From Balamuthia mandrillaris (taxonomy: Eukaryota; Discosea; Longamoebia; Balamuthiidae): a stretch of 64,000 nt of DNA. Position 1 is the stretch's first letter. The number at the start of each line of letters is the position of its first letter. The DNA is taken from the NCBI GenBank assembly GCA_031835245.1, contig JAVKOQ010000164.1, positions 58,789 to 122,788 of the forward strand. Direction: 5' to 3'. Of this stretch, positions 1 to 64,000 are shown one piece after another. Made by a program: the position numbers and the translations under genes. Under the pieces are notes generated by a model. It was not told the DNA's origin, did no database searches, and worked only from the letters and a program-made list of their open reading frames with translations.

Positions 1-536
1 CATGGAAACACCGGAGCTTCCATAGCCATAGGAAGGGTGCAAAATGAGCTGCGAGCGCTCTCCTAAACTCATGGTAGCCACTCCCTCATCCCAGCCTGAC
101 AGAATTTTTTTTAAAAAAAGAGTCAAATGGAGGCAACAGAGAGAGAGAGAGAGAGAGAAGAGAGAGAAGAGAGAGAATAGAACAAACCGCGAATGACTTG
201 TCCTTGTCCCAAGTCAAACTTGAAAGGACGCTCCTTGCGGCGAGAAGAGTCAAACTCGGTGCCGTCCAACAGCGTGCCGACGTAGTGGACGGTGACCTTG
301 GCGCCCTCCTTAGGGAAGCTGGTGCCGTCGCCTTCCTTCAAGACGCGCTTGGCAAAGCCCGCCTCGTTGCTCTCCGCCAAGAGCTTGCAGAGCGACTTGT
401 GGTCGGGCCAGTGTTGCTTCTGCTCCTCCCTGTTGCAGTAGTGGACGGCCTTGCAGCCAGCACACCGTTGAAGGGCCTGCGCGGCGCTGCTGCCTCGCCC
501 ACACACAATGCATTTCACTCCGCTTTGCGACGACAT
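1..536 (-). CDS. MYND zinc finger plus FKBP-type prolyl isomerase (3' end outside window)
   Basis: Peptidyl-prolyl cis-trans isomerase of the FKBP family fused to a MYND finger. Exon 1 runs 536-188 from an ATG; residues about 9-50 hold the MYND Cys/His pattern (CIVC, CAGCK, HYCN, HW..HK..C), followed by the FKBP start (VTVHYVGTLLDG, FDSS, GQVIRG). The intron (187-96) starts GT, ends AG and carries a CT array. Exon 2 (95-1) restores the FKBP signature (GWDEGV, then HPSYGYG) in phase and leaves the window still open. MYND fingers usually bind proline-rich partners, so this is probably a tethered foldase or a transcription/chaperone cofactor; that role is inferred. The family assignment is firm. 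Confidence 0.9.
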
Positions 537-1199
537 TTTTTTTTTTGCTTTCTTCTCTCTTCTCTTTTTTCTCCACCTTTTTTTTGACGACGATAATAAC
601 GTCGATATTTGTCGACAATTTATCCGCGGAAATTAAAAATGAGGCCGATATTTGTCGATTATTACCCATTTTGCCGTCGACATTTTGATCAACGTCGACG
701 TAAATCACCGATGATTTCAAACCACCAATTAAATTTCAAATCTTGGTCATATATATTTATCTCGCCGCTTTGGTGTTTTGTGAAACGGCGGGTGCCAGCA
801 TGACGACGCAAGGTCTCGCAAGGGAGAGATGGGGTGGGTGCTTGAAGTGCTGCGAAGATAGAGTGCGTGGTGGATGTTCCAACCATAACCCCGAAACGGT
901 GATACGATATCCTGTAATTTTGTCTGGTTTGCTTCTTCCTGCTGCCAGTATCGATGATTGGAAAACGGAGGGGGGGGGCCCCCCCCCCCCGATACCACCA
1001 GTAGCCAGTCTTGTTGTTGGTGCTGCACGTTTTGTCGACCTTTAAAGAAAGGTTTCTTGTCTTGTCGGAAGAATCAGATCAGTTTGCTCCATTTAGGAGA
1101 AAAAAAAAGTGTCTTTTCAACGACTTGGCGAGTGTGTATTATTATTTATTTTTTTTGGTCCAACAGCTTCGAAGAAACAAACAAACAAGCAGCAAACAA
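537..1199. promoter_or_regulatory. Divergent promoter region with GTCGAC palindromes and a G9-C12 tract
   Basis: Spacer between the FKBP gene (leftward) and the repeat protein (rightward). It holds three GTCGAC palindromes between about 602 and 700, two close GATATTTGTCGA copies, a GACGTCATG-like word near 800, and a run of nine G followed by twelve C at 970-990. No convincing ORF. Confidence 0.45.
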
Positions 1200-2510
1200 A
1201 TGGCACAGGTATCCAAAGAGGAAGAGCGTCTAGCAAGAATACTTGCCGCCAAAGGAGAAACCAAGAACGAAGCGCACGTTCAATCGCTTCTTGCCACCAG
1301 GAGGAAGCAAGAGGAGGACTTTTCGCTCGCTCGCTACAAAGCCGCGCCCGTTGAGGACGCCTCTCTCTCTTCCGAGTTTGAAGGCACTCAGCTGTTTCGC
1401 AAGTACGCCTCCGGCCAACCGGCCTCAAAGAGCGACTCTGGCGGCAAAGAAAAACAGATATTCTCCAAGTACAAACTGAATGAGGCTGCTGCAGAATCCA
1501 ACCAAAAACAAAGAGTAACAGACAACAAACCGGCCCCGCCGCGTGCCAAAGAAGATGCGCAGAAGGAAGTATCCGCTGGTACAGCTGCTTTCAGGCACTA
1601 CGCCTCCGCTCAGCCTATGCGCATGGCGGATGCCAGCGGCGACGAAACGCAAATGTTGGCCAAGTACATGGCTCCTTCTATCGAAGAAGAGCAAAAGCTT
1701 TGGCAGCAAAAGATGAGAAGAGAAGAGGAGCAAAAGAAGCAGGAAGAGGAAGAGATGTGTCGTCGCCAGGAGGCAGCTGAGAAGGAGATATCGGGCACCG
1801 TCTTGTTCAGGCATTATGCTTCGGCACAACCGATGAAGAAGGAGCAAGAAGCTTCCGCTGGAGAGGAGCTCGAGTTGTTCGCGAGATATGGGCGAGTGGA
1901 ACCGGTGGAGGAGGGAGGAGACCTTGGTGGCAATGAAGATGCAAAGAACAATAAGAAGGAGGAAAGAAGAAAGAGTTGGGATAGTGGAAGTGGAATCAAA
2001 AGTCGAAGCGCGAGTGGGTCCACTCCAAAAGAAGACGAGAAGAAAAAGGAGATAGCGGGAGCGGAATACCATAAGACAGAGAAGGAAGAAGAACTGCAAC
2101 AACAACAGCTGAAGCAGCACCAGCGCAGAGCGAGCCTCGAAAAAGGTTGGACAGGAGCACCAAGGAAGGACTCTGCTTCAACTTCATCAACAGCCCCTGC
2201 GTTTAAAGCACTTGTAAGCCCGAGAAGAACCAATTTTGAGAGACAATTCTACGATGCGTTTCAAGGAACTGTTATAGCGGATGACAAGCGAAAGCAAGAA
2301 GATGTGCTGGCCAAATATAAGATCAGCGGAAATGAAAAAGACGGAGCAGTACAAGGAGCAGAGAGAAGAGAAGAAAAACCTGTGGTCAGGTCGGAAGGAT
2401 CATTCTTCAGAAAGTTTAGCGGAGCAGCCACGACGGAAGTGGAAGCGAAGAACGCCAGAGAAGAGGCTGCAATGAATCAGGCTCTAGACAAATATAGAAT
2501 CAATAAGTAG
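1200..2510 (+). CDS. Unknown protein built of paired aromatic repeat units
   Basis: Single open frame, 436 aa, start chosen at the ATG of the MAQVSKEEE context, which follows an A-rich leader; the frame is open upstream but looks like 5' UTR. I do not recognise a family. The protein is highly charged and contains five two-part units: a first half of type LFR[KH]YASxQP (residues about 65-74, 130-139, 202-211; weaker at 350-356 and 402-408) followed 20-27 residues later by a second half of type [FL]xxKY (88-91, 153-156, 227-230, 370-373, 429-432). A lone second half sits at 43-46. Linkers are Glu/Lys/Gln rich and probably disordered or helical. The motif pairing suggests a repeated short linear binding site, for instance for a cytoskeletal partner; this is inference. 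Confidence 0.75.
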   Translation: MAQVSKEEERLARILAAKGETKNEAHVQSLLATRRKQEEDFSLARYKAAPVEDASLSSEFEGTQLFRKYASGQPASKSDSGGKEKQIFSKYKLNEAAAESNQKQRVTDNKPAPPRAKEDAQKEVSAGTAAFRHYASAQPMRMADASGDETQMLAKYMAPSIEEEQKLWQQKMRREEEQKKQEEEEMCRRQEAAEKEISGTVLFRHYASAQPMKKEQEASAGEELELFARYGRVEPVEEGGDLGGNEDAKNNKKEERRKSWDSGSGIKSRSASGSTPKEDEKKKEIAGAEYHKTEKEEELQQQQLKQHQRRASLEKGWTGAPRKDSASTSSTAPAFKALVSPRRTNFERQFYDAFQGTVIADDKRKQEDVLAKYKISGNEKDGAVQGAERREEKPVVRSEGSFFRKFSGAATTEVEAKNAREEAAMNQALDKYRINK

Positions 2511-3146
2511 GCTTCTGAAGGAAGGAAAACAAAAGCGCATGAAGCTGGTAACTTGCATTATCTTCTCCTACTATTAAAACTTGTACAAAACTTAACAATC
2601 CTGGTCAAACTTGCACAAGTTCTGCATCCACCACATTGTGGTGGAAGGGGGGTAAGCCCCAATGTCGCTTCTGTGCCCCCGTTGAGGCTCCTTGGCCGCT
2701 TCGTCGCGCACGTCATCGGGCTCAGCTTGCATTATCTTCGGTTGTGTTTGGTTGCAAAGGGGTGGATGCAGTTGTCAATGGTTCGGTTTCTGAAGTTTTG
2801 TTGGCTTGTTCACCAAAATCGTCAGTGCTTGATGGCGGAAGAGTGAGTGAAGTTGCGTCGTGGGAGACAGGACAAGTTGAGGAAGATGAAGCAGAAGAGG
2901 AAGAAGATGAATAAGATATATAAGAAGGATCAGTAATATGGTATATCACAGGGACTTGGTTTTGGTCTGTCCGCCTTTTTTTGAACTGCTAACGAAAGTT
3001 CAGCGTGTATAAGATATAAAGCGGTCAGTGGTAGGAACGTACTCTGCTTTGCCTGAAACCTTGTTGGCTATATTGTTTCAGCCACTGCTGATAGTTTTTG
3101 GAATGATTGCTGGGCCTATCGGGTTGCACGCCTTGTACGTGCCGTT
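2511..3146. other. Intergenic, no supported gene
   Basis: About 640 bases between the repeat protein and the 3' end of the SAM-like gene. It contains a 17-bp palindrome (CCACCACA around one T, near 2628-2644) and short overlapping ORFs on both strands without recognisable domains. I see nothing else that I can support. Confidence 0.5.
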
Positions 3147-4553
3147 TCAAATAATATAGTTGTCCTTTTTACGGGTTGAACGTGCATGTTTATAACAATT
3201 TTCTAGAAGACGAGAAGGAGAAGGATAATAACCATACCAGGCTTATTCATGTTAACAGCAGAGCCACAGCAAAAGCACTCTACTTGATAGACGGATGGCG
3301 CATAAAAAGGAGTTATGGTGTGATTCGTCTCTTTGGCAAAACGTTCCACTTTAGCTGCCCATTCATTGAGAGAAAGAGTTTTTCGCTTCCGTCCACCTCC
3401 TCCTTTGTTCTTTTCTTTGTATTCCCACTGCGAAGAAAGTTAAACCAAACATCAAAGAATACAAGATTAAGGCAAAAATAAAAAAACGTGAAAAAATTAA
3501 AGAAGAAAACGACAAGAAATACAGAGCGCAAAACTAACCTTGAACTTAAGAAAGTTGGGTGGCACCGGCGTAGGATGAAGACACTTTTTCATTTCAGCAA
3601 TGAGTCCTAGAGGCAAACCCAACCGCAACAGCGACTCTTCGCTGAGCGATTTGAGCTGCCTTCTGTTCAGCAGCCACTCAGCCTCTAATTTCAGAACGAA
3701 AGGCATCACCTCCTCTTTGTTCTTTCCTATTCTTTCTCCCATTCGACAAAGGAACTCGCGAGTAGTTTCTCTGTTTCCTCCTCTTTCCTTTCCTCCATCC
3801 TCTTCTCCTTCTTCATCTTCGGGTTCACTATCATCGTCAGCTGCATCCTCTGCGCTGGCCCTCCGTTTTATACTAACGTTCTCTGATTCTCTTTGTTCTT
3901 CCAGTGATTGTTCGTTTTCTATTTTCTGTGTTTCATATGATGACGAAGACAAGAAAGAAGACAGGGAAGTAGAGGGAGAGGAAGCGGAAGAGGGAGCAGA
4001 GATAGAAGAAGCAGAAAAAGATGACGACGATAACGGAGAAGAGTGAATAACAGAAGAATGAAGACGTTGTTGTGGCGACATAATGGTGGCTGAAGTTGAT
4101 GGTGCAGGTGGCAGTGGTGATGGTGGATATGGATGGATGGGCTGATGGCGATGATAGGTGTGAGTATATACAAATGGAGCATGAGGAGCTAAAGAAGGAG
4201 AAAGCGAGAACGCTCTAGTGCCAGTGGAGTTTGTTGTCAGGTGGTTGTTTGCCTTGTGAACAGGAAACATAGAGAGTGGCGCGCTTGGTATTGCTTGCTG
4301 TTGTTAAATGAATGCGTTATGGGTTAGAGAGAGCGAGAGAGAGGCAGAGGCAGAGGCAGAGGCGGCAGAGGCAGAGGCAGAGGCAGAGGCAGAGGCAGGG
4401 AGAGAGGCAGACAGACAGGCAAAGGCAGAGGCAGAGCAGAGGCAGAGGCAGAGGCAGAGGCAGAGGCAGAGGCAGAGGCAGAGGCAGAGGCAGAGGCAGA
4501 GGCAGAGGCAGAGGCAGAGGCAGAGGCAGAGGCAGAGGCAGAGGCAGAGACAG

Positions 4554-4592
<39 letters not shown>

Positions 4593-5279
4593 ATAACATT
4601 CTACCTGAGAAGACAAAGAAGGAGACGCATAGAAGCTTGTCGTTGGCGCAGTTGTGGAGTGTGCTCTAGAGGCCACAGGAGGATATTTGTCAGCTGCCAC
4701 CAACGCTGGCGTTGTGGAAGCAGCTGAGTGAGAAAGGGGAAGAGCAGAGTGTGGCAGTTGTTGTTGTGGGTGTTGTGATGAATCAGAGGAAGCTGAGGCT
4801 AAGGCTAAAGACGAGTAGAGTCGTATTGAGTGGTTTGTCGCTGAGGATGATGCCGTCGGAGGAAGGTATTGTTGAGGAGGCACGAAAGAGGCAGCGGTGG
4901 AGGAGAGCGTTGGAGAAAGGGAGAACGAAGGAGAGAGGGTGGTAAAAGTGCTGTTGTTGGCAGCAAAAAGGGAAGCAGAGGAAGAAGCAGAGGACGAAGA
5001 AGAGGGAGAAGATAAAAGAGAGTGCTCTGTTGGCGCTGCATGCAGTTCCTCTTGTGGATCTCCTTCTTTAGCGGGTTTTTCGGTGTGCCTTAGGGATCGG
5101 AGAGCAGCGTCACCACTTGCAGTGGTTACTGTGGAACTCACGTCCGTTCCTTCGCTAAGACTACTAGGGCCACCAAGTCCCATCAAGTTATCTCTTTCTC
5201 CTCCTTCATCCGCTTCCTCTTCTTCTTCTTCTGCCACGTCTTCTCCAGCCAACCCGTGAAGACTTGGTTTGTCGCTCAT
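3147..5279 (-). CDS. SAM-like domain protein with a C-terminal Cys/His cluster
   Basis: Exons 5279-4605, 4297-3539, 3427-3238 and 3202-3147 join in frame to 559 aa; the last intron would be only 35 nt (GTATGG...CTAG). If unspliced, the frame stops at 3203 after a short hydrophobic tail, so the end is uncertain. Residues 1-430 are acidic and Ser/Pro rich (disordered). Residues about 420-470 look like a SAM domain (helical, W-L-L-x-R, LxSLSEESLLxLGLPLG). The C-terminus has ECFCCG...NCxKH, a possible Zn site completed only by the 35-nt splice. The first intron is filled by a hexanucleotide array. Probably a nuclear regulator or adaptor; function unknown. Confidence 0.65.
4324..4592. repeat. Hexanucleotide (AGGCAG)n and (AG)n microsatellite in an intron
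   Basis: Nearly pure AGGCAG units from about 4338 to 4550 followed by (GA)n to 4592, wholly inside intron 1 of the SAM-like gene. On the sense strand of the gene it reads as CTCTGC and CT, that is, as a pyrimidine tract. Confidence 0.95.
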
Positions 5280-5373
5280 CTCTTCTCCTTTCTTTTCTTT
5301 TGCATTTTATCATGTCGTCCTGAGGTGAGAAACGTCGACATTGTAATATCTGGGACGACACGATATCAGCAAG

Positions 5374-5406
5374 GGTTTAACCCTAAACCTAAACCCTAAC
5401 CTTAAT
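5374..5406. repeat. Short interstitial telomere-like repeat
   Basis: Several degenerate CCCTAAA / CCCTAA units in a row in the 3' flank of the leftward membrane-protein gene. Too short to be a chromosome end. Confidence 0.6.
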
Positions 5407-5416
5407 CTAATCACAT

Positions 5417-6902
5417 TTATTCTTCCGTGTCTCGGTGGAGGCTTCGAATGTAGTCCTCATCATAGGGCCGTTTCTCTGTCTGCCTCTGGCGGTGCCATCG
5501 TTTAGCCCAGAAGATACATCCTATAGCAGCCAGGAAGAGTACCACGACGATGGGTACCAAGACGGCAGGCAAAACGTTTTTCTCCCAATCAATCTCTTTT
5601 TCCTCTTCCTCATCATCCTCAGCAAAGGCTACCTTGAAAGTAGGGTCGTAGAGAAGAACTTCTCCATCATCAGCGTTGAAGTACGGAAAGTAAAAGGTCA
5701 GCCTGTTGGTGGTCTCCTCGAAGTTGGTGGAGATGAATTTGGAAGTAATGTCATCCACCATCACAAAGTCCAATATACGAGCCACGAGTTGGATGTCATC
5801 GTCTCGTTGCAGGGTCAGTATTTGTTCGCCTTGTGCTGCTTCTTCATTTTTTTGGTGTGTTAGTTACAAACACAAACGAAGATTATTCCAGCCACAAGAT
5901 CAAACGGGGAATACTAACCATTAGCGACGAATGAGCGAGAGGTAAATGGCTTCTCTTCCAAAGATGAGGCAAACCCCACCTCCAGCGCCAGCATATTGGT
6001 CCGGGACTCAAACGGCCATCCAGAGAGCTGCACCTCAAACTTGGCCTCCTGGGCAGCAACTTGTAGGGAGCGCCTTCCAAATTCGGTGCTCCACGAGGAG
6101 GAAGAGCCAACGGAAGTTTCTCCCATCAACCAGTGGGAGAGCACCATCGCCGCCGAGGTGGTCTCGTTTGTTGTGGTAGAGGTCACCGGGAGAGAGAACT
6201 GCAGCTGGAGGAGTTGCACCGTGACGTCGCCCTTCTGTTGGGTCCTGCTGGTGAGGAGGTAGGCCGAGGGGTCTGCAGGTATGGCGACCTTCTGCACGAC
6301 CATTTGGTTGTCGGTGGAGGTAGGGTTGATCTCGGAGAGGGAGAAGAAGGAGAGACGGATGGAAGAAGAGGAAGTGCTCGTCATGGAGAGAGTGAAGTTG
6401 GCGGTGTCTTCGGTGAAGTTGAGCCGGGTGAGAGAATTTTCGAGAATGGCTTTGCATGAATAAAATAAGAAGACGGAGAGTAAGTTTGAAGGAACTCAGG
6501 AGAAGAAAAAGAAACCAAAGGCAAGAAAGAAACGGCAGGCAGGAGATAACCATAAGTTTTAACGGAAGGCAAAAAGAATAGAGCCCAAAAGAGAGAACAT
6601 AAAGAGACAGCCAGGAAAGCATCTTTCACAAGAACGGAAAACCGGCCCCTACACCACGGTGTACTTCCAGAGAAGAGTAGAGACAAACCATAGCACCTGT
6701 CTGTTCTCATTCTTTCTTCTTGTATCGCATTACAGCAGGGCAAATATTCAATTAATATAAAATAAAATGTGTGGACACCTGATCAAGAATGAGAACAGAT
6801 CGCACACAGCGAAGAACCAAACACCATAACGAATAAAAGCATCAGAGTAACCAGCAGAACAGTAAGCTCAATATATGGCTGAAGTTGTTTCCTTGTCTTC
6901 AT
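5417..6902 (-). CDS. Type I single-pass membrane protein, family not recognised
   Basis: The last two exons are secure: one ending at 5919 (donor after the AAT-G) and 5829-5417, joined in phase. They encode an extracellular part with several N-x-S/T sites, then about 23 hydrophobic residues (VLPAVLVPIVVVLFLAAIG), a basic stop-transfer (WAKRWHRQR) and a short cytoplasmic tail ending HRDTEE. The exon beginning near 6454 (AILENSLTRLNFTE) needs an upstream exon in phase 1. An ATG at 6902 opens a perfect signal peptide (KTRKQL then TVLLVTLMLLFVMVF), the likely first exon; a 23-nt exon near 6660 could bridge them but is not proven. Likely a surface receptor-like protein. Confidence 0.6.
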
Positions 6903-7150
6903 GGCCGCTGGTTGGCAACTACCATCATCTCCATGAACGCTCTCTTAACCTAGCTCACGTCCTTGCTCTTATCCGTATCCATCATTTTCCAGGAAATTTA
7001 AAATTCCTTCGGACAAGGGAGAGGACCAAAATTTCCTGCAAAATGCAAGGGAAGGGACGAGAGAGAGCCCACCTGGCTTCACGACGACACGAATTAGAAA
7101 CCGCTGCAAAAAAAAAACAAAAAAAAAGATAAAAAAAGCGAAGGAAAGAG

Positions 7151-9208
7151 ATGGCCAAGGACTACGTGGAGGCCACTACTTCAGGCGTTGCTCCCAGCAA
7201 GGGCGTGATGTGGATGGTGGGCGGAGCCGCAGTCATAGGCGGACTGGCGTGGTTCGTGCTGACCAGAAAGATCAAAGCACCGTCACGACCCCTCACCAAA
7301 GGTTTTGCTTTGATCCCCCTTTCCTACTACACTTTTTTCTTGCTGATTTCCAATGTTTGTTTTTTTTTCTTTTGTTGTGTCTTGATTCACTTCTTTCCTC
7401 TTGCATCATCTTTATTCTTTCTTTTTTTTAAAATTATTTTTTGGATAATCAGAAGCAGACACATTGCAAGAAAAGATACAAGATTCGATGGCCATCTTGA
7501 AGGTCCCTTGCTCCAACAAAGATCTGTTAAAGGCCTGCTTTACTCTGCGCTGCTACTCGTTTGATTGTATGTTGTCTTTTGCTTGTTGTTGCTTCTTGTT
7601 CTTCTTCTTTTTGTTCTTCTTCTTGTTTTCTTCTTGTTCTTCTTCTTCTTTTGTTGTACTTAAATTTCTGATTATTGTGGTATTGTAAAGCTGAGGCTCA
7701 GCGGTGGATCGAACAAGCAGGAGGTGTCCAAGTGATCTTTGATGCTCTGGTCAGCCGACTCGATTTACACCCTTCTAAGACTTCGTCTCCAAGCACTAGC
7801 AGCAACTCCTCTTCTTCTGCCTCGGCACATGTTTCTTCTTCTTCTTCTTCTTCTTCTTCTTCTTCTTTATCTGCTTCAAGCCTATCCTACAAAAAGCTGA
7901 CCTGTCTCCAAAGCTTGTTGGAAACGTTGGTCAACCTCTCCGTCAACACTCGCTTCAGAACATACATGCTGGACACGCATAAAGTCGACTTTCTCGTTAG
8001 ACTGTGGGGAAACAATGCTCTTCTCCTGCGAGACGACGACAAGATCAAAGAATTCCTGTTGAATATATTTATGAACCTTGCCATCGTGCCTGAGGGAGAG
8101 ACTATTGTTCGTAAGGAGGGTGCCTTGGTATTGGTGTTGGAGGAATTTCTGCCAGAGTCGACTCTCTTGTTTACTGCCCTTCGCTTCCTTTGCAATCTTG
8201 TAATGGACAGTATGTCTTGCTTACTCTTCTTCTCATTTCTCTTCTTTGTGGACATTTTCTTCTTGTTCTTGCTCTTGTTCTTTCTTCTTTCTGCTTCTGA
8301 TTCTGATTCTTTTCTAGTTTTTCTTAATACTTTAACTAACATTTGTTCGCACCAGCTGAGAGTTGCAGAATGATGTTGAATAAAGGAGCGGCGGAGCAAG
8401 TACTTAACCTTTTGAACGATGCAACCATAGCTTCCCAACCAGAGGTGATTAAGCGACTTGCCCACTTAATATCGTACATGACTGTCCTGCCTCATGGTGC
8501 GTAACTTATTTTTAGCCTTGTGATTAAAAAAAAGAGCAAAGAAAGGAGGAGACAAGGCTAACTTTGAACAAACAACACAAATACAAACAGCTAATCAACA
8601 CAAATTGCTTCAGCCTTCTGTTGCCAAACAACTGCTTTTCTTATTAGAGAAATGGCAAACAGACGAGTCCATCGCCTACAGTCTGCTTCTCGGCTTAAAA
8701 AGAATGATGACCGCCACCACAACAAAAAACACTTCTTCCAAATCAGCAGTACAGGACGAGTTGTTGCTCTCCAACTTTCAAGATGCGTTACTGCTGGACG
8801 TTTCATCTTCTGGTTCTTCTTCTGCATCGACCCTGACTGGGTTGGAGATACTTGTTGAGCTGATGATTGGCAGACACGAACGAGATGTTTGCGACTTGAG
8901 CGCCTCTCTTTTGTATCATGTTGCACTAACCAACGGTTTGCTTATGCATCTTGTGATTTTTTTCTTTCTTGTTGTTTTCTATTTTGTCTTGCTAACAGTT
9001 TTCAAAACATTTAGAAAGCCTTCGTGATGCGTTGAGAAAGAACAAGGCCCTCAAGGAACATCTTCAGATGGAAGAGCCCTCCTCCTCGTCTTCTTCTTCT
9101 GCCGCATTCGAAGAACGCCACCTGGCAAAACTTCTGTTGTCATCCTCTCACAACCCATCCACTGCCTGCGCCGCTTCTCCTCCTCCTGATTTTGTCAATA
9201 CTTGTTAA
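7151..9208 (+). CDS. Membrane-anchored armadillo-like repeat protein
   Basis: Six exons (7151-7301, 7453-7566, 7691-8209, 8356-8496, 8591-8935, 9015-9208) join in one phase to 487 aa. A single hydrophobic segment at residues about 18-38 (MWMVGGAAVIGGLAWFVL followed by TRK) suggests N-terminal anchoring. The rest is helical, with armadillo-like patterns such as LTCLQSLLETLVNLSVN, KEFLLNIFMNLA and ALRFLCNLVMD, broken by Ser-rich loops. The layout (N-terminal anchor, then ARM repeats) is like the ARMC10/ARMCX group of mitochondrial outer-membrane proteins; that comparison is architectural only. The 6903-7150 leader before the ATG holds no clear gene on this strand. Confidence 0.75.
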
Positions 9209-9274
9209 ATACCTTACCTGCCTGCACTCCATTCCCTCTCCTTTCGTTCTTTTCTTTCTTCTCTTATTAATTTA

Positions 9275-9287
9275 TCGTGTCGTCATG
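9275..9287 (+). promoter_or_regulatory. TCGTGTCGTCATG element overlapping a start codon
   Basis: A 13-base word found exactly three times in the window (also 21605 and 46539), each within about 110 bases of a predicted start. Here its terminal ATG is the predicted start of the F-box/Ras-like gene. Confidence 0.45.
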
Positions 9288-10860
9288 ATGATTTTGTGGT
9301 CAATAAGAGCAGCACCTGAGCAGCAAGCTGAAAAACGTGCACAAATGTTTCACAAATGGTGCAGTAATGTAACGCAAAGCTCCGAAAAAGAAATGAAAGG
9401 AGCAACGGCGGAGGTTGAAAGCGGCAGCTCTGCCATCTTGCCAACGGAGCTGCAACTGTTGATACTCTCCTTCCTCTCCACCCCAGACTTGGTCCGCTGC
9501 TCGATGGTATGTCGTGAATGGCACGCTCTGTCGCGGGACCCTTCCCTTTCCAAATTGTTCCTGACCCCGTCCGCTGCTCTGATGGTGGATGCTCCCAAAA
9601 GAAGGAGGTCCACGCACCCAACCAAAACGGAAAGGCCTACCAAGGTTGTAGTGTTGGGAGATAGAGGGACTGGACGAACAAGTTTTGTGCAGCGCTTCAT
9701 CAATGACGGCAAATTGGAAGAGAATGGAACACGAAGTGCTGAAAACAGGTTTTCATTTATTTGTTGCTGTCTCTGCTGTGTTTACTTTTGTTTTTAACAC
9801 TACTTAAAACAAGGTACATGAAAACCGTGGAAGTGGATGGCTGTGCCACCACTTTGGAATGTGCCATCCTTTATGAAGACAGCAAATGGCCAGGTTGTGT
9901 CTTCTATCCGCTTCTTCTTCTTATTGTTGTTCTTGTTCTTCTCCTTTTTCTTCTTCTTCTTCTTCTTCTTCTTCTTTCTTCTGCTTCTTCTTCTCCTTCT
10001 TTCTTCTTCTTCTTCTTCTTCTTCCTTCTCTTTTCTTCTGTTGTTCTTGTTCTTGTTCTTGTTCTTGTTCTTGTTCTTGTTCTTGTTCTTGTTCTTGTTC
10101 TTGTTCTTGTTCTTGTTCTTGTTCTTGTTCTTGGTCTTCTCCTTTTTCTCCTTCTTCTTCTTCTTCTTCTTCTTCTTCTTCTTCTTCTTCTTCTTCTTCT
10201 TCTTCTTCTTCTTCTTCTTCTTCTTCTTCTTCTTCTTCTTCTTCTTCTTCTTCTTCTTCTTCTTCTTCTTCTTCTTCTTCTTCTTCTTTCTCTTTTCTTC
10301 TGTTTCTCTCACAGTTCTTTTTCGAAATAGCAATAATGTTGTTACAGCGCATGGAAAGCCAAGGGTTCTTGCTCTTCTATTCTATAGCCTCCCGTCAGAG
10401 CTTTGATGCTGTCCCCTCGTTCGTGGCTACCATTCAGGAAAGCACCTACTGCAACATGAGCACATGTCCTCCCATCATTCTCATTGGCAACAAAACGGAC
10501 GAAGAAAGGAGAGCTGTCACTTTCGCAGAGGGAAAGAGACTTGCCGACTCTCTATTGGCCTATAATTGGAACAAAGCAGACCAAGCAGACGACGCCAAAA
10601 GACGAAAGAAGAAAAAGAGCAAGAAGAAAGAGAAGAAAGAGAAAGAAGGCTTCGTGTTTCGCAAAAACTTTTTCGAGATAAGCGTGAAGGATGACACTGC
10701 AATGTTTTATGGAGTGGACCAACCCATCGATGGCAACAACGGAGCGGTCGTTGTTGCCGAGTTGGTGCGACAGGTCGATGAATGGAGGCACCGAATGAAG
10801 GCCATGAAGGAGAAAGAATTATCGTACGAGATGCAAAAGGAGAAATGTGCAGCCATGTGA
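9285..10860 (+). CDS. F-box protein fused to a degenerate Ras-like GTPase with CaaX box
   Basis: Exons 9285-9748, 9814-9893 and 10331-10860 give 357 aa. Residues about 51-91 form an F-box (LPTELQLLILSFLSTPDLVRC), which normally recruits Skp1-Cullin ubiquitin ligases. From residue 119 a Ras-like domain follows: a P-loop-like GDRGTGRTS in which the essential Lys is Arg131; the DxxG switch II is absent (YEDSKWP replaces DTAGQE); a Ras-like GFLLFYSI strand, NKTD (G4) and EISVKD (G5) are kept. The protein ends CAAM, a canonical prenylation motif. A Lys/Arg-rich loop lies before G5. Intron 2 is almost pure microsatellite, so no exon with a lost G3 can hide there. Likely a prenylated, nucleotide-binding-defective substrate receptor. 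Confidence 0.8.
9930..10297. repeat. (TTC)n and (GTTCTT)n microsatellite filling an intron
   Basis: About 370 bases of TTC/CTT triplets with an inner run of TTCTTG hexamers (about 10035-10130). It occupies most of intron 2 of the F-box/Ras-like gene and is read as pyrimidine on the sense strand. Confidence 0.95.
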
Positions 10861-10987
10861 AAAGCTCTTATATTCTTTCTCTCTCTTCGTTCACTTCTTC
10901 TCTTCAATTCTTCTTCTCTTCGGCGTTCTCTTCTCCGAAACGTTACTCTCATAGTTATTGCCACTTGTTTTTGAGTAATGCCAGTAT

Positions 10988-11807
10988 TCATGCAAGTTGT
11001 TCTTGTTGCAGTTGTTGAAGTAGATGAACCTCACTTTGACACAGGCGCTGGTAAAACGCCAAAACGTTCTTCTGTTGACATAGCCTCGGTCGCACCATCG
11101 CTCTTTTCTTACTCAATGCCTGCTGCGCTTCCACAGGGTTCATTCTCTGGCTTGCCAACATCCAACAAAGCACAACGGCAGCGCTTCTGCCCCGACCGGC
11201 CATGCAGTGCACCAGCACGGTGCGACCCAGTTGGTGCTGGCGGTGGATGAAGGCGACGGCGGTCTCCAGGTCCTGTAGGGACGGTTCGTTGTGGTCCACT
11301 GTTGGCAGGTGCAGTTGCTCCATTTCCTGTGGTTATTGTTGATGGAGGACACGATAAGGAGTTTGAACTTGAAAGCAAGTATGGAAACAACAAGAGAGAC
11401 AGAAACATCAACAGCGAAAGAGCACGAACATAAAGTTGATAGTAGGAAAGAGGTCCACTGTCCTCGTCACAAAGATTAACCACGGCCTGGACCTTCCACC
11501 GTTTGCTCAGCGCCTCCACATGCCACCGCGTGCAAGGCAAGGCCCCCATGACCAGGCCAGGCGCCACCTGGGACCAGTAAGGACTCTTCTTGAGGCCCAA
11601 GGAGAAGGCTGCCAGCACAAAAGGCAGCTTTGGATAGTGGATCAGACGGGAGAAGCGACGAGCGACCGGCAGAGGCAGCTCTCCTTTGAGAAACGGTCGG
11701 AGGAGCCACCGCCAGAGAAGGGAGTAGCAGAGGGCGAGAAGGAGGAGGGTCAGCAGGAGAAAGGTCCCCCAGGAGGAGGAGGGCGATGGCGAAGCCGTTT
11801 CGTTCAT
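10988..11807 (-). CDS. PTPMT1-like dual-specificity (lipid) phosphatase with N-terminal membrane anchor
   Basis: Exons 11807-11430 and 11326-10988 give 238 aa. The ATG at 11807 is preferred over an upstream GTG. A hydrophobic segment at residues about 13-34 is followed by a basic stretch. The catalytic signature HCMAGRGRS (Cys about 167) is the Cys-x5-Arg loop, and upstream W-S-x-V-A-P-G-L-V-M-G and the WPD-loop region (LPTVDHNEPS) match the PTPMT1/PLIP branch, which dephosphorylates phosphatidylglycerophosphate in cardiolipin synthesis. Substrate is inferred from the family. Converges tail to tail with the F-box/Ras-like gene. Confidence 0.8.
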
Positions 11808-12498
11808 GTTCACAAGAATGGCCGAATAATCGAGCAGCTGAAACGATAATAATTTTGTTCTGACCTAATGCTCGATGAGTGGTGCCACGTCACCAAATCG
11901 TCAATTTCTTGCGATAGGGCACGATACATCTCGGCCACACAACGAAAACTGGTTTGTTTTAGCGGAAAGAAAAGGAAGACGACCAAACCCAAGGCAAGCA
12001 ACGTGGTGGTTTGGCCGCCAACAAAGCAAACACAAAAAAAAAAAAAACAGAGGATGACAAGGTGTTGTTGAGTTGGACTTTTTTTTTGCACCACCACCAC
12101 CACCACCACATCCTCATCCTCATCATCCTCATCCCTTCTCTCTCTTCTCTACCACCACCACCACCACCACTCTACCACCAGCCAGTGCCACCACTACAAC
12201 CTGTAACGAAAAAACGACAACAACAACAACAAGGGGGGGGGGGGTGGTGAGTAGCGGAGACGTGTGTTTCGTTGTTGAACTTTTGATTTTATTTATTTTT
12301 TTTTTGAAAGATCTCTCTCTCTCTCTCTCATTGTCTGTGCGCTTGTCTTGTTTGTCTCTCTTTCTCTTTCTCTTTCTCTCTTTGTTGAACCGGTTTTTTT
12401 TTTCTTGCACGCACGCACACACACACAAAAAAAAAAGTGAGAAAAGCGTAGCGGCGCTTGCAGCAGCTGAGCCTCGTTAACACCCAAAAGAAAAAAAA
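11808..12498. promoter_or_regulatory. Divergent spacer with homopolymer G and simple repeats
   Basis: Between the phosphatase and the kinase. It contains (CAC)n near 12090-12180, a run of 12 G at about 12232-12243, CT arrays near 12310 and A-rich leader sequence before the kinase ATG. No gene seen. Confidence 0.5.
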
Positions 12499-15400
12499 AT
12501 GGAGTCTCCAGGTGCTCCCTCTTCTCCGTCGTCGTCGTCGTCTTCTTCTGCTTCTTCCACTTCTCCTTCCTCTTCTCCGTTCTCCTCTACTGCTACGGGG
12601 ACAGAGGCGCTCTCCACGTTTTCCACGCTCTACGACTCGCTCGATCTGGGTTGGGAACTTGTACATGTAAGTCCTATTTGTAGTTTTGGCTGAAAGGAGT
12701 GAAACAAGTGAAAGCTGATCTCCGTGTTTTCTTTAAAAAAAAAAAAAGGACACAACGACGGAAGAAGGCAAACAAGCGTTTGTCAACAAGCTGGAAGCGC
12801 TCCTCCGCGCTTCTTCAACCATCCCGAAGGCGGAGGCCTCGAAGCTGTGCCTTGCGCTCGCTTATTTTCTGAGCGACTCGCAAGTTCGTACGTTGCCTTC
12901 TCTTTGCCACGATGTTTGCCGATGGTAGCTCCCCTCTAGCTGTTTCTCTTCTCGCTTTTCTTTCGTCTCTCTATCTCCCTGTTCTCTGCTCTCTCCTCAT
13001 TCTCTCGTTCTCTCTTCTCTTGCTCCCTTGTTTCTCACTTTTTACTCTTTCGGGACAATAGCTTCACGTTATTGGCAGACAAGGTTGAAAAAACGGAGGA
13101 TGGAGCGTTGGGAGAGACGCTATATGCGTTGTTTGCAACTCCGGAGCACCATGCTGTTATGACCATTGCCATCCAAGTCATTATATCTCAACTGCCATCC
13201 CTTTCTTCTGCATTTGGCATTTTCTTTGTGGACAGTCTCGTTCCTCCTCTGTTAGATTCTTTCTCCAAGGTTCCTATTCTTCATTTTTAACATTTCTGTC
13301 TTTGTTGCATTCTTTCGTCTTGCCTCTATTCTCTTCTATCATCCATCTTCTTTCTCTCTTTTCCTCTTTCTCAAAAGAAAAACAAAATAAAATAAAATAG
13401 GAGAATGCAAAAGGCGCAGTTGCGATACTAAAACAGTTTTTGAACTACTGTCCACGAATCTTGAACGCGCACCGAAAGAACATCTCCTTCTTGGGAACTG
13501 ACTACCTCAACACTGGGGAGAGAGTAGGCAAAGGACAGTTTGGAACTGTTTACTTGGGTAGAAACATCAACACAGGAGATAAAGTGGCTATTAAAGTGAT
13601 AAACTGGAAGGAATTGACGGCGGACAAGGGAGAAGCTGGCAGAGAGAAAGCTAAGAAGCAACTAACCAATGAAATCGCTATCATGAAGCAAGCTACTCAC
13701 CCTAACACGGTTTGCTTGTTCGATATTGTGGTATATTTCATCGTTCCTTTTGCCCTTCGCTTTCTTTTATTGCGTTTTTTTTAATGCCCACTCTTCTCTT
13801 TCGTTTGCAAAACAGCAACAAAAAAGTTGTATCAATTTGATAATGGAATATGTGGGAGGAGGCGATATGGGCCAATACTTGAAGAAAAAAGGCACTCTCA
13901 CTGAAGAAGAGACCCGTCATTGGTTACAACAGTTAGGTTAGTCTCTCATTCTCTCATTCTCTCATTCTCTCTCTACGAGCGTATTTTCTAAAATCTCTTC
14001 CTTTTGTGCCTTGTTTTTTTGTCACACTCAGCTGCTGGACTTGAATTCATGCGCAACAAGAACATTCTTCACAGAGACTTGAAGGTTTAAAATTTGCTCA
14101 TTTCTCTCGTTCTTCTCTCACTCTCTCACTCTCTCGCTCCCTGGAATCCCTTACTCATTTCTTTGTACTTTCTCAGCCAGATAATTTGCTGCTTTCTTCT
14201 GCTGATCCAACTGGAATGTTGAAAATAGCTGATTTTGGGTTTGTAACTTTCGAACGTTTTTTTTGTCCTACCGTTTTTTTTGTCCGCCGTTTCTCACTTT
14301 ATTTCCCCACTTTCCAATAAAAGATTAGGCAGATTCCTGCAACCAGGAGAACTCGCAGGAACTCACGTCGGTACTCCTCTCTACATGGCACCTGAAATTT
14401 TTCAGCCAAAACCCTATAGCGACAAAGCTGTACGTTTCTACTTGCTCTTCATTTCTGCTTCTTTGTGTATGTGTTTTTTTCCCCTGTTTTTGGTTAACTC
14501 CTTGAAAAATAGGATCTTTGGTCTGTAGGAGTGATTGTATATCAAATGCTGGTGGGACGTTTGCCCTACACAGGATCTGACAGACGTGAGCTGGTTACCA
14601 ATCTTGCCACAAAGCCTCTTGAGTTCTCAACCAACCTTCGCATCAGCCCCGAGATGAAAGACCTCCTTCAAAGCCTTCTTCAACGCAACTCAGATCTTCG
14701 CATTAGCTGGGCAGAGTTCTTTCTTCACCCTTGTGTTGTCCCTCCTCCTCCCACTGAGGAAGACGACTTTACTTCATCGAGAATGGGACCATCCCATTCG
14801 ATCATGTTGGAAGAGTACAAGAAGGAGCTCAATGAGAAGATGGCGGAGATACAAAAGCTGAAAACGCAGTTGAAAGCTTTGGAGGAGGCGAAAGATGAGG
14901 AGAAGAGGAAACTTAATGAAGAGAAGGAAGAGTTAATCAAGTTGCGACACGATCTGGAGCAAAGCATTGAATCGTTGAAACGGATAAACGAAACGGAGCG
15001 ACGAAGAGTAGAAGAGTTAGATAAAGCAAAACATCAATTAGAGAAAGAGTTGGACGAAGAAAAAACAAAACTTGTTTTCGCTCTTCAGCAACAACAAAGT
15101 GAAAAACAGAAAGAAGAGGAAGATTCCGCTCTTCTTAGAAAAGAGGTGGAATCATTGAAGGCACAACTGGAAGAACTCAAAAGCAAGAACGAAACTGCAG
15201 AACAACAATTGGCAAAGAAAGAACAAGAACTCATCAAACTTCGACAAAAGAAACAGAAAGGCAAAAAGAAGCAAAAGACAAAGTCTCAACCACAAACCGC
15301 AAAAGAAAAGGTCAAAGCAACAGAGCAAATAAACAGAAAACAACAAGGAGTTCAACTCTCGAGCTTGGACTTTACATTACGAATCCCGATGACGAACACT

Positions 15401-16313
15401 ATGAGCATCTTTCATGGACAGCGACACATGACAAACATGGAGGACACCAAATCCAGCAAATATCTTTGCGAGGTATTCATGTTGGAGTTCTCCACAGCGG
15501 AGTGCATTGGCAACTTTGTGCGAGTTCACTTTGATGCGAGGGGCGATGGCTCTATGGGGCCGTTACAGAATCCCAATCATTCTCGGCTTATTGCTCTCGA
15601 TGCTTTTGGTACACTTTTTCTCCTTTCTCTCCTGTCATGTCTCCCCTCTTCTTTGTTCTATAACCTCGAAATGTTCTGACGTGTTTGAAACAACAAGGCC
15701 GTGAAATAGCTTCCACTCGACCACATTCCTTAGGTACAACCTCGTTTCTCGCTTGTTTTTTTTTTCCCTCTCCTCCTTTGTTTTCTTTTATTTTGTGTTT
15801 TATTTTTTGGAGTGTTGTGTTTCTTACCTGATCTTATTTATGTTTGCAGTGCGGGATGACATATCAGGCAGTGTTCAGCCGCTTGAATTTGGAGAGAATC
15901 TGTTATTTTCAGCTGATAGTCCCCGCCCCTTCTCTTTTGATTGTTATCCTGAAGGTTGGCTTCCTCTCTCATTCTTGGTCTATGCGTGCTAAATTACTTT
16001 CTGTTCACAAAACGAAAACAGCAGCTGCATCGTTGATGTCACTCGCGTCATCCGCCGAACAGGAACAGGAATTCTCTCTCTTTTTGCTTCGCTCTCACTT
16101 CATTGTGAAAACGAACAGCCGGATCGTTGGCTATCTCGACTTTTTTGCTCCCTCCTCTTTTCTTTCTGAGACTTCTTACTTTTTTTGCTATGGAAAAGCA
16201 GGTTCGTTCCTTCTCTCTCTCTCTCTCTCTTCCTCTTCTGGTGTTTTTTCTCACTGCCATTATTTATTTTTTGTTTTACAGGTTATTCACCAGTAAAACT
16301 TTTCGAGTTGTGA
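12499..16313 (+). CDS. ULK/ATG1-type Ser/Thr kinase with coiled coil and unknown C-terminal domain
   Basis: Exons 12499-12666, 12749-12891, 13062-13269, 13401-13730, 13816-13936, 14032-14084, 14177-14238, 14324-14429, 14513-15608, 15698-15733 and 15850-15954 join in frame. Residues 1-205 are a helical N-terminal region. The kinase domain (about 207-495) has GKGQFG, VAIK, HRDLKPDN, DFG and PLYMAPE, and the MEYVGGGDMGQYL hinge typical of ULK/ATG1. A 200-residue Glu/Lys coiled coil follows, then a beta-rich domain of unknown type. The last exons (about 16022-16127 and 16282-16313, ending SPVKLFEL) read best in a frame that the exon ending at 15954 does not reach by a normal donor, so the C-terminal joint is unresolved. 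Autophagy control is plausible but unproven. Confidence 0.75.
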
Positions 16314-16427
16314 AAGAAAGAAGCAAAGTGTTTACATTCCTCATTTTTTTTTAAATTTTGTTTCGTTGTACTCTATTTATTATTATTATTTACCTCATAA
16401 ACTGAGCGACTGCTGTTTTCTTTTTGC

Positions 16428-17995
16428 TTATCTTGGAGAAGAAAAGTTGGTGAGGTAAGCAGAAAGCAAAACAGCAAAAACAGTAAATGCAGAAGCGAAA
16501 AGAAAAGCGTCTTTTGGAAGAGAAACCACGACTGCAGTCTCCGGTGTTGCTTCTTTGGTTGTTTCGTTGTTGCGGTCGATGTGGTTGGGAAGGAGTGTCC
16601 CAGCTGATGTTGCTTGGTTGGAAGTTTCAAAGGAAGCGGAAGACGGAACGAGATGCTCAGCATCGCTGTCGAAAAGAGGAGAAGCAGGAGGAATGTAGGA
16701 AGATGAAGTTGGTTCCACTGCCAATACTGAACCGAAAAAGTCTGTCAACAACGTCTGTTAGGGTATCTTTTGTCAGTTTATATTGGCATGGACAATGGAA
16801 GAAAAGAGAAGAAAAAAAAGATGGCGAAGAAAGTAACCTGATTGATGGGTCGTTGAAACAAATCAGCGCGATACTTGGGGTGAGCTCCTAGTTTACCGTG
16901 AGAGAACACAGAGAACTATGGGTGGTTCGTGGAAATCATTAAAAAATGTACGCGAGTGAAATTAAGAAGAGCGCAGCGATAGAGATAGGAAAAAAAGTAC
17001 AAGGTCAGCAACAGTGGCTGTACTGTCCAAATTGACGCCTTCAAAGTATTCTAAAGTGTGATAAGTAAAGCGGTCGATCATCGCTATTCCCAAGTGAGAG
17101 TCGGTGTGATGCTGTTTTGACCGTTAGCAAAAGTAAACAGAAGGAAGGCAAGAAACAACAAAAACTGAAGGAGAAAAAAAAGATAGAGCAGAAAGAAAGA
17201 ACGGTACAGAGTAGGAGTTTTCCCCCTTGGCGCTGCTTCCAACAGCGAGAATGTTGGGCGACCGAAAGTGTTCATAGAGGGTAGTGGCTTGACAGGTATC
17301 CACCATGAAAAATATTTCATGATAGCGCTGCTTCTCCCACATCTGCTCAAAGGCATCAGCCAGATCTTTGCTGCAGATCTCCTCGTAGTCCTGAAACTTG
17401 AGAAACTCGTCTCCGCCATGTCCTGTCATGTATATTAGTATGTTGCTGCGATCATCCGTCAGCAAACGCTTTGAACGAGGAACATCTTTATGGTGTCGTC
17501 CTATTGTTTTTGTTCACTGGTCAGTGAGAAGGAAGAAGGAAGAAGGAAGAAGGAAGAAGGAAGAAGGAAGAAGGAAGAAGAAACCAGTTAAAAGACGGAT
17601 AAAGTTTTCAACAGAGACTTCATAGCCACGGTAATCAATCTCAATGTCAGTACCGTACACGTTGAGCTTGTGGTTCTTGTGGTCAAAGATGGAGCCTGGG
17701 ATGGCGTTCCTTGGATCGCACGCCATGTCGTCTGCTATCATCAAAATGATTTGGCCTTTTTTGTTTGTTTTAAAATGTATTGGCTGAGAAGAAGTTCATG
17801 AAGCAACAAGAAGCAAAAAGAAGCAAAGAAGAAAAGAAGACTGAAGTAACGAGAAGCAAGAAGAAAGAAAAAAGAAGTAGCAAAGAAGCGAAGAAGAACG
17901 ACGCAAAGAAGACAGAAGAAAGACAAAAAGAAGAACAAGAAGAGAACCAACAATTTACAAATAGAAGGCAACAAGCAGAGGTAGAGAGAGGGAGA

Positions 17996-18027
<32 letters not shown>

Positions 18028-18491
18028 ACAAACTGTCAGGAATGCCAAGCCTTCGCACCGTTCTATACATGCTGAGTGTGTTGGCTATGTGCCTGTAGTT
18101 GTGCCAAAAGATCGAAGTGTCCACCTGGTGGAGTACCCAACATAAAATTAAAAAAAAAAGTTTTCACGTTGAACAAAAATAAATAAATATAAATAACAAA
18201 AAACAACTTTTTTTAAAAAAAAACCAAAGCAAAACGTACAAGAACAGCCCAATTGTTAGTGTGTTGCGTGGTGTAGTTGACATCTCGAGAAGTGTAATAG
18301 ATGGAGCTCTCGTTGGAGAACTGGCTGATTTTGGAGACGTTAAACTGGGGGTCTTCCTCCACGGAGCCAGCGAGCCCACCGTAGCACCCGTGCAGAGCCT
18401 CACTAGAACGCCACCGAGGCGCTGTCCCAACAAAACAAAAGAGCAGCAACGCAGTGAGAACCACCAACCGCTCGCCTGCCCTCCTCTTCAT
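16428..18491 (-). CDS. GPI8: GPI transamidase catalytic subunit GPI8/PIG-K
   Basis: Seven exons (18491-18240, 18124-18034, 17755-17585, 17500-17208, 17111-17001, 16915-16838, 16754-16428) give 440 aa with no frame conflict. This C13-family Cys protease cleaves the C-terminal signal of precursor proteins in the ER and attaches the GPI anchor. A signal peptide opens the protein; HTNNWAVLV and [16 protein letters not shown] are family hallmarks. The catalytic pair is His in YMTGHGG (about 199) and Cys in MVDTCQA (about 241). The C-terminal hydrophobic segment ([18 protein letters not shown]) is the usual membrane anchor, with a 60-residue Ser/Thr/Glu-rich spacer before it. A seven-base (GGAAGAA)n array lies in an intron at 17522-17582. 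Confidence 0.95.
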
Positions 18492-18688
18492 CTTTTTTTT
18501 TCTTTCTTTTTTTTTCTGGATTTTCGGTCGACATCAATTAATCATTCTCGAAATTTCATAATATTAATGTCGACAACCTCCCATCAAATGTGATGCACTC
18601 AGTGGGTGTCGAACCGACGTCTGCCGGTAAACATGTTTCAACCGAAAAAAAATAATATTATCGGAAAGAAAAGAAAGACACGGATCGC
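18492..18688. promoter_or_regulatory. Compact divergent promoter with two GTCGACA sites
   Basis: 197 bases between GPI8 and the F-box/SPRY gene. It carries GGTCGACATCAATTAAT near 18527 and AATGTCGACAA near 18566, in opposite orientation, with AT-rich sequence between them. Confidence 0.45.
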
Positions 18689-19558
18689 GTGCAGATGGAA
18701 GGCGGCGGAGAGGACCCTTTGGAAGTGTTGCCGGTGGAACTGGTCCACCAGATCTTCTCCTCGCTGGATGAGAGAGCGCTAGCCTCGGCCCTCTTGACCT
18801 GTAAATCCTGGCACGCTGTGGCCAAGGAGCCCTCCCTTTGGGCAGGCCTCTTTGCCTGCTCCACTTGGAACCCCAACGACGTCAGCGACCCCCAAAGGAT
18901 CTCCCTCTCTCAGGACCTCCGCACCTTGCACAAGGACCAGACCTCCTGCGGCTCTACTTCCGCTCGTGGCTGGCTGGTATCTGCCACCCACAAGCTGCCC
19001 TCCTGCCGGCCGGTCTACTTTGAGGTTGTCATTGAGAGGGATACGAAGGAGGCCGCCTCCTGGGGTTGCCAGGCTGGCGTGGGGGTTGTCATCAATGACA
19101 CCAAGGGTCCTCTGCGGGATATGCCGGTGGTAAAGCATGACTCGCTTGGTGCTGGGTTTTATGCTGCTCGTCGTGTTTATCCTGTGTTGCTTGGCGAACA
19201 AGGTAGGGGCACACAACAAAACAAAACAACATAACAACACTAACTTGTTTTTACTACAAAAAAAGGATGGGGAGTCGCTCTAGGCCAGTGTGCGGTAGAA
19301 CACAACGGCGAATTTCTGGGCGAGACAGGTCTCGAGTGCGCCGTTGGAGGCAGGGTCGGGGTGTTCTACGATGACTCCCAGGGCAAAGGCCTGTTGAACT
19401 TTTACTTCAACGGCACGTCCATGCTCTCCAAGCCTATTACAGGCGTGAGGGGAGCCTTGTACCCTGCCGTGCAGCTGTGTTGTCGCAGCATCACCCTCAC
19501 GTTTTGCCCTTCGGCTCCCGTTCCTCCTCACGCCTTGGCTTTGTCTTCCCCCGCTTGA
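18689..19558 (+). CDS. F-box plus SPRY domain protein
   Basis: Exons 18689-19202 and 19266-19558 give 268 aa. Residues about 10-50 are an F-box (LEVLPVELVHQIFSSLDERALASALLTC). The rest is a B30.2/SPRY fold: YFEVVIER, GVGVVIND, GWGVAL near the intron, then GRVGVFYDDSQGKGLLNFYFNGT and YPAVQLCC. This is the FBXO45/SPSB-like arrangement in which SPRY picks the substrate and the F-box docks to Skp1. An in-frame second Met at residue 3 is an alternative start. Substrate unknown. Confidence 0.88.
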
Positions 19559-19747
19559 CGCCCCCATATGTTCATCTTGCTGGATCCAGCATCACGATTT
19601 TTATCGACTGTTGTAAACATTTTACAAAACAATTATTAAGTTATAGAAAATATCGAAAATTTATGATAATTAATAACTCGAAAAAAAGAAAAGAAAAGAA
19701 GAGAAGAATAGAAGAGAAGAATAGAAGAGAAGAACAGAAGTTCGAGA

Positions 19748-20200
19748 ATGTCCGTTTATAACTACTCGCAGTTGCACGGTGCCGCAGAGAACTTTGCGCT
19801 CGAGGGAGAACCTGACGCGTGGGATACGGATCCAGATTACGTTGTTCGTTTTGTCTCTCTCTCCCTCCATTTGCTTCTCTTTGCTTGTGTGATCCTGTTC
19901 CTGTAACCCTTTGCTATTGTTTCTTCTGCTGAGCAGAACGACACGGTAGACCCTTCTCGCGTCTCTGCAAACGACAAAGACCTTCCTGCCTCCTCCTCTA
20001 CCCCTTCGTCTTCCGCTGCTACCACCCCCGTTGCCGCCACACGAACAGCTGCGCCTGAAGTATGGCACCCTCCCTCCTACGCGACGGCCTCTGCCAAAGG
20101 ACCCACCCCCTCCCCACGCGTCAACTTTTGTCCTGAATGCGGAGCCAAGGTCACCTTAGCGGCTGCTCGCTTCTGTTCCAACTGTGGACACCCATTCTAA
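19748..20200 (+). CDS. Small protein with C-terminal zinc ribbon
   Basis: Exons 19748-19843 and 19937-20200 give 119 aa. The N-terminus is acidic (WDTDPDYV), the middle Ser/Thr/Ala/Pro rich and disordered, and the last 25 residues form a four-Cys ribbon (FCPECGAKV then RFCSNCGHPF). Such ribbons occur in many regulators and small adaptors; no family is recognised. It converges with the first GT8 gene 50 bases away. Confidence 0.75.
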
Positions 20201-20251
20201 ACCAAAGTCTGTACAAAAACAAGAACAACAGAATAAAATACCGTTTCTTCT

Positions 20252-21547
20252 TCAGAGGTTTTGCCACCAGTCGTGCAAGCCGTAAGTATCCAACGCATCA
20301 TTGAAGATGAACCACCAAACGGAGGCCACGTCCTTGGGCACCTGCATGATAGGCACATCCCTGGCCTCTCCCTTGTTCCTCACTGCGTTCTCTCCCAACC
20401 ACAGCTTGTACTCCTTGCCCCCGGCCATGTGGAAGAGGCGCATCGGATGGAAGGCCTGCCGTCGCACGTTGTAGGCGTAGGGCAACCACCGCAGGCCTTG
20501 CGAGGGCCGGTCAAAGAATCGACGAAGGTACGGCTGGTCCGGCAGGCATCCAGCGGTGGCGAACAAGCCCTGCCACTCCCGGATGAGCTCCTGGGAGGTC
20601 TTGCTGGAAGGACGCAGCACCAACAAGCCCGAGTTGATGCTGTTGTGCCGACTGCCAGGAGGATCGAAATGAGCGGCGTAGATCTGACCGTGAGGCAAAG
20701 GCAGGTGGAAGAGCTCATCGATGTTGTCCAAGAGCATGATGTCGCAGTCCACATAGATCAGCCGGTCGTAGTCGATGAGGTTCCACACGTGGAAGCGCAT
20801 GTGCTCTCCTGGGAATTTGGCCGTTGGATCCGTGGGTCGTCCGCCTTGGTGCTGACAATCCAAGGGAGGCCGTTCCAGCACCTGCCAACCGGCCCGGGCG
20901 AGGGCTTCTCTGGACTGCTCGCTGACCTCCTCGCTGACGATGGCCAAGAGGTTGTCCGCGTGGCAGGAGAACTTGCGGATGGAGTGGGCCAAAGCCACGG
21001 CCGGAATGACGTAGGCATCGTTGATGGTGGCCGTCACCCATCCCACCTTTTCGTAGAGCGTTGATGCCTCGGAGCAGCAGAAGAGGTGGGAGTGGTGCCA
21101 GAGGAAGCGTCGGTGCTTGTACTCGGACAGGGCCATCACCGTTTGGAGGTCCTGCAGCTCGGCCTGGTAGAAGGCGGTCATGTTTTCGTTGAAGGCCTTG
21201 TTTTGTGCCACCGTGACGGTCGAAAACGACTTGACGTCGAGCGTCCGGTTCGCAACGTGGGAGAACCGAAAGGTTTGCTTTATGTCCTCATCGCCGGAGT
21301 TGAAAGCGGGGAAGGGACAGCCTTGAAGGAGGCTACCTCCTCCTTGCCGGTCCGCCGTCGTCGGATTCTCCGCTGTCAAAGGGGCCTCCCTGTGCGTTTG
21401 TCTTTGCAGAAGCTCGCAGTTTCTGGCCTCGCTGGACAGGCTGGACCTGGCCGAAAAGAGAAACACCCAGTTGGCTGCGAGGGAGAGTCCCAAAAGCACC
21501 AGCAGCACTCTGTTCGGGCGGCCCAGTGCTCGGTGGAACTGTTCCAT
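20252..21547 (-). CDS. GT8-family glycosyltransferase, type II membrane protein (copy 1)
   Basis: Intronless, 431 aa. A short basic N-terminus, one signal anchor (VLLVLLGLSLAANWVFLF), a variable stem, then a GT8 catalytic domain: VTATINDAYVIPAVALAHSI, the metal-binding DCD in IYVDCDIMLLDNIDE, NSGLLVLRPS and the C-terminal LFHMAG...WW. This fits the glycogenin/GUX/IPUT-like branch of GT8, retaining Mn and UDP-sugar sites; donor and acceptor cannot be read. One of four paralogs in 20 kb and closest at DNA level to the copy at 30399. Confidence 0.9.
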   Translation of the reverse strand: MEQFHRALGRPNRVLLVLLGLSLAANWVFLFSARSSLSSEARNCELLQRQTHREAPLTAENPTTADRQGGGSLLQGCPFPAFNSGDEDIKQTFRFSHVANRTLDVKSFSTVTVAQNKAFNENMTAFYQAELQDLQTVMALSEYKHRRFLWHHSHLFCCSEASTLYEKVGWVTATINDAYVIPAVALAHSIRKFSCHADNLLAIVSEEVSEQSREALARAGWQVLERPPLDCQHQGGRPTDPTAKFPGEHMRFHVWNLIDYDRLIYVDCDIMLLDNIDELFHLPLPHGQIYAAHFDPPGSRHNSINSGLLVLRPSSKTSQELIREWQGLFATAGCLPDQPYLRRFFDRPSQGLRWLPYAYNVRRQAFHPMRLFHMAGGKEYKLWLGENAVRNKGEARDVPIMQVPKDVASVWWFIFNDALDTYGLHDWWQNL

Positions 21548-22076
21548 TCCCCAGTCTTATCTGTGTTGTTTCTTCTTTACAACACGTTAATTAATAATGC
21601 ATCTTCGTGTCGTCATGCCAAGCTCTTGCTAACAACAACTGACTTCGCTTTTCTCTTCTCGAGCGGTATGGCGCCTGTTTGTTAACACACCACGTGGCCA
21701 CGGGTTGGTTTTCACGAAACCGCGCAACGACGAGAGGCCTGCACCATTCCCGAAAGCTCTTTCGCTCGTCTTTTTCAATGTGGCTTTGTTTTCTTTTCTG
21801 CAGGCTCTTTTTGTGTTGTTTGCCTTGTGCCATCGCGCCAGCGTTGTAGGGTGTACTGCACATCAACCCCCCCCCCCCCCTTTTCTAGACGGAACAAAAC
21901 GAGCAGAGGGCCAACGCCGTGTTCCCCCCTCCCTCCCCCCTCCAATCCAGCCGCAAGCAGAGCTCTGCATTTCTTCCTTCGTGACGGAAGGACGTCCGAT
22001 CACCGAGATCATCTCCTTTTTAGGATATTTGTCGACATTACACGTCACCCGGACAAGAAGAAAAAAAAAAAAAAAA
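21548..22076. promoter_or_regulatory. GT8 copy 1 upstream region
   Basis: Holds TTAATTAATAA near 21588, the TCGTGTCGTCATG word at 21605-21617, a run of 13 C at about 21869-21881, and GATATTTGTCGACATT near 22024 just before the A-tract where the SINE inserted. No gene supported. Confidence 0.45.
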
Positions 22077-22428
22077 CAGCCAAAGGGGCCCACCCCCATG
22101 GCCGAGTGGTCTACCATTTGGTCATAGCCTGCCAGAAAGGGGAAGGCCGCGTGTTCGACTCCAAGGAGCCGCACTTAGTGGTCGACGAAAAATTTCAACA
22201 AGCCTGGCCTTGGCCTCACCCGGCGAGCCAAGAAAAATACTCTGCCGAGAACATGGTGGCGATTTCTAGCAACCTTTGTGTCTCCCAAAGTGCTCTGTCC
22301 ACTGCGGCAGTGGGACAAGTAAGAGGTGCCGTTTGTATGTATGTACCTACGAGGTTGAGCGGTTTCAACCCACTAGATAGCCAATAAACAATTCCTTAAA
22401 AAAAAAAAAAAAAAAAAAACAGCCAAAG
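22077..22428 (+). mobile_element. tRNA-derived SINE with target-site duplication
   Basis: Body about 22086-22397. Near its 5' end is ATGGCCGAGTGGTCTA (pol III A box, 22098-22113) and about 52 bases on TGTTCGACTCC (B box, 22152-22162); the spacing fits a long-variable-arm tRNA (Leu/Ser type). The body ends with AATAAA-containing sequence and about 22 A. The nine bases CAGCCAAAG, preceded by a long A-run, occur immediately before the body (22077-22085) and immediately after its A-tail (22420-22428): a direct repeat as left by target-primed reverse transcription. The T-arm no longer pairs, so it is not a functional tRNA gene. Confidence 0.82.
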
Positions 22429-22536
22429 CAAAAGAGAATAAATTGTAAGCGGGGAGAAGGGAGAAGGGAGAGGAAGGGTGGTGGTAACGCTCTACCGCCA
22501 TCTTCGAGTAGGCAGGTCGGGGTTGTTCCAAAAAGA

Positions 22537-23067
22537 ATGGAAGGGAGGTCCGCTGTGAACGTGTTGTTTGAGGACTTGAAGCAACTTCAGATCCTATTGG
22601 AAGAAGTTCACGCTGAGGTATATAGATACATTATTCTTGACCCACCGCCGATTTTTTTTTTTTGAAAAAAAAAAAAAAAAAAAGAACTAATTGTATTTTT
22701 CCCCCTTACTTTCGGTTCGTTCTTTTGTGATGCGAAGCATGCACAAGCGGACATCTCCACCAAAACGATCAGTCGCGCCCAAAAAAAGTTGAACGACTCC
22801 ATCCGATTCCTTCAACGCGAATTCTTGGGGGCAGCCACGCCCGCTACCCAAGAAGAAAAAGCAAGCAACAGCACCACCTCAACAGCAACTACCACAACAA
22901 CCACAACGACAGTAAAGACGAAACCGCAAACCATTTACTCCACCGCGGTGACTAGCGCGGAGCTGGCCTCGAGCTTGCCGGAAGGGAGAAGTGTTGCTGG
23001 AGAGTCGTTTTTCAGGCAGCCTCTGGGCTCAATATTGTCCATCAAATGGCCAAGAAAAACTCATGGT

Positions 23068-23113
<46 letters not shown>

Positions 23114-25588
23114 ACTTGTCCCTGTTCTTGTTCTTTTCTTTTAGTGTTTTGGTTCTTTGTTGCTTCTTTGCTTCTTTCTCTTGGTTGCTTGTTTCTTTTT
23201 TTTTTTCCTGTGTTCTCTTTTATCAGCACGCCTCAAGGGTAACAATAACGTCCACAAATATATAAAACAGCACCAACGAGAGGAAACCGCCGACCAACGC
23301 AGTCGATGGTTATCAATCGACGAACGCTAGTCGAGGCCGAAATTGTCGACACGGAGCGAACTTATCTCCACCAACTCAACGCATTACTTAAGGTTTATAA
23401 CACCTGCCTTGCTTTCTTGCTTTTGCTTGTTTTTTTTTCTTTTGTTTCTTTACATCTCGGTTCTTGTCGTTTGTTTCTGCTTCCTCTCTCTATGCTGTTT
23501 GACCAGCGAAAAACAAAGTTAACATCTTCTTTTTTCTTTTGGTTTAAAAGCATTATTTAACGCCACTGAGCAAAAAAGCTACCAAGTTTGGAGTACTGGA
23601 CAACAAAAAGGACAGCGACATTTTCAAAAAGCTTCTCCTAAATCTGAACGCTGTCATTGCCAACAACACTTCCATTCTTCAACAGCTGGAAGACTATTTG
23701 GTGGGCTCTTGCTCCTCTGACGAGAGTGCTTTGCTCACCAGCATTCCTAAAATATTTGTAGAAATGGTTTGTTTCCACTTTTTGTGTTGTTCTTTGATGT
23801 GCTTTTTGGTTTGGTTTGTCTCAACGTTAGTATCATAAAAATAGGCTCCAACACTAAAAGTGTATGGAGAGTATATTCGTGGCTATCACGAAGCTTCAGA
23901 ATGCGTTCAACGCCTGCTTCTCAACGCCGCTGCAAAAGGGTTCCTCGAAGTATTTATTTCTCCGCCGTTTTTTTGTACCCAAGTTCGTTCTTGTGATTGT
24001 TGTTGTCAAACAGAAAGTGAGAGAGAAACTTAATGACGAGAGAACGGAACAGACCGATATGGATATTCATAGTTTGTTGATCCTGCCCGTTCAACGCATT
24101 CCTCGTTATCGTTTGCTGCTTCAGGTTCTCTTTCTTGTGTTTCTTAGTTTTTGTTTGACTTATTTTTAACATTTCTCGTTGCATTCAACAAAGGAACTAT
24201 TAAAATATACGCCAAGAGAACATGTAGATCATTATTATTTGGAGAAGGCATTACATAAGATAAAACAAGTTGCGCAACAACTAAATACGTCCAACGCTGA
24301 CATCAAGACAGCGAAGAAGCTGCTTGAAATACAAGAAAGCATCGCTGGCAATTATTTGGTTTGCTTTTTTGGCGTTCTTCTCTTTTTGCTGCATTCTTTC
24401 TTTTAGCACTTATTTTTATTCATCCTTCTGGCCACTTGTCTTTGTGACCCAACTACAGAACCTAGTGGAGGTGCATCGCTCTTTCATTCACGAAGGCCCA
24501 CTTACAGCAGTGTGGGACAAAGCCGAATACCAGTTCTTCCTCTTCAACGACCTGCTGCTATACGCCCGCATTAAGACCAGCATCGGTGACAAGCTCAAGA
24601 AACTTCCCACTGCATTGGGCTCTCAACGTAGCACCACGGCTCTCTTCCGAACCCAATATCAATATCAAGGATTCTTCTTGCTACAAAATATTGGTTTGAA
24701 GGAGACCTCGAACATCGTTGGGGAGAATACAACGTTTGAGCTTATCTCTTCGGGAGGAGAGAGTGATGCATCGAGTTTTATGATGGGGAATGATGAAGAT
24801 GAGGATGAAGATAGTAATCTTCGGGCAGAACGAGAAGGCGGAGACGAGAGAAAGAGAAAAAAGTCAAACGAAAACAACAGCAACTTTTTGTCTTCTTCTA
24901 CTTCTTCATGTTCGATTGTGGATGATGAAAGTGGAGAAGTGGTGGCCAGAAGAGCTCGTTATAAGCTGGATGCTAAAACGCCAGAAGCCAAAGAGAAGTG
25001 GGTTACTCTCATCAAAGAACAACTTGAAAAGATTCAAGGAGGTATATATACTACACGTTTTTTTATTTGTGTTGCGAGAAGCTTACGAATGAATTGTCGT
25101 TAAACCTACAATCAGCGGCGCTTCCTTCTCGTCAAACGAACGACATTTTCAAGCAATGCACTCACATGGGCTTCCTTCACAAACGCGGCGAGAAGCACAA
25201 AGCCTGGAAGTACCGCTTCTTCCGCCTGCAGGGCAACTCCCTCTTCTACAGCGCGGACGAGAAGGCCACCTCTCCTCTCGGCTCCATCTTCTTGCCCAGT
25301 TTCAGCCTCCACTTCTGCGATGCTGTCAGCATCGCTCGCTCTAATCTCTGCTTTGAGCTGCGCAACACGAGGAGAGGGCAGCGAGACTACTTCCTTGAAG
25401 CCAAGAACGAGGCGGCGCTCACCGCTTGGATCTATCACTTCTTGCCATTGGTGGCGGCTGTGGATGAGGACGTGAAGGCCTTTTTGGCCAAGCATGAGAC
25501 GTTGTTGCAGCGTGCGAATAGTCAGAGAGACGTGCTGAGAGGAGAAGAAGAGAACAAAAGCAACAATCGACGCGCGACTGATGGATAA
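22537..25588 (+). CDS. RhoGEF: DH domain followed by two PH domains
   Basis: Nine exons (22537-22617, 22738-23065, 23271-23392, 23551-23766, 23845-23949, 24014-24124, 24194-24358, 24459-25041, 25116-25588) give 727 aa in one frame. After a Thr-rich N-terminus the DH domain starts EAEIVDTERTYLHQL (about residue 163) and contains the diagnostic LLILPVQRIPRYRLLLQ. PH1 follows (FLFNDLLLYAR) with a large acidic/Ser insert, then PH2 (MGFLHKRGEKHKAWKYRFFRL ... WIYHFLPLV). It should activate a Rho-family GTPase by GDP release at membranes. The third exon acceptor is chosen after an in-frame TAA. Tail-to-tail with the aminopeptidase gene. Confidence 0.9.
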
Positions 25589-25682
25589 TGTGGGGGAAAA
25601 AAAATCCGAATGTACTTCTTATAACCAACAAACAAGAAAATAAAGTGCGCGAACAAAGAGAAGAAAAAAAAAGAAATGGAAG

Positions 25683-26124
25683 TTAAGAAGATTGAAGGAA
25701 AGGTCGGTTTTGCTGCAGCCATTGGTGCAGTTGAGAGGCATCACGGTTGAGCCAAGCAGCACGCCCTCTGATTTTTTCTACGGCTTGTTGCAACGTCCGT
25801 TCGACGCCTTCCAAGTTTTTATCAGCAAAGAAAGCTGTTGAAGTTTAAGTGAGTGAAACAACATAACAATAAGAATAAAAATAAAGTGGGGGGCCTTACC
25901 TTCCACTTCTTGCGCTTTCTCCTCCGAAGCGAAGTTAGCAATCGCACCAGAAATGATGCGACCCAACAACAGGAAATGTCCATGATAACGCTGTTCCAAC
26001 TCCTTGTAATGTTCCTGCACAAAGCGCCACGCCAGCTCTGAACCTTTCGGATTCATTCCCACTATGGGTTGTGCATGTCAACCAATGTTAATCCAGAGAA
26101 ACAAAAGAGAGAGGGAGAGGAAAC

Positions 26125-26173
<49 letters not shown>

Positions 26174-29100
26174 AATACCAGAGGCTATCATCCTAAACGT
26201 GTCTTGCGAACGCACTTCGTCGGAGAGAGAGAATTCGAGAGCGCGCAGCAACAGACTTTCATCAAGAGCACTGCCGAGTGCAGACATGCATCTCAACCGT
26301 TCTTCATGCATATCAGCTTCTCTGTACAACCTCAAAACAGCTTCCCATTCTTTCTCTCCGCCATGTTTAACGACCGTGTTATATACAGTAGAATGTAAAT
26401 CAGGATGAATCGGTTCTTTCATTTCCTCTTCTGCTGCTTCTTCGTTGCTTTGTGGAAGAGAAACAGCAGCAGCAAAACGTCGTTTGGCTTCAGCGATTGT
26501 CGATTTATCTCCATGTCTGCCAAGTTGAGATAGAATAATGGCACGAAGCAACATGTTGAGAGCACTGTCAGTGTTGCCCTCGGTTTCTTGTTGAGAAGAT
26601 TCCTCCCATCCCAACCGTTGTCCGATGTTATTGTAAACAGAACGTAAATATTCCTTCATCAGTTCTTGCGTTTCTGGTTCTGAGCGACAACGTTAGATCT
26701 CAAGAAACAAACGAAGAAATGTAGAGGGAAGAAAAGTAGAAAAAGATAAAAGAATTGATAGAGACCATGCGGTTGATAATTGGACCAGAGAGAAGCCAAC
26801 TCTTCCAAGTTTAACGCCATGCTCATCCAAACATTATAACTAGTCTCATGACGGTATGCCAAAAGCAACTCGAGAACCTGGGTGGTGGGCAATCGTCCAG
26901 CTTTTGCTAACGCAAAAGCATCATCCAAAACTCCCAATCGATCTGACGCAGATAAACACGATCCAACCGTCGTGAGAGAGGAAGAAGACAAAGGAGTGCA
27001 AGAAGATGAAGACAGAAGAGTTTGTTCGATGGCAGTGCCGATGTTCTTCAACATATCAGCACTGTACTTCACCCTGAAGAAGCCGCTCTGATACGCATTA
27101 AGCTTTATCCAAGTTGGCACCAAAGTTGATGATGTCGTCATCGTCTTTTCATGATTGCTTTCAGAAGAAGAATTGGTATCTGCAGAAAGTAGCTTGAGAA
27201 GTGCAGAAACATTGATTTCAGCTTGTCGGCGGCTTGTTTCATGAATAAGTTTGCGCTGGTCTTTCTCCAAACGTTTGCGTTGTTTGCGTTCTTTCTTTCT
27301 CTGCTTTTTCAATTCTTTCTCTTCCTTTTTTCTTTGTTTTTTGGCCACTTTGTCTTCTTCATCTTCCTTTTCTTTGTTCTCTTTCTCGTTCTCTTCCACC
27401 TCATCTTCTTCGTCCTCGTCATCGTTCTCATCTTTCCATTTCTCATGCTTTTCTTCATCATTCTCTACCTTTGTCACGTTCGGTTCAAAGAGGCTCAGCA
27501 CGATTGGCTGTCCCTGGTTTTCGCTTGTGAGAACCGAAAGTGGTATCCACCAACTCTGTTCTTCATTGTCTGTTTGTTCTTCGTTTGGTTTGTTGGTTGT
27601 TGCAGCTGTGAGAAGAAATCTTTCTTGAGAAACGCGTAATATGAGATCACCGCTAGTCTCGTTGACAAAAGTTTCGGCAACAAGAACTGGATAACCCACG
27701 TCCTTTACCCATCTGTTCATTAACACATTCACCTTTTTACCAGAAGCTTTTGAAAGTGACTTCCACAAATCCTATTAATTTGGAAGAGAGTTAGTAGGCA
27801 AAATAAGAAGTAAAGAAGTTAAGGATAGAAGTTACAGATGTGACTGCGTTTTTGTAGGTGTGCTTCAACAAATAGCGGTGCAGAGCATATTTGAAGGTGT
27901 CTTCATTAAGGTAGTTTGCCAGCATGCGAATGACAGAAGCACCCTTATCGTACGATATAGCATCAAAGATTTCGCCAATCTCGGCAGGATGATCCACATC
28001 CACTTCGATAGCATGAGAACTTTCCAGTGAATCCAGCTGCAACCCGCTGCACACGTAATCCGTCAAAAACTGAGTCCAAATGTCCCATTCTGTTACATTG
28101 CAAGAAAAAATATTAGATGGTTTGCCTATTCGGTTAAAAAGAGAGATTGAGAAGTTACCAGGAAAGAGATGATCAACAGCCAAGTTACCAACCCAGGTGG
28201 CAAAGCCCTCGTTGAGCCACAAATGGGTCCACCATTGCATAGTAACGAGGTTACCAAACCATTGATGTGCCAACTCGTGTGCCACCACATATGCTACCAT
28301 TTGCTTCGCACGCAACGATGATGCCGTCGGATCAATAAGCAGAAGAGCTTCTCTGAACGTTACACAACCCCTTAAATGTGCATCATTATTAGTAAAAGCT
28401 TGAAACGAGGGAGATAGAGAGAGAGAACCAATTTTCCATGGCGCCAGCTGCGAAGTCAGGTACAGCCACAAGATCCAGTTTCGGCAGCGGATAAGCAATG
28501 CCAAAATACTCGGTAAAATAAGACAATGTTCGTGCTGTTGGTTTTGAAAACAAAGATGTCAGTAAAATAGAGAAGTAGAGAGTGAGAGAGGAGAAGAAAC
28601 GAGACTGACTTGCAACATCAAGCGCAAAACGTCCGAGGTGTTGTTTTTCAGGAGGAGTGTAGACTCGGACGGAAACATTCTCTGCTGTAACGTCTTCCAC
28701 AAAGTCGAACTCGCCAACAACAAACGCGACCAAATAAGTTGACATTTTAGGTGTCTCTCCAAAATACACTGTCTGTTTAAAGCATAAGCTCGTTGCTCTT
28801 TTACGAAAACAAACTAATAATAACACACGGAGAAGAGAAGAGGAGGAGGAGGGTAGAGGAGGATGAGAAGAAGAACAAGAAGATGAACAAGACCTTAAGA
28901 GAAGGATCAATAGGGTCTGGAAGTTCTTGAATGACCGGACCGTTGGATATGGCGACGAGGTGGCTCGGTATCGTCAAAGCGATGGAAAAAGTTGCTTTGA
29001 TGGCTGGTTCATCCCAACATGGAAATGCTTTCCTTGCATCTACTGGTTCGAACTGCGTTACTGCCATGTATCTATGCAACAATGAATTAGATTTTCTAGT

Positions 29101-30178
29101 GAAAGGACGAAAACAGGAAAATAAAAAGAAAACAAGCAGAGAAGCTGGGATGCAGAAGAAATAAGCAGATGGGGCGAATAAAATGGAAGAACACCAAACT
29201 TGTCATCTTGATAGAGAGCACGATAGAAACCAGCCATTTGGTCATTGAGGGCGCCACGAAACGAGATATAGAGCACCGGATGTTCTCCTCTCTCCAGCGC
29301 TCGGCCAAACACAAGAGTGAGCGTTTGCTCCGTGGAGTTGAGATTGATCTCCTCTGCTGGAAGCTCTACTACTGCTGCGGTTTCTGTTAGTGCTGACTCG
29401 CTCGGTTCTGTCGTTTGCACTTCCAAACGAGCTTCAACCACTTCCAAGTCTGCGGCGTGCAAGACAATCGTGTTTGTTGCTTGTCGCACGTGAAGCTTTT
29501 TTGATGTTTGATGAGAAGAAAAAGACAAGCATAACACGCAAAAAAAAATGAGAAAGTACAAAAAAAAAAGCAAACAGAAGAGAAGAACAAGGAGAAGAAA
29601 CGGAAGAACAAGAAAGAAGAAAGACAGAAGAAAGAAGAGAAGAAGACAGAGAGAGACAGGGAGCGAGAAGAAAACGTGAAAGAGAGTAATAATACCAAAA
29701 TCTTTTCTGTTCCAGAAAAAGTGAAGTTTTGCAGGTTTGGTTGCAACGACAGCTCGTACTTGACAGGATAGACCGTCGTGGGAAGAAGCACAGAGGGTTT
29801 ACTGTGGTGAGTGGCAGCAGCGTGTTCTCCAGGTTCTTGGTGGTGGTCATATGTTGGCTCTTGTCCTTCTTCTCCTTCGTGAAGCGTGGTGCCAGCGTGA
29901 ATGAGGCCAGACTGAAGCACAGGAGTAGACGCGGCAGCAGTGATGGAAGCCGTGGGCACCGAAGTGGCGTTGTTGTTGCTGCTGTGGGCACCGACCTCAT
30001 TCGTGGCGAGAGGGCTTGTGGCACTCAGGGGCTCCTCCTGAACTCGCTCTTCAGCTGCAGCGCTGCTGGCAGCCAACAACCATAGGCCAAGCACCGCGAA
30101 AAGCAAAACCTGCCATCGTTTTTTGGTGTTGTTGTTGAGGGCAGGCACAACAACAGCCTCGACAACAGCAAGCACCAT
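25683..30178 (-). CDS. M1 zinc aminopeptidase, type II membrane protein, with charged insertion
   Basis: Eleven exons (30178-29696, 29495-29200, 29071-28894, 28772-28610, 28534-28429, 28370-28159, 28089-27836, 27771-26766, 26679-26179, 26061-25900, 25834-25683) close in frame to 1170 aa. A signal anchor ([16 protein letters not shown]) is followed by a Ser/Thr/Asn-rich stem. Catalytic marks: GAMEN (about 404-408), HELAHQW (about 440) and the downstream Glu in [10 protein letters not shown]. The C-terminal helical ERAP1-like domain is complete. It trims N-terminal residues from peptides, probably outside the cell. Odd: about 80 residues of mixed Glu/Asp/Lys repeats (about 667-748) inserted in the beta-sandwich domain region, absent from standard M1 enzymes. 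Confidence 0.93.
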
Positions 30179-30398
30179 GATTCCGAATGGCGTCTTTCTT
30201 TTCTTTTCTCGTTTTTTTTCTTTCCTTTTCGTTTCGTTTTATTCCCTTTTTGGGTGTCGTGACGTCATTGTTTAATTAATTTATATGATTTATCAACCAA
30301 TCACTTGGAAGCTTTGAATTTGTAAGATCACATGACGTCATGTGATCTTCTTTTTCAATTAATTGAACGTCAAAAAAAGACAAAACAAGATAAAAGGA
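30179..30398. promoter_or_regulatory. Divergent promoter with 26-bp CRE palindrome
   Basis: Between the aminopeptidase and GT8 copy 2. A perfect 26-bp palindrome at 30324-30349 centres on TGACGTCA flanked by CACATG/CATGTG halves; a second TGACGTCA lies at 30260-30267 and a CCAAT word near 30295. TTAATTAAT words flank both sides. Confidence 0.65.
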
Positions 30399-31772
30399 AT
30401 GGCGGCCCGGCGGCTCTACCAGCGAGTGGGACGACCGAACCTGGTGCTCCTCCTGTTGTTGGTGGTCTCTCTCTTCTCCAACTGGGTCTTTTTCTTCTCA
30501 TCCTACCAAACCACCACGAAGCAAATCCGCCCCGTTCGCGACTCGCCATACTCCCGTCCACCACCGCTTACCTCCTCCTTTCCTCCTTCCTCTCCACCTC
30601 CTTCCTCTCCTCCTCCTCCTCGACCTGCTTCTGCTTCCTACAAAACGTGTGAAACGTTCAACTACATCGACGACGCGGAACTCGCCCAACGCATTCAATA
30701 CCACCTCTCCACAAGGAGCATCAAGAGCAACACGACGGAAGAAGAAGCACCAACAGACCTTATATCCGTCGCACAGAACAGGTTGAACCCCCCGGAAGAC
30801 GCCGAAGCCTTCCGTGAGGCGGAGCTCGAGGACCTTCACAAGATGATGGCCCTCACCGAGTACAATCACCGACGCTTCCTCTGGCGCAACTCGGAGCTCT
30901 TTTGCTGCCAGCAGGCCTATCCAAGCACGGGAGAAGGCGGCAAGGTGGGATGGGTGACGGCCACCATCAACGATGCCTACGTCATCCCGGCCGTGGCTTT
31001 GGCCCACTCCATCCACAAGTTCTCCTGCCACGCGGACAACCTCTTGGCCATCGTCAGTTATGAGGTGGGGCCTGAGTCCAGAGAAGCCCTCGCCCGGGCC
31101 GGTTGGCAGGTGCTGGAACGGCCTCCCTTGGATTGTCAGCACGAGGGAGCGCGAGCGCAGAACCAGTACGCGAGGTTCCCAGGAGAGCACATGCGCTTCC
31201 ACGTGTGGAACCTCACCGACTATGACCAGCTGATCTATGTGGACTGCGACATCATGCTCTTGGATAACCTGGACGAGCTCTTCCGCCTTCCGTTATCCGT
31301 CGGTCAGGTTTATGCCGCTCACTTTGGAGCTCCCGGGCACAACAAGAGAAGCATCAACTCGGGCTTGCTGGTGCTGCGTCCTTCCAGCAAGACGGCAAAG
31401 GACCTCATCAAAAACTGGCAAGGATTGTTCAAGAAGGAGGGATGCATTGCAGATCAGCCCTACCTCCACCGCTTCTTTGACAGACCCTCGCAAGGGCTGC
31501 GATGGTTGCCCTACGCCTACAACGTGCGAAGGCAGGCCTATCACCCCATGCGTCTCTTCCACATGGCCGGGGGAGAGGAGGCAAAGTTGTGGTTGGGAGG
31601 GAACGTGGTAAGGAGGAAGGAAGAAGCAAGAGACGTGCCTATCATGGAGGTGCCAAAGGATGCGGCCTCCGTGTGGTGGTTCATGTTTTACGATGCGTTG
31701 GATGCCTATGACTTGCATGCCTGGTGGCTCAACGCCCAACACACCGTCAAGAATTGGCACCGCAAGCTTTAA
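30399..31772 (+). CDS. GT8-family glycosyltransferase, type II membrane protein (copy 2)
   Basis: Intronless, 457 aa; the ATG at 30399 (MAARRLYQRVGRPN) aligns with the start of copy 1. Signal anchor (LLLLLVVSLFSNWVFFF), Pro/Ser-rich stem, then the same catalytic core with DCD in YVDCDIMLLDNLDE. The stem is unrelated to that of copies 3 and 4. The stop codon abuts the left inverted terminus of the foldback element. Confidence 0.9.
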   Translation: MAARRLYQRVGRPNLVLLLLLVVSLFSNWVFFFSSYQTTTKQIRPVRDSPYSRPPPLTSSFPPSSPPPSSPPPPRPASASYKTCETFNYIDDAELAQRIQYHLSTRSIKSNTTEEEAPTDLISVAQNRLNPPEDAEAFREAELEDLHKMMALTEYNHRRFLWRNSELFCCQQAYPSTGEGGKVGWVTATINDAYVIPAVALAHSIHKFSCHADNLLAIVSYEVGPESREALARAGWQVLERPPLDCQHEGARAQNQYARFPGEHMRFHVWNLTDYDQLIYVDCDIMLLDNLDELFRLPLSVGQVYAAHFGAPGHNKRSINSGLLVLRPSSKTAKDLIKNWQGLFKKEGCIADQPYLHRFFDRPSQGLRWLPYAYNVRRQAYHPMRLFHMAGGEEAKLWLGGNVVRRKEEARDVPIMEVPKDAASVWWFMFYDALDAYDLHAWWLNAQHTVKNWHRKL

Positions 31773-32051
31773 GGGGGTTTCTCTGTTCTTAAGACATCCA
31801 GCTTCTGCTCTGCTCTTCTGTTTCTCCTTCTGCATCCCTCGGATCATAAGGATCAGTCGTGTCGTCTTGAAAAAAAGTCGAGTGTTCCGGTCACGCTTGA
31901 TCTACGTGTGTTTTACTGCTTTTGTTTCCATTCCCCCCGATCAAGGGGGTTTTTTTTTTGTCGAGCAGAAGGGGAGGTGGTGCAGACGGCAACATGGTTT
32001 TGTATGGGTTTCCCTGCTAATGGTCCCACCCTCCAAACGTCCCCCATTCAC

Positions 32052-32174
32052 TGCTCTTCACCTTTATCCTCGGCTCCTTTTTCTGCAGTTGTGGCCCGCT
32101 CCTCTGCCGCCAGCGGGCGCGGGCCACAACAACCGCAGAAAAAAGGAGCCGAGGGCAAAGGTGAAGAGCAGTGA
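32052..32174. repeat. Imperfect hairpin, about 50-bp arms
   Basis: The left arm starts CTGCTCTTCACCTTTATCC and the right arm ends in its complement, enclosing a GC-rich loop around CCGCTCC/GCGGGCGCGG. It sits between the foldback termini. Confidence 0.8.
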
Positions 32175-32628
32175 GGCGCAGTGGCTCGTGGCTTGTGAGG
32201 CCGCAAGTAGTGTTGAAAGGCGCTTTGATCGGAGACGAACTCGGCCAAACGCTTCTTCTGCCCTCCGTGGTGGAATCGCCCTTATAGGTCTTGAAGAGGC
32301 CGAAGAGAGTGAGTTGTGCCTCAAGCGCTTTCCCTTTGAGCTTGCTCACCTCTTCAACTGTGGACACTTTAGCAACAGAAAGATCAGGCGCCGTTTTCTG
32401 CTTCTTCTGCTTTGTGTGTGTGTCCTCTTCAAAGACTGGAGCAAGGCTCTTTTGATGCTTGTCCCCCTTTTTTTTTTGAGATTTTTTTCTCTTACTCCGC
32501 TCTGGCCTTTTGTTGTTGACGCAACTCTTGCTCTCTTTTCTTGAAGGCCTTACTTTGCTTCCTTTTTCGATTTCGCTTCTCCTGTTCATCCAAGTTGTCC
32601 AAATGTTGCTGGACACTGGTCGTTATAT

Positions 32629-32722
32629 CAAGTTGAATGGGAACAGATTAATAGTAGATAAAAAGTGTTGGATAGAGGCGGTTCAATATCTACTATTAAT
32701 CTGTTCCCATTCAACTTGATTT
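32629..32722. repeat. Perfect 34-bp inverted repeat with short loop
   Basis: The arm starting ATCAAGTTGAATGGGAACAG is repeated exactly in reverse complement after about 26 bases. A cruciform-capable palindrome inside the foldback element. Confidence 0.9.
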
Positions 32723-32739
32723 TTGGTGTAGGCCTTGAT

Positions 32740-32905
32740 GAGGAGCTTGGTGAAGAGGAGGGCGACGAAGGAGGTAGGCAAAGAGGAGGTCGGCGAAGAG
32801 GAGGTTAGTGAAGAGGAGGTCGGTGAAGTGGAGGTTGGTGAAGAGGAGGTAGGTGAAGAGGAGGTCGGCGAAGAGGTTGTCAAAGAGGTCAGTGAAGAGG
32901 TTGAC
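32740..32905. repeat. 15-bp minisatellite (GAGGAGGTCGGCGAA-like)
   Basis: About ten imperfect copies of a 15-base unit. On the + strand it encodes repeats of EEVGE and runs into a degenerate SAM-like fragment, so it may be decayed coding sequence. Confidence 0.75.
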
Positions 32906-33439
32906 AAAAAAGTTGTTGGGAAGTGGCTCAAGAAGGAGGGTACCATACATGCTGGGATGCTCAAGGAGCCTGCTGGTGAGTGACGAAGCAAGGCAGGGAG
33001 TGCAAACGAAAGTATGGTTAAAGAAGAGGATGCCAACTTTGCTAAAGAGGATTTCCGTTTCTGTTGCCAACAAGACCGATTTTGCCTGCTCGACAAAAAA
33101 AAAATCCCCTTGATCTGTAAAATGTGGACATAAGCAGGAAAACACACGTAGGTCAAGCGTGACCGGAAAACTCGACCTTTTTTTAAGACGACACGACTGA
33201 TCCTTATGATCCGAGGGATGCAGAAGGAGAAACAGAAGAAGTAGAAGAGCAGAGCAGAAGCTGGATATCTTAAGAACAGAGAAACCCAGAAGTCACCCTC
33301 CGGAGGCCTTGTTATCCTTTTTATCCTTTTTATCCTTGTTATCCTTTTTCCAGGTTCAACATGACCCCGCTCTCCCTGATCCAAACGATTCGAAGTGGGA
33401 TCATCTGTTAGAACCTGAGCATAGAACCAAGACAGGAAC

Positions 33440-33893
33440 AAACTTTGCTGTCTCAACAGAACGAACCTTTGACATAAGAGGCTTGTGCTGCTTGCAGGTT
33501 GCAGTAAATTGGGAGACCCATTTCTGGGCAACGGAAACGGAAATCCTCTTTAGCAAAGTTGGCAAGGTCGTTACCAGTGAGGTTGCGGAAGTGCATGGTG
33601 TACAGATTGTATCCTTCTGCTCGAAACCAAGAGAGAATCTCTTCCACTGTCCAGTCTCAAAGGGGCTTTGATGCTGACCAATGAAAGACATTTTCTTGTT
33701 ATTGCTTTAGAAACAAAGAACAAATCTGAATAACACAATTAATAGCGAATGAACAGTGAGTGGCAACCTTGACGAGAGGTACTGGTGGGTTCCTCTGTGC
33801 TAGCGTCTTTTCTTGGTACAATGAGCCCTCGCTACACATGGCGACACACCGCCAGACCCAACCATTGCGCGTTGGTAAAGTGCGGAAACTCAA
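33440..33893 (-). pseudogene. SAM-like domain fragment, probably decayed
   Basis: In one frame of the minus strand (about 33660-33453) the sequence reads as a SAM-type fold: WTVEEILSWFRAEGYNLY, then LTGNDLANFAKEDF. A TGA lies directly before it in that frame. An upstream candidate exon (about 33850-33770, MCSEGSLYQEK...LVK) would join in the wrong phase. A second copy of the ANFAKEDF part lies inverted at about 33025-33066 inside the foldback element. I treat the locus as a broken gene. Confidence 0.45.
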
Positions 33894-34227
33894 AGTAAAG
33901 GCGAACGCGTGTTGCCTCTGGTCCTTTTAAACATGAGAGAAGAGGGAGGGAACCAAGCAACGGAACAGCGGGTGAGGGAGTCGGGCGGGGAGGGGAATGG
34001 GCATGGACAGAGCAGCTTTTAGGGAGGTAATTTATCTGTTTATTGTGAGGCTGAGGTCGTCACATAAAACAAAGCAACACCCAACACACACTTGTGGGGA
34101 TGTGAGCTTTGTAAAACGGCGGGTTTATGCGATGTGAGCTGGATGCACCAGTGGCGGCGATATGCATTGCAGTGTTTGCCGCAAAAACGAGCACCAGATG
34201 TGTTGCGGTTGGTTGCGGAGGACTGCG
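33894..34227. other. Intergenic, nothing recognised
   Basis: About 330 bases with GGGAGGG-rich sequence and a repeated GATGTGAGCT word near 34098 and 34130. No ORF or domain supported. Confidence 0.4.
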
Positions 34228-34728
34228 CTACTGAACCAATTTCTCAATGACTTTTTGTAGGAGCGCCGCAATCTCTAGGTTTCTTTTCTTGATGTCCTCC
34301 TGAATGGCTGCTATCGAGGCACGATGTTCCTCCTCAATGGCTGCTATCGAGGCATGATGTTCCTCCTCAATGGCTGCTATCGAGGCATGATGTTCCTCCT
34401 CAAGCTGTGCTATTTTATTATCAATTGCTTCGAACGCAGCTTTGACTGGGGGGACAAGGTCAGAAAGAGAGAAAACTGAGTTCAATAAAAGGGGGGGCGG
34501 TGGAGGATAATTCTTACAGTTTACCGTCTGGCCAACAACTGCACCCAAAGAAAAACTGAGGGTTGGGTCCAGTGCGTCGTCTAACGGAACCACCACATGG
34601 CTGCCGTTCTTTCCTCTCGTAGCGAGAGTTCCCTTGTTAACGTCCCAGACGTGCCCCTCTAGTAGGGGGTGTTTTAATTTCCTTGAAGGAGAGGAGGAGG
34701 GCGTCGATGTTGGTGTCTTTCGCTTCAT
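34228..34728 (-). CDS. Small coiled-coil protein with 11-residue repeats, unknown
   Basis: Exons 34728-34518 and 34445-34228 give about 142 aa; the upstream open frame uses a GTG and is not chosen. A basic Ser/Thr/Pro N-terminus, then a region with GHVWDVNKGTLATRGKNG, then a coiled coil made of three tandem copies of EEEHHASIAAI (33-bp DNA repeats at about 34301-34402). Spliced in phase 1. A consensus E2F site lies about 145 bases upstream of the ATG, hinting at S-phase expression. Confidence 0.6.
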   Translation of the reverse strand: MKRKTPTSTPSSSPSRKLKHPLLEGHVWDVNKGTLATRGKNGSHVVVPLDDALDPTLSFSLGAVVGQTVNCKNYPPPPPLLLNSVFSLSDLVPPVKAAFEAIDNKIAQLEEEHHASIAAIEEEHHASIAAIEEEHRASIAAIQEDIKKRNLEIAALLQKVIEKLVQ

Positions 34729-34871
34729 CGATGTATGATGAGAGGTGGTGGTGGAAGAAGAGGTGGCAGCGTAAGTAGAGCAGGCACAGAGGGAGTAGCA
34801 GCTTTTTTCCTCTCTCACTCTGACGGCAAACGGATAAAAAAGGGCGAAGCGGCACTAAACTGTAAGGTGGC

Positions 34872-34885
34872 TTTTCCCGCCAAAA
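34872..34885. promoter_or_regulatory. E2F-type site upstream of the small coiled-coil gene
   Basis: TTTTCCCGCCAAAA matches the E2F/DP consensus. It is followed at about 34936-34951 by CATGACGACATG, a relative of the GTCGTCATG word. Confidence 0.45.
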
Positions 34886-35079
34886 ATCATTTAAGGAAGC
34901 ATGCCCATGTCTTCATGTTTTTTTTTTGCCTTACCAATTCATGACGACATGATTACATATTACAGAAAGAAAGGAGGTAGGACTTTGTGTGCAAGTTAAA
35001 CTTAAGATGCTAATGTGGATGTGAATATTTATGTACTGGCTTTTAGTGGTCCTTTTCTTCTTCTTCTTGTTCTTCTTCT

Positions 35080-35529
35080 TCATATGTACATGCCGTCGTC
35101 TTCGGGGTTACTGGCTGCAGAGGCGTTGGTAGTTGGTGTGTCATCTTGCAGTGCGTGCTCTGGAAGACAAGCCTGCAGATCGAGTATCAGCTGTTCCCGT
35201 TTTGCAATCACTTGCAAGTTTTCTGGTTTTCTTGTTGTGAGTGCAGTGACAGTGGAGATGGAGTGTGAAAGAGGAAAGAGCGGACCTTGAATGGCTTCTT
35301 CCAACACAGGATCTCTTTCCTCCAGCAGGGCTTCGCCAAGCTCTCTGTTGCTACGTTTGAGGTGAGTGACCGAGTGTTGCAGCTCCTTGATGCGAAGCTG
35401 CACCGCCATGAGATTGACGGTCGCCCCTCCTTCCCCTGAGCCATCTTCTGCGCCTTCTCTTTGTGTGTGCTCCCGAAAGTCCGTGAGGTAGACCCCAGGC
35501 ATCACTTCCTTCGTAGGATAGCCCTCCAT
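35080..35529 (-). CDS. Small coiled-coil protein, unknown
   Basis: 149 aa if read without splicing from the ATG at 35529 (MEGYPTKEVMPGVYLTDF); an ATG at 35589 is in frame too. Residues about 45-110 form an amphipathic coiled coil (LRIKELQHSVTHLKRSNRELGEALLEERDP ... EN LQVIAKREQLILDLQ). A possible in-frame intron (CAAG/GTCC to CCAG, near 35290-35220) would make the heptads continuous. The tail is acidic and disordered. It looks like a subunit of a small helical complex, but I do not recognise which. Confidence 0.6.
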   Translation of the reverse strand: MEGYPTKEVMPGVYLTDFREHTQREGAEDGSGEGGATVNLMAVQLRIKELQHSVTHLKRSNRELGEALLEERDPVLEEAIQGPLFPLSHSISTVTALTTRKPENLQVIAKREQLILDLQACLPEHALQDDTPTTNASAASNPEDDGMYI

Positions 35530-35587
35530 GCCACGCAGCAGCACAAAAAAAAAGAGAGAGTGAAGCGAACGGATTAAGTAACGCGTC

Positions 35588-36349
35588 ATGGCTGCGGCAC
35601 CACCGCCCCTCGTCGGTCGCGAAGCCTTCGATCCCATGCATTCTTCTTCTTCTCCTTCTTCTTCTTCTTCGTCGGACCATTCCTTGGTGCAGCTAGAACT
35701 TCTACGCACCGCCTTTGCGCCTCCGGCTCTCTTTCCAAAACTCCCGAATCTGCGCTCCCTTCTTGAAGAGCCCTCCATTGGCCAACGCGACGTCGCCAAC
35801 TCCCTCTTTGGCTCAAAGCTGCTCCATATCTTCTCGGAGGCTGGCCTGAAACCCAGCCTGGGCTTCAACCAGGGCACGCGACGTTTGAGCCTCACCCTCC
35901 CTCTGATCCCCGTGCACCGGGTTGAGACTGCCCAACAAGTGGTGCTTTGTGCCATGCTTGGGCTCCTTGCCCAACAAGCTACTCTTGAGAGTATCTACCA
36001 ACAGCAGCTTCTGCAACAACAAGAAGCCGCAGAAGACACACAACAACCACAACAACAAACGGACAGACTGCTGGCAAATGCGTGCTTGCGTCTCTTCATG
36101 GAACAAACCTGTGTGGCGGTGGTGGAGAAGAAAGTTATCTTTCGGTTGCAACACGTGAGTATCGCAATGGAGTCGGCCGCCCTGAAGCTGCACTCAGCAA
36201 AGGACCGTTCCCACCTCTTCACCGACTCCAAGCGAGTGCCATTCTGGTATTGTCCCTGTTACCTACAGCTGAGCGGCTGTTCTGCCTCTGAGCAATGCTT
36301 CTTGGAGAGGAGCACGAAAAAAAAAAACCATGAGCGGCTATTTGAATAA
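35588..36349 (+). CDS. Unknown 253-aa protein
   Basis: Intronless frame starting 58 bases from the divergent coiled-coil gene. Ser-rich N-terminus, then a probably folded region (LELLRTAFAPPALFPKLPNLRSLLEE ... GTRRLSLTLPLIPVHRVETAQQVVLC), a Gln-rich insert (about 140-157), and ACLRLFMEQTCVAVVEKKVIFRLQHV. Its codon pattern and the absence of introns are compatible with a real gene. No family recognised. Confidence 0.6.
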   Translation: MAAAPPPLVGREAFDPMHSSSSPSSSSSSDHSLVQLELLRTAFAPPALFPKLPNLRSLLEEPSIGQRDVANSLFGSKLLHIFSEAGLKPSLGFNQGTRRLSLTLPLIPVHRVETAQQVVLCAMLGLLAQQATLESIYQQQLLQQQEAAEDTQQPQQQTDRLLANACLRLFMEQTCVAVVEKKVIFRLQHVSIAMESAALKLHSAKDRSHLFTDSKRVPFWYCPCYLQLSGCSASEQCFLERSTKKKNHERLFE

Positions 36350-36505
36350 TTGCAACTGTTATATAATTGGTTGGCGATTAATTATTAAATTAACTCTTCT
36401 CATCTACGCTTTCCTTTCAAGCATTTCTCCGATCCAGCATTACCCGCAGTTGCTGAGACTGTGGCGAAAACGAAAAGGAAGACGAAGAGCACAATAAACG
36501 TAGCA

Positions 36506-37879
36506 ATGGTGTTGACCGCGCTGGACAGGATGATAGGACGGCCTCACAAGGGCTTGCTGCTCCTTCTTTCCCTCTCCCTTTTTTTCAATTGGTATTTTTT
36601 CTTTCTTTCTCCGCAGCCCTCGCCGCGCGGTACCTACCAGCAACTACAAGGCTCCGCTCTCAGAGAAACCCTGGAGTCTTCAGCTTCTCCTTCTGCCGTC
36701 GTCTCCAACGAACAGGTAGAACGACCAGCTGGGACCGAAAAATGTATCCAGGACAATAAACAGGTTTGCGAGGCTAACACGAAAACCATTTCTTACGACG
36801 GTTTTGACCTCCGTTATGGCCACATTGCAACAAAAACCTTGCAAGGAGAAGGAGAGGCCTTGACCACGGCCAACAACAAAAACTTTCCGGAGGACCCTGA
36901 AGCATTCCGCGAAGCGGAGCTCAAAGACCTCCAAACGATGATGGCCTTCACCGACTTTCAGCACCGACGCTTCCTCTGGCACAACTCTGAGCGTTTCTGT
37001 CGGCAACGGTTTCCGCTGAACCCAACTGATAAAGAAGGCAAGGTGGGGTGGGTGACGGCCACCATCAACGATGCCTACGTCATCCCAGCCATAGCTCTGG
37101 CCCACTCCATCCGCAAGTTCTCCTGCTTGACCGACAACCTCTTGGCCATCATCAGCTCGGAGGTCAGCAAGGAGGCCAGAGAGGTCCTCACCAAGGCTGG
37201 TTGGACGCTGCTGGAACGACCTCCCTTGGATTGCCAGCATCAAGGTGGTCGGCCTGATGGCGCGTTAGCCAAGTTCCCAGGAGAGCACATGCGCTTCCAC
37301 GTGTGGAACCTCACAGAGTATGACCGATTGGTCTACCTCGACTGTGACATCATGCTCTTGGACAACATCGACGAGATTTTCCACCTGCCTTTGGAGCTTG
37401 GACAAATATATGCCGCTCACTTTGCACCTCCCGACGACAAGCACGAGTTGAAGACAGGCATCAACTCGGGCCTGTTGGTGCTGCGCCCATCGAGCCAGAT
37501 CACAAGCGAGCTACTGCAAGACTGGCGGTCTCTGTTCAAAACAGCGGGCTGCATGGCGGACCAGCCCTTCCTTCGCAGGTTCTTCGACCAACCTAGACGA
37601 GGGCTGCGGTACCTGCCTTATGCCTACAACGTGCGACGGAACGCCTATCACCCCATGCGCCTGTTTCACATGGCTGGCTTCACAAAGTTTGAAAAGCTAT
37701 GGTTGGGCAGCAACGTGGTGAGCAGGAAAAAAGCAGCAGACAAGCCGATCCAGAACGTGCCAGCAGACGTGGCATCCGTCTGGTGGTTCATGTTTTACGA
37801 TGCTTTGGATGCCTATGGCCTGCAGGACTGGTGGGCAAAGGTTGCATCAAAGGCCACCTCCCAATGGGGGCGCAACTGA
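36506..37879 (+). CDS. GT8-family glycosyltransferase, type II membrane protein (copy 3)
   Basis: Intronless, 457 aa from the ATG at 36506; an upstream GTG in frame is not used. Anchor (GLLLLLSLSLFFNWYFFFLS), its own stem with Cys residues, then the GT8 core with DCD in YLDCDIMLLDNIDEIF. Two blocks of the core (37043-37240 and 37272-37375) are base-for-base identical to copy 4 although the stems differ, which indicates gene conversion. Confidence 0.9.
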   Translation: MVLTALDRMIGRPHKGLLLLLSLSLFFNWYFFFLSPQPSPRGTYQQLQGSALRETLESSASPSAVVSNEQVERPAGTEKCIQDNKQVCEANTKTISYDGFDLRYGHIATKTLQGEGEALTTANNKNFPEDPEAFREAELKDLQTMMAFTDFQHRRFLWHNSERFCRQRFPLNPTDKEGKVGWVTATINDAYVIPAIALAHSIRKFSCLTDNLLAIISSEVSKEAREVLTKAGWTLLERPPLDCQHQGGRPDGALAKFPGEHMRFHVWNLTEYDRLVYLDCDIMLLDNIDEIFHLPLELGQIYAAHFAPPDDKHELKTGINSGLLVLRPSSQITSELLQDWRSLFKTAGCMADQPFLRRFFDQPRRGLRYLPYAYNVRRNAYHPMRLFHMAGFTKFEKLWLGSNVVSRKKAADKPIQNVPADVASVWWFMFYDALDAYGLQDWWAKVASKATSQWGRN

Positions 37880-38167
37880 TGCCAACGTACGTCGCGGCTG
37901 TTTTTCTTAGTCCTTAACCAACCGGTGCTGACTTTTCTTCAACAGCTAAGTAAACATCATCACTCTGGCGGTCCTAAGGAAGAAGAGGAACAAACGAAAA
38001 GAGTAACCTTGGGGCTGAAGCGGTGACTTTCGCGAGTCCGACGGACGTGCGGAAGGACGGGAGTGGCAACGTTCTCTCCTTTGTTTTGTTATTGTTTGGA
38101 AACGTGCTTGTGGTTGCTTCCTGTTTTAAAACACTCCATCTAGATAATTACCTTTTTACGGTTTTTC

Positions 38168-38170
<3 letters not shown>

Positions 38171-38211
<41 letters not shown>
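38171..38211. repeat. (CAG)13 microsatellite
   Basis: Pure CAG triplets about 50 bases upstream of GT8 copy 4, in its likely 5' UTR or promoter. Confidence 0.95.
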
Positions 38212-38260
38212 TAAAAGGGTTGTTATCGGAGAAGCAAACGTTTGCTAAGCGAGCAAGATA

Positions 38261-39799
38261 ATGCTCCACCTGGTGGCACTCTACCGGAGGACAGAACGAA
38301 GCCACTTGGTCCTGCTGTTCCTTCTTGCCCTCTCCGTTGTTTATAATTGGTATTTTTTCGTTTCTTTCCGGCAGTCGAACAACCCACTTCAGCAGACTCA
38401 ACTCGGGTCTTCTCTCCCTTCTGAACTTTCGTCTTCATCGTTTCTTTCCTCCACCACCCTAACCAACAGCGTGAAGAGCGGGGTCTCTCTTCAGCGGCCT
38501 GGGGGGCCTCTGGACTCTGCTCTCCAATCTGAGCCAGCTATTGGCAGCTCCACCATCGTTCAGAAGAAACGAGAAAAAGATGAAAACCAAGAAGAACAGT
38601 CTCCCTCTATTGGCAGTAAGACACAAAGAAAGATTGAACATTGTTACCACGATGTCTCCACTAGAACAATGAAATGTTACTATGTTGATGAAAAGAAGGA
38701 GCCCTCCTTTCATTACGCTCACCTCCCCAACAAGAGCAAAGGGGCAAAAGGGCAGGCCGTCTTGTCCGCTGCAGACAATGATGGCTTCGAGGAGGATCCC
38801 ACTGCCTTTCACATTGCTGAAAGGAACGACCTCTACAGGATGATGGCCTTCACCGAGTTCGAGCACCGACGCTTTCTCTGGCACAACTCCCAGCTCTACT
38901 GCCAACAGCGTCTCCACTACGATGATACTGAACTACTAGCGAAAGTGGAAGGCAAAGTGGGGTGGGTGACGGCCACCATCAACGATGCCTACGTCATCCC
39001 AGCCATAGCTCTGGCCCACTCCATCCGCAAGTTCTCCTGCTTGACCGACAACCTCTTGGCCATCATCAGCTCGGAGGTCAGCAAGGAGGCCAGAGAGGTC
39101 CTCACCAAGGCTGGTTGGACGCTGCTGGAACGACCTCCCTTGGATTGCCAGCATGAAGCAGCTCAACCTGACTCCCTCTTGGCGCAGTTCCCAGGAGAGC
39201 ACATGCGCTTCCACGTGTGGAACCTCACAGAGTATGACCGATTGGTCTACCTCGACTGTGACATCATGCTCTTGGACAACATCGACGAGCTCTTCCGCCT
39301 TCCATTGCAGCCTCATCAGATATACGCTGCTCGCTTTTCTCCTCCGGCGGACGACGACAAAGGATCCGAGATGAAGACCTTTGTTAATTCAGGGTTGTTG
39401 GTGCTGCGTCCATCAAGCCAGACCACGGGCGAGCTTTTGGCCGATTGGAGGTCCATGTTCCGCACGAAAGGTTGCGTGGCGGACCAGCCCTTCCTTCGCA
39501 AGTTCTTCGACCAACCAGAACGAGGGCTGCGGTACCTGCCTTATGCCTACAACGTGCGACGGAAGGCCTATCACCCCATGCGCCTGTTTCACATGGCTTC
39601 CTCCACAAAGTTTGAAAAGCTATGGTTGAGCCACAACAAGGCGGACAGGAAGACGGCTAGGGACAAACCCATTGAGAACATACCGAAAGACGCGGCTTCG
39701 GTCTGGTGGTTCATGTTTTACGATGCTTTGGATGTTCATGGATTGAATGAGTGGTGGGCAAAGGTCGAGAAAAACAATGGTGTGTTTCAGCGTTTCTGA
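38261..39799 (+). CDS. GT8-family glycosyltransferase, type II membrane protein (copy 4)
   Basis: Intronless, 512 aa, the longest stem of the four (about residues 45-200). Anchor (LVLLFLLALSVVYNWYFFVSF), then the same GT8 core with DCD in YLDCDIMLLDNIDELF and the WWFMFYDALDVHG end. The stem carries Lys/Glu-rich and Cys-containing stretches unlike copies 1-3. Tandem with copy 3. Confidence 0.9.
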   Translation: MLHLVALYRRTERSHLVLLFLLALSVVYNWYFFVSFRQSNNPLQQTQLGSSLPSELSSSSFLSSTTLTNSVKSGVSLQRPGGPLDSALQSEPAIGSSTIVQKKREKDENQEEQSPSIGSKTQRKIEHCYHDVSTRTMKCYYVDEKKEPSFHYAHLPNKSKGAKGQAVLSAADNDGFEEDPTAFHIAERNDLYRMMAFTEFEHRRFLWHNSQLYCQQRLHYDDTELLAKVEGKVGWVTATINDAYVIPAIALAHSIRKFSCLTDNLLAIISSEVSKEAREVLTKAGWTLLERPPLDCQHEAAQPDSLLAQFPGEHMRFHVWNLTEYDRLVYLDCDIMLLDNIDELFRLPLQPHQIYAARFSPPADDDKGSEMKTFVNSGLLVLRPSSQTTGELLADWRSMFRTKGCVADQPFLRKFFDQPERGLRYLPYAYNVRRKAYHPMRLFHMASSTKFEKLWLSHNKADRKTARDKPIENIPKDAASVWWFMFYDALDVHGLNEWWAKVEKNNGVFQRF

Positions 39800-39880
39800 T
39801 GGACATGGGCGTTTCTGTATTTATTTCAGCTTATGAAAAGTAAAGAAAGGTGAAAAAGCAGAGCAGAGAATGTATAATTC

Positions 39881-40245
39881 TTAGAGGGCAGAGGGAGATG
39901 CTCCTTCGGACAAACGAAGCACGCATTCAGTACCGGGATACGGAGGCAGATTCAGCTGATACTTTTCTTCCATACTCCTTTCGTAGGTGCAAGTATCGAT
40001 GGAAGAATAAAGAAAGACACGCGTCAAAATTGAAACAACATTCTCCCTGAGAAGGAACAGAAAAAAAGAGAAAAAAACAGATTTGAAACAACAAAAAGAA
40101 AAAATAGAAAGTACTTTGGAATGAACCGGCCACCAAGCCAATGCTCTCCGTGGAAATGCTTCGCACAAAGCTTTGGTGCTGTGAGTGAGACTGAAAGTTT
40201 TGTAAAGCAGAGTAGTAACGCGAGAGTCAGACACTGCACATTAGT

Positions 40246-40284
<39 letters not shown>

Positions 40285-41114
40285 GAGAGGAGAATGAGCA
40301 AAGATGTAATGATTTATGTACCAAGCATGGCTGGAGGAGGAATTCCTAAGCCGTTAATGTTTCCTGTTGTTGGTTGCAAGATACGCATAACAGAAAATGT
40401 TATGTGCTGACGCAATAGAGATTTGAAGGAAAACAAAAGAAAGTAATGTAGTGGAAAACACGTATCAAACAACAAAATAAGGGAATGAAATACAAAAAGA
40501 AGAACCTTCTTCAACGTCCCACCCAGACGGAATATCAACAGAGATAATAGGGACTTTAGTATTCTTCAGCGTCTATTTCAGAGGGAAAATAAGAAGTTAG
40601 ATGGGTTTTTAGGTTCGCAGGTGGGAAATCAGTGCCTCGATGATACTATCAAACGGAGCACGAATGGAAGTGCCTTTGAAACTAAAGCCAAAGATGGCAT
40701 CCATGATGACGTCGAAGTCTTTTTCGTAGTCATACGACCTCAGTTCTTGTAAGACTGGAATAGAAAGAGCTTTGCATTGCTTCACCAATCCCTATGGTGT
40801 TTTTTTTCAGTCTTAACACCAAATAAACGAAGAAAGAAAAAAAACAACAACAAGAAGAACACGAAGGTCAGAAAATTACTTGAAAGAGAGGCTTATCGAT
40901 TGGTTTGGGATAAAGGATGGTGGGTTGGAAGCCAAAATGCGCCAAATGCCGAGCTGCAACAAAGCCTTTTTGAATGCAGTCAGCACAAAACAATTGGGAA
41001 CAACGTTTAAGTAGACAACGAAAGGCATTACCATCTCCACCAGTACATTGAAGAGGACGCTCTTGTTAAGGAAAGCTGAAGAGAGGAAGGGAGGAGGGGG
41101 GAGAGAGAGAGGAG

Positions 41115-41152
<38 letters not shown>

Positions 41153-41728
41153 AACTGACTGACTGATTGACTGTGAGGGAGGAGAGGGAGGGAGGGAGGG
41201 AGGGAGGGGAGGGAGGAGGAGGGAGGAGGGAGGGAGGGAGGGAGGGAGGGAGGGAGGAGGAGGGAGGGAGGAGAGGGAGGGAGGAGGGAGGGAGGGAGGG
41301 AGGGAGGGAGGGAGGAGGGGAGGGGAGGGAGGGGGGGGAGGGAGGGAGGGAGGGAGAGAGGGAGGAGGGAGGGAGGGAGGGGAGGGAGGGAGGGAGGGAG
41401 GGGGAGGGGGAGGGAGGGAGGGAGGGAGGGAGGGAGGGAGGGGGAGGGAGGGAGGAGGGAGGAGGAAGGGAGGGAGGGAGGGAGGGAGGGAGGGAGGGGG
41501 GAGGGAGGGGAGAGGGGAGGGAGGAGGGAGAGGGAGGAGAGGAGAAGGTAGGATGACATGAAAGAAAGGATATTTGTTGCCAGGCCCAGCGATCACAAGA
41601 ACACGGTGGTGGTTAGGGAACGCCTTAGCGGTAGCCGTGGCAACAGACAAGCCAGCTAACTCCATCAACTTTGGTATAGCATTACCACAGCAAGAACAGG
41701 AGAACGAGAGGGGATGAGAGAAACAGAG

Positions 41729-41769
<41 letters not shown>

Positions 41770-42151
41770 GAGAGGATACAATGCCTGTTCAACAACAAAG
41801 CCATGCTCTTCGCCCATCAGCTCATTATCAATGTTGGCAGCCTCTTCTTGGCCAAGGTACTACATGCACATCCGTCACTGCCATTAGTACAAAGGAGGCC
41901 AAACTCGCCGAACAACAAAAGCAAAAAGGGGGGGAGAGACGAAAGAAAACTTTTATAGAAGCAGTGGCAGAGGATGACATTGCTCGAGTGTAGGAGCGAT
42001 CTGGTTCGGACAGGAAGCCCCAGCGAAATGCAACCACTTGCTGCTTGGTGAGGATGGCTATGATTCGCAAGTCTACTCGCGCCCCGCAAGGTGAATGTAC
42101 CACCACAAGTCTTGTTGTTGAACGAAGAAGAAGAGAACGGCTTGCGAGCAA
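39881..42151 (-). CDS. NAXE: NAD(P)H-hydrate epimerase (AIBP/NAXE, YjeF N-terminal fold) with AT-AC intron
   Basis: Ten exons (42151-41951, 41859-41785, 41668-41574, 41042-41032, 40965-40880, 40791-40636, 40572-40506, 40363-40322, 40190-40115, 39977-39881) give 301 aa, close to the metazoan enzyme. It epimerises damaged R-NAD(P)HX for repair. Exon 1 looks like a mitochondrial targeting sequence (MLASRSLLLRSTTRL). Hallmarks: YLGQEEA, QLMELAGLS, GPGNNGGDG, ARHLAHFGF, DAIFGFSFKG, VDIPSGWDVE, SLTAPKLCA, GGRFIPK and LPPYPGTECV. GPGNNGGDG is restored only by removing an intron that begins ATATCCTTTC and ends AC; the next exon is 11 nt. Two other introns have GC donors (41784 and 40635). Confidence 0.9.
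41043..41573 (-). other. U12-type AT-AC intron filled by a polypurine/polypyrimidine array
   Basis: Sense strand begins ATATCCTTTC, the minor-spliceosome 5' consensus, and ends ...TTCAATGTAC. TTCCTTAAC, the exact U12 branch-site consensus, lies about 25 bases before the end. Splicing gives AAC-AA plus T-GGT, restoring the family motif. The middle (about 41088-41550 on +) is GGGA/GGGAGGA repeats. Confidence 0.88.
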
Positions 42152-42431
42152 CAGTGCGGCAGCGAACGCACAGCATACACTTCTGTCTGTCTGCTTTTCT
42201 GCAGCAGCTAGCGACTGCCCACTGCTTCTCGGAAAAGAAGAACGCCGCGATATTTCTCAGCCTGCAGTGCCGTCAACCCTACACGAACCCTATCCCTTAC
42301 TTTCTGGGTTGATGGTACGAGGAGAGAGCAGCAAGAAGAGGAACGAACAAGAACAGTAAACAGGAAGGGAAATGGTTTCATACAGTAGGAGGCTTTAAAC
42401 AAGAAACAATGCTTTGAAAAAAAAAACGGTT
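42152..42431. other. Spacer between NAXE start and Borealin stop
   Basis: About 280 bases; presumably the NAXE promoter. No specific motif that I can support. Confidence 0.4.
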
Positions 42432-43257
42432 TCAGATGCCATCGCTCATGATGAGGGAAGCCACGTGCTGATGCAACAGTTTGAGTTGCTCCATCGCCAT
42501 TTTCCGTTCTTTGGCCGTCATGGTGTCCATGCTGGAGAGGTCATCCACGTCCACCTCCTGCTCTCCCAACTGTATTCTGATCTTGCTGCTTCCGCGAGCA
42601 TCAATAGTGGCTCTCGCAGTGTCTCTATTCTTTTGTGTTGTTGTGCCTTTGGCGCCGCGAGCCGACCGCTTAGCTCCTCCTTGTGTTTTCTTTTTTCTTT
42701 GTGGCAGTTCATCTTCGTTTTGTGCTTGATCTTCTTCTTCTTCTCCCTCTTCGTCTTCGTCATGGTCAAATGGGCCACCAAGGTCTTCCTTTGTGCCAGC
42801 AAAGAGGGAGTGAAGGTCGTGAGTGGAGGACAAAAGACCCCTCAAAGGGGTGCTCTGGATGCGAATGGTCTCGTTCTTGTGAAGCTCGTTGATGTCGCCG
42901 CCGTGCTTGTCGATGAACTCTTTCATCGGCATTTCTCGTATCCGCTTGGGCAGCTTCATGAGCTCCACGTGCAACTGGTTCTTCAGAGAGGAGCAAAGAT
43001 CCCTTGCTTCGCTCATCAAAGCGGCGCTTCGTGTTTCCACTTTGGTGAGCGAACAGGATTATCGTGAGGTTTGAGTTTCCAAAGAGAAACAAAAAATAAT
43101 CACTTGGAAGACCAGTAGCGACGTACTCACCTTCCAAGTCAAACTCGTCCAGTATGGCCTCCAAATGGGCGGCATGAGCAGACTGCGGCGCCGCATTCTC
43201 CTTTGTGTTTTCCTCCAACGCGACCTCGCTGGTTCTCTTCGCCCCAACGCTTGCCAT
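42432..43257 (-). CDS. Borealin-like chromosomal passenger complex subunit
   Basis: Exons 43257-43131 and 43039-42432 give 244 aa. The N-terminal helix (HLEAILDEFDLEVETRSAALMSE ... LHVELMKLPKRIREMPMKEFI) matches the Survivin/INCENP-binding part of Borealin; the middle is acidic then Lys/Arg rich; the C-terminal KIRIQLGEQEVDVDDLSSM ... LKLLHQHVASLI matches the dimerisation domain. The protein should target Aurora B to centromeres. Similarity is at pattern level, so the call is strong but not certain. Confidence 0.78.
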
Positions 43258-43498
43258 AGGGTTTTTGTTTTTTTTTTTTGTTTGTTTGCTTGGCTAAAAA
43301 AAAAAAAAAAATAGCAAAGCCACTCCCCTTTCCCTTTCTTTCTGTATTTTTTTTTTCTCTGCTGTTTGATCGTTATTTTGGGGCAGTGCGATTTTGGCGG
43401 GAAACCTTGGCTTCATTGGAAAAGCAGCACTTGGTACTTCCCGCCAAAATTTCCCCAAAGAAAGAACGAGGAGAAAGGAACGATCGATAGCCCACGAG
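43258..43498. promoter_or_regulatory. Bidirectional Borealin-PSF1 promoter with two opposed E2F sites
   Basis: TTTTGGCGGGAAA at about 43392-43404 and TTCCCGCCAAAA at about 43438-43449, inverted and about 35 bases apart, both consensus E2F/DP sites. A- and T-runs occupy the Borealin side. Confidence 0.7.
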
Positions 43499-44516
43499 AT
43501 GGAGGGAAGCGCTAGCAGCCATTCCCTAAGAGCTGTGGAGCTCGTCAAAGAGATAGAGCGCAACAAAACTTTGCCGCGGTACAACGTAACGTCCCACCAT
43601 CTACCTTTTGTTTCAATAAGATTTTTTTTTTTGGTTTACTCAACTTTTTAACATTTTTGTTTTTTTTTTTTTTTTGCTGATGCGCTCCCAAGGAAGAACT
43701 GCTTCGCCAGGTAATAGAAGATGTAACAAAGATGTACGACGAGTCGGCCCAAACCATGTCGCGGTACGCAGCGGAGGGAAGAATCCCCGAGCCTGCTGTA
43801 GCGTGTCAAGTCTTGAAGAACATGACGGCCATCCAACGGAGTAAGCGATGCGCTCTTGCTTACCTGTACGCAGCGTCTCCTTCTTCACTTCATTCACTCG
43901 CTTTGCTTTTTCGTTTCTCTTCTGGTTGTTTATTCATTTGCAACTTCGCTTTGCGATCAAACCACAAGGATGCAAAGGGTGCGCATGCTGGAGGACGTTC
44001 GGTGGAGCCAAGGCGCAGTGCTGAATGACTTGTTGAAAGAGCACATGAGCTCTCATGAGTTGGACTATTTCAACCAGTTCTCAAACCTGTTGTCCGAATA
44101 CATGGATGCAGAAGGCGTGCTAGTCACAACGGTTTGTTTCATACCTGCCCTTGTGGTGTTATTATTCCTCTTTTGTTCTCCGTCTTTCCTCTTTCTTCTT
44201 TTGAACTTTGTGGCAACAAGCCAAGCTATTCAGTTGTGACTTAGCTCATCTCTCTCTCTTCTCTTCTCTTCTCTCTTCTCTCTTCTCCCTCTCCACGCTC
44301 TGCTCTCTAATGCCTCTTTCACTGTCCTCTTATTGAAAACAGGACATGGAAGCGCCACCAAAAGACTTGTATATTGAAGTTAGAGCGAAGGAGGACATCG
44401 GAGAGGTGATGACGGCCAATGGACCCATCTTTCTTCGCAAAGATACCGTCCACCTTTTGCCCCGTGAAGAAGTGCTGCACTACATCCGAGAAGGCAAATT
44501 GGAGCACATCTTATGA
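43499..44516 (+). CDS. PSF1: GINS complex subunit PSF1
   Basis: Exons 43499-43585, 43693-43874, 43969-44131 and 44343-44516 give 201 aa, the usual PSF1 length. Matches: ALELVKE-like N-terminus, RCALAYLY followed by RVRMLEDVRW, HMSSHELDYFNQF, PPKDLYIEVR, and the C-terminal B domain ending EEVLHYIREGKLEHIL. GINS with CDC45 and MCM2-7 forms the replicative helicase. The exon 2 donor (GTCTCC) is chosen because it alone keeps frame and family spacing. Confidence 0.9.
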
Positions 44517-44521
44517 ACGCC

Positions 44522-44691
44522 CAAGCAACACAACACAACACAACACAACACAACAAAACACAACACAACACAACACAACACAACACAACACAACACAACA
44601 CAACACAACACAACACAACACAACACAACACAACACAACACAACACAACACAACACAACACAACACAACACAACACAACACAACACAACAA
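44522..44691. repeat. (CAACA)n pentanucleotide array
   Basis: About 33 near-perfect CAACA units starting six bases after the PSF1 stop codon, so probably transcribed in its 3' UTR. Confidence 0.95.
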
Positions 44692-44918
44692 AAACAGTTT
44701 GTTCCTTCGTTTGCATAACGTGTCTTTTCATAAAAGAAGGAGATAGAGGCAAGCAGCAACACCTCCCTTTGGCTTCATTTATTGTTCTTGTTGGCTTTAT
44801 TAGAGCGAGTGCACCCAACGTGAAGAGAAGGAACACAGCTTGAGCAACAAGGAGGCAAGGAAAAAAAAGAGAGAAAACTCCTCGTCCTTGCCGCGGTTAT
44901 TGGAAGAAGAAAAAGTTG

Positions 44919-45601
44919 ATGATGGCGGAGGAGCAGGTCTGTCCGGTGTGTTGGCAGGGGCTGGATGACCTCAACCAAGCCCACTTCATAGAGCACGTCG
45001 AAAGTTGCCTCTTGCAACAGGAAGCAGCGGAGAGAGATGAACAGATCGGGAAGGACGCCGCTGTGGCCGCCCAGCTTCAGGAAGAAGCCGCAAAAGAAGT
45101 AGAGAAGGCCAGAGAGGACCGCTTGAGTCTTTTGCCTCGGTTTAACACTCAACGACGTCCCGTTCTTCCATCGTCGGTGCAGCTCAGCAGTAGCAGCTCT
45201 TCTCCACTCGACCCGTCCTCCTTCCTTTTGTCTGACGGTGAACAGCTCAAGGTACCCCTGGTAATGACCTAGATATTTCTCCCAGCACTGCCTAACGTTT
45301 CTGTCGTCATTGCCAGTTGAGAGAGCTTTTGCCACCGCGATTCCAAACGTATCACTTTGAACCTTTGTACAGCAGCATGCGGCATGGTATGTTTGTTATG
45401 ATCCCTTTTCTCACACAGCAACTCATCCATGATTGTCAAACATGTCCGCTTATGCGCTGCTACCGCTCTTACAACGATGGATGTGATGATGGTATGCACT
45501 AAAACCAGGTTTCAGCCTTAATACTCTATATTCTCGGTCAGAAGGCCATTCGCCTTTCATTCTCCTTGTTCAGGACGACGCTCACTTTGTACCATTTCCT
45601 C

Positions 45602-45634
<33 letters not shown>

Positions 45635-46253
45635 CATGTTATTTTAATTTTCTCGTTTCCATTCTTTCTTTGTCTGCTTTCTGTTCTCTTTCTTCTTTCT
45701 TCTGTTATCTTTCGGTCTTTTTTTTAACCGTCATAAACAGCTCTTTGGTGGATTTGTAAATGAACCCCTTCGCTGCCGAAAGAGTAACAAAGCATTTTGT
45801 GGTACTGGCGAGGTTTGTTCCTGTTCTACCATTCTTTCTTGTCGTTTCTTTCTTTCTTTCTTTCTTTCCTCTTCAGTTCTTCTACTTCTCGTTATCTTTC
45901 TGATAGAGCCTTGTTGCTTTTAGAGCTTTTTATTCAAGCTACAACCAGATTACTGCAGCTATTCGTGGAGCACACAAAACGCTTATTACATGCTAATGGC
46001 CAGTGATGGGCTTGCACTTGGCTGCGGGTACTTCCTCCTTCTTCGTTTAACCCTTCTTTCATTCATATCTTTGGTGTTCACCCCTTTGGATTCTTGCTCC
46101 TCTTCCTACAGGGATACAGGATATGGCCTATGGTTGGATGGTGATTTGGAACAAGGCAGCAGCAGCCCATGCGAAACGTTTTTGAATGACATGCTCGCTC
46201 ACCAAGAGTTCTTCAAGTGCCTGCGCGTTGAAGTATGGACCCTGCGCGCCTGA
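44919..46253 (+). CDS. UBZ-like zinc finger plus TLDc domain protein
   Basis: Exons 44919-45251, 45317-45386, 45509-45588, 45741-45812, 45924-46027 and 46112-46253 give about 266 aa. N-terminal C-x2-C-x14-H-x3-C finger (CPVC ... HFIEHVESC) resembles ubiquitin-binding UBZ; a Glu/Ala helix follows. The TLDc domain is complete: LLPPRF, SLNTLYSR, LFGGFV, GTGESFLF, YYMLMASDGLALG, GLWLDGDLEQGSSSPCETF and EVWTL. TLDc proteins bind V-ATPase and act in oxidation resistance; a ubiquitin-reading version is uncommon. Two successive ATGs make the start uncertain by one residue. Confidence 0.88.
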
Positions 46254-46659
46254 TTGGCTTTCGTTGCCATACAAACAAGAAGCAACCCAGAGCCTGTTGT
46301 ACATACTACCTCCTCTTTTTCGTTTTCGTTCTGGCGGCCTCTCTGCTATCCCGGTGCCTTGCTATGCGGAGGAGGAGGAGGAGGTGCGATTGGAGGTAGC
46401 ATTGGAGAAGAAGAAGAGCAGGGAGAACAAAAGCAGCCTTTCGGCCATTGCGCTCTCTCTCGTCCTATCCCTTATCTGTCCCCATTTAATTTTTCGGGTG
46501 TGCTGATCAGATCATCTTTAATTTTTGCGGACAGATCTTCGTGTCGTCATGGTGTTGCCTAGTTTTTTTTTTTTAAATTTTTCGAATTGGGCTCGGCCGT
46601 GAAAAGAAGAAGAAGAAGCCTGCTGCTTTTGACGAAGAGGGAAAAAAGCAGAAGGTGAG
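46254..46659. promoter_or_regulatory. GATA gene upstream region
   Basis: Contains TCGTGTCGTCATG at 46539-46551, about 110 bases before the GATA-factor ATG. Overlapping ORFs here lack domains. Confidence 0.4.
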
Positions 46660-48454
46660 ATGAGAGGGCGCAGGTTGTCCTCCTCTTCTTCTTCGAGTGA
46701 GAGAGGCCAACGTTCAACTAACGCCACCACTACTTGCACTTCTATGCGGCCCTTTTCAGTTACGGCTTCTTCCTCTTCTTCTGCTCACCCAGCCGGCAGA
46801 CCTGCTAGGACCGAGGAGGTAGCACCAGGACCAACTTATCGCCATGGCTCTTGCTACTCTACTGCTCCTCCTTTCGTCCCTGCTGCCGCTGCGACTGGCT
46901 CATCTGTTGCAACTGACAGAACCGCCACTGCTGAGGCTGCAAAACCTGGATCATTCCCTCCTCATGAAAAGACAGCCGCTTCCTATCCTCTCTATGACGA
47001 CCCGTACAAGCTACCAGCTTCTGTTCCCGCCACCACTGCTGCTGCTTTTGCTTCTCGCCCTTCAACCACTCCTACCGCTGTTGTTACTCAAGCGTATGCT
47101 GCTTTGGAGAATGTCACTTCCTCCTCCTCTTCTTCCGTTTGTGCTTCAAATTGTTGCCAAGGCTATATCACCAGCAGAACTACTACGGCCAACTACATAG
47201 CTGCCCCTACAACGCAACAACAACTTTCCTCAATGGCGCCATCGTCAGTACCAACACCCTTGCTCACTACCTCATCACCGCCGCGACGTCGCATCAAATA
47301 TACTCATTACAACAGCCACCAGCTAGCTACTGGTTCTTCTCCTTTGTCATCTTCTTCATCACCTCCCTTTACTCCCTCTGCCTCTTTTTCTGCTTCAACA
47401 TTTTCTTTTTCTTCTTTCTCTTCCTCTGCTTCCTCGTCCTTTTGTTTATCCTCTGACCTTCGGCCCGCTTCTTCCTCCACTGTGCCAACTACTTACGCTC
47501 CTGATCATTATGCGTCACTGCCTTCGCGGCCACTATACAACATGAACGATTGTGTACAAAGCCAATGTGCAACATGCTGCCCTCCTCCTTCTTTTTCTGC
47601 TTATGGTCCACCGCTTTCGCAACGCTCTTCACGACAATTGCAACAACAAAAATCTTTGCGTCCCTCTTCCCCACCAAAGCTCCTATCACAACAATATCAG
47701 CAAGAACGAGATGTAAAACAAGACGAACGGAAAGAAGACAAAAAGTCAAAAATAATCGTATGGAATATCCACAACTTGGATTTGATGATGGTAGGCAATG
47801 CACGTTCTCGTTCAACATCATCACCATCTGCAACACTATCATCTTTATCTCGAAACGAAGAACAAAGAAAAGAAGATTGTTGTTCGAAAGACGTTTCAGA
47901 AAAACGGAGGCGAATAGATCAGCATACGACAGACACTAATAACAACCAACAAGAGGGTGACCTCACAAACGACGGTGATAATGAGGAGCAATCTTGGAGC
48001 GACAAGAATGGAAGTGGAGTGTTGCCTCGGTTCAGGATTGGCATCAAAGGACGAGTCTGTGCCAACTGCAAAACAACCAAAACACCCGAATGGAGGCATC
48101 GCTCTGATGGCGCTACGTATGCTCTTTCTCTCCACCTTGTTTCTTGTCATTTTTTCCTTTCTCTAACTTTTTGCTCTTACCTTTATTTATTTCATACTTC
48201 GTTGACTTTTTAGGTTATGTAATGCATGCGGATTGCAATTCATGCGAAGAAGACGTAAAGGCGAAAATGCGAAGCAGCGTAGACTTCCACCACGGTCTAC
48301 TCGCTTCTCTTCCCATCTATTTCATTCCGCCAATAATCCCCATCATTTGCCACTGCCTTCTTCGTCTAATACCACTACATCTTCTACTTCTTCTCCCTCA
48401 GCTTCATCCACAAACGCACCTCATGGTGCTGTTACTATTCCGCTGCTTCATTAA
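46660..48454 (+). CDS. GATA-type zinc finger transcription factor
   Basis: Exons 46660-48116 and 48214-48454 give 565 aa. A long Ser/Thr/Ala/Pro-rich N-terminus with Gln patches is followed by one GATA finger near residues 472-500, split by the intron inside it: CANCKTTKTPEWRHRSDGAT then LCNACGLQF, i.e. C-x2-C-x17-C-x2-C, with the basic RRRRKGENAKQRR tail. It should bind GATA sites. The Ser/Pro-rich C-terminus ends 70 residues later. Fungal and amoebal GATA factors share this single class IV-like finger; targets unknown. Confidence 0.92.
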
Positions 48455-48804
48455 AGAGGCCTCCCTCCCCATTTTTGGTTCTTCTTCAGTCGCACCAAGA
48501 AAGACAGAACCAACAAAAAAAGGAAATCACCTCCTTTGTTGACTTTCTTGCACCAAACGCACATATGGTAAAGACGATCTGCGCAGGTGTTTGGTTTCCA
48601 AAACCAGCGGCGCTTGCTATATCTGATTGACGAGATAATTGGGGCGAAACTAAACGTGCAGATTGACATTGGCTGATGTTTGTCCTTCATTCCTTAAACT
48701 CCCTGTAATGCTTTGGTCCTTTCAAGTTTTTTTTTTTTGGAATTAGATACGGTCTAATACTCACTCTATCACCAACAGTCACGGTCCGGTCAACAGCAAA
48801 GAGA
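48455..48804. other. Intergenic, nothing recognised
   Basis: 350 bases between two rightward genes; overlapping ORFs without domain similarity. Probably a terminator plus promoter. Confidence 0.4.
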
Positions 48805-49989
48805 ATGAGCAGTTTTAGCGTCGCACAGTGGGCACATATGACAGAGCTGTGGCTCAAAGCAAAGCAGGACATGGAGGAAGCCACCGGCCGACCAGAAATA
48901 ATGTATGCTACTTCTTCTTGTCCTTCCGAGCCAATGGGTGTTGCAGGCTCGTTTCCTCCACATAATTTCTTTCTCTCGGATGAAGAAGAAGGAGCCTCTT
49001 CTTCTCCATATTCTTCATGTACGTCGTCATTCTCAGCAGCGTTCTACCACGACGATGAAGACTGTGATGCAGATTGGGTGCTTCGGTTTTCTAATCAACT
49101 GCCAGAAGAGGATTATACATTTGGTTCTTCGAGTTGTCCTTCGCCGATGGTGACGATGGCGGCTGACTTGTTGCTTCCTCCACCTCCTCCCAATCTACCT
49201 CCTCAGTCCATTGCATATCAACCTCACGACCAAACACCCAGCAACAACAACGAAGAAACCCTGCTCCACATTCAGCCTTGTAACGGGTTTCAAGACATTG
49301 AGGTGGTCATGACACCAACACATCGAGTGGAAGGCAAGGAGGAGGAAGAAAAGGGAAAGGAGGAAGATGACGAAGAAGAAGAAGAAGAAGAGGAAGTTGA
49401 GGAGAAACAAGGAAAACATGGTATAGAAGAGGAGGAGAAGAAAAAGTCAGAAGAGGTAGAAAGAACAGGAGAAACGGAGTCCTACAACCAGAGCAACCGA
49501 AAACCAACTTCTAGCAGTACGACAATGGACAACGCATCTTTGTCTTGGAGGGACGCTGTTATGACGTTACAAGCAACTAAGGCTGAAGGAGGGGTTAGAG
49601 GCGCCAAATGGTGGTGGTACCTCCAAGGACAGATGGACCAGGTCATGCCATCTTCTTCCGCGACTTCCTCTGCTTCCTCGTGCTCTTCAGCTCCAACTAC
49701 TCCATCTACAGCAAAAAGAGCAGCGGCGGGAGGGAAAACAGGAGCAACGTCAAGAGTAGGAAGACGATCCGGTGCGCCTATTGCCTCTACCGAGGGCACC
49801 ACGGTCGCTCCTACCACTCGCAAAAGACCAGTAACGCCACCTCCTACCAGAAAGTTACCCCCTCGGTCCAAGTTGCGTGGCGTCATTGAATGGTTGCAAC
49901 AAGAACAGCAGCAGCAGCAAGTACAAGCTTGTACTGGAACTGACGTGACGGCTGCTAAGGAGAAACGTGCATCACGAAGGGTAGGATGA
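48805..49989 (+). CDS. Low-complexity acidic protein, unknown
   Basis: Intronless, 394 aa. The first 30 residues are helical (VAQWAHMTELWLKAKQDMEEATGRP); then Ser-rich, a strong Glu-rich block (about 170-220), a short folded-looking piece (LSWRDAVMTLQATKAEGGVRGAKWWWYLQGQMDQ), Pro/Thr/Lys-rich sequence and a final helix with polyGln (KLRGVIEWLQQEQ). No domain recognised. The basic C-terminus after an acidic middle suits a nuclear protein; that is a guess. Confidence 0.6.
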   Translation: MSSFSVAQWAHMTELWLKAKQDMEEATGRPEIMYATSSCPSEPMGVAGSFPPHNFFLSDEEEGASSSPYSSCTSSFSAAFYHDDEDCDADWVLRFSNQLPEEDYTFGSSSCPSPMVTMAADLLLPPPPPNLPPQSIAYQPHDQTPSNNNEETLLHIQPCNGFQDIEVVMTPTHRVEGKEEEEKGKEEDDEEEEEEEEVEEKQGKHGIEEEEKKKSEEVERTGETESYNQSNRKPTSSSTTMDNASLSWRDAVMTLQATKAEGGVRGAKWWWYLQGQMDQVMPSSSATSSASSCSSAPTTPSTAKRAAAGGKTGATSRVGRRSGAPIASTEGTTVAPTTRKRPVTPPPTRKLPPRSKLRGVIEWLQQEQQQQQVQACTGTDVTAAKEKRASRRVG

Positions 49990-50090
49990 AAGGAAAAGAC
50001 GGCCCGTACTGTGTATAAATAAGACATTGTTGTGAGGAATTGTTTATAAACATGTTTCAGTTTGTTTTAAAAGTATTATGATGGATAGAA

Positions 50091-51331
50091 CTAGTGGCAG
50101 TAAGCCATCTGCGAGGTCTGGTTTGTGGCAGAGATGGCATAAAGGTAACGGCCAAACAGAAACATTCCAGTGAACGCACCACAACAAACCGCCATAAACA
50201 GACCAACATTGAAGGTCATGGCCACCAACATCAGAAGCAAGGCCCAACCCACCTCCACAAAGTGTAAACCAGCCCGGGCAAAGTCGGAGGCAAAGTGAAA
50301 TGGGGTGGTCAGACACTCTTTGAAAGTTTGAGGTTCGTCTGGCTGCTCCGTCAACTGGAGATGAGCGCTCTCGCCATCATCATTGTGATGGTGATGGTGA
50401 GTAACTTTGGAGGAGGCATCCACCTGATAACGTCGCCGAGCCCACACCCGGTCAAGGTACATGCGTACTGTTTTGAATAACTCGTAGAACAAAGCAAATA
50501 CGAAAACTGCTAACCATGTCAGCGCATATTGCCAGTTTGTTCTAATAAGAGAGGTATAAGTTGCTAAACTAAACATTGCAAGGGAGGGAGAGGGAGAAGA
50601 AAAATAAACGAGCGAACCTCGGAACCCAATCTTCAAAAAGAACATAGTCCACAATACCTGTGTGGAAATACATTCTCATTTGAGGGGGCAAGTCACTACC
50701 GCCATGTTTAGTGCTGCATAGAGTCGAGTCTGGATTAGCGTCGCACATCTGCTTCCAGGATTGACATTGGGACATGCCAGGCATAGCAAAACACAGCTTG
50801 GAGTAGGAGGTCAAGAGGTCGCAGGGCAGCAATGAACCGGTGGTATTCTTACAGCTGATGGAGACCATAACACATAATGTGAGAAATCACACGCAAAGAT
50901 GAAAGTTTCAAAGTTTGCTCACCTGTCACAGCCTTCCATAGGCATGTCATTGCAGATATCGTAGATGAGACCAGAGAGGACCATGGAGGCACGACTAGGG
51001 GGTAAGCCCGGCAGCATGTCCTGCTGGCATTCCTTGACGACAGAGCCTGACTGACACATGCTGACATAGTCCTGGCAGCCGTTCATGCCAGGCATGTCCG
51101 TGCAGAGGTCCTTAAGCACGCTGAATGGTTGGCAGTACTCAGCAGCAAGGTAGCTCCTGTCACTGCGTTGGCAGAGGTGGCGTACGGTGCAGCCGGGCAT
51201 GACGGTGGCTCCGTGCATGGGGTGGTCGCAGAGGGTGCCTATGTCTTCGTTCACTTGGCTGTCTGGTATTGTGTAGTTGGCGCAGGAGGGTTGGGTTGGT
51301 TGTTGGATGCAGTTGTCAGCTCTGGCAGCTC

Positions 51332-51362
<31 letters not shown>

Positions 51363-51536
51363 GACGTTGTGTAGCATAGGCTGCTGCGGTTGTTGGTGAT
51401 TTGTTGGTGAGGAGGGGGCAGGTAGACCAGTAACGTGATGTTGCTGCTGGTGATCATTGTGGGGAGAAAGCGAGAAAGAGAAGCTGAGGCACGAGAGGAC
51501 CACCAGCAAGAGAAGAGCAGCTAGAGAGAGGCGCAT
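50091..51536 (-). CDS. Ctr-type copper transporter with Cys-rich extracellular domain
   Basis: Exons 51536-50923, 50854-50618 and 50541-50091 give 433 aa. The ATG at 51536 opens a signal peptide (MRLSLAALLLLVVLSCLSF); the frame is open to 51812, so an upstream start remains possible. A polyAsn run is followed by a Cys-rich region with repeated DMPGMxxC-type elements, then the Ctr domain: MRMYFHTGIVDYVLFEDW (Met-rich entry), TM1 ALTWLAVFVFALFYELF, a His-rich loop (HHHHHND), TM2 with MLVAM (MxxxM) and TM3 with GAFTGMFLFG (GxxxG). It should import Cu(I) as a trimer. Confidence 0.85.
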
Positions 51537-52106
51537 GACGTTTGGGCGGAGGAGGCAGCTACGCAGTTGCCAGAATCGTTCCGAAACAAAGCTGTTGTTT
51601 TGCAATGCAAGTGAAGTAAAAGAACCCGCTGCTGGGCCAGCAGAGGAAGTTAGCACGCGTGGAGGGTCGTCTTCTATGGAAAGGAGACGATCAGCGTTGT
51701 TGTGAGGAAGGGATCTACTGCGAAGGCCGGCTTCAATGACTGGCGTGAGGGAGCTCGCAAAGAGTGTATCGGTGGGGAGGAAGAGGGAACTCCGCACAGC
51801 AGCAAACACTCACCACTCAAGGGCGTCTGCGTAATGAATGACACCAACCAACTAAAACTACTACTACACTATTTCCAGTGGTTGAGGTTGTTGTTAGGTG
51901 GGGGGTTGGTTCGGCTATTTTTTTTTTTTTTTTGTTTGGCTATAAAAGGAAGGACCCTCAGAAAATGTGTACCCTTGTGATAGAGATGAAATTATCTTGC
52001 AAGCTCGTTTGCTGTTCGTTTTGGGCAGCTTTTGTGCTCGGTAAGCCATCGCTGACGACGACAAGCAAAACAGTAAAAAAAGAGAAAAGAGTAGTAGGGG
52101 AGCAAA
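51537..52106. other. Spacer between copper transporter and importin genes
   Basis: Divergent region of about 570 bases; the left part is open in frame with the transporter and may be coding. A T-run at 51920-51934. No specific motif supported. Confidence 0.4.
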
Positions 52107-52491
52107 ATGGAAAGCGGCGGCGCTGGTGGTGGCTCGTCGTCTCGTGTGCGCTTGGTGGAACAGGTAGCTCGAAGAGGATTTCCCCCTTGGTTGTCTTGTT
52201 CCCGCGTTAATCATAACTTCCTCTTCCTCCCAAACCAGGCCATAGAACGGCTGTACTCAAGCGGCGAGTCATCGGAACAGCGTGTAGAACTCAATCGCTC
52301 GTTGCTCGAATTTCAAGGCACACAGGAGGCATGGAGTGTAGCAGCTGAGTTATTGGCTTCCTCTACGGTTCGTTTTTGCCGTCGTCTCTTTCGCTCTCAC
52401 CAGATGTGCGTTCTCTCATTTCTTTCTTTTCAGTCTGTGCAAGTCCTGTTCTTTGCGGCTCATACCCTTTATACCAAGATTACCCTTGAAT

Positions 52492-52533
<42 letters not shown>

Positions 52534-54377
52534 TTTGCTCTTTTGCACACTTCTTATTCCTGCCTTGTTTTTTCTGTGCTCTTGGTCAACTCTTCTGCGG
52601 CCTATTCTTTTGGCGGATAAACAGGAGCTTGCTGGCAGCCGAGCAGCAGCTTTCTGTTCGTTCAATGCTGTGTGAACTCATTCGTCGCAACTTGCACCGT
52701 GGCATTCCGCTCGTTCTTTCACGATTGTGCCTCGCGTTGGCTGCTGTTGGTTGGTATCCTTCTGTCTAACTCATTCTTATGTTTTCTTCTCACTTATTGC
52801 CTTCTTGTTTCTCAGTGGTGCGATCGATCAGTAACAGCGACCAGCAAGAGCAACAACATGACTCCATTCGTGATATCATCAATATAGACCCATCGTGAGT
52901 ATCTTCTGTTTTGCTTGTTTTGTACTGTGATTATACCAAACGATTGTCGTGTTATTATTTGTTTTTTTCATGTAAGTAATATTTTATTTTTATTGTGCTG
53001 CTGCTGCTGCAGGGGAATAGCAGTACTGGAGGTATTAGAATACATACCGGAGGAACTAAGCTCAGCTGTTATGTCGGAACCACGAAGAGAGGAGACTTAC
53101 CACAAATTGGGAGAAGAAGGCAAAACGGTAGTTGCTTACGTTCAAGCGTTGCTACAAGCAACGGACGCTCCTTCCTCCACCAGACAAAAGGCTCTCAAGT
53201 GCCTCCATTGCTGGCTAAAACAGAATATGAAACTTTCTGTCAAGTAAGTTATCATTCCGAGATTATCTATGCACTCTCGCTCGAAAATCTATGCACTCTC
53301 GCTCTTCTGTAACGATATTCCCTTATTTCAGCCTGTTCTTGGGGCAGCCGATATGCCAAACCATATTTAGGTTGATGGGCACGGAGGACTTGTTTTTGAA
53401 TGCTGTTGACGTTTTATATGAACTCTTTTCACGACCGGTGCGTGTTTGAATCCTTGTGATTTCACAGCCCATTAGAGCAGCTTATTGACATTTTTATTTT
53501 GTCGGTCAGCTTGACACCAATTTAGTTCGCGACATCCTTCGCCAGCTGTTACCACTGCAACAATTTTACGATAACGCTCTCATCGGTTCTCTATCCCTTT
53601 CTCTGTAATTTCTGGTTGTTTAAGTTTACCTCCTAACTTTCTTCTCACTGAATTCTTTTTCGTTTACAGAATTGAATGAGGAGGTGTGTCTGGGAGTGTG
53701 CAGGCTCTTTGCAGGCCTAGGCATGGAGAATGTTGATGTGTTGCTTGAAGAGGACGAGGTTAAAACTGAAGCCGCCCAGCTTATTGACTTTCTCCTCAAA
53801 TGTAGTCGCCATCCTTCAAAAGCTATATCCTTATTTTCTTTCTTCGTTATTGCGTTGTTTGTTTCCTTTCGACTTTTCTTTTTCTGGTGCTTTTCTTCTC
53901 CGTTGTTCGCTTCTTCTAGTGTTGACTTCTATTACTTTTGATTATGTTATTCTTTAACTTAAATTGTAAACGTGGTAATAGAGACGTTTGAGTTTTGGGA
54001 AGAATTTGGTTTCGCCATCTCTCAGCAACAAAACCCTAGCATTTCCAACCATGATCGGCACGCACGCATGCAGCCTTTATTCGTATTATTACAAATACTA
54101 GTCGGACAACAGTTGTGTCTGCCCGAGCCGTGCAATGCCACTGCTCATGATCAGTTGGATCCTGATATCTCGTACTTTCGGAAGAAGTCGGAAAGCACTC
54201 TCAGTATATCGTTTCATTTGTTAAAAGACCATTACCTTGCAATTTTAGAAGACGTTTTTAATGCGGAAGTTGGTCTTCTTTTCTTCTCAACTTTTTTGCT
54301 TTTGTTTTTCTTGAATGGCTAAGTCTTTTTGTACATTTTCATCAGGCGCGGTGGCAACTCATCGAAGCTGTACCTTC

Positions 54378-54415
<38 letters not shown>

Positions 54416-56826
54416 ATGTTGCTTATTTCTTTCATTGCTCTTATATTTTCTTTTTCCTCTTACATTTACAATTGACTACCGAACCAGAGTTTATTTGCAT
54501 TACAAATAGCTGGTAGAGCCGCCCAACGAGGCAGGAGTAGCATCGCCAATCCCCAAAATCGAGACTCCAATTTGGAGTTGCTGCAACGGTTACGGAGAAT
54601 CATTGCACGATTTCTGGTGTTATCTCGTGAAACTTCAGCTCACCCGTTGTTGGTCCAAACTGGACTACGGATGCTAGGTTTCTCTATTCCCGTTTTGTTG
54701 TTCATATTTGTTGTTCTAATTAGTGTTTTTTTTCAAAAAATGTTCTTGAAGGAGAGTATGCACCGTGGCTTCAACATGAATCAGAGCTTATGGAGGCAGC
54801 ATTTTGCTCCATTGTCAACCACCTTTCTATTCAAGACTTTCCGTCACATACTTATGCTGGTTCTCTCTCTCACTCTTTCTGTTGTTCTTCTGTCTTTTCT
54901 GTAGTTTCTTATTTTATATCACCCCATATGTTACACACAAACACAAAGCCCGAGCATTGAAGGCACTTTGTCTAATGGGCAAGCAGCAATTGCTTGATGC
55001 ATATCCCAAGCTTATCCAATTGTGGACTTCGCAACAAGGAATGACCCACTTAAAGGCGTGTATCACTTTGTTTTTTTATTCTTACTCTGGCAGTAACTTT
55101 TATTTACTTTGATATTTTTCACATATGTACAAAGGGACCGGCAAGGACTCATTTGATAGAAGGAATGACAACATTAGCCCTCCATGTTCCCAAAGAACAA
55201 ACGGGAGAGGTGGTGTTTGCATTGTGTGCTCCGATGATATTGCGTTTAAAGCAGTTGGTAGCGACAAGAACCACAGAACTATCTCTTCTATCAGAGGAAC
55301 TACAACTTTTTTCGAGTGCTATGAGGTACCCCAACCCAGCCCTAATCCAAAAACATAAATTGTGTCTCATTTGCCAGCCACACAGAACGTTTCATCCTTA
55401 TGACTACGCGGATGCGTCTTCTAATCCGGTAATGCCGGTCCTAAGGGAGGCATGGCCGTTACTACAAGATCTCTGTGAAGCCTTCATGAGCGACGAGACG
55501 GTAATGATGGTAACTAACTCTTTTCTAGTCCCTCGTTTCGTCTGTAGTCTCTTTTTTTTTTTTTTCTAAAAAAAATTCCTATCTAACATGGAACTTAGCA
55601 TCTTTGTAGCACATATGTGGCAGCTTTGATGGCTGCAAAGTTGACTGGGTTAGAAGAACTACTATCACCGCTTGTTGCCACAGTGATGAAGATTTACTCT
55701 CAACAGCACTTTGGCTGCTGTTTGGAAGTTCTCAGCACTACCTTTCGTACATTTCTCTCTTTCTCTCGCTCGCTCTTTATTTCTCTTCGTTGTCTTTTCT
55801 TATCGTTCTTTCTTCAGAAATATTTGGAAATACTCGAGAATGCCATGATATGTTTGCTCAACTTTTACAAGCAGTTTCTCAAATCAGCTTTTCCTTTTTA
55901 AACCAAGGTTATTCCGCCGTTTTACAACTGTTTAAATTCATTTCTTGTTCTTTATGTTGTTCTTTTTCGTCTTCCTTCTTCTCGTTCTTCTCCTTTTCTT
56001 TTTTTCTTTGGTTATTTTTTCTTTTTTGCTTTACGGCTAACAACATAACTAGCTACAGATTTACAAGGTCACACAGAAGTAGTTAGCAAGTATTTTGATT
56101 TTTTAAACCAAGCCCTTAAAATGGTGCCAGGCACCCTATTACCCTCTTCTACGTCTTCATCAACACCAAGTAACCAGCTCTTAGAAGCCATTTTCAAACT
56201 AGCAGTTTCGTCTCTATGTCTTCCTGGTGAGTAGTATCGCTATAATTTGTTTTTTCTTTAACTAATTCAACCATCTTTCCTTAGAACGTGACACAGCAAA
56301 GGCGGTTTTGGGATTCTTAAGCCGGTTAGCAAAACACCAAGAAGTTCCTATTGTGAGAGAGTTATTGTTAGCCCATGGAAACGAAATCACCGTTTCTTTA
56401 TTTGAGGCAATGGTCAAAACTGTGAACAACAATTTAGTGCATTACCAAGCTGATCTTCTCTTCATTCTAAGTATGTATCTTCTTCCATTCTCATTTCATA
56501 CTCTTTGTTCCTTATTTATCTATCTATTTATCTGCAGTCAACAGCGTGTTTGCTCAGAATGCAGCAATGAAGGAATGGCTAAGTGGCTGTATTCTGAACT
56601 TAAATTGTCCCTTTATGACTTCTGAAGAAAAAGTTAGAACAGTTCGCCTTTTGTTTGGGTTTGTTGTTTTTCATAAACTCATTCTCGTATTCTTTTGCAT
56701 TAATGTTACAACACAAATAGAAATAGGGAAAACAGAGTATTCAAAAGTATTGTTGCTGACTTGGCACACATCCTTGCTGGTGAAATGACAGGCGATATTT
56801 TGCTTTCTTATGAGCTACCAAAATAA
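52107..56826 (+). CDS. Importin-13/transportin-3-type karyopherin beta
   Basis: Twenty-one exons close in frame to 975 aa (first 52107-52163, 52239-52367, 52434-52492; later 53670-53824, 53972-54268; last 56538-56658, 56721-56826). HEAT-repeat protein that carries cargo through nuclear pores with Ran. Family marks: RSLLEFQGTQEAWSVA near the N-terminus, QVLFFAAHTLYTKI, LEVLEYIPEEL, the LREAWPLLQDL and ADLLFIL regions, and an overall length near 950. Intron 53825-53971 is of the AT-AC U12 class. The junction 55057/55146 is solved as GT-AG with Lys-Ala-Thr across it. Confidence 0.88.
53825..53971 (+). other. U12-type AT-AC intron in the importin gene
   Basis: Begins ATATCCTTATT right after a GCT codon and ends TTGTAAAC. 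TTCTTTAAC (branch-site consensus with one change) lies about 13 bases before the end. Removal joins SKA to VVIETFEFWEE in frame. Confidence 0.85.
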
Positions 56827-56863
56827 AAAGAGGTTCTTGTTTTGTGAGAAAGACTATCACATC

Positions 56864-56938
56864 ATCTGACGACTCGCTCTCAGCAACGGTGCCGGCACCA
56901 AAGCAAACTTACCGCCCCCTCACAGAAGAGAAGGAGGT
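56864..56938 (-). repeat. Direct repeat, left copy (decayed Fanzor-like C-terminal tail)
   Basis: 75 bases, 70 identical to 61231-61305 in the same orientation. In the minus-strand frame it encodes the same tail (GTVAESESSD) but with an internal TAA. It lies 38 bases after the importin stop codon. Confidence 0.8.
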
Positions 56939-57331
56939 AGACTAAACTAAGATAACAGGACTGGTGGCGGTGGAGCGTGGAGGAGAGAGACACCACAACC
57001 TTTGCTTTATTAAGTAGCAAAGCAGGAAGAACATTTACCCATTAACCAGACGACGGAGCAGCGCACCACCTCTTGGATCTGAGGTAGACATCCTTCGTGC
57101 AACAGTGCTCGCCCTTGACACCCACCATGTCGCTACCATGCCCCCCACGAACCCTGTCAGACCATCTGAGTTGCCTCTAGCAGTAACTCTAGACGCTCCC
57201 CAGCCCCTGCGCTGGCTGAAAAGCCACAGCACTCCACCTCAGTGCCCCTCACCCGAAGTCACACCCAGCTAGCAAGCCCCAACGCGCATCCAAGTAAACA
57301 CCATGCCGACCCGTCTCCCAGCGTCACCCCC

Positions 57332-57808
57332 ATGAAACATCGCGCCAACTCGCCCACTCACCCCCTCCCAAGCCCTAGTGCTGACGCGCCCGCCAGCCGC
57401 TACTCACACTCCGTCATCACCAAGCTCAATGGCAGTTACAAAAATATTACCCATACTTTCGAGCACCCCTGCTGCAAAACGGGTTGGTGGCTCGTTGGCC
57501 TCGCCTTCAACGATGAACATGTCGCTAAGCATGTCCTGACACATAGCAAGATCCTGTTCCCAGACGCACCCATCACACGCTGGTGGGTAGGCAACATCAT
57601 AGAGATACGCTGCAAGAGAAGCGAAGCCCGCAAATCGCCTCAAACCAGCTACGCCTCACCTAGTGCAACGAGCCCCACCAGTGAGTTACGAACACACCTG
57701 CTGTCCCCTGCCCCGAAGCCACCACCACTAACCCCGCAAAACTCACAAACCACGCACACCTACCTGACGCCCAACAACGTGCCCCCTGCCCTAAGAGTCA
57801 TACGGTGA
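57332..57808 (+). CDS. Pro/Ser/Thr-rich protein with a small Trp/Cys core, unknown
   Basis: 158 aa from the first ATG; the frame is open further upstream. The core (FEHPCCKTGWWLVGLAFNDE then ITRWWVGNIIEIRC) looks folded; the flanks are Pro/Ser/Thr rich. The + strand here is unusually rich in C compared with neighbours, which suggests a different origin. It lies between the two direct repeats, opposite to the Crinkler-like gene, and might be a second product of the same mobile unit. Confidence 0.4.
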   Translation: MKHRANSPTHPLPSPSADAPASRYSHSVITKLNGSYKNITHTFEHPCCKTGWWLVGLAFNDEHVAKHVLTHSKILFPDAPITRWWVGNIIEIRCKRSEARKSPQTSYASPSATSPTSELRTHLLSPAPKPPPLTPQNSQTTHTYLTPNNVPPALRVIR

Positions 57809-57835
57809 AGCACACGCAAGAATGTCAAACCATCA

Positions 57836-58473
57836 GCACAACAGCAAGTCTCCTGCACCCAAGCTAATCCACCAAGTCAACAATTATGATCAACGGCAAG
57901 CAATTGAGCATATCGTCTAAGTTCTACTGTCTCCCTCCTGATGTCGATCCCAGAAATAAGCCCTCTCCTGTAGAAGGAGCGAAGGAGGGATTGAGGCAAA
58001 AGAAAGAAATATCCTCGAAACATTACCATGAAAGTTAGCAAGTATGTGCTGGAAGCTTTACTCGAGCAATTCCCACAAATGCAGAGCACCCAACATAACC
58101 GCCAGTCGCGAAACACGATGACCTTGCCCCACCAGCCAATCGTATGAGCCAATACAAGATGTCATGTCAGGTGGCAGTCCCCAGCATAGAGTTTGTCTGT
58201 TTCTACAATGAAAGGCTTGTTTCTGTGTCTCTTCAAAGTCTTCTGGGTGAATCTACTGAAAGAAACGATCTTCTCTTTTCTCCCAGCGATAATTATTCTT
58301 CGAAGCTTGCAGTATGCCGATTCATGGCTTCCACTCAATGGCAGCAGCGCTATGAAGGCAAGTGTTTGGTTACCCTTTACCTTCTTTCTTGGAATTGCGC
58401 CTTTATTGACCTGGCATGGCATTTCATATGAACAAAGAAAGAAGAAAGAGAAGGTGAAGGAGGCCTTTAGAAG
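57836..58473. other. Spacer within the island, nothing recognised
   Basis: About 640 bases between the two genes of the island. Overlapping short frames without domains. Confidence 0.35.
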
Positions 58474-61095
58474 TTAAGCCAAGTCCGTTTTGCTGCCTCT
58501 TCTCCTCGGCTGCACTCTGCGTGGCCTCTCCATGGAGGAGGCTCGGGACGCGATGTTAGCAAAGCAGGGATGCAAAGCCTCCGGCAAAGTCTCTCTGCTG
58601 ATGAACACAAATGCATGCTTTTCAGGGTTCAACAACGAAGGAAGGGTGCTGTAGCGAGACGGTGCGGATCTTGAACTCAGAAATTCCAAGGCAAGTGCAT
58701 CCGGCGCCTTTTGAGCAAGCTGCTTGAACACTTTTGCAACATCAGATGGTGGTATGGAGCGTTGCAAAGCATGCCCCAACTGGCTACCCTTGCTCTGCAT
58801 GACATATTTTCCCTCCGTAAAAATGGCATAAGAGTCGATGGCCTCTTCATGGGTCTTGGTGCATGTCGCCAGTGGTGGCCCTGGCAATTTCATTCCCTGC
58901 TTCACCACTTGCATCTCTATAGGCTGTTCTCGCTGTAGTGCTTGCTCCACTTCTTCAGGCGAGACCAGAGGGCGGTCCAGCACACCTTTGTCGTTGCCAT
59001 AAACATCTGCACCAGGACGAAGATTTCGCAGAGTGATCGGCAGTGGCTCATGTTTGAGCGTGCAAAGGGCGTTGAAGCAAATTGCCAGGCTGTAAAGCTG
59101 GGCTTGCTCCTGGATGGTGGCATAGCTCTCGCGACATGTGAACAGAAGAGCTCGGGGCACTATTCCGTCGTTGATGATGTTGAGGAGGGGCAGGCTCATG
59201 CGAACAAAATAACGCTGGTTCGTTTGGTGAGAGCGTTCATCAGGCACCAAGTCCACTACCCCATACTTTCGCAATGTTGTCAAATTGCCGCCATTGATGG
59301 GTTCGTCCTGATGAACCTACAAGGAGATAGGAGGAAGAGAAAGGGAATGTTCAGCATTGAAAGACGAAAAGGAGAAGGAAGAGGTCTGTCAACTCACGGA
59401 ATGTGGAAACAGGGAAAGAAGCAGCAATTTGCGGAGGCCGGTGGGATGAGAGTTAAAAAAGCCCAGAAATGCCTGCCTCGAATATTTCCTTGACAAAATT
59501 TCCAGGTAAACTCCTTCAATAGCTGCCCAATCAGCGAGCTTAAATTCGGAAAGATTCCTCCTCGCGGCGTAGTAGCTAATGGCGCTACCCAGCTGGACAG
59601 CAGCCTGAGGCCATCCCATTGTATCCTTCACAAGATAATACAGATAAGCGAGATCATTAGCGCCAGCTCGCTGCTCCAAATCCTGCAGGCTCTTCAGCTC
59701 CTCCAATTGGTAGCAACCAGCAGCACGCGCTGCATTCTTCACCAGGCTAAATGCGTCGTTTACATACTTTTCGCTGTCTACAAAATAATGAAGTGTATAA
59801 TGCCTCGCTTGCATGTCTGTTACACCATCGATAGCCAGTTTTTGCAGATCTGGGTCGATAATCAAGCCTGACAAGACTGGAAGAACAGCAGTGATTCCTG
59901 TCGTCCGCGAACCGTTACTCATGTTAAAGTTTCTAATAGCACGTAACATGGCCGCAGTGCCCGTCTTCCCGTAAGGGAACTCATCAAAGTGGAGGATCAA
60001 TGCAGCACGTCCTTCATAGGGGGCAAAAGAGGTTTGTGCTCGGGCCAGCAGTGGGAGCAGAGTGGAGAGGTTCATGTCCTCGGTGGGCGTTGACGGCGGT
60101 CCGTACGTTGTCAAAAGTGCGCTGGCGAGCATGCGATCAGCTGTGTCGGTGTCACACGGGTCGATCGTTCTCCACCCCTCCACTGCATTAACAACAGCGT
60201 AGTTGATGCAATCTAGATGTCGGGGATTCTCAGCAATGAAATCGGGGTCAGTCAGCATCCTACGAAAGAGCTCATATCCCAGGCGAGATTTTCCACAACC
60301 ACTCGCACCGTCGATGAAGATACAACGCATCCACTTTGGTGTCAAACGACCAGCTTCATTTGCTCGTATAAACCCTGTCAGCTCCATATAAGCCGGTTCG
60401 AAGATTGGCGGCGGTGTGTACATTACTGTTTCACCTGGAATCTTCAAAATAGTGGAGTGAGATCAAAGTTGAAATAGATTGTAAGTTCTGTGGAAGTTAC
60501 CTCTGTGTTGCCAGAAAACAATCCGTGGACAGGAGGGTTGGTTTCTTTGCGGAAAGAAAGGGCGTTTAAGGTTGGTGTACGTGAGTTCAACCATTGGAGG
60601 TCGTTAAAGAGAGCTATTGCTTTGCTGGCTTCCGGAATCAAGCTCTTAAGTTGTTCTTCGGTGTAGCGTGCAGCAGAGGCTCCAGGAAGACCCCAAAAAC
60701 CACACAAAACACCACCACCCACCCCCCACCCAAAAACTTTGCCTTCAGAAGACCAAAAAGTGAACAAAGTGAGGAAGTGAAAGAAAGAATAGTTTTCAGG
60801 TTGGGAGAGGAAACCTTGAGTCAGTGGATTGCCTGCATCTGTGCTCGTAGAAAATCCTTGGCAACCTCCAGGCAAAGAAGTGACAGGGAGCAACAGAAAA
60901 ACACTGTTTGTAGGGGCTGTAAATCTGGTAGTTTGTGCAGAGTGCCATGTTGCCCAGAGATTGAACGAAGCACAACGAGATAGCGCAACCCTTGAGGGAT
61001 CACAGAAGGCAAGGAGAGAATCGGCGACCGTCCAACGTTTCTGTCGCATCCAACTTGCTCGCATCCTGCTGTTCCTTCAACAAACTGGGTTTTTC
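58474..61095 (-). CDS. Crinkler-type P-loop NTPase with C-terminal nuclease-like domain (N-terminus unresolved)
   Basis: Exons 61095-61029, 60679-60501, 60441-59398 and 59316-58474 join in phase to about 710 codons; no Met in the first, so a further 5' exon is missing. The first exons resemble the end of a Crinkler header (SLLKEQQDASKL). The NTPase has Walker A GASGCGKSRL and Walker B LILHFDEF, with STAND-like helical sequence after it. The last exon contains IDSYAIFTEGKYVMQSK, fitting the beta-strand with the (E/Q)xK end of a PD-(D/E)xK nuclease. Header, NTPase and REase-like nuclease is the published Crinkler/RHS plan. Family call is from pattern only; activity is unknown. Confidence 0.62.
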
Positions 61096-61221
61096 CTAGA
61101 GAAAATAGGTGACCCCTCAATACTGTCCTATGTGGATGTTTTTCAGACAAAAAAAAAAAAGGGAGGGAAAGGGGACAAGAAAAGAAGAAAGAAAAAAATA
61201 GAGGAAAAAAATAGTGCCTAA

Positions 61222-61440
61222 TCACGGCTTATCTGACGACTCGCTCTCAGCAACGGTGCTGGCACCAAAGCAACCTTGCCGCCCCCTCACGGAAGAGGAG
61301 GAGGTGGTAAGTGCTTGTAGAGTAAAATAGCGGATCAAGATGTTTCGGGAGGCGTTGGCATCTCGATCGGCCTGGTAGCCACTCGGGTTGAGGAGACCGT
61401 AAGGTCTTGTTTGTGGTGGACTTGGCCGTTTGCTCCTCCT
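61222..61440 (-). pseudogene. TnpB/Fanzor-like C-terminal remnant with direct repeat, right copy
   Basis: The minus strand encodes NPSGYQADRDANASRNILIRY, matching the DRDxNAxRNI motif (RuvC III and end of zinc ribbon) of TnpB/OrfB and Fanzor nucleases, then a Ser-rich tail to a stop. The preceding ribbon cysteines are missing, and nothing of the catalytic core lies upstream. The last 75 bases are the right direct repeat (61231-61305). Confidence 0.5.
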
Positions 61441-61569
61441 CTGTAAGTCATTATTTTTCTCGTCTCTCTCTCGTCTCTCTCGTCTCTCTCTCCTCTCCCC
61501 CTCTCGTCTCATTCACAAATATTCTAAAACAACAAATAAATACGACAGTGCTCAACGTTTGCTAGTAAC

Positions 61570-63773
61570 ATGCCAAGAGATAAGCTTCGCAAGTGGCAAA
61601 CCCTTCGTCCCATTGTCCATGCCATTGCCCATGCCATTGTCCATTATTTTACTCTCTGTCCCTTCACGACCTCTTTACAAAGCTTTTGCTTTGACTTTAA
61701 CGACCAGACCTTCAAGGAAGGGTTGCTAGCAGCTTCTTCTTCATCTTCCTCTTCTGGCAACAAAAACACTATAGCCAAACAGACGGAGGTGCATAAAGCT
61801 ATGTTTACGGTGCACAACCCCTCTTCCTCCATTTATTTGGTGCTGAGAGCGGAGCGATTGTTCTTTGATGGCAAGCTGGACAAAGATAACAAGGAGAAAC
61901 ACTTTTATGTTAAACCAAAAGTGGTACGTGGTGCGTTTTCGTTTGTTGTTTGGTTTATGGTTTGGTTAAATGGTTTGCAACAACAAAGTGCAAAGGAAAA
62001 GGGCTGAAAGAGATCGAAAAGACGGTCAGCCAAGCCATCACCAACTACAAAGGAGAATGAGGCTCAGCAGGAATGCCCCCGACCATTTGCCTTTGCTTTC
62101 ATTCCAATCTTTGGCGACAACCTCCTACTACTCCTTCCTCTACTTCTCCTTCTTCGTCATCTCCACCTTCTACTTCAATCGCAGCAGCCAGTTGTGCATC
62201 AACTGCAGGTCCTACTCTTGCTTCCTCTCCCTCTTATGTAAGTTTTGATGCTTTGTCAGGGACATCATCTTCTCCTTCCATAGTGTCACTAAAAACAGGT
62301 CTCATGCAATGTTCACCTGGATCAGCTCATTCCAGGAGCCAGGCATGGACGTCGACGGAGAGCATCTATGACATCATCACTGCTGCCGCTCACTAGACTA
62401 AACAGCAAGGCAATGCCTCCTCCATTGTGGAAGCTGCCTCCACCATTAAAGGCAAGAAAGGCTCCAACATGGCCAAGAAGAATGTGCTCGCTACCATCAA
62501 GCTCAATATACAGGTTTTGGGAACAGATGACCGCCGGGAGATGGCTCCTTCGATCCTACATCCTCACTCTCTCTTGCCAAGAGGTTGGGGAACCTGCTTT
62601 GCTGAAGATGAAAGCAGAAGCGGTAATACATGTTATGCTTTTTTTTTCTTTTTAGGCTTTCGAGCTGTACTTACCTCTCTTCGTTGCTTCTCTGCTAATG
62701 TATTGAACCTTGGATTGAGTGCAACAGTAGTTACACGCATGTCCTCTACCTGTACCCCACATCACTGCGCTTCCCTTGTACCAACGTTCTGATAGAAGTC
62801 TCTCTTCAAAAAAATCACATCAACAACAACAATGACTACCATTGTTGGAAAACTCCAACATAGTAGCTCTTCTTTCTGCCAAGTTCTCCTTCTGCCGTCG
62901 ACCTGAGGAAACCTCTCATCTTCCCCTTCTCCTTTCTTGATGTTTCCTTTTCTCTCTCTTTTCCATTTTATGCTTTATTCTTTTATGGATCTTTCTTCTA
63001 GTTTAAATACCTCCTCTCCTTGTTTCTTCTTCTTTCCTCTCAGGACAACTTACAACAAAATACTCTACTTGTATTCTTTTAGTAAATTAAGTTCGGGTCT
63101 CATACTTACTTTGTCTCCACCATCATTCCCGTTCTTATTTTACAACACCAGTGTTCTATGGGCGAAGTTCAAGCTCTCTCTTCACAACATTAGCTAAGTG
63201 TGTTGTTGTTGGAAAACTCCAACATAGTAGCTCTTCTTTCTGCCAAGTTCTCCTTCTGCCGTCGACCTGAGGAAACCTCTCATCTTCCCCTTCTCCTTTC
63301 TTGATGTTTCCTTTTCTCTCTCTTTTCCATTTTATGCTTTATTCTTTTATGGATCTTTCTTCTAGTTTAAATACCTCCTCTCCTTGTTTCTTCTTCTTTC
63401 CTCTCAGGACAACTTACAACAAAATACTCTACTTGTATTCTTTTAGTAAATTAAGTTCGGGTCTCATACTTACTTTGTCTCCACCATCATTCCCGTTCTT
63501 ATTTTACAACATTGTCCATTACAAAGATAAAGAACCAAACCTCTACAACAAAATCAAGCTCAACTGCCTCTTCACCTACACAAATGACATCACCTCTTCT
63601 TCTCCTTTTACCAGCTTCACACCTTGAAGAAGGACAAGGCAAAAGAGGCAACAGGTGACAAGACTCTTCTTGGATGCACTTTTTTGCCTCTTCTCTTATC
63701 AGAAGCAAGGCTCTTGGACAATGGTAGCCTTATGTTGACTGTCACAAAAGATCCAACCAAGGTTAGGGTTAGG
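61570..63773 (+). CDS. DOCK-like guanine nucleotide exchange factor, N-terminal/C2 part, exons partly unresolved
   Basis: Several exons match DOCK proteins: FCFDFND near the start, FTVHNPSSSIYLVLRAERLF (about 61807-61860), CPRPFAFAFIPIFGDN (about 62068-62115), HVLYLYPTSLRFP (C2 start, near 62740), YKDKEPNLYNKIKLN (63525-63560) and TLLGCTFLPLLLSEARLLDNGS (63668-63735). DOCK C2 domains bind phosphoinositides and the DHR2 part, beyond the window, activates Rac/Cdc42. Joints between exons are not all in frame; the N-terminus lacks the usual sequence and abuts the mobile island, so the copy may be truncated or dead. The end is cut by the window. Confidence 0.55.
62842..63511. repeat. 364-bp-period tandem duplication inside the DOCK-like gene
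   Basis: 62842-63147 and 63206-63511 look identical by eye over 306 bases. They then diverge into two different but related C2-like continuations (LWAKFKLSLHN versus LYNKIKLN). Confidence 0.9.
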
Positions 63774-64000
63774 AGTGGGTACTCTTAAATCTAAGCAAGC
63801 CTCTCTTCATAACTTAAAGAAATATGGAAAAAAAACTAAGTCAAAAATAGATACACTTATATGATGAGTAAATTTTTTTTATATCTTTCAAAAGTTTTAA
63901 ATGTTAATTAAAATCAAGTTTGTTGAAATATTTTTATAAATATGTTGGTAAAATCACCAACACTTATCTCAAGACTCCTCATGTTGGATCCGTCCTGGTG
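63774..64000. other. AT-rich end of window
   Basis: Starts in a likely intron just after GGTTAGGGTTAGG and becomes very AT rich. No feature supported. Confidence 0.4.

Follow-up and report, generated by a model that had tools for sequence, protein, structure and literature searches.

A probable U12-type AT-AC intron followed by an 11-nt exon in the NAXE gene of Balamuthia mandrillaris

The NAXE gene of Balamuthia mandrillaris very probably (roughly 93%, judged from the DNA) contains a U12-type AT-AC intron, followed by an exon of 11 nt and then by a U2-type GT-AG intron. The evidence comprises the sequence and its reading frame, the fit of the product to homologues, the identity of the intron ends between two copies of the gene and genes for U11, U12 and U6atac in the genome, from which we infer that NAXE RNA is spliced in this manner and which RNA would do what. 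Since the AT-AC intron went unrecognised, it would show why two public NAXE models are without the core motif of the protein.

NAXE, encoding NAD(P)H-hydrate epimerase, is a metabolite-repair gene. Here it lies on the minus strand of a window of 64,000 nt, the whole stretch of DNA that was analysed. Its coding region (39881..41980) was modelled with ten exons and a 244-aa product, residues 4-236 of which match mouse AIBP (2dg2, the best PDB match, 271.8 bits); the spliced product matches Pfam YjeF_N with 129.9 bits and contains GPGNNGGDG. The identity proposed in the initial annotation was hence borne out. Exon 3 (41574..41668), with 3' letters GGCAACAA, ends with GPGN and the first two letters of the following codon (phase 2). 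The 531-nt AT-AC intron (41043..41573) starts with ATATCCTTTC and ends with GTAC. Exon 4 (41032..41042), which reads TGGTGGAGATG, completes the N codon and continues with GGD and one further base, after which a 66-nt GT-AG intron in phase 1 (40966..41031) leads to exon 5, starting at 40965; all of these are on the minus strand. Both the AT-AC intron with its minor-type 5' site, branch site and AC end, and the 11-nt exon with the normal intron behind it, had been proposed before; letters and coordinates were confirmed in the sequence, and the protein-level test described below agrees. Two other introns of the gene, also on the minus strand, have GC donors: that of intron 2 (41669-41784) is GC as well in the second copy of the gene, on contig C94, and that of intron 6 (40573-40635) is GT there, an exchange that supports the gene model. 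Intron 2 was considered as a U12-type candidate, GTATCCTC being found a few bases inside, and was rejected: no frame-keeping AG or AC acceptor was found by hand, and CAG/GC...AAAG fits. Elsewhere in the window four open frames match Glyco_transf_8 over cut-off, at 20255-21556 (minus) and at 30363-31769, 36389-37876 and 38249-39796 (plus); they resemble a local family of glycosyltransferases anchored in the membrane.

The 5' splice site of the AT-AC intron, ATATCCTTTC, occupies 41564..41573 and its branch site, TTCCTTAAC, 41065..41073, both on the minus strand. On the two strands of the window ATATCCTTT and TTCCTTAAC occur once apiece, each inside this intron; the Markov-1 expectation per strand is 0.17 and 0.33, respectively, and none of 100 Markov-1 simulations of one strand produced such a pair 40-700 nt apart. 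In both copies of NAXE ATATCCTTTC agrees with the 5' site pattern RTATCCTT and the branch site is an exact TTCCTTAAC match. The distance from the branch A to the intron end is 23 nt, and the AC used is the first one beyond the branch site. Between the signals lie a tandem array of 94 copies with unit GAGG on the plus strand, CCTC on the coding strand (41175..41542), and a dinucleotide array of 26 copies of GA, TC on the coding strand (41101..41150). The half-kilobase polypurine array that had been described inside the intron is therefore polypurine on the plus strand; on the coding strand it is polypyrimidine, and the C+T content of the intron is 94% in the window copy and 90% in the C94 copy. 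The treatment of U12-type introns in PMC3584512 gives 11-13 nt as the optimal distance from branch to 3' end and names the missing distinct polypyrimidine tract as characteristic, the type being defined by 5' and branch sites. The NAXE intron departs from this characteristic. Its pyrimidine content and, less clearly, its 23-nt branch distance count against a U12-type assignment.

The initial annotation had suggested searching the genome for the minor spliceosome. Such a search returned U6atac at two loci (84.3 and 83.2 bits; Rfam RF00619, cut-off 33, full model), U12 at two loci (80.0 and 79.5 bits) and U11 at two loci (62.6 bits each), all over cut-off, while each of these RNAs was matched in 0/14 control genomes. 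The U11-48K zinc finger PF05253, a domain of 25 residues only, was matched at two loci with 37.9 bits and in 1/14 controls. U4atac was not found. Three weak hits below the cut-off of its Rfam model proved to be U4 (98 bits), a pattern built on complementarity to U6atac gave 18 genome matches vs 18 in the control, and Rfam, with E up to 0.1, matched none of these 18 loci; the failure to find U4atac counts against the U12-type reading. An Rfam scan of the window itself gave nothing over cut-off; with E up to 1 there were seven weak matches to microRNA families. In nine out of nine snRNA loci (two U6atac, two U12, two U11, three U4) TCCCATAA precedes the RNA start by 61-70 bases; we take it for a common promoter element, which suggests that the genes are active. 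Computed duplex energies are -7.4 kcal/mol for U12 with the branch site and -6.2 kcal/mol for U11 with the 5' site. Intron and snRNA genes together suggest that Balamuthia has a functioning minor spliceosome, of which, as of U12-type introns in this organism, no description was found in the openly licensed literature.

In the proposed sequence of events U11 RNA would pair with ATATCCTTT and U12 RNA with TTCCTTAAC, leaving the branch A bulged out; following activation, the first AC past the branch site would be used, and the major spliceosome would then join the 11-nt exon to exon 5, restoring GPGNNGGDG. In AT-AC introns of the major class the 5' site resembles ATAAGT, which counts against removal of the NAXE AT-AC intron by the major spliceosome. 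That alternative, which has in its favour that AT-AC ends also occur outside the U12 type (part of PMC3584512), keeps a slim chance, as 5' and branch sites agree with the U12 type in every letter and U12-type RNAs are present.

Splicing was also evaluated at the protein level. A scan of 115 donor by 195 acceptor positions was performed ignoring dinucleotides, with the 66-nt intron both retained and spliced out when the acceptor lay upstream of 41032, giving 34,960 combinations. The 11,137 products with at least 120 aa before the first stop were scored using a profile of 118 NAXE homologues from which the two Balamuthia entries were left out. The AT-AC junction joining 41574 to 41042 ranked first of the 11,137 with 389.3 bits. 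In ranks 2-10 the intron measures 531 or 528 nt and the joint is moved by a few bases; none of these introns is GT-AG, GC-AG or AT-AC. GPGNNGGD is present in 118/118 homologues and GPGNNGGDG in 108/118. The earlier statement that only this splice restores GPGNNGGDG held for the exact motif among the best-ranked products listed; the looser GPGN.GGDG, with one residue changed, is kept by slides of 1-3 bases, the intron ends of which are non-canonical.

The two closest proteins are NCBI models of Balamuthia mandrillaris NAD(P)H-hydrate epimerase, P0001 and P0002. VLVIAGPGNN is absent from P0001, which reads the 66-nt intron as protein, and P0002 loses the frame around the 11-nt exon. Such models would have an ordinary GT-AG intron that ends in AACAAG just past the branch-site letters, and would treat the 66-nt stretch as coding; P0001 does just this, and the stretch is open in frame. 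Nevertheless, P0001 and P0002 score 342.5 and 285.1 bits against the homologue profile vs 389.3 for the AT-AC product, both are missing the GPGN of the core motif that all 118 homologues have, and the best GT-AG junction of the scan reaches 368.7 bits with an insert in its product, all of which makes a GT-AG intron in this place highly improbable.

The C94 copy of NAXE has 93% identity along a query of 591 bases, and the sequence 3' of the gene is common to both copies; for these reasons it is probably the other haplotype, a product of duplication being possible. Several genomic loci are present two or three times in nearly identical form, each on another contig, and because of this haplotypes may be kept apart in the 64.8 Mb assembly. 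In C94 the U12-type intron measures 344 nt, compared to 531 nt in the window. Its first 32 nt and its last 54 nt, the latter including the branch site, are identical between copies and the array between them differs; two copies with so different an interior show what such a U12-type intron keeps. Within the 66-nt intron the copies differ by indels 1 and 4 bases long, which fits a stretch that does not encode protein. This bears on the alternative that the AT-AC intron is right and the 66 nt are retained, with no 11-nt exon and 22 extra residues after GGDG. The stretch has no in-frame stop, as retention would need; against it stand not only these indels but also GT and AG ends in both copies and a score that drops to 370.9 bits (rank 226 of 11,137), so that retention has a very small probability. 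That the window gene is a decayed allele, made non-working by growth of an array that is indeed large and different between copies, is hardly credible given full-length 244-aa products from both copies, 13 synonymous and 6 non-synonymous changes among 19 differing codons, and identical intron ends.

Other U12-type introns were sought in the genome by pattern. ATATCCTTT..TTCCTTAAC has three matches, all one identical sequence, and 0 in the reversed control; the strict GT pattern GTATCCTTT..TTCCTTAAC has no genome match. The looser TATCCTT..TCCTTRAC has 23 matches vs 13 in the reversed control, a modest raw enrichment. Modest or absent enrichment of the looser patterns and the lack of a strict GT match count against the U12-type reading. 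A or G precedes TATCCTT in 22/23 of the pattern matches vs 8/25 occurrences of TATCCTT in a comparison set made up of the window plus 18 unrelated loci. Merging copies by eye left 16 distinct candidate loci from TATCCTT..TCCTTRAC, which with the one from ATATCCTTT..TTCCTTAAC makes 17. Among the 23 matches L028 has no purine in front of TATCCTT, and L035 with its copy L046 was read by eye as continuous coding sequence; these were rejected. Ten of the 17, picked by eye as protein-like, were spliced with the acceptor set to fit the protein. In seven of the ten (four AT-AC, three GT-AG) a Pfam domain over cut-off spans the junction: protein kinase (L029, L047), HAD hydrolase (L030), dual-specificity phosphatase (L034), Rap-GAP (L038), CLU (L032) and WD40 (L026). 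Such a domain is missing in the other three, where PH starts after the junction (L020), Sec39 is below cut-off (L036) or there is no match (L040).

The two U6atac genes (L001, 1501-1628, minus strand; L002, 1501-1629, plus strand) resemble Rfam RF00619 in that both exceed the cut-off with the full model, and differ from it in having GCC instead of the consensus AAG at bases 12-14, within the stretch that should base-pair with the 5' splice site; both read GAGCCGAGAGAAGG in place of consensus GAAAGGAGAGAAGG. Assembly error is unlikely because their first 104 bases are identical while 29 of 100 bases upstream differ. The core GAGAGAAGGTTAGC has 8 genome matches vs 2 in the control, and only the two U6atac genes continue as U6atac; a further U6atac gene with a different core is possible. 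Bases 12-16 of human U6atac pair with intron positions +4 to +8, and in this human register GCC abolishes pairing at +6 and +7. Taken over all registers, the strongest duplex with ATATCCTTTC has -4.1 kcal/mol for Balamuthia U6atac vs -8.2 kcal/mol for the consensus. The U11 pairing letters AAAAGGG are intact. If 5' sites had followed the change in U6atac, ATATCGG would be expected; ATATC..TTCCTTRAC has 30 genome matches vs 28 in the control, of which 9 continue with CTT and 0 with GG. As the raw count is about that of the control, chance may account for most of the 30, which leaves the excess of CTT as the one informative part. The 5' splice sites stay canonical alongside the altered U6atac, whose departure from the consensus in this segment counts against the U12-type reading. 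U6atac is described as displacing U11 and then pairing with the 5' site (PMC3584512 and PMC8199999, in part). Tentatively, and with somewhat less than even confidence, we suggest that the Balamuthia minor spliceosome may activate canonical ATATCCTT sites with a U6atac unable to form the usual helix. If true, the 5'-site consensus would be held mainly by U11, and handover to U6atac would proceed on few pairs; if the altered U6atac is used by the cell, the need for the helix between U6atac and 5' site could be tested by natural comparison among amoebae.

U12-type introns are already known, also from Amoebozoa, and the NAXE intron is a further example; no report of a minor intron in NAXE was found in the openly licensed literature. 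U12-type introns usually adjoin major ones, and minor and major complexes interact across the intervening exon (according to part of PMC8034651), for which an exon of 11 nt would leave little room. In human U12-type AT-AC introns, as far as they are covered by the relevant part of PMC3584512, the letters of the 5' and branch sites and the AC end are like those of NAXE, which is unlike them in its 23-nt branch distance, very pyrimidine-rich interior and half-kilobase array. One survey classed twelve introns of Acanthamoeba as minor, none of them conserved in human or Protostelium under the survey filters; with these filters off, one position is common to human (PMC10639083). The few Acanthamoeba minor introns listed in a part of PMC2846911 have a C-rich region after the 5' site; NAXE is not mentioned in the parts of these two papers that were covered. 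Acanthamoeba castellanii is, like Balamuthia, an Amoebozoan with U12-type RNAs and few AT-AC and GT-AG minor introns, whereas just past the 5' site, where Acanthamoeba has its C-rich region, Balamuthia NAXE has ATATCCTTTCTTTCATGTCATCC instead (compared with parts of PMC2846911 and PMC10639083).
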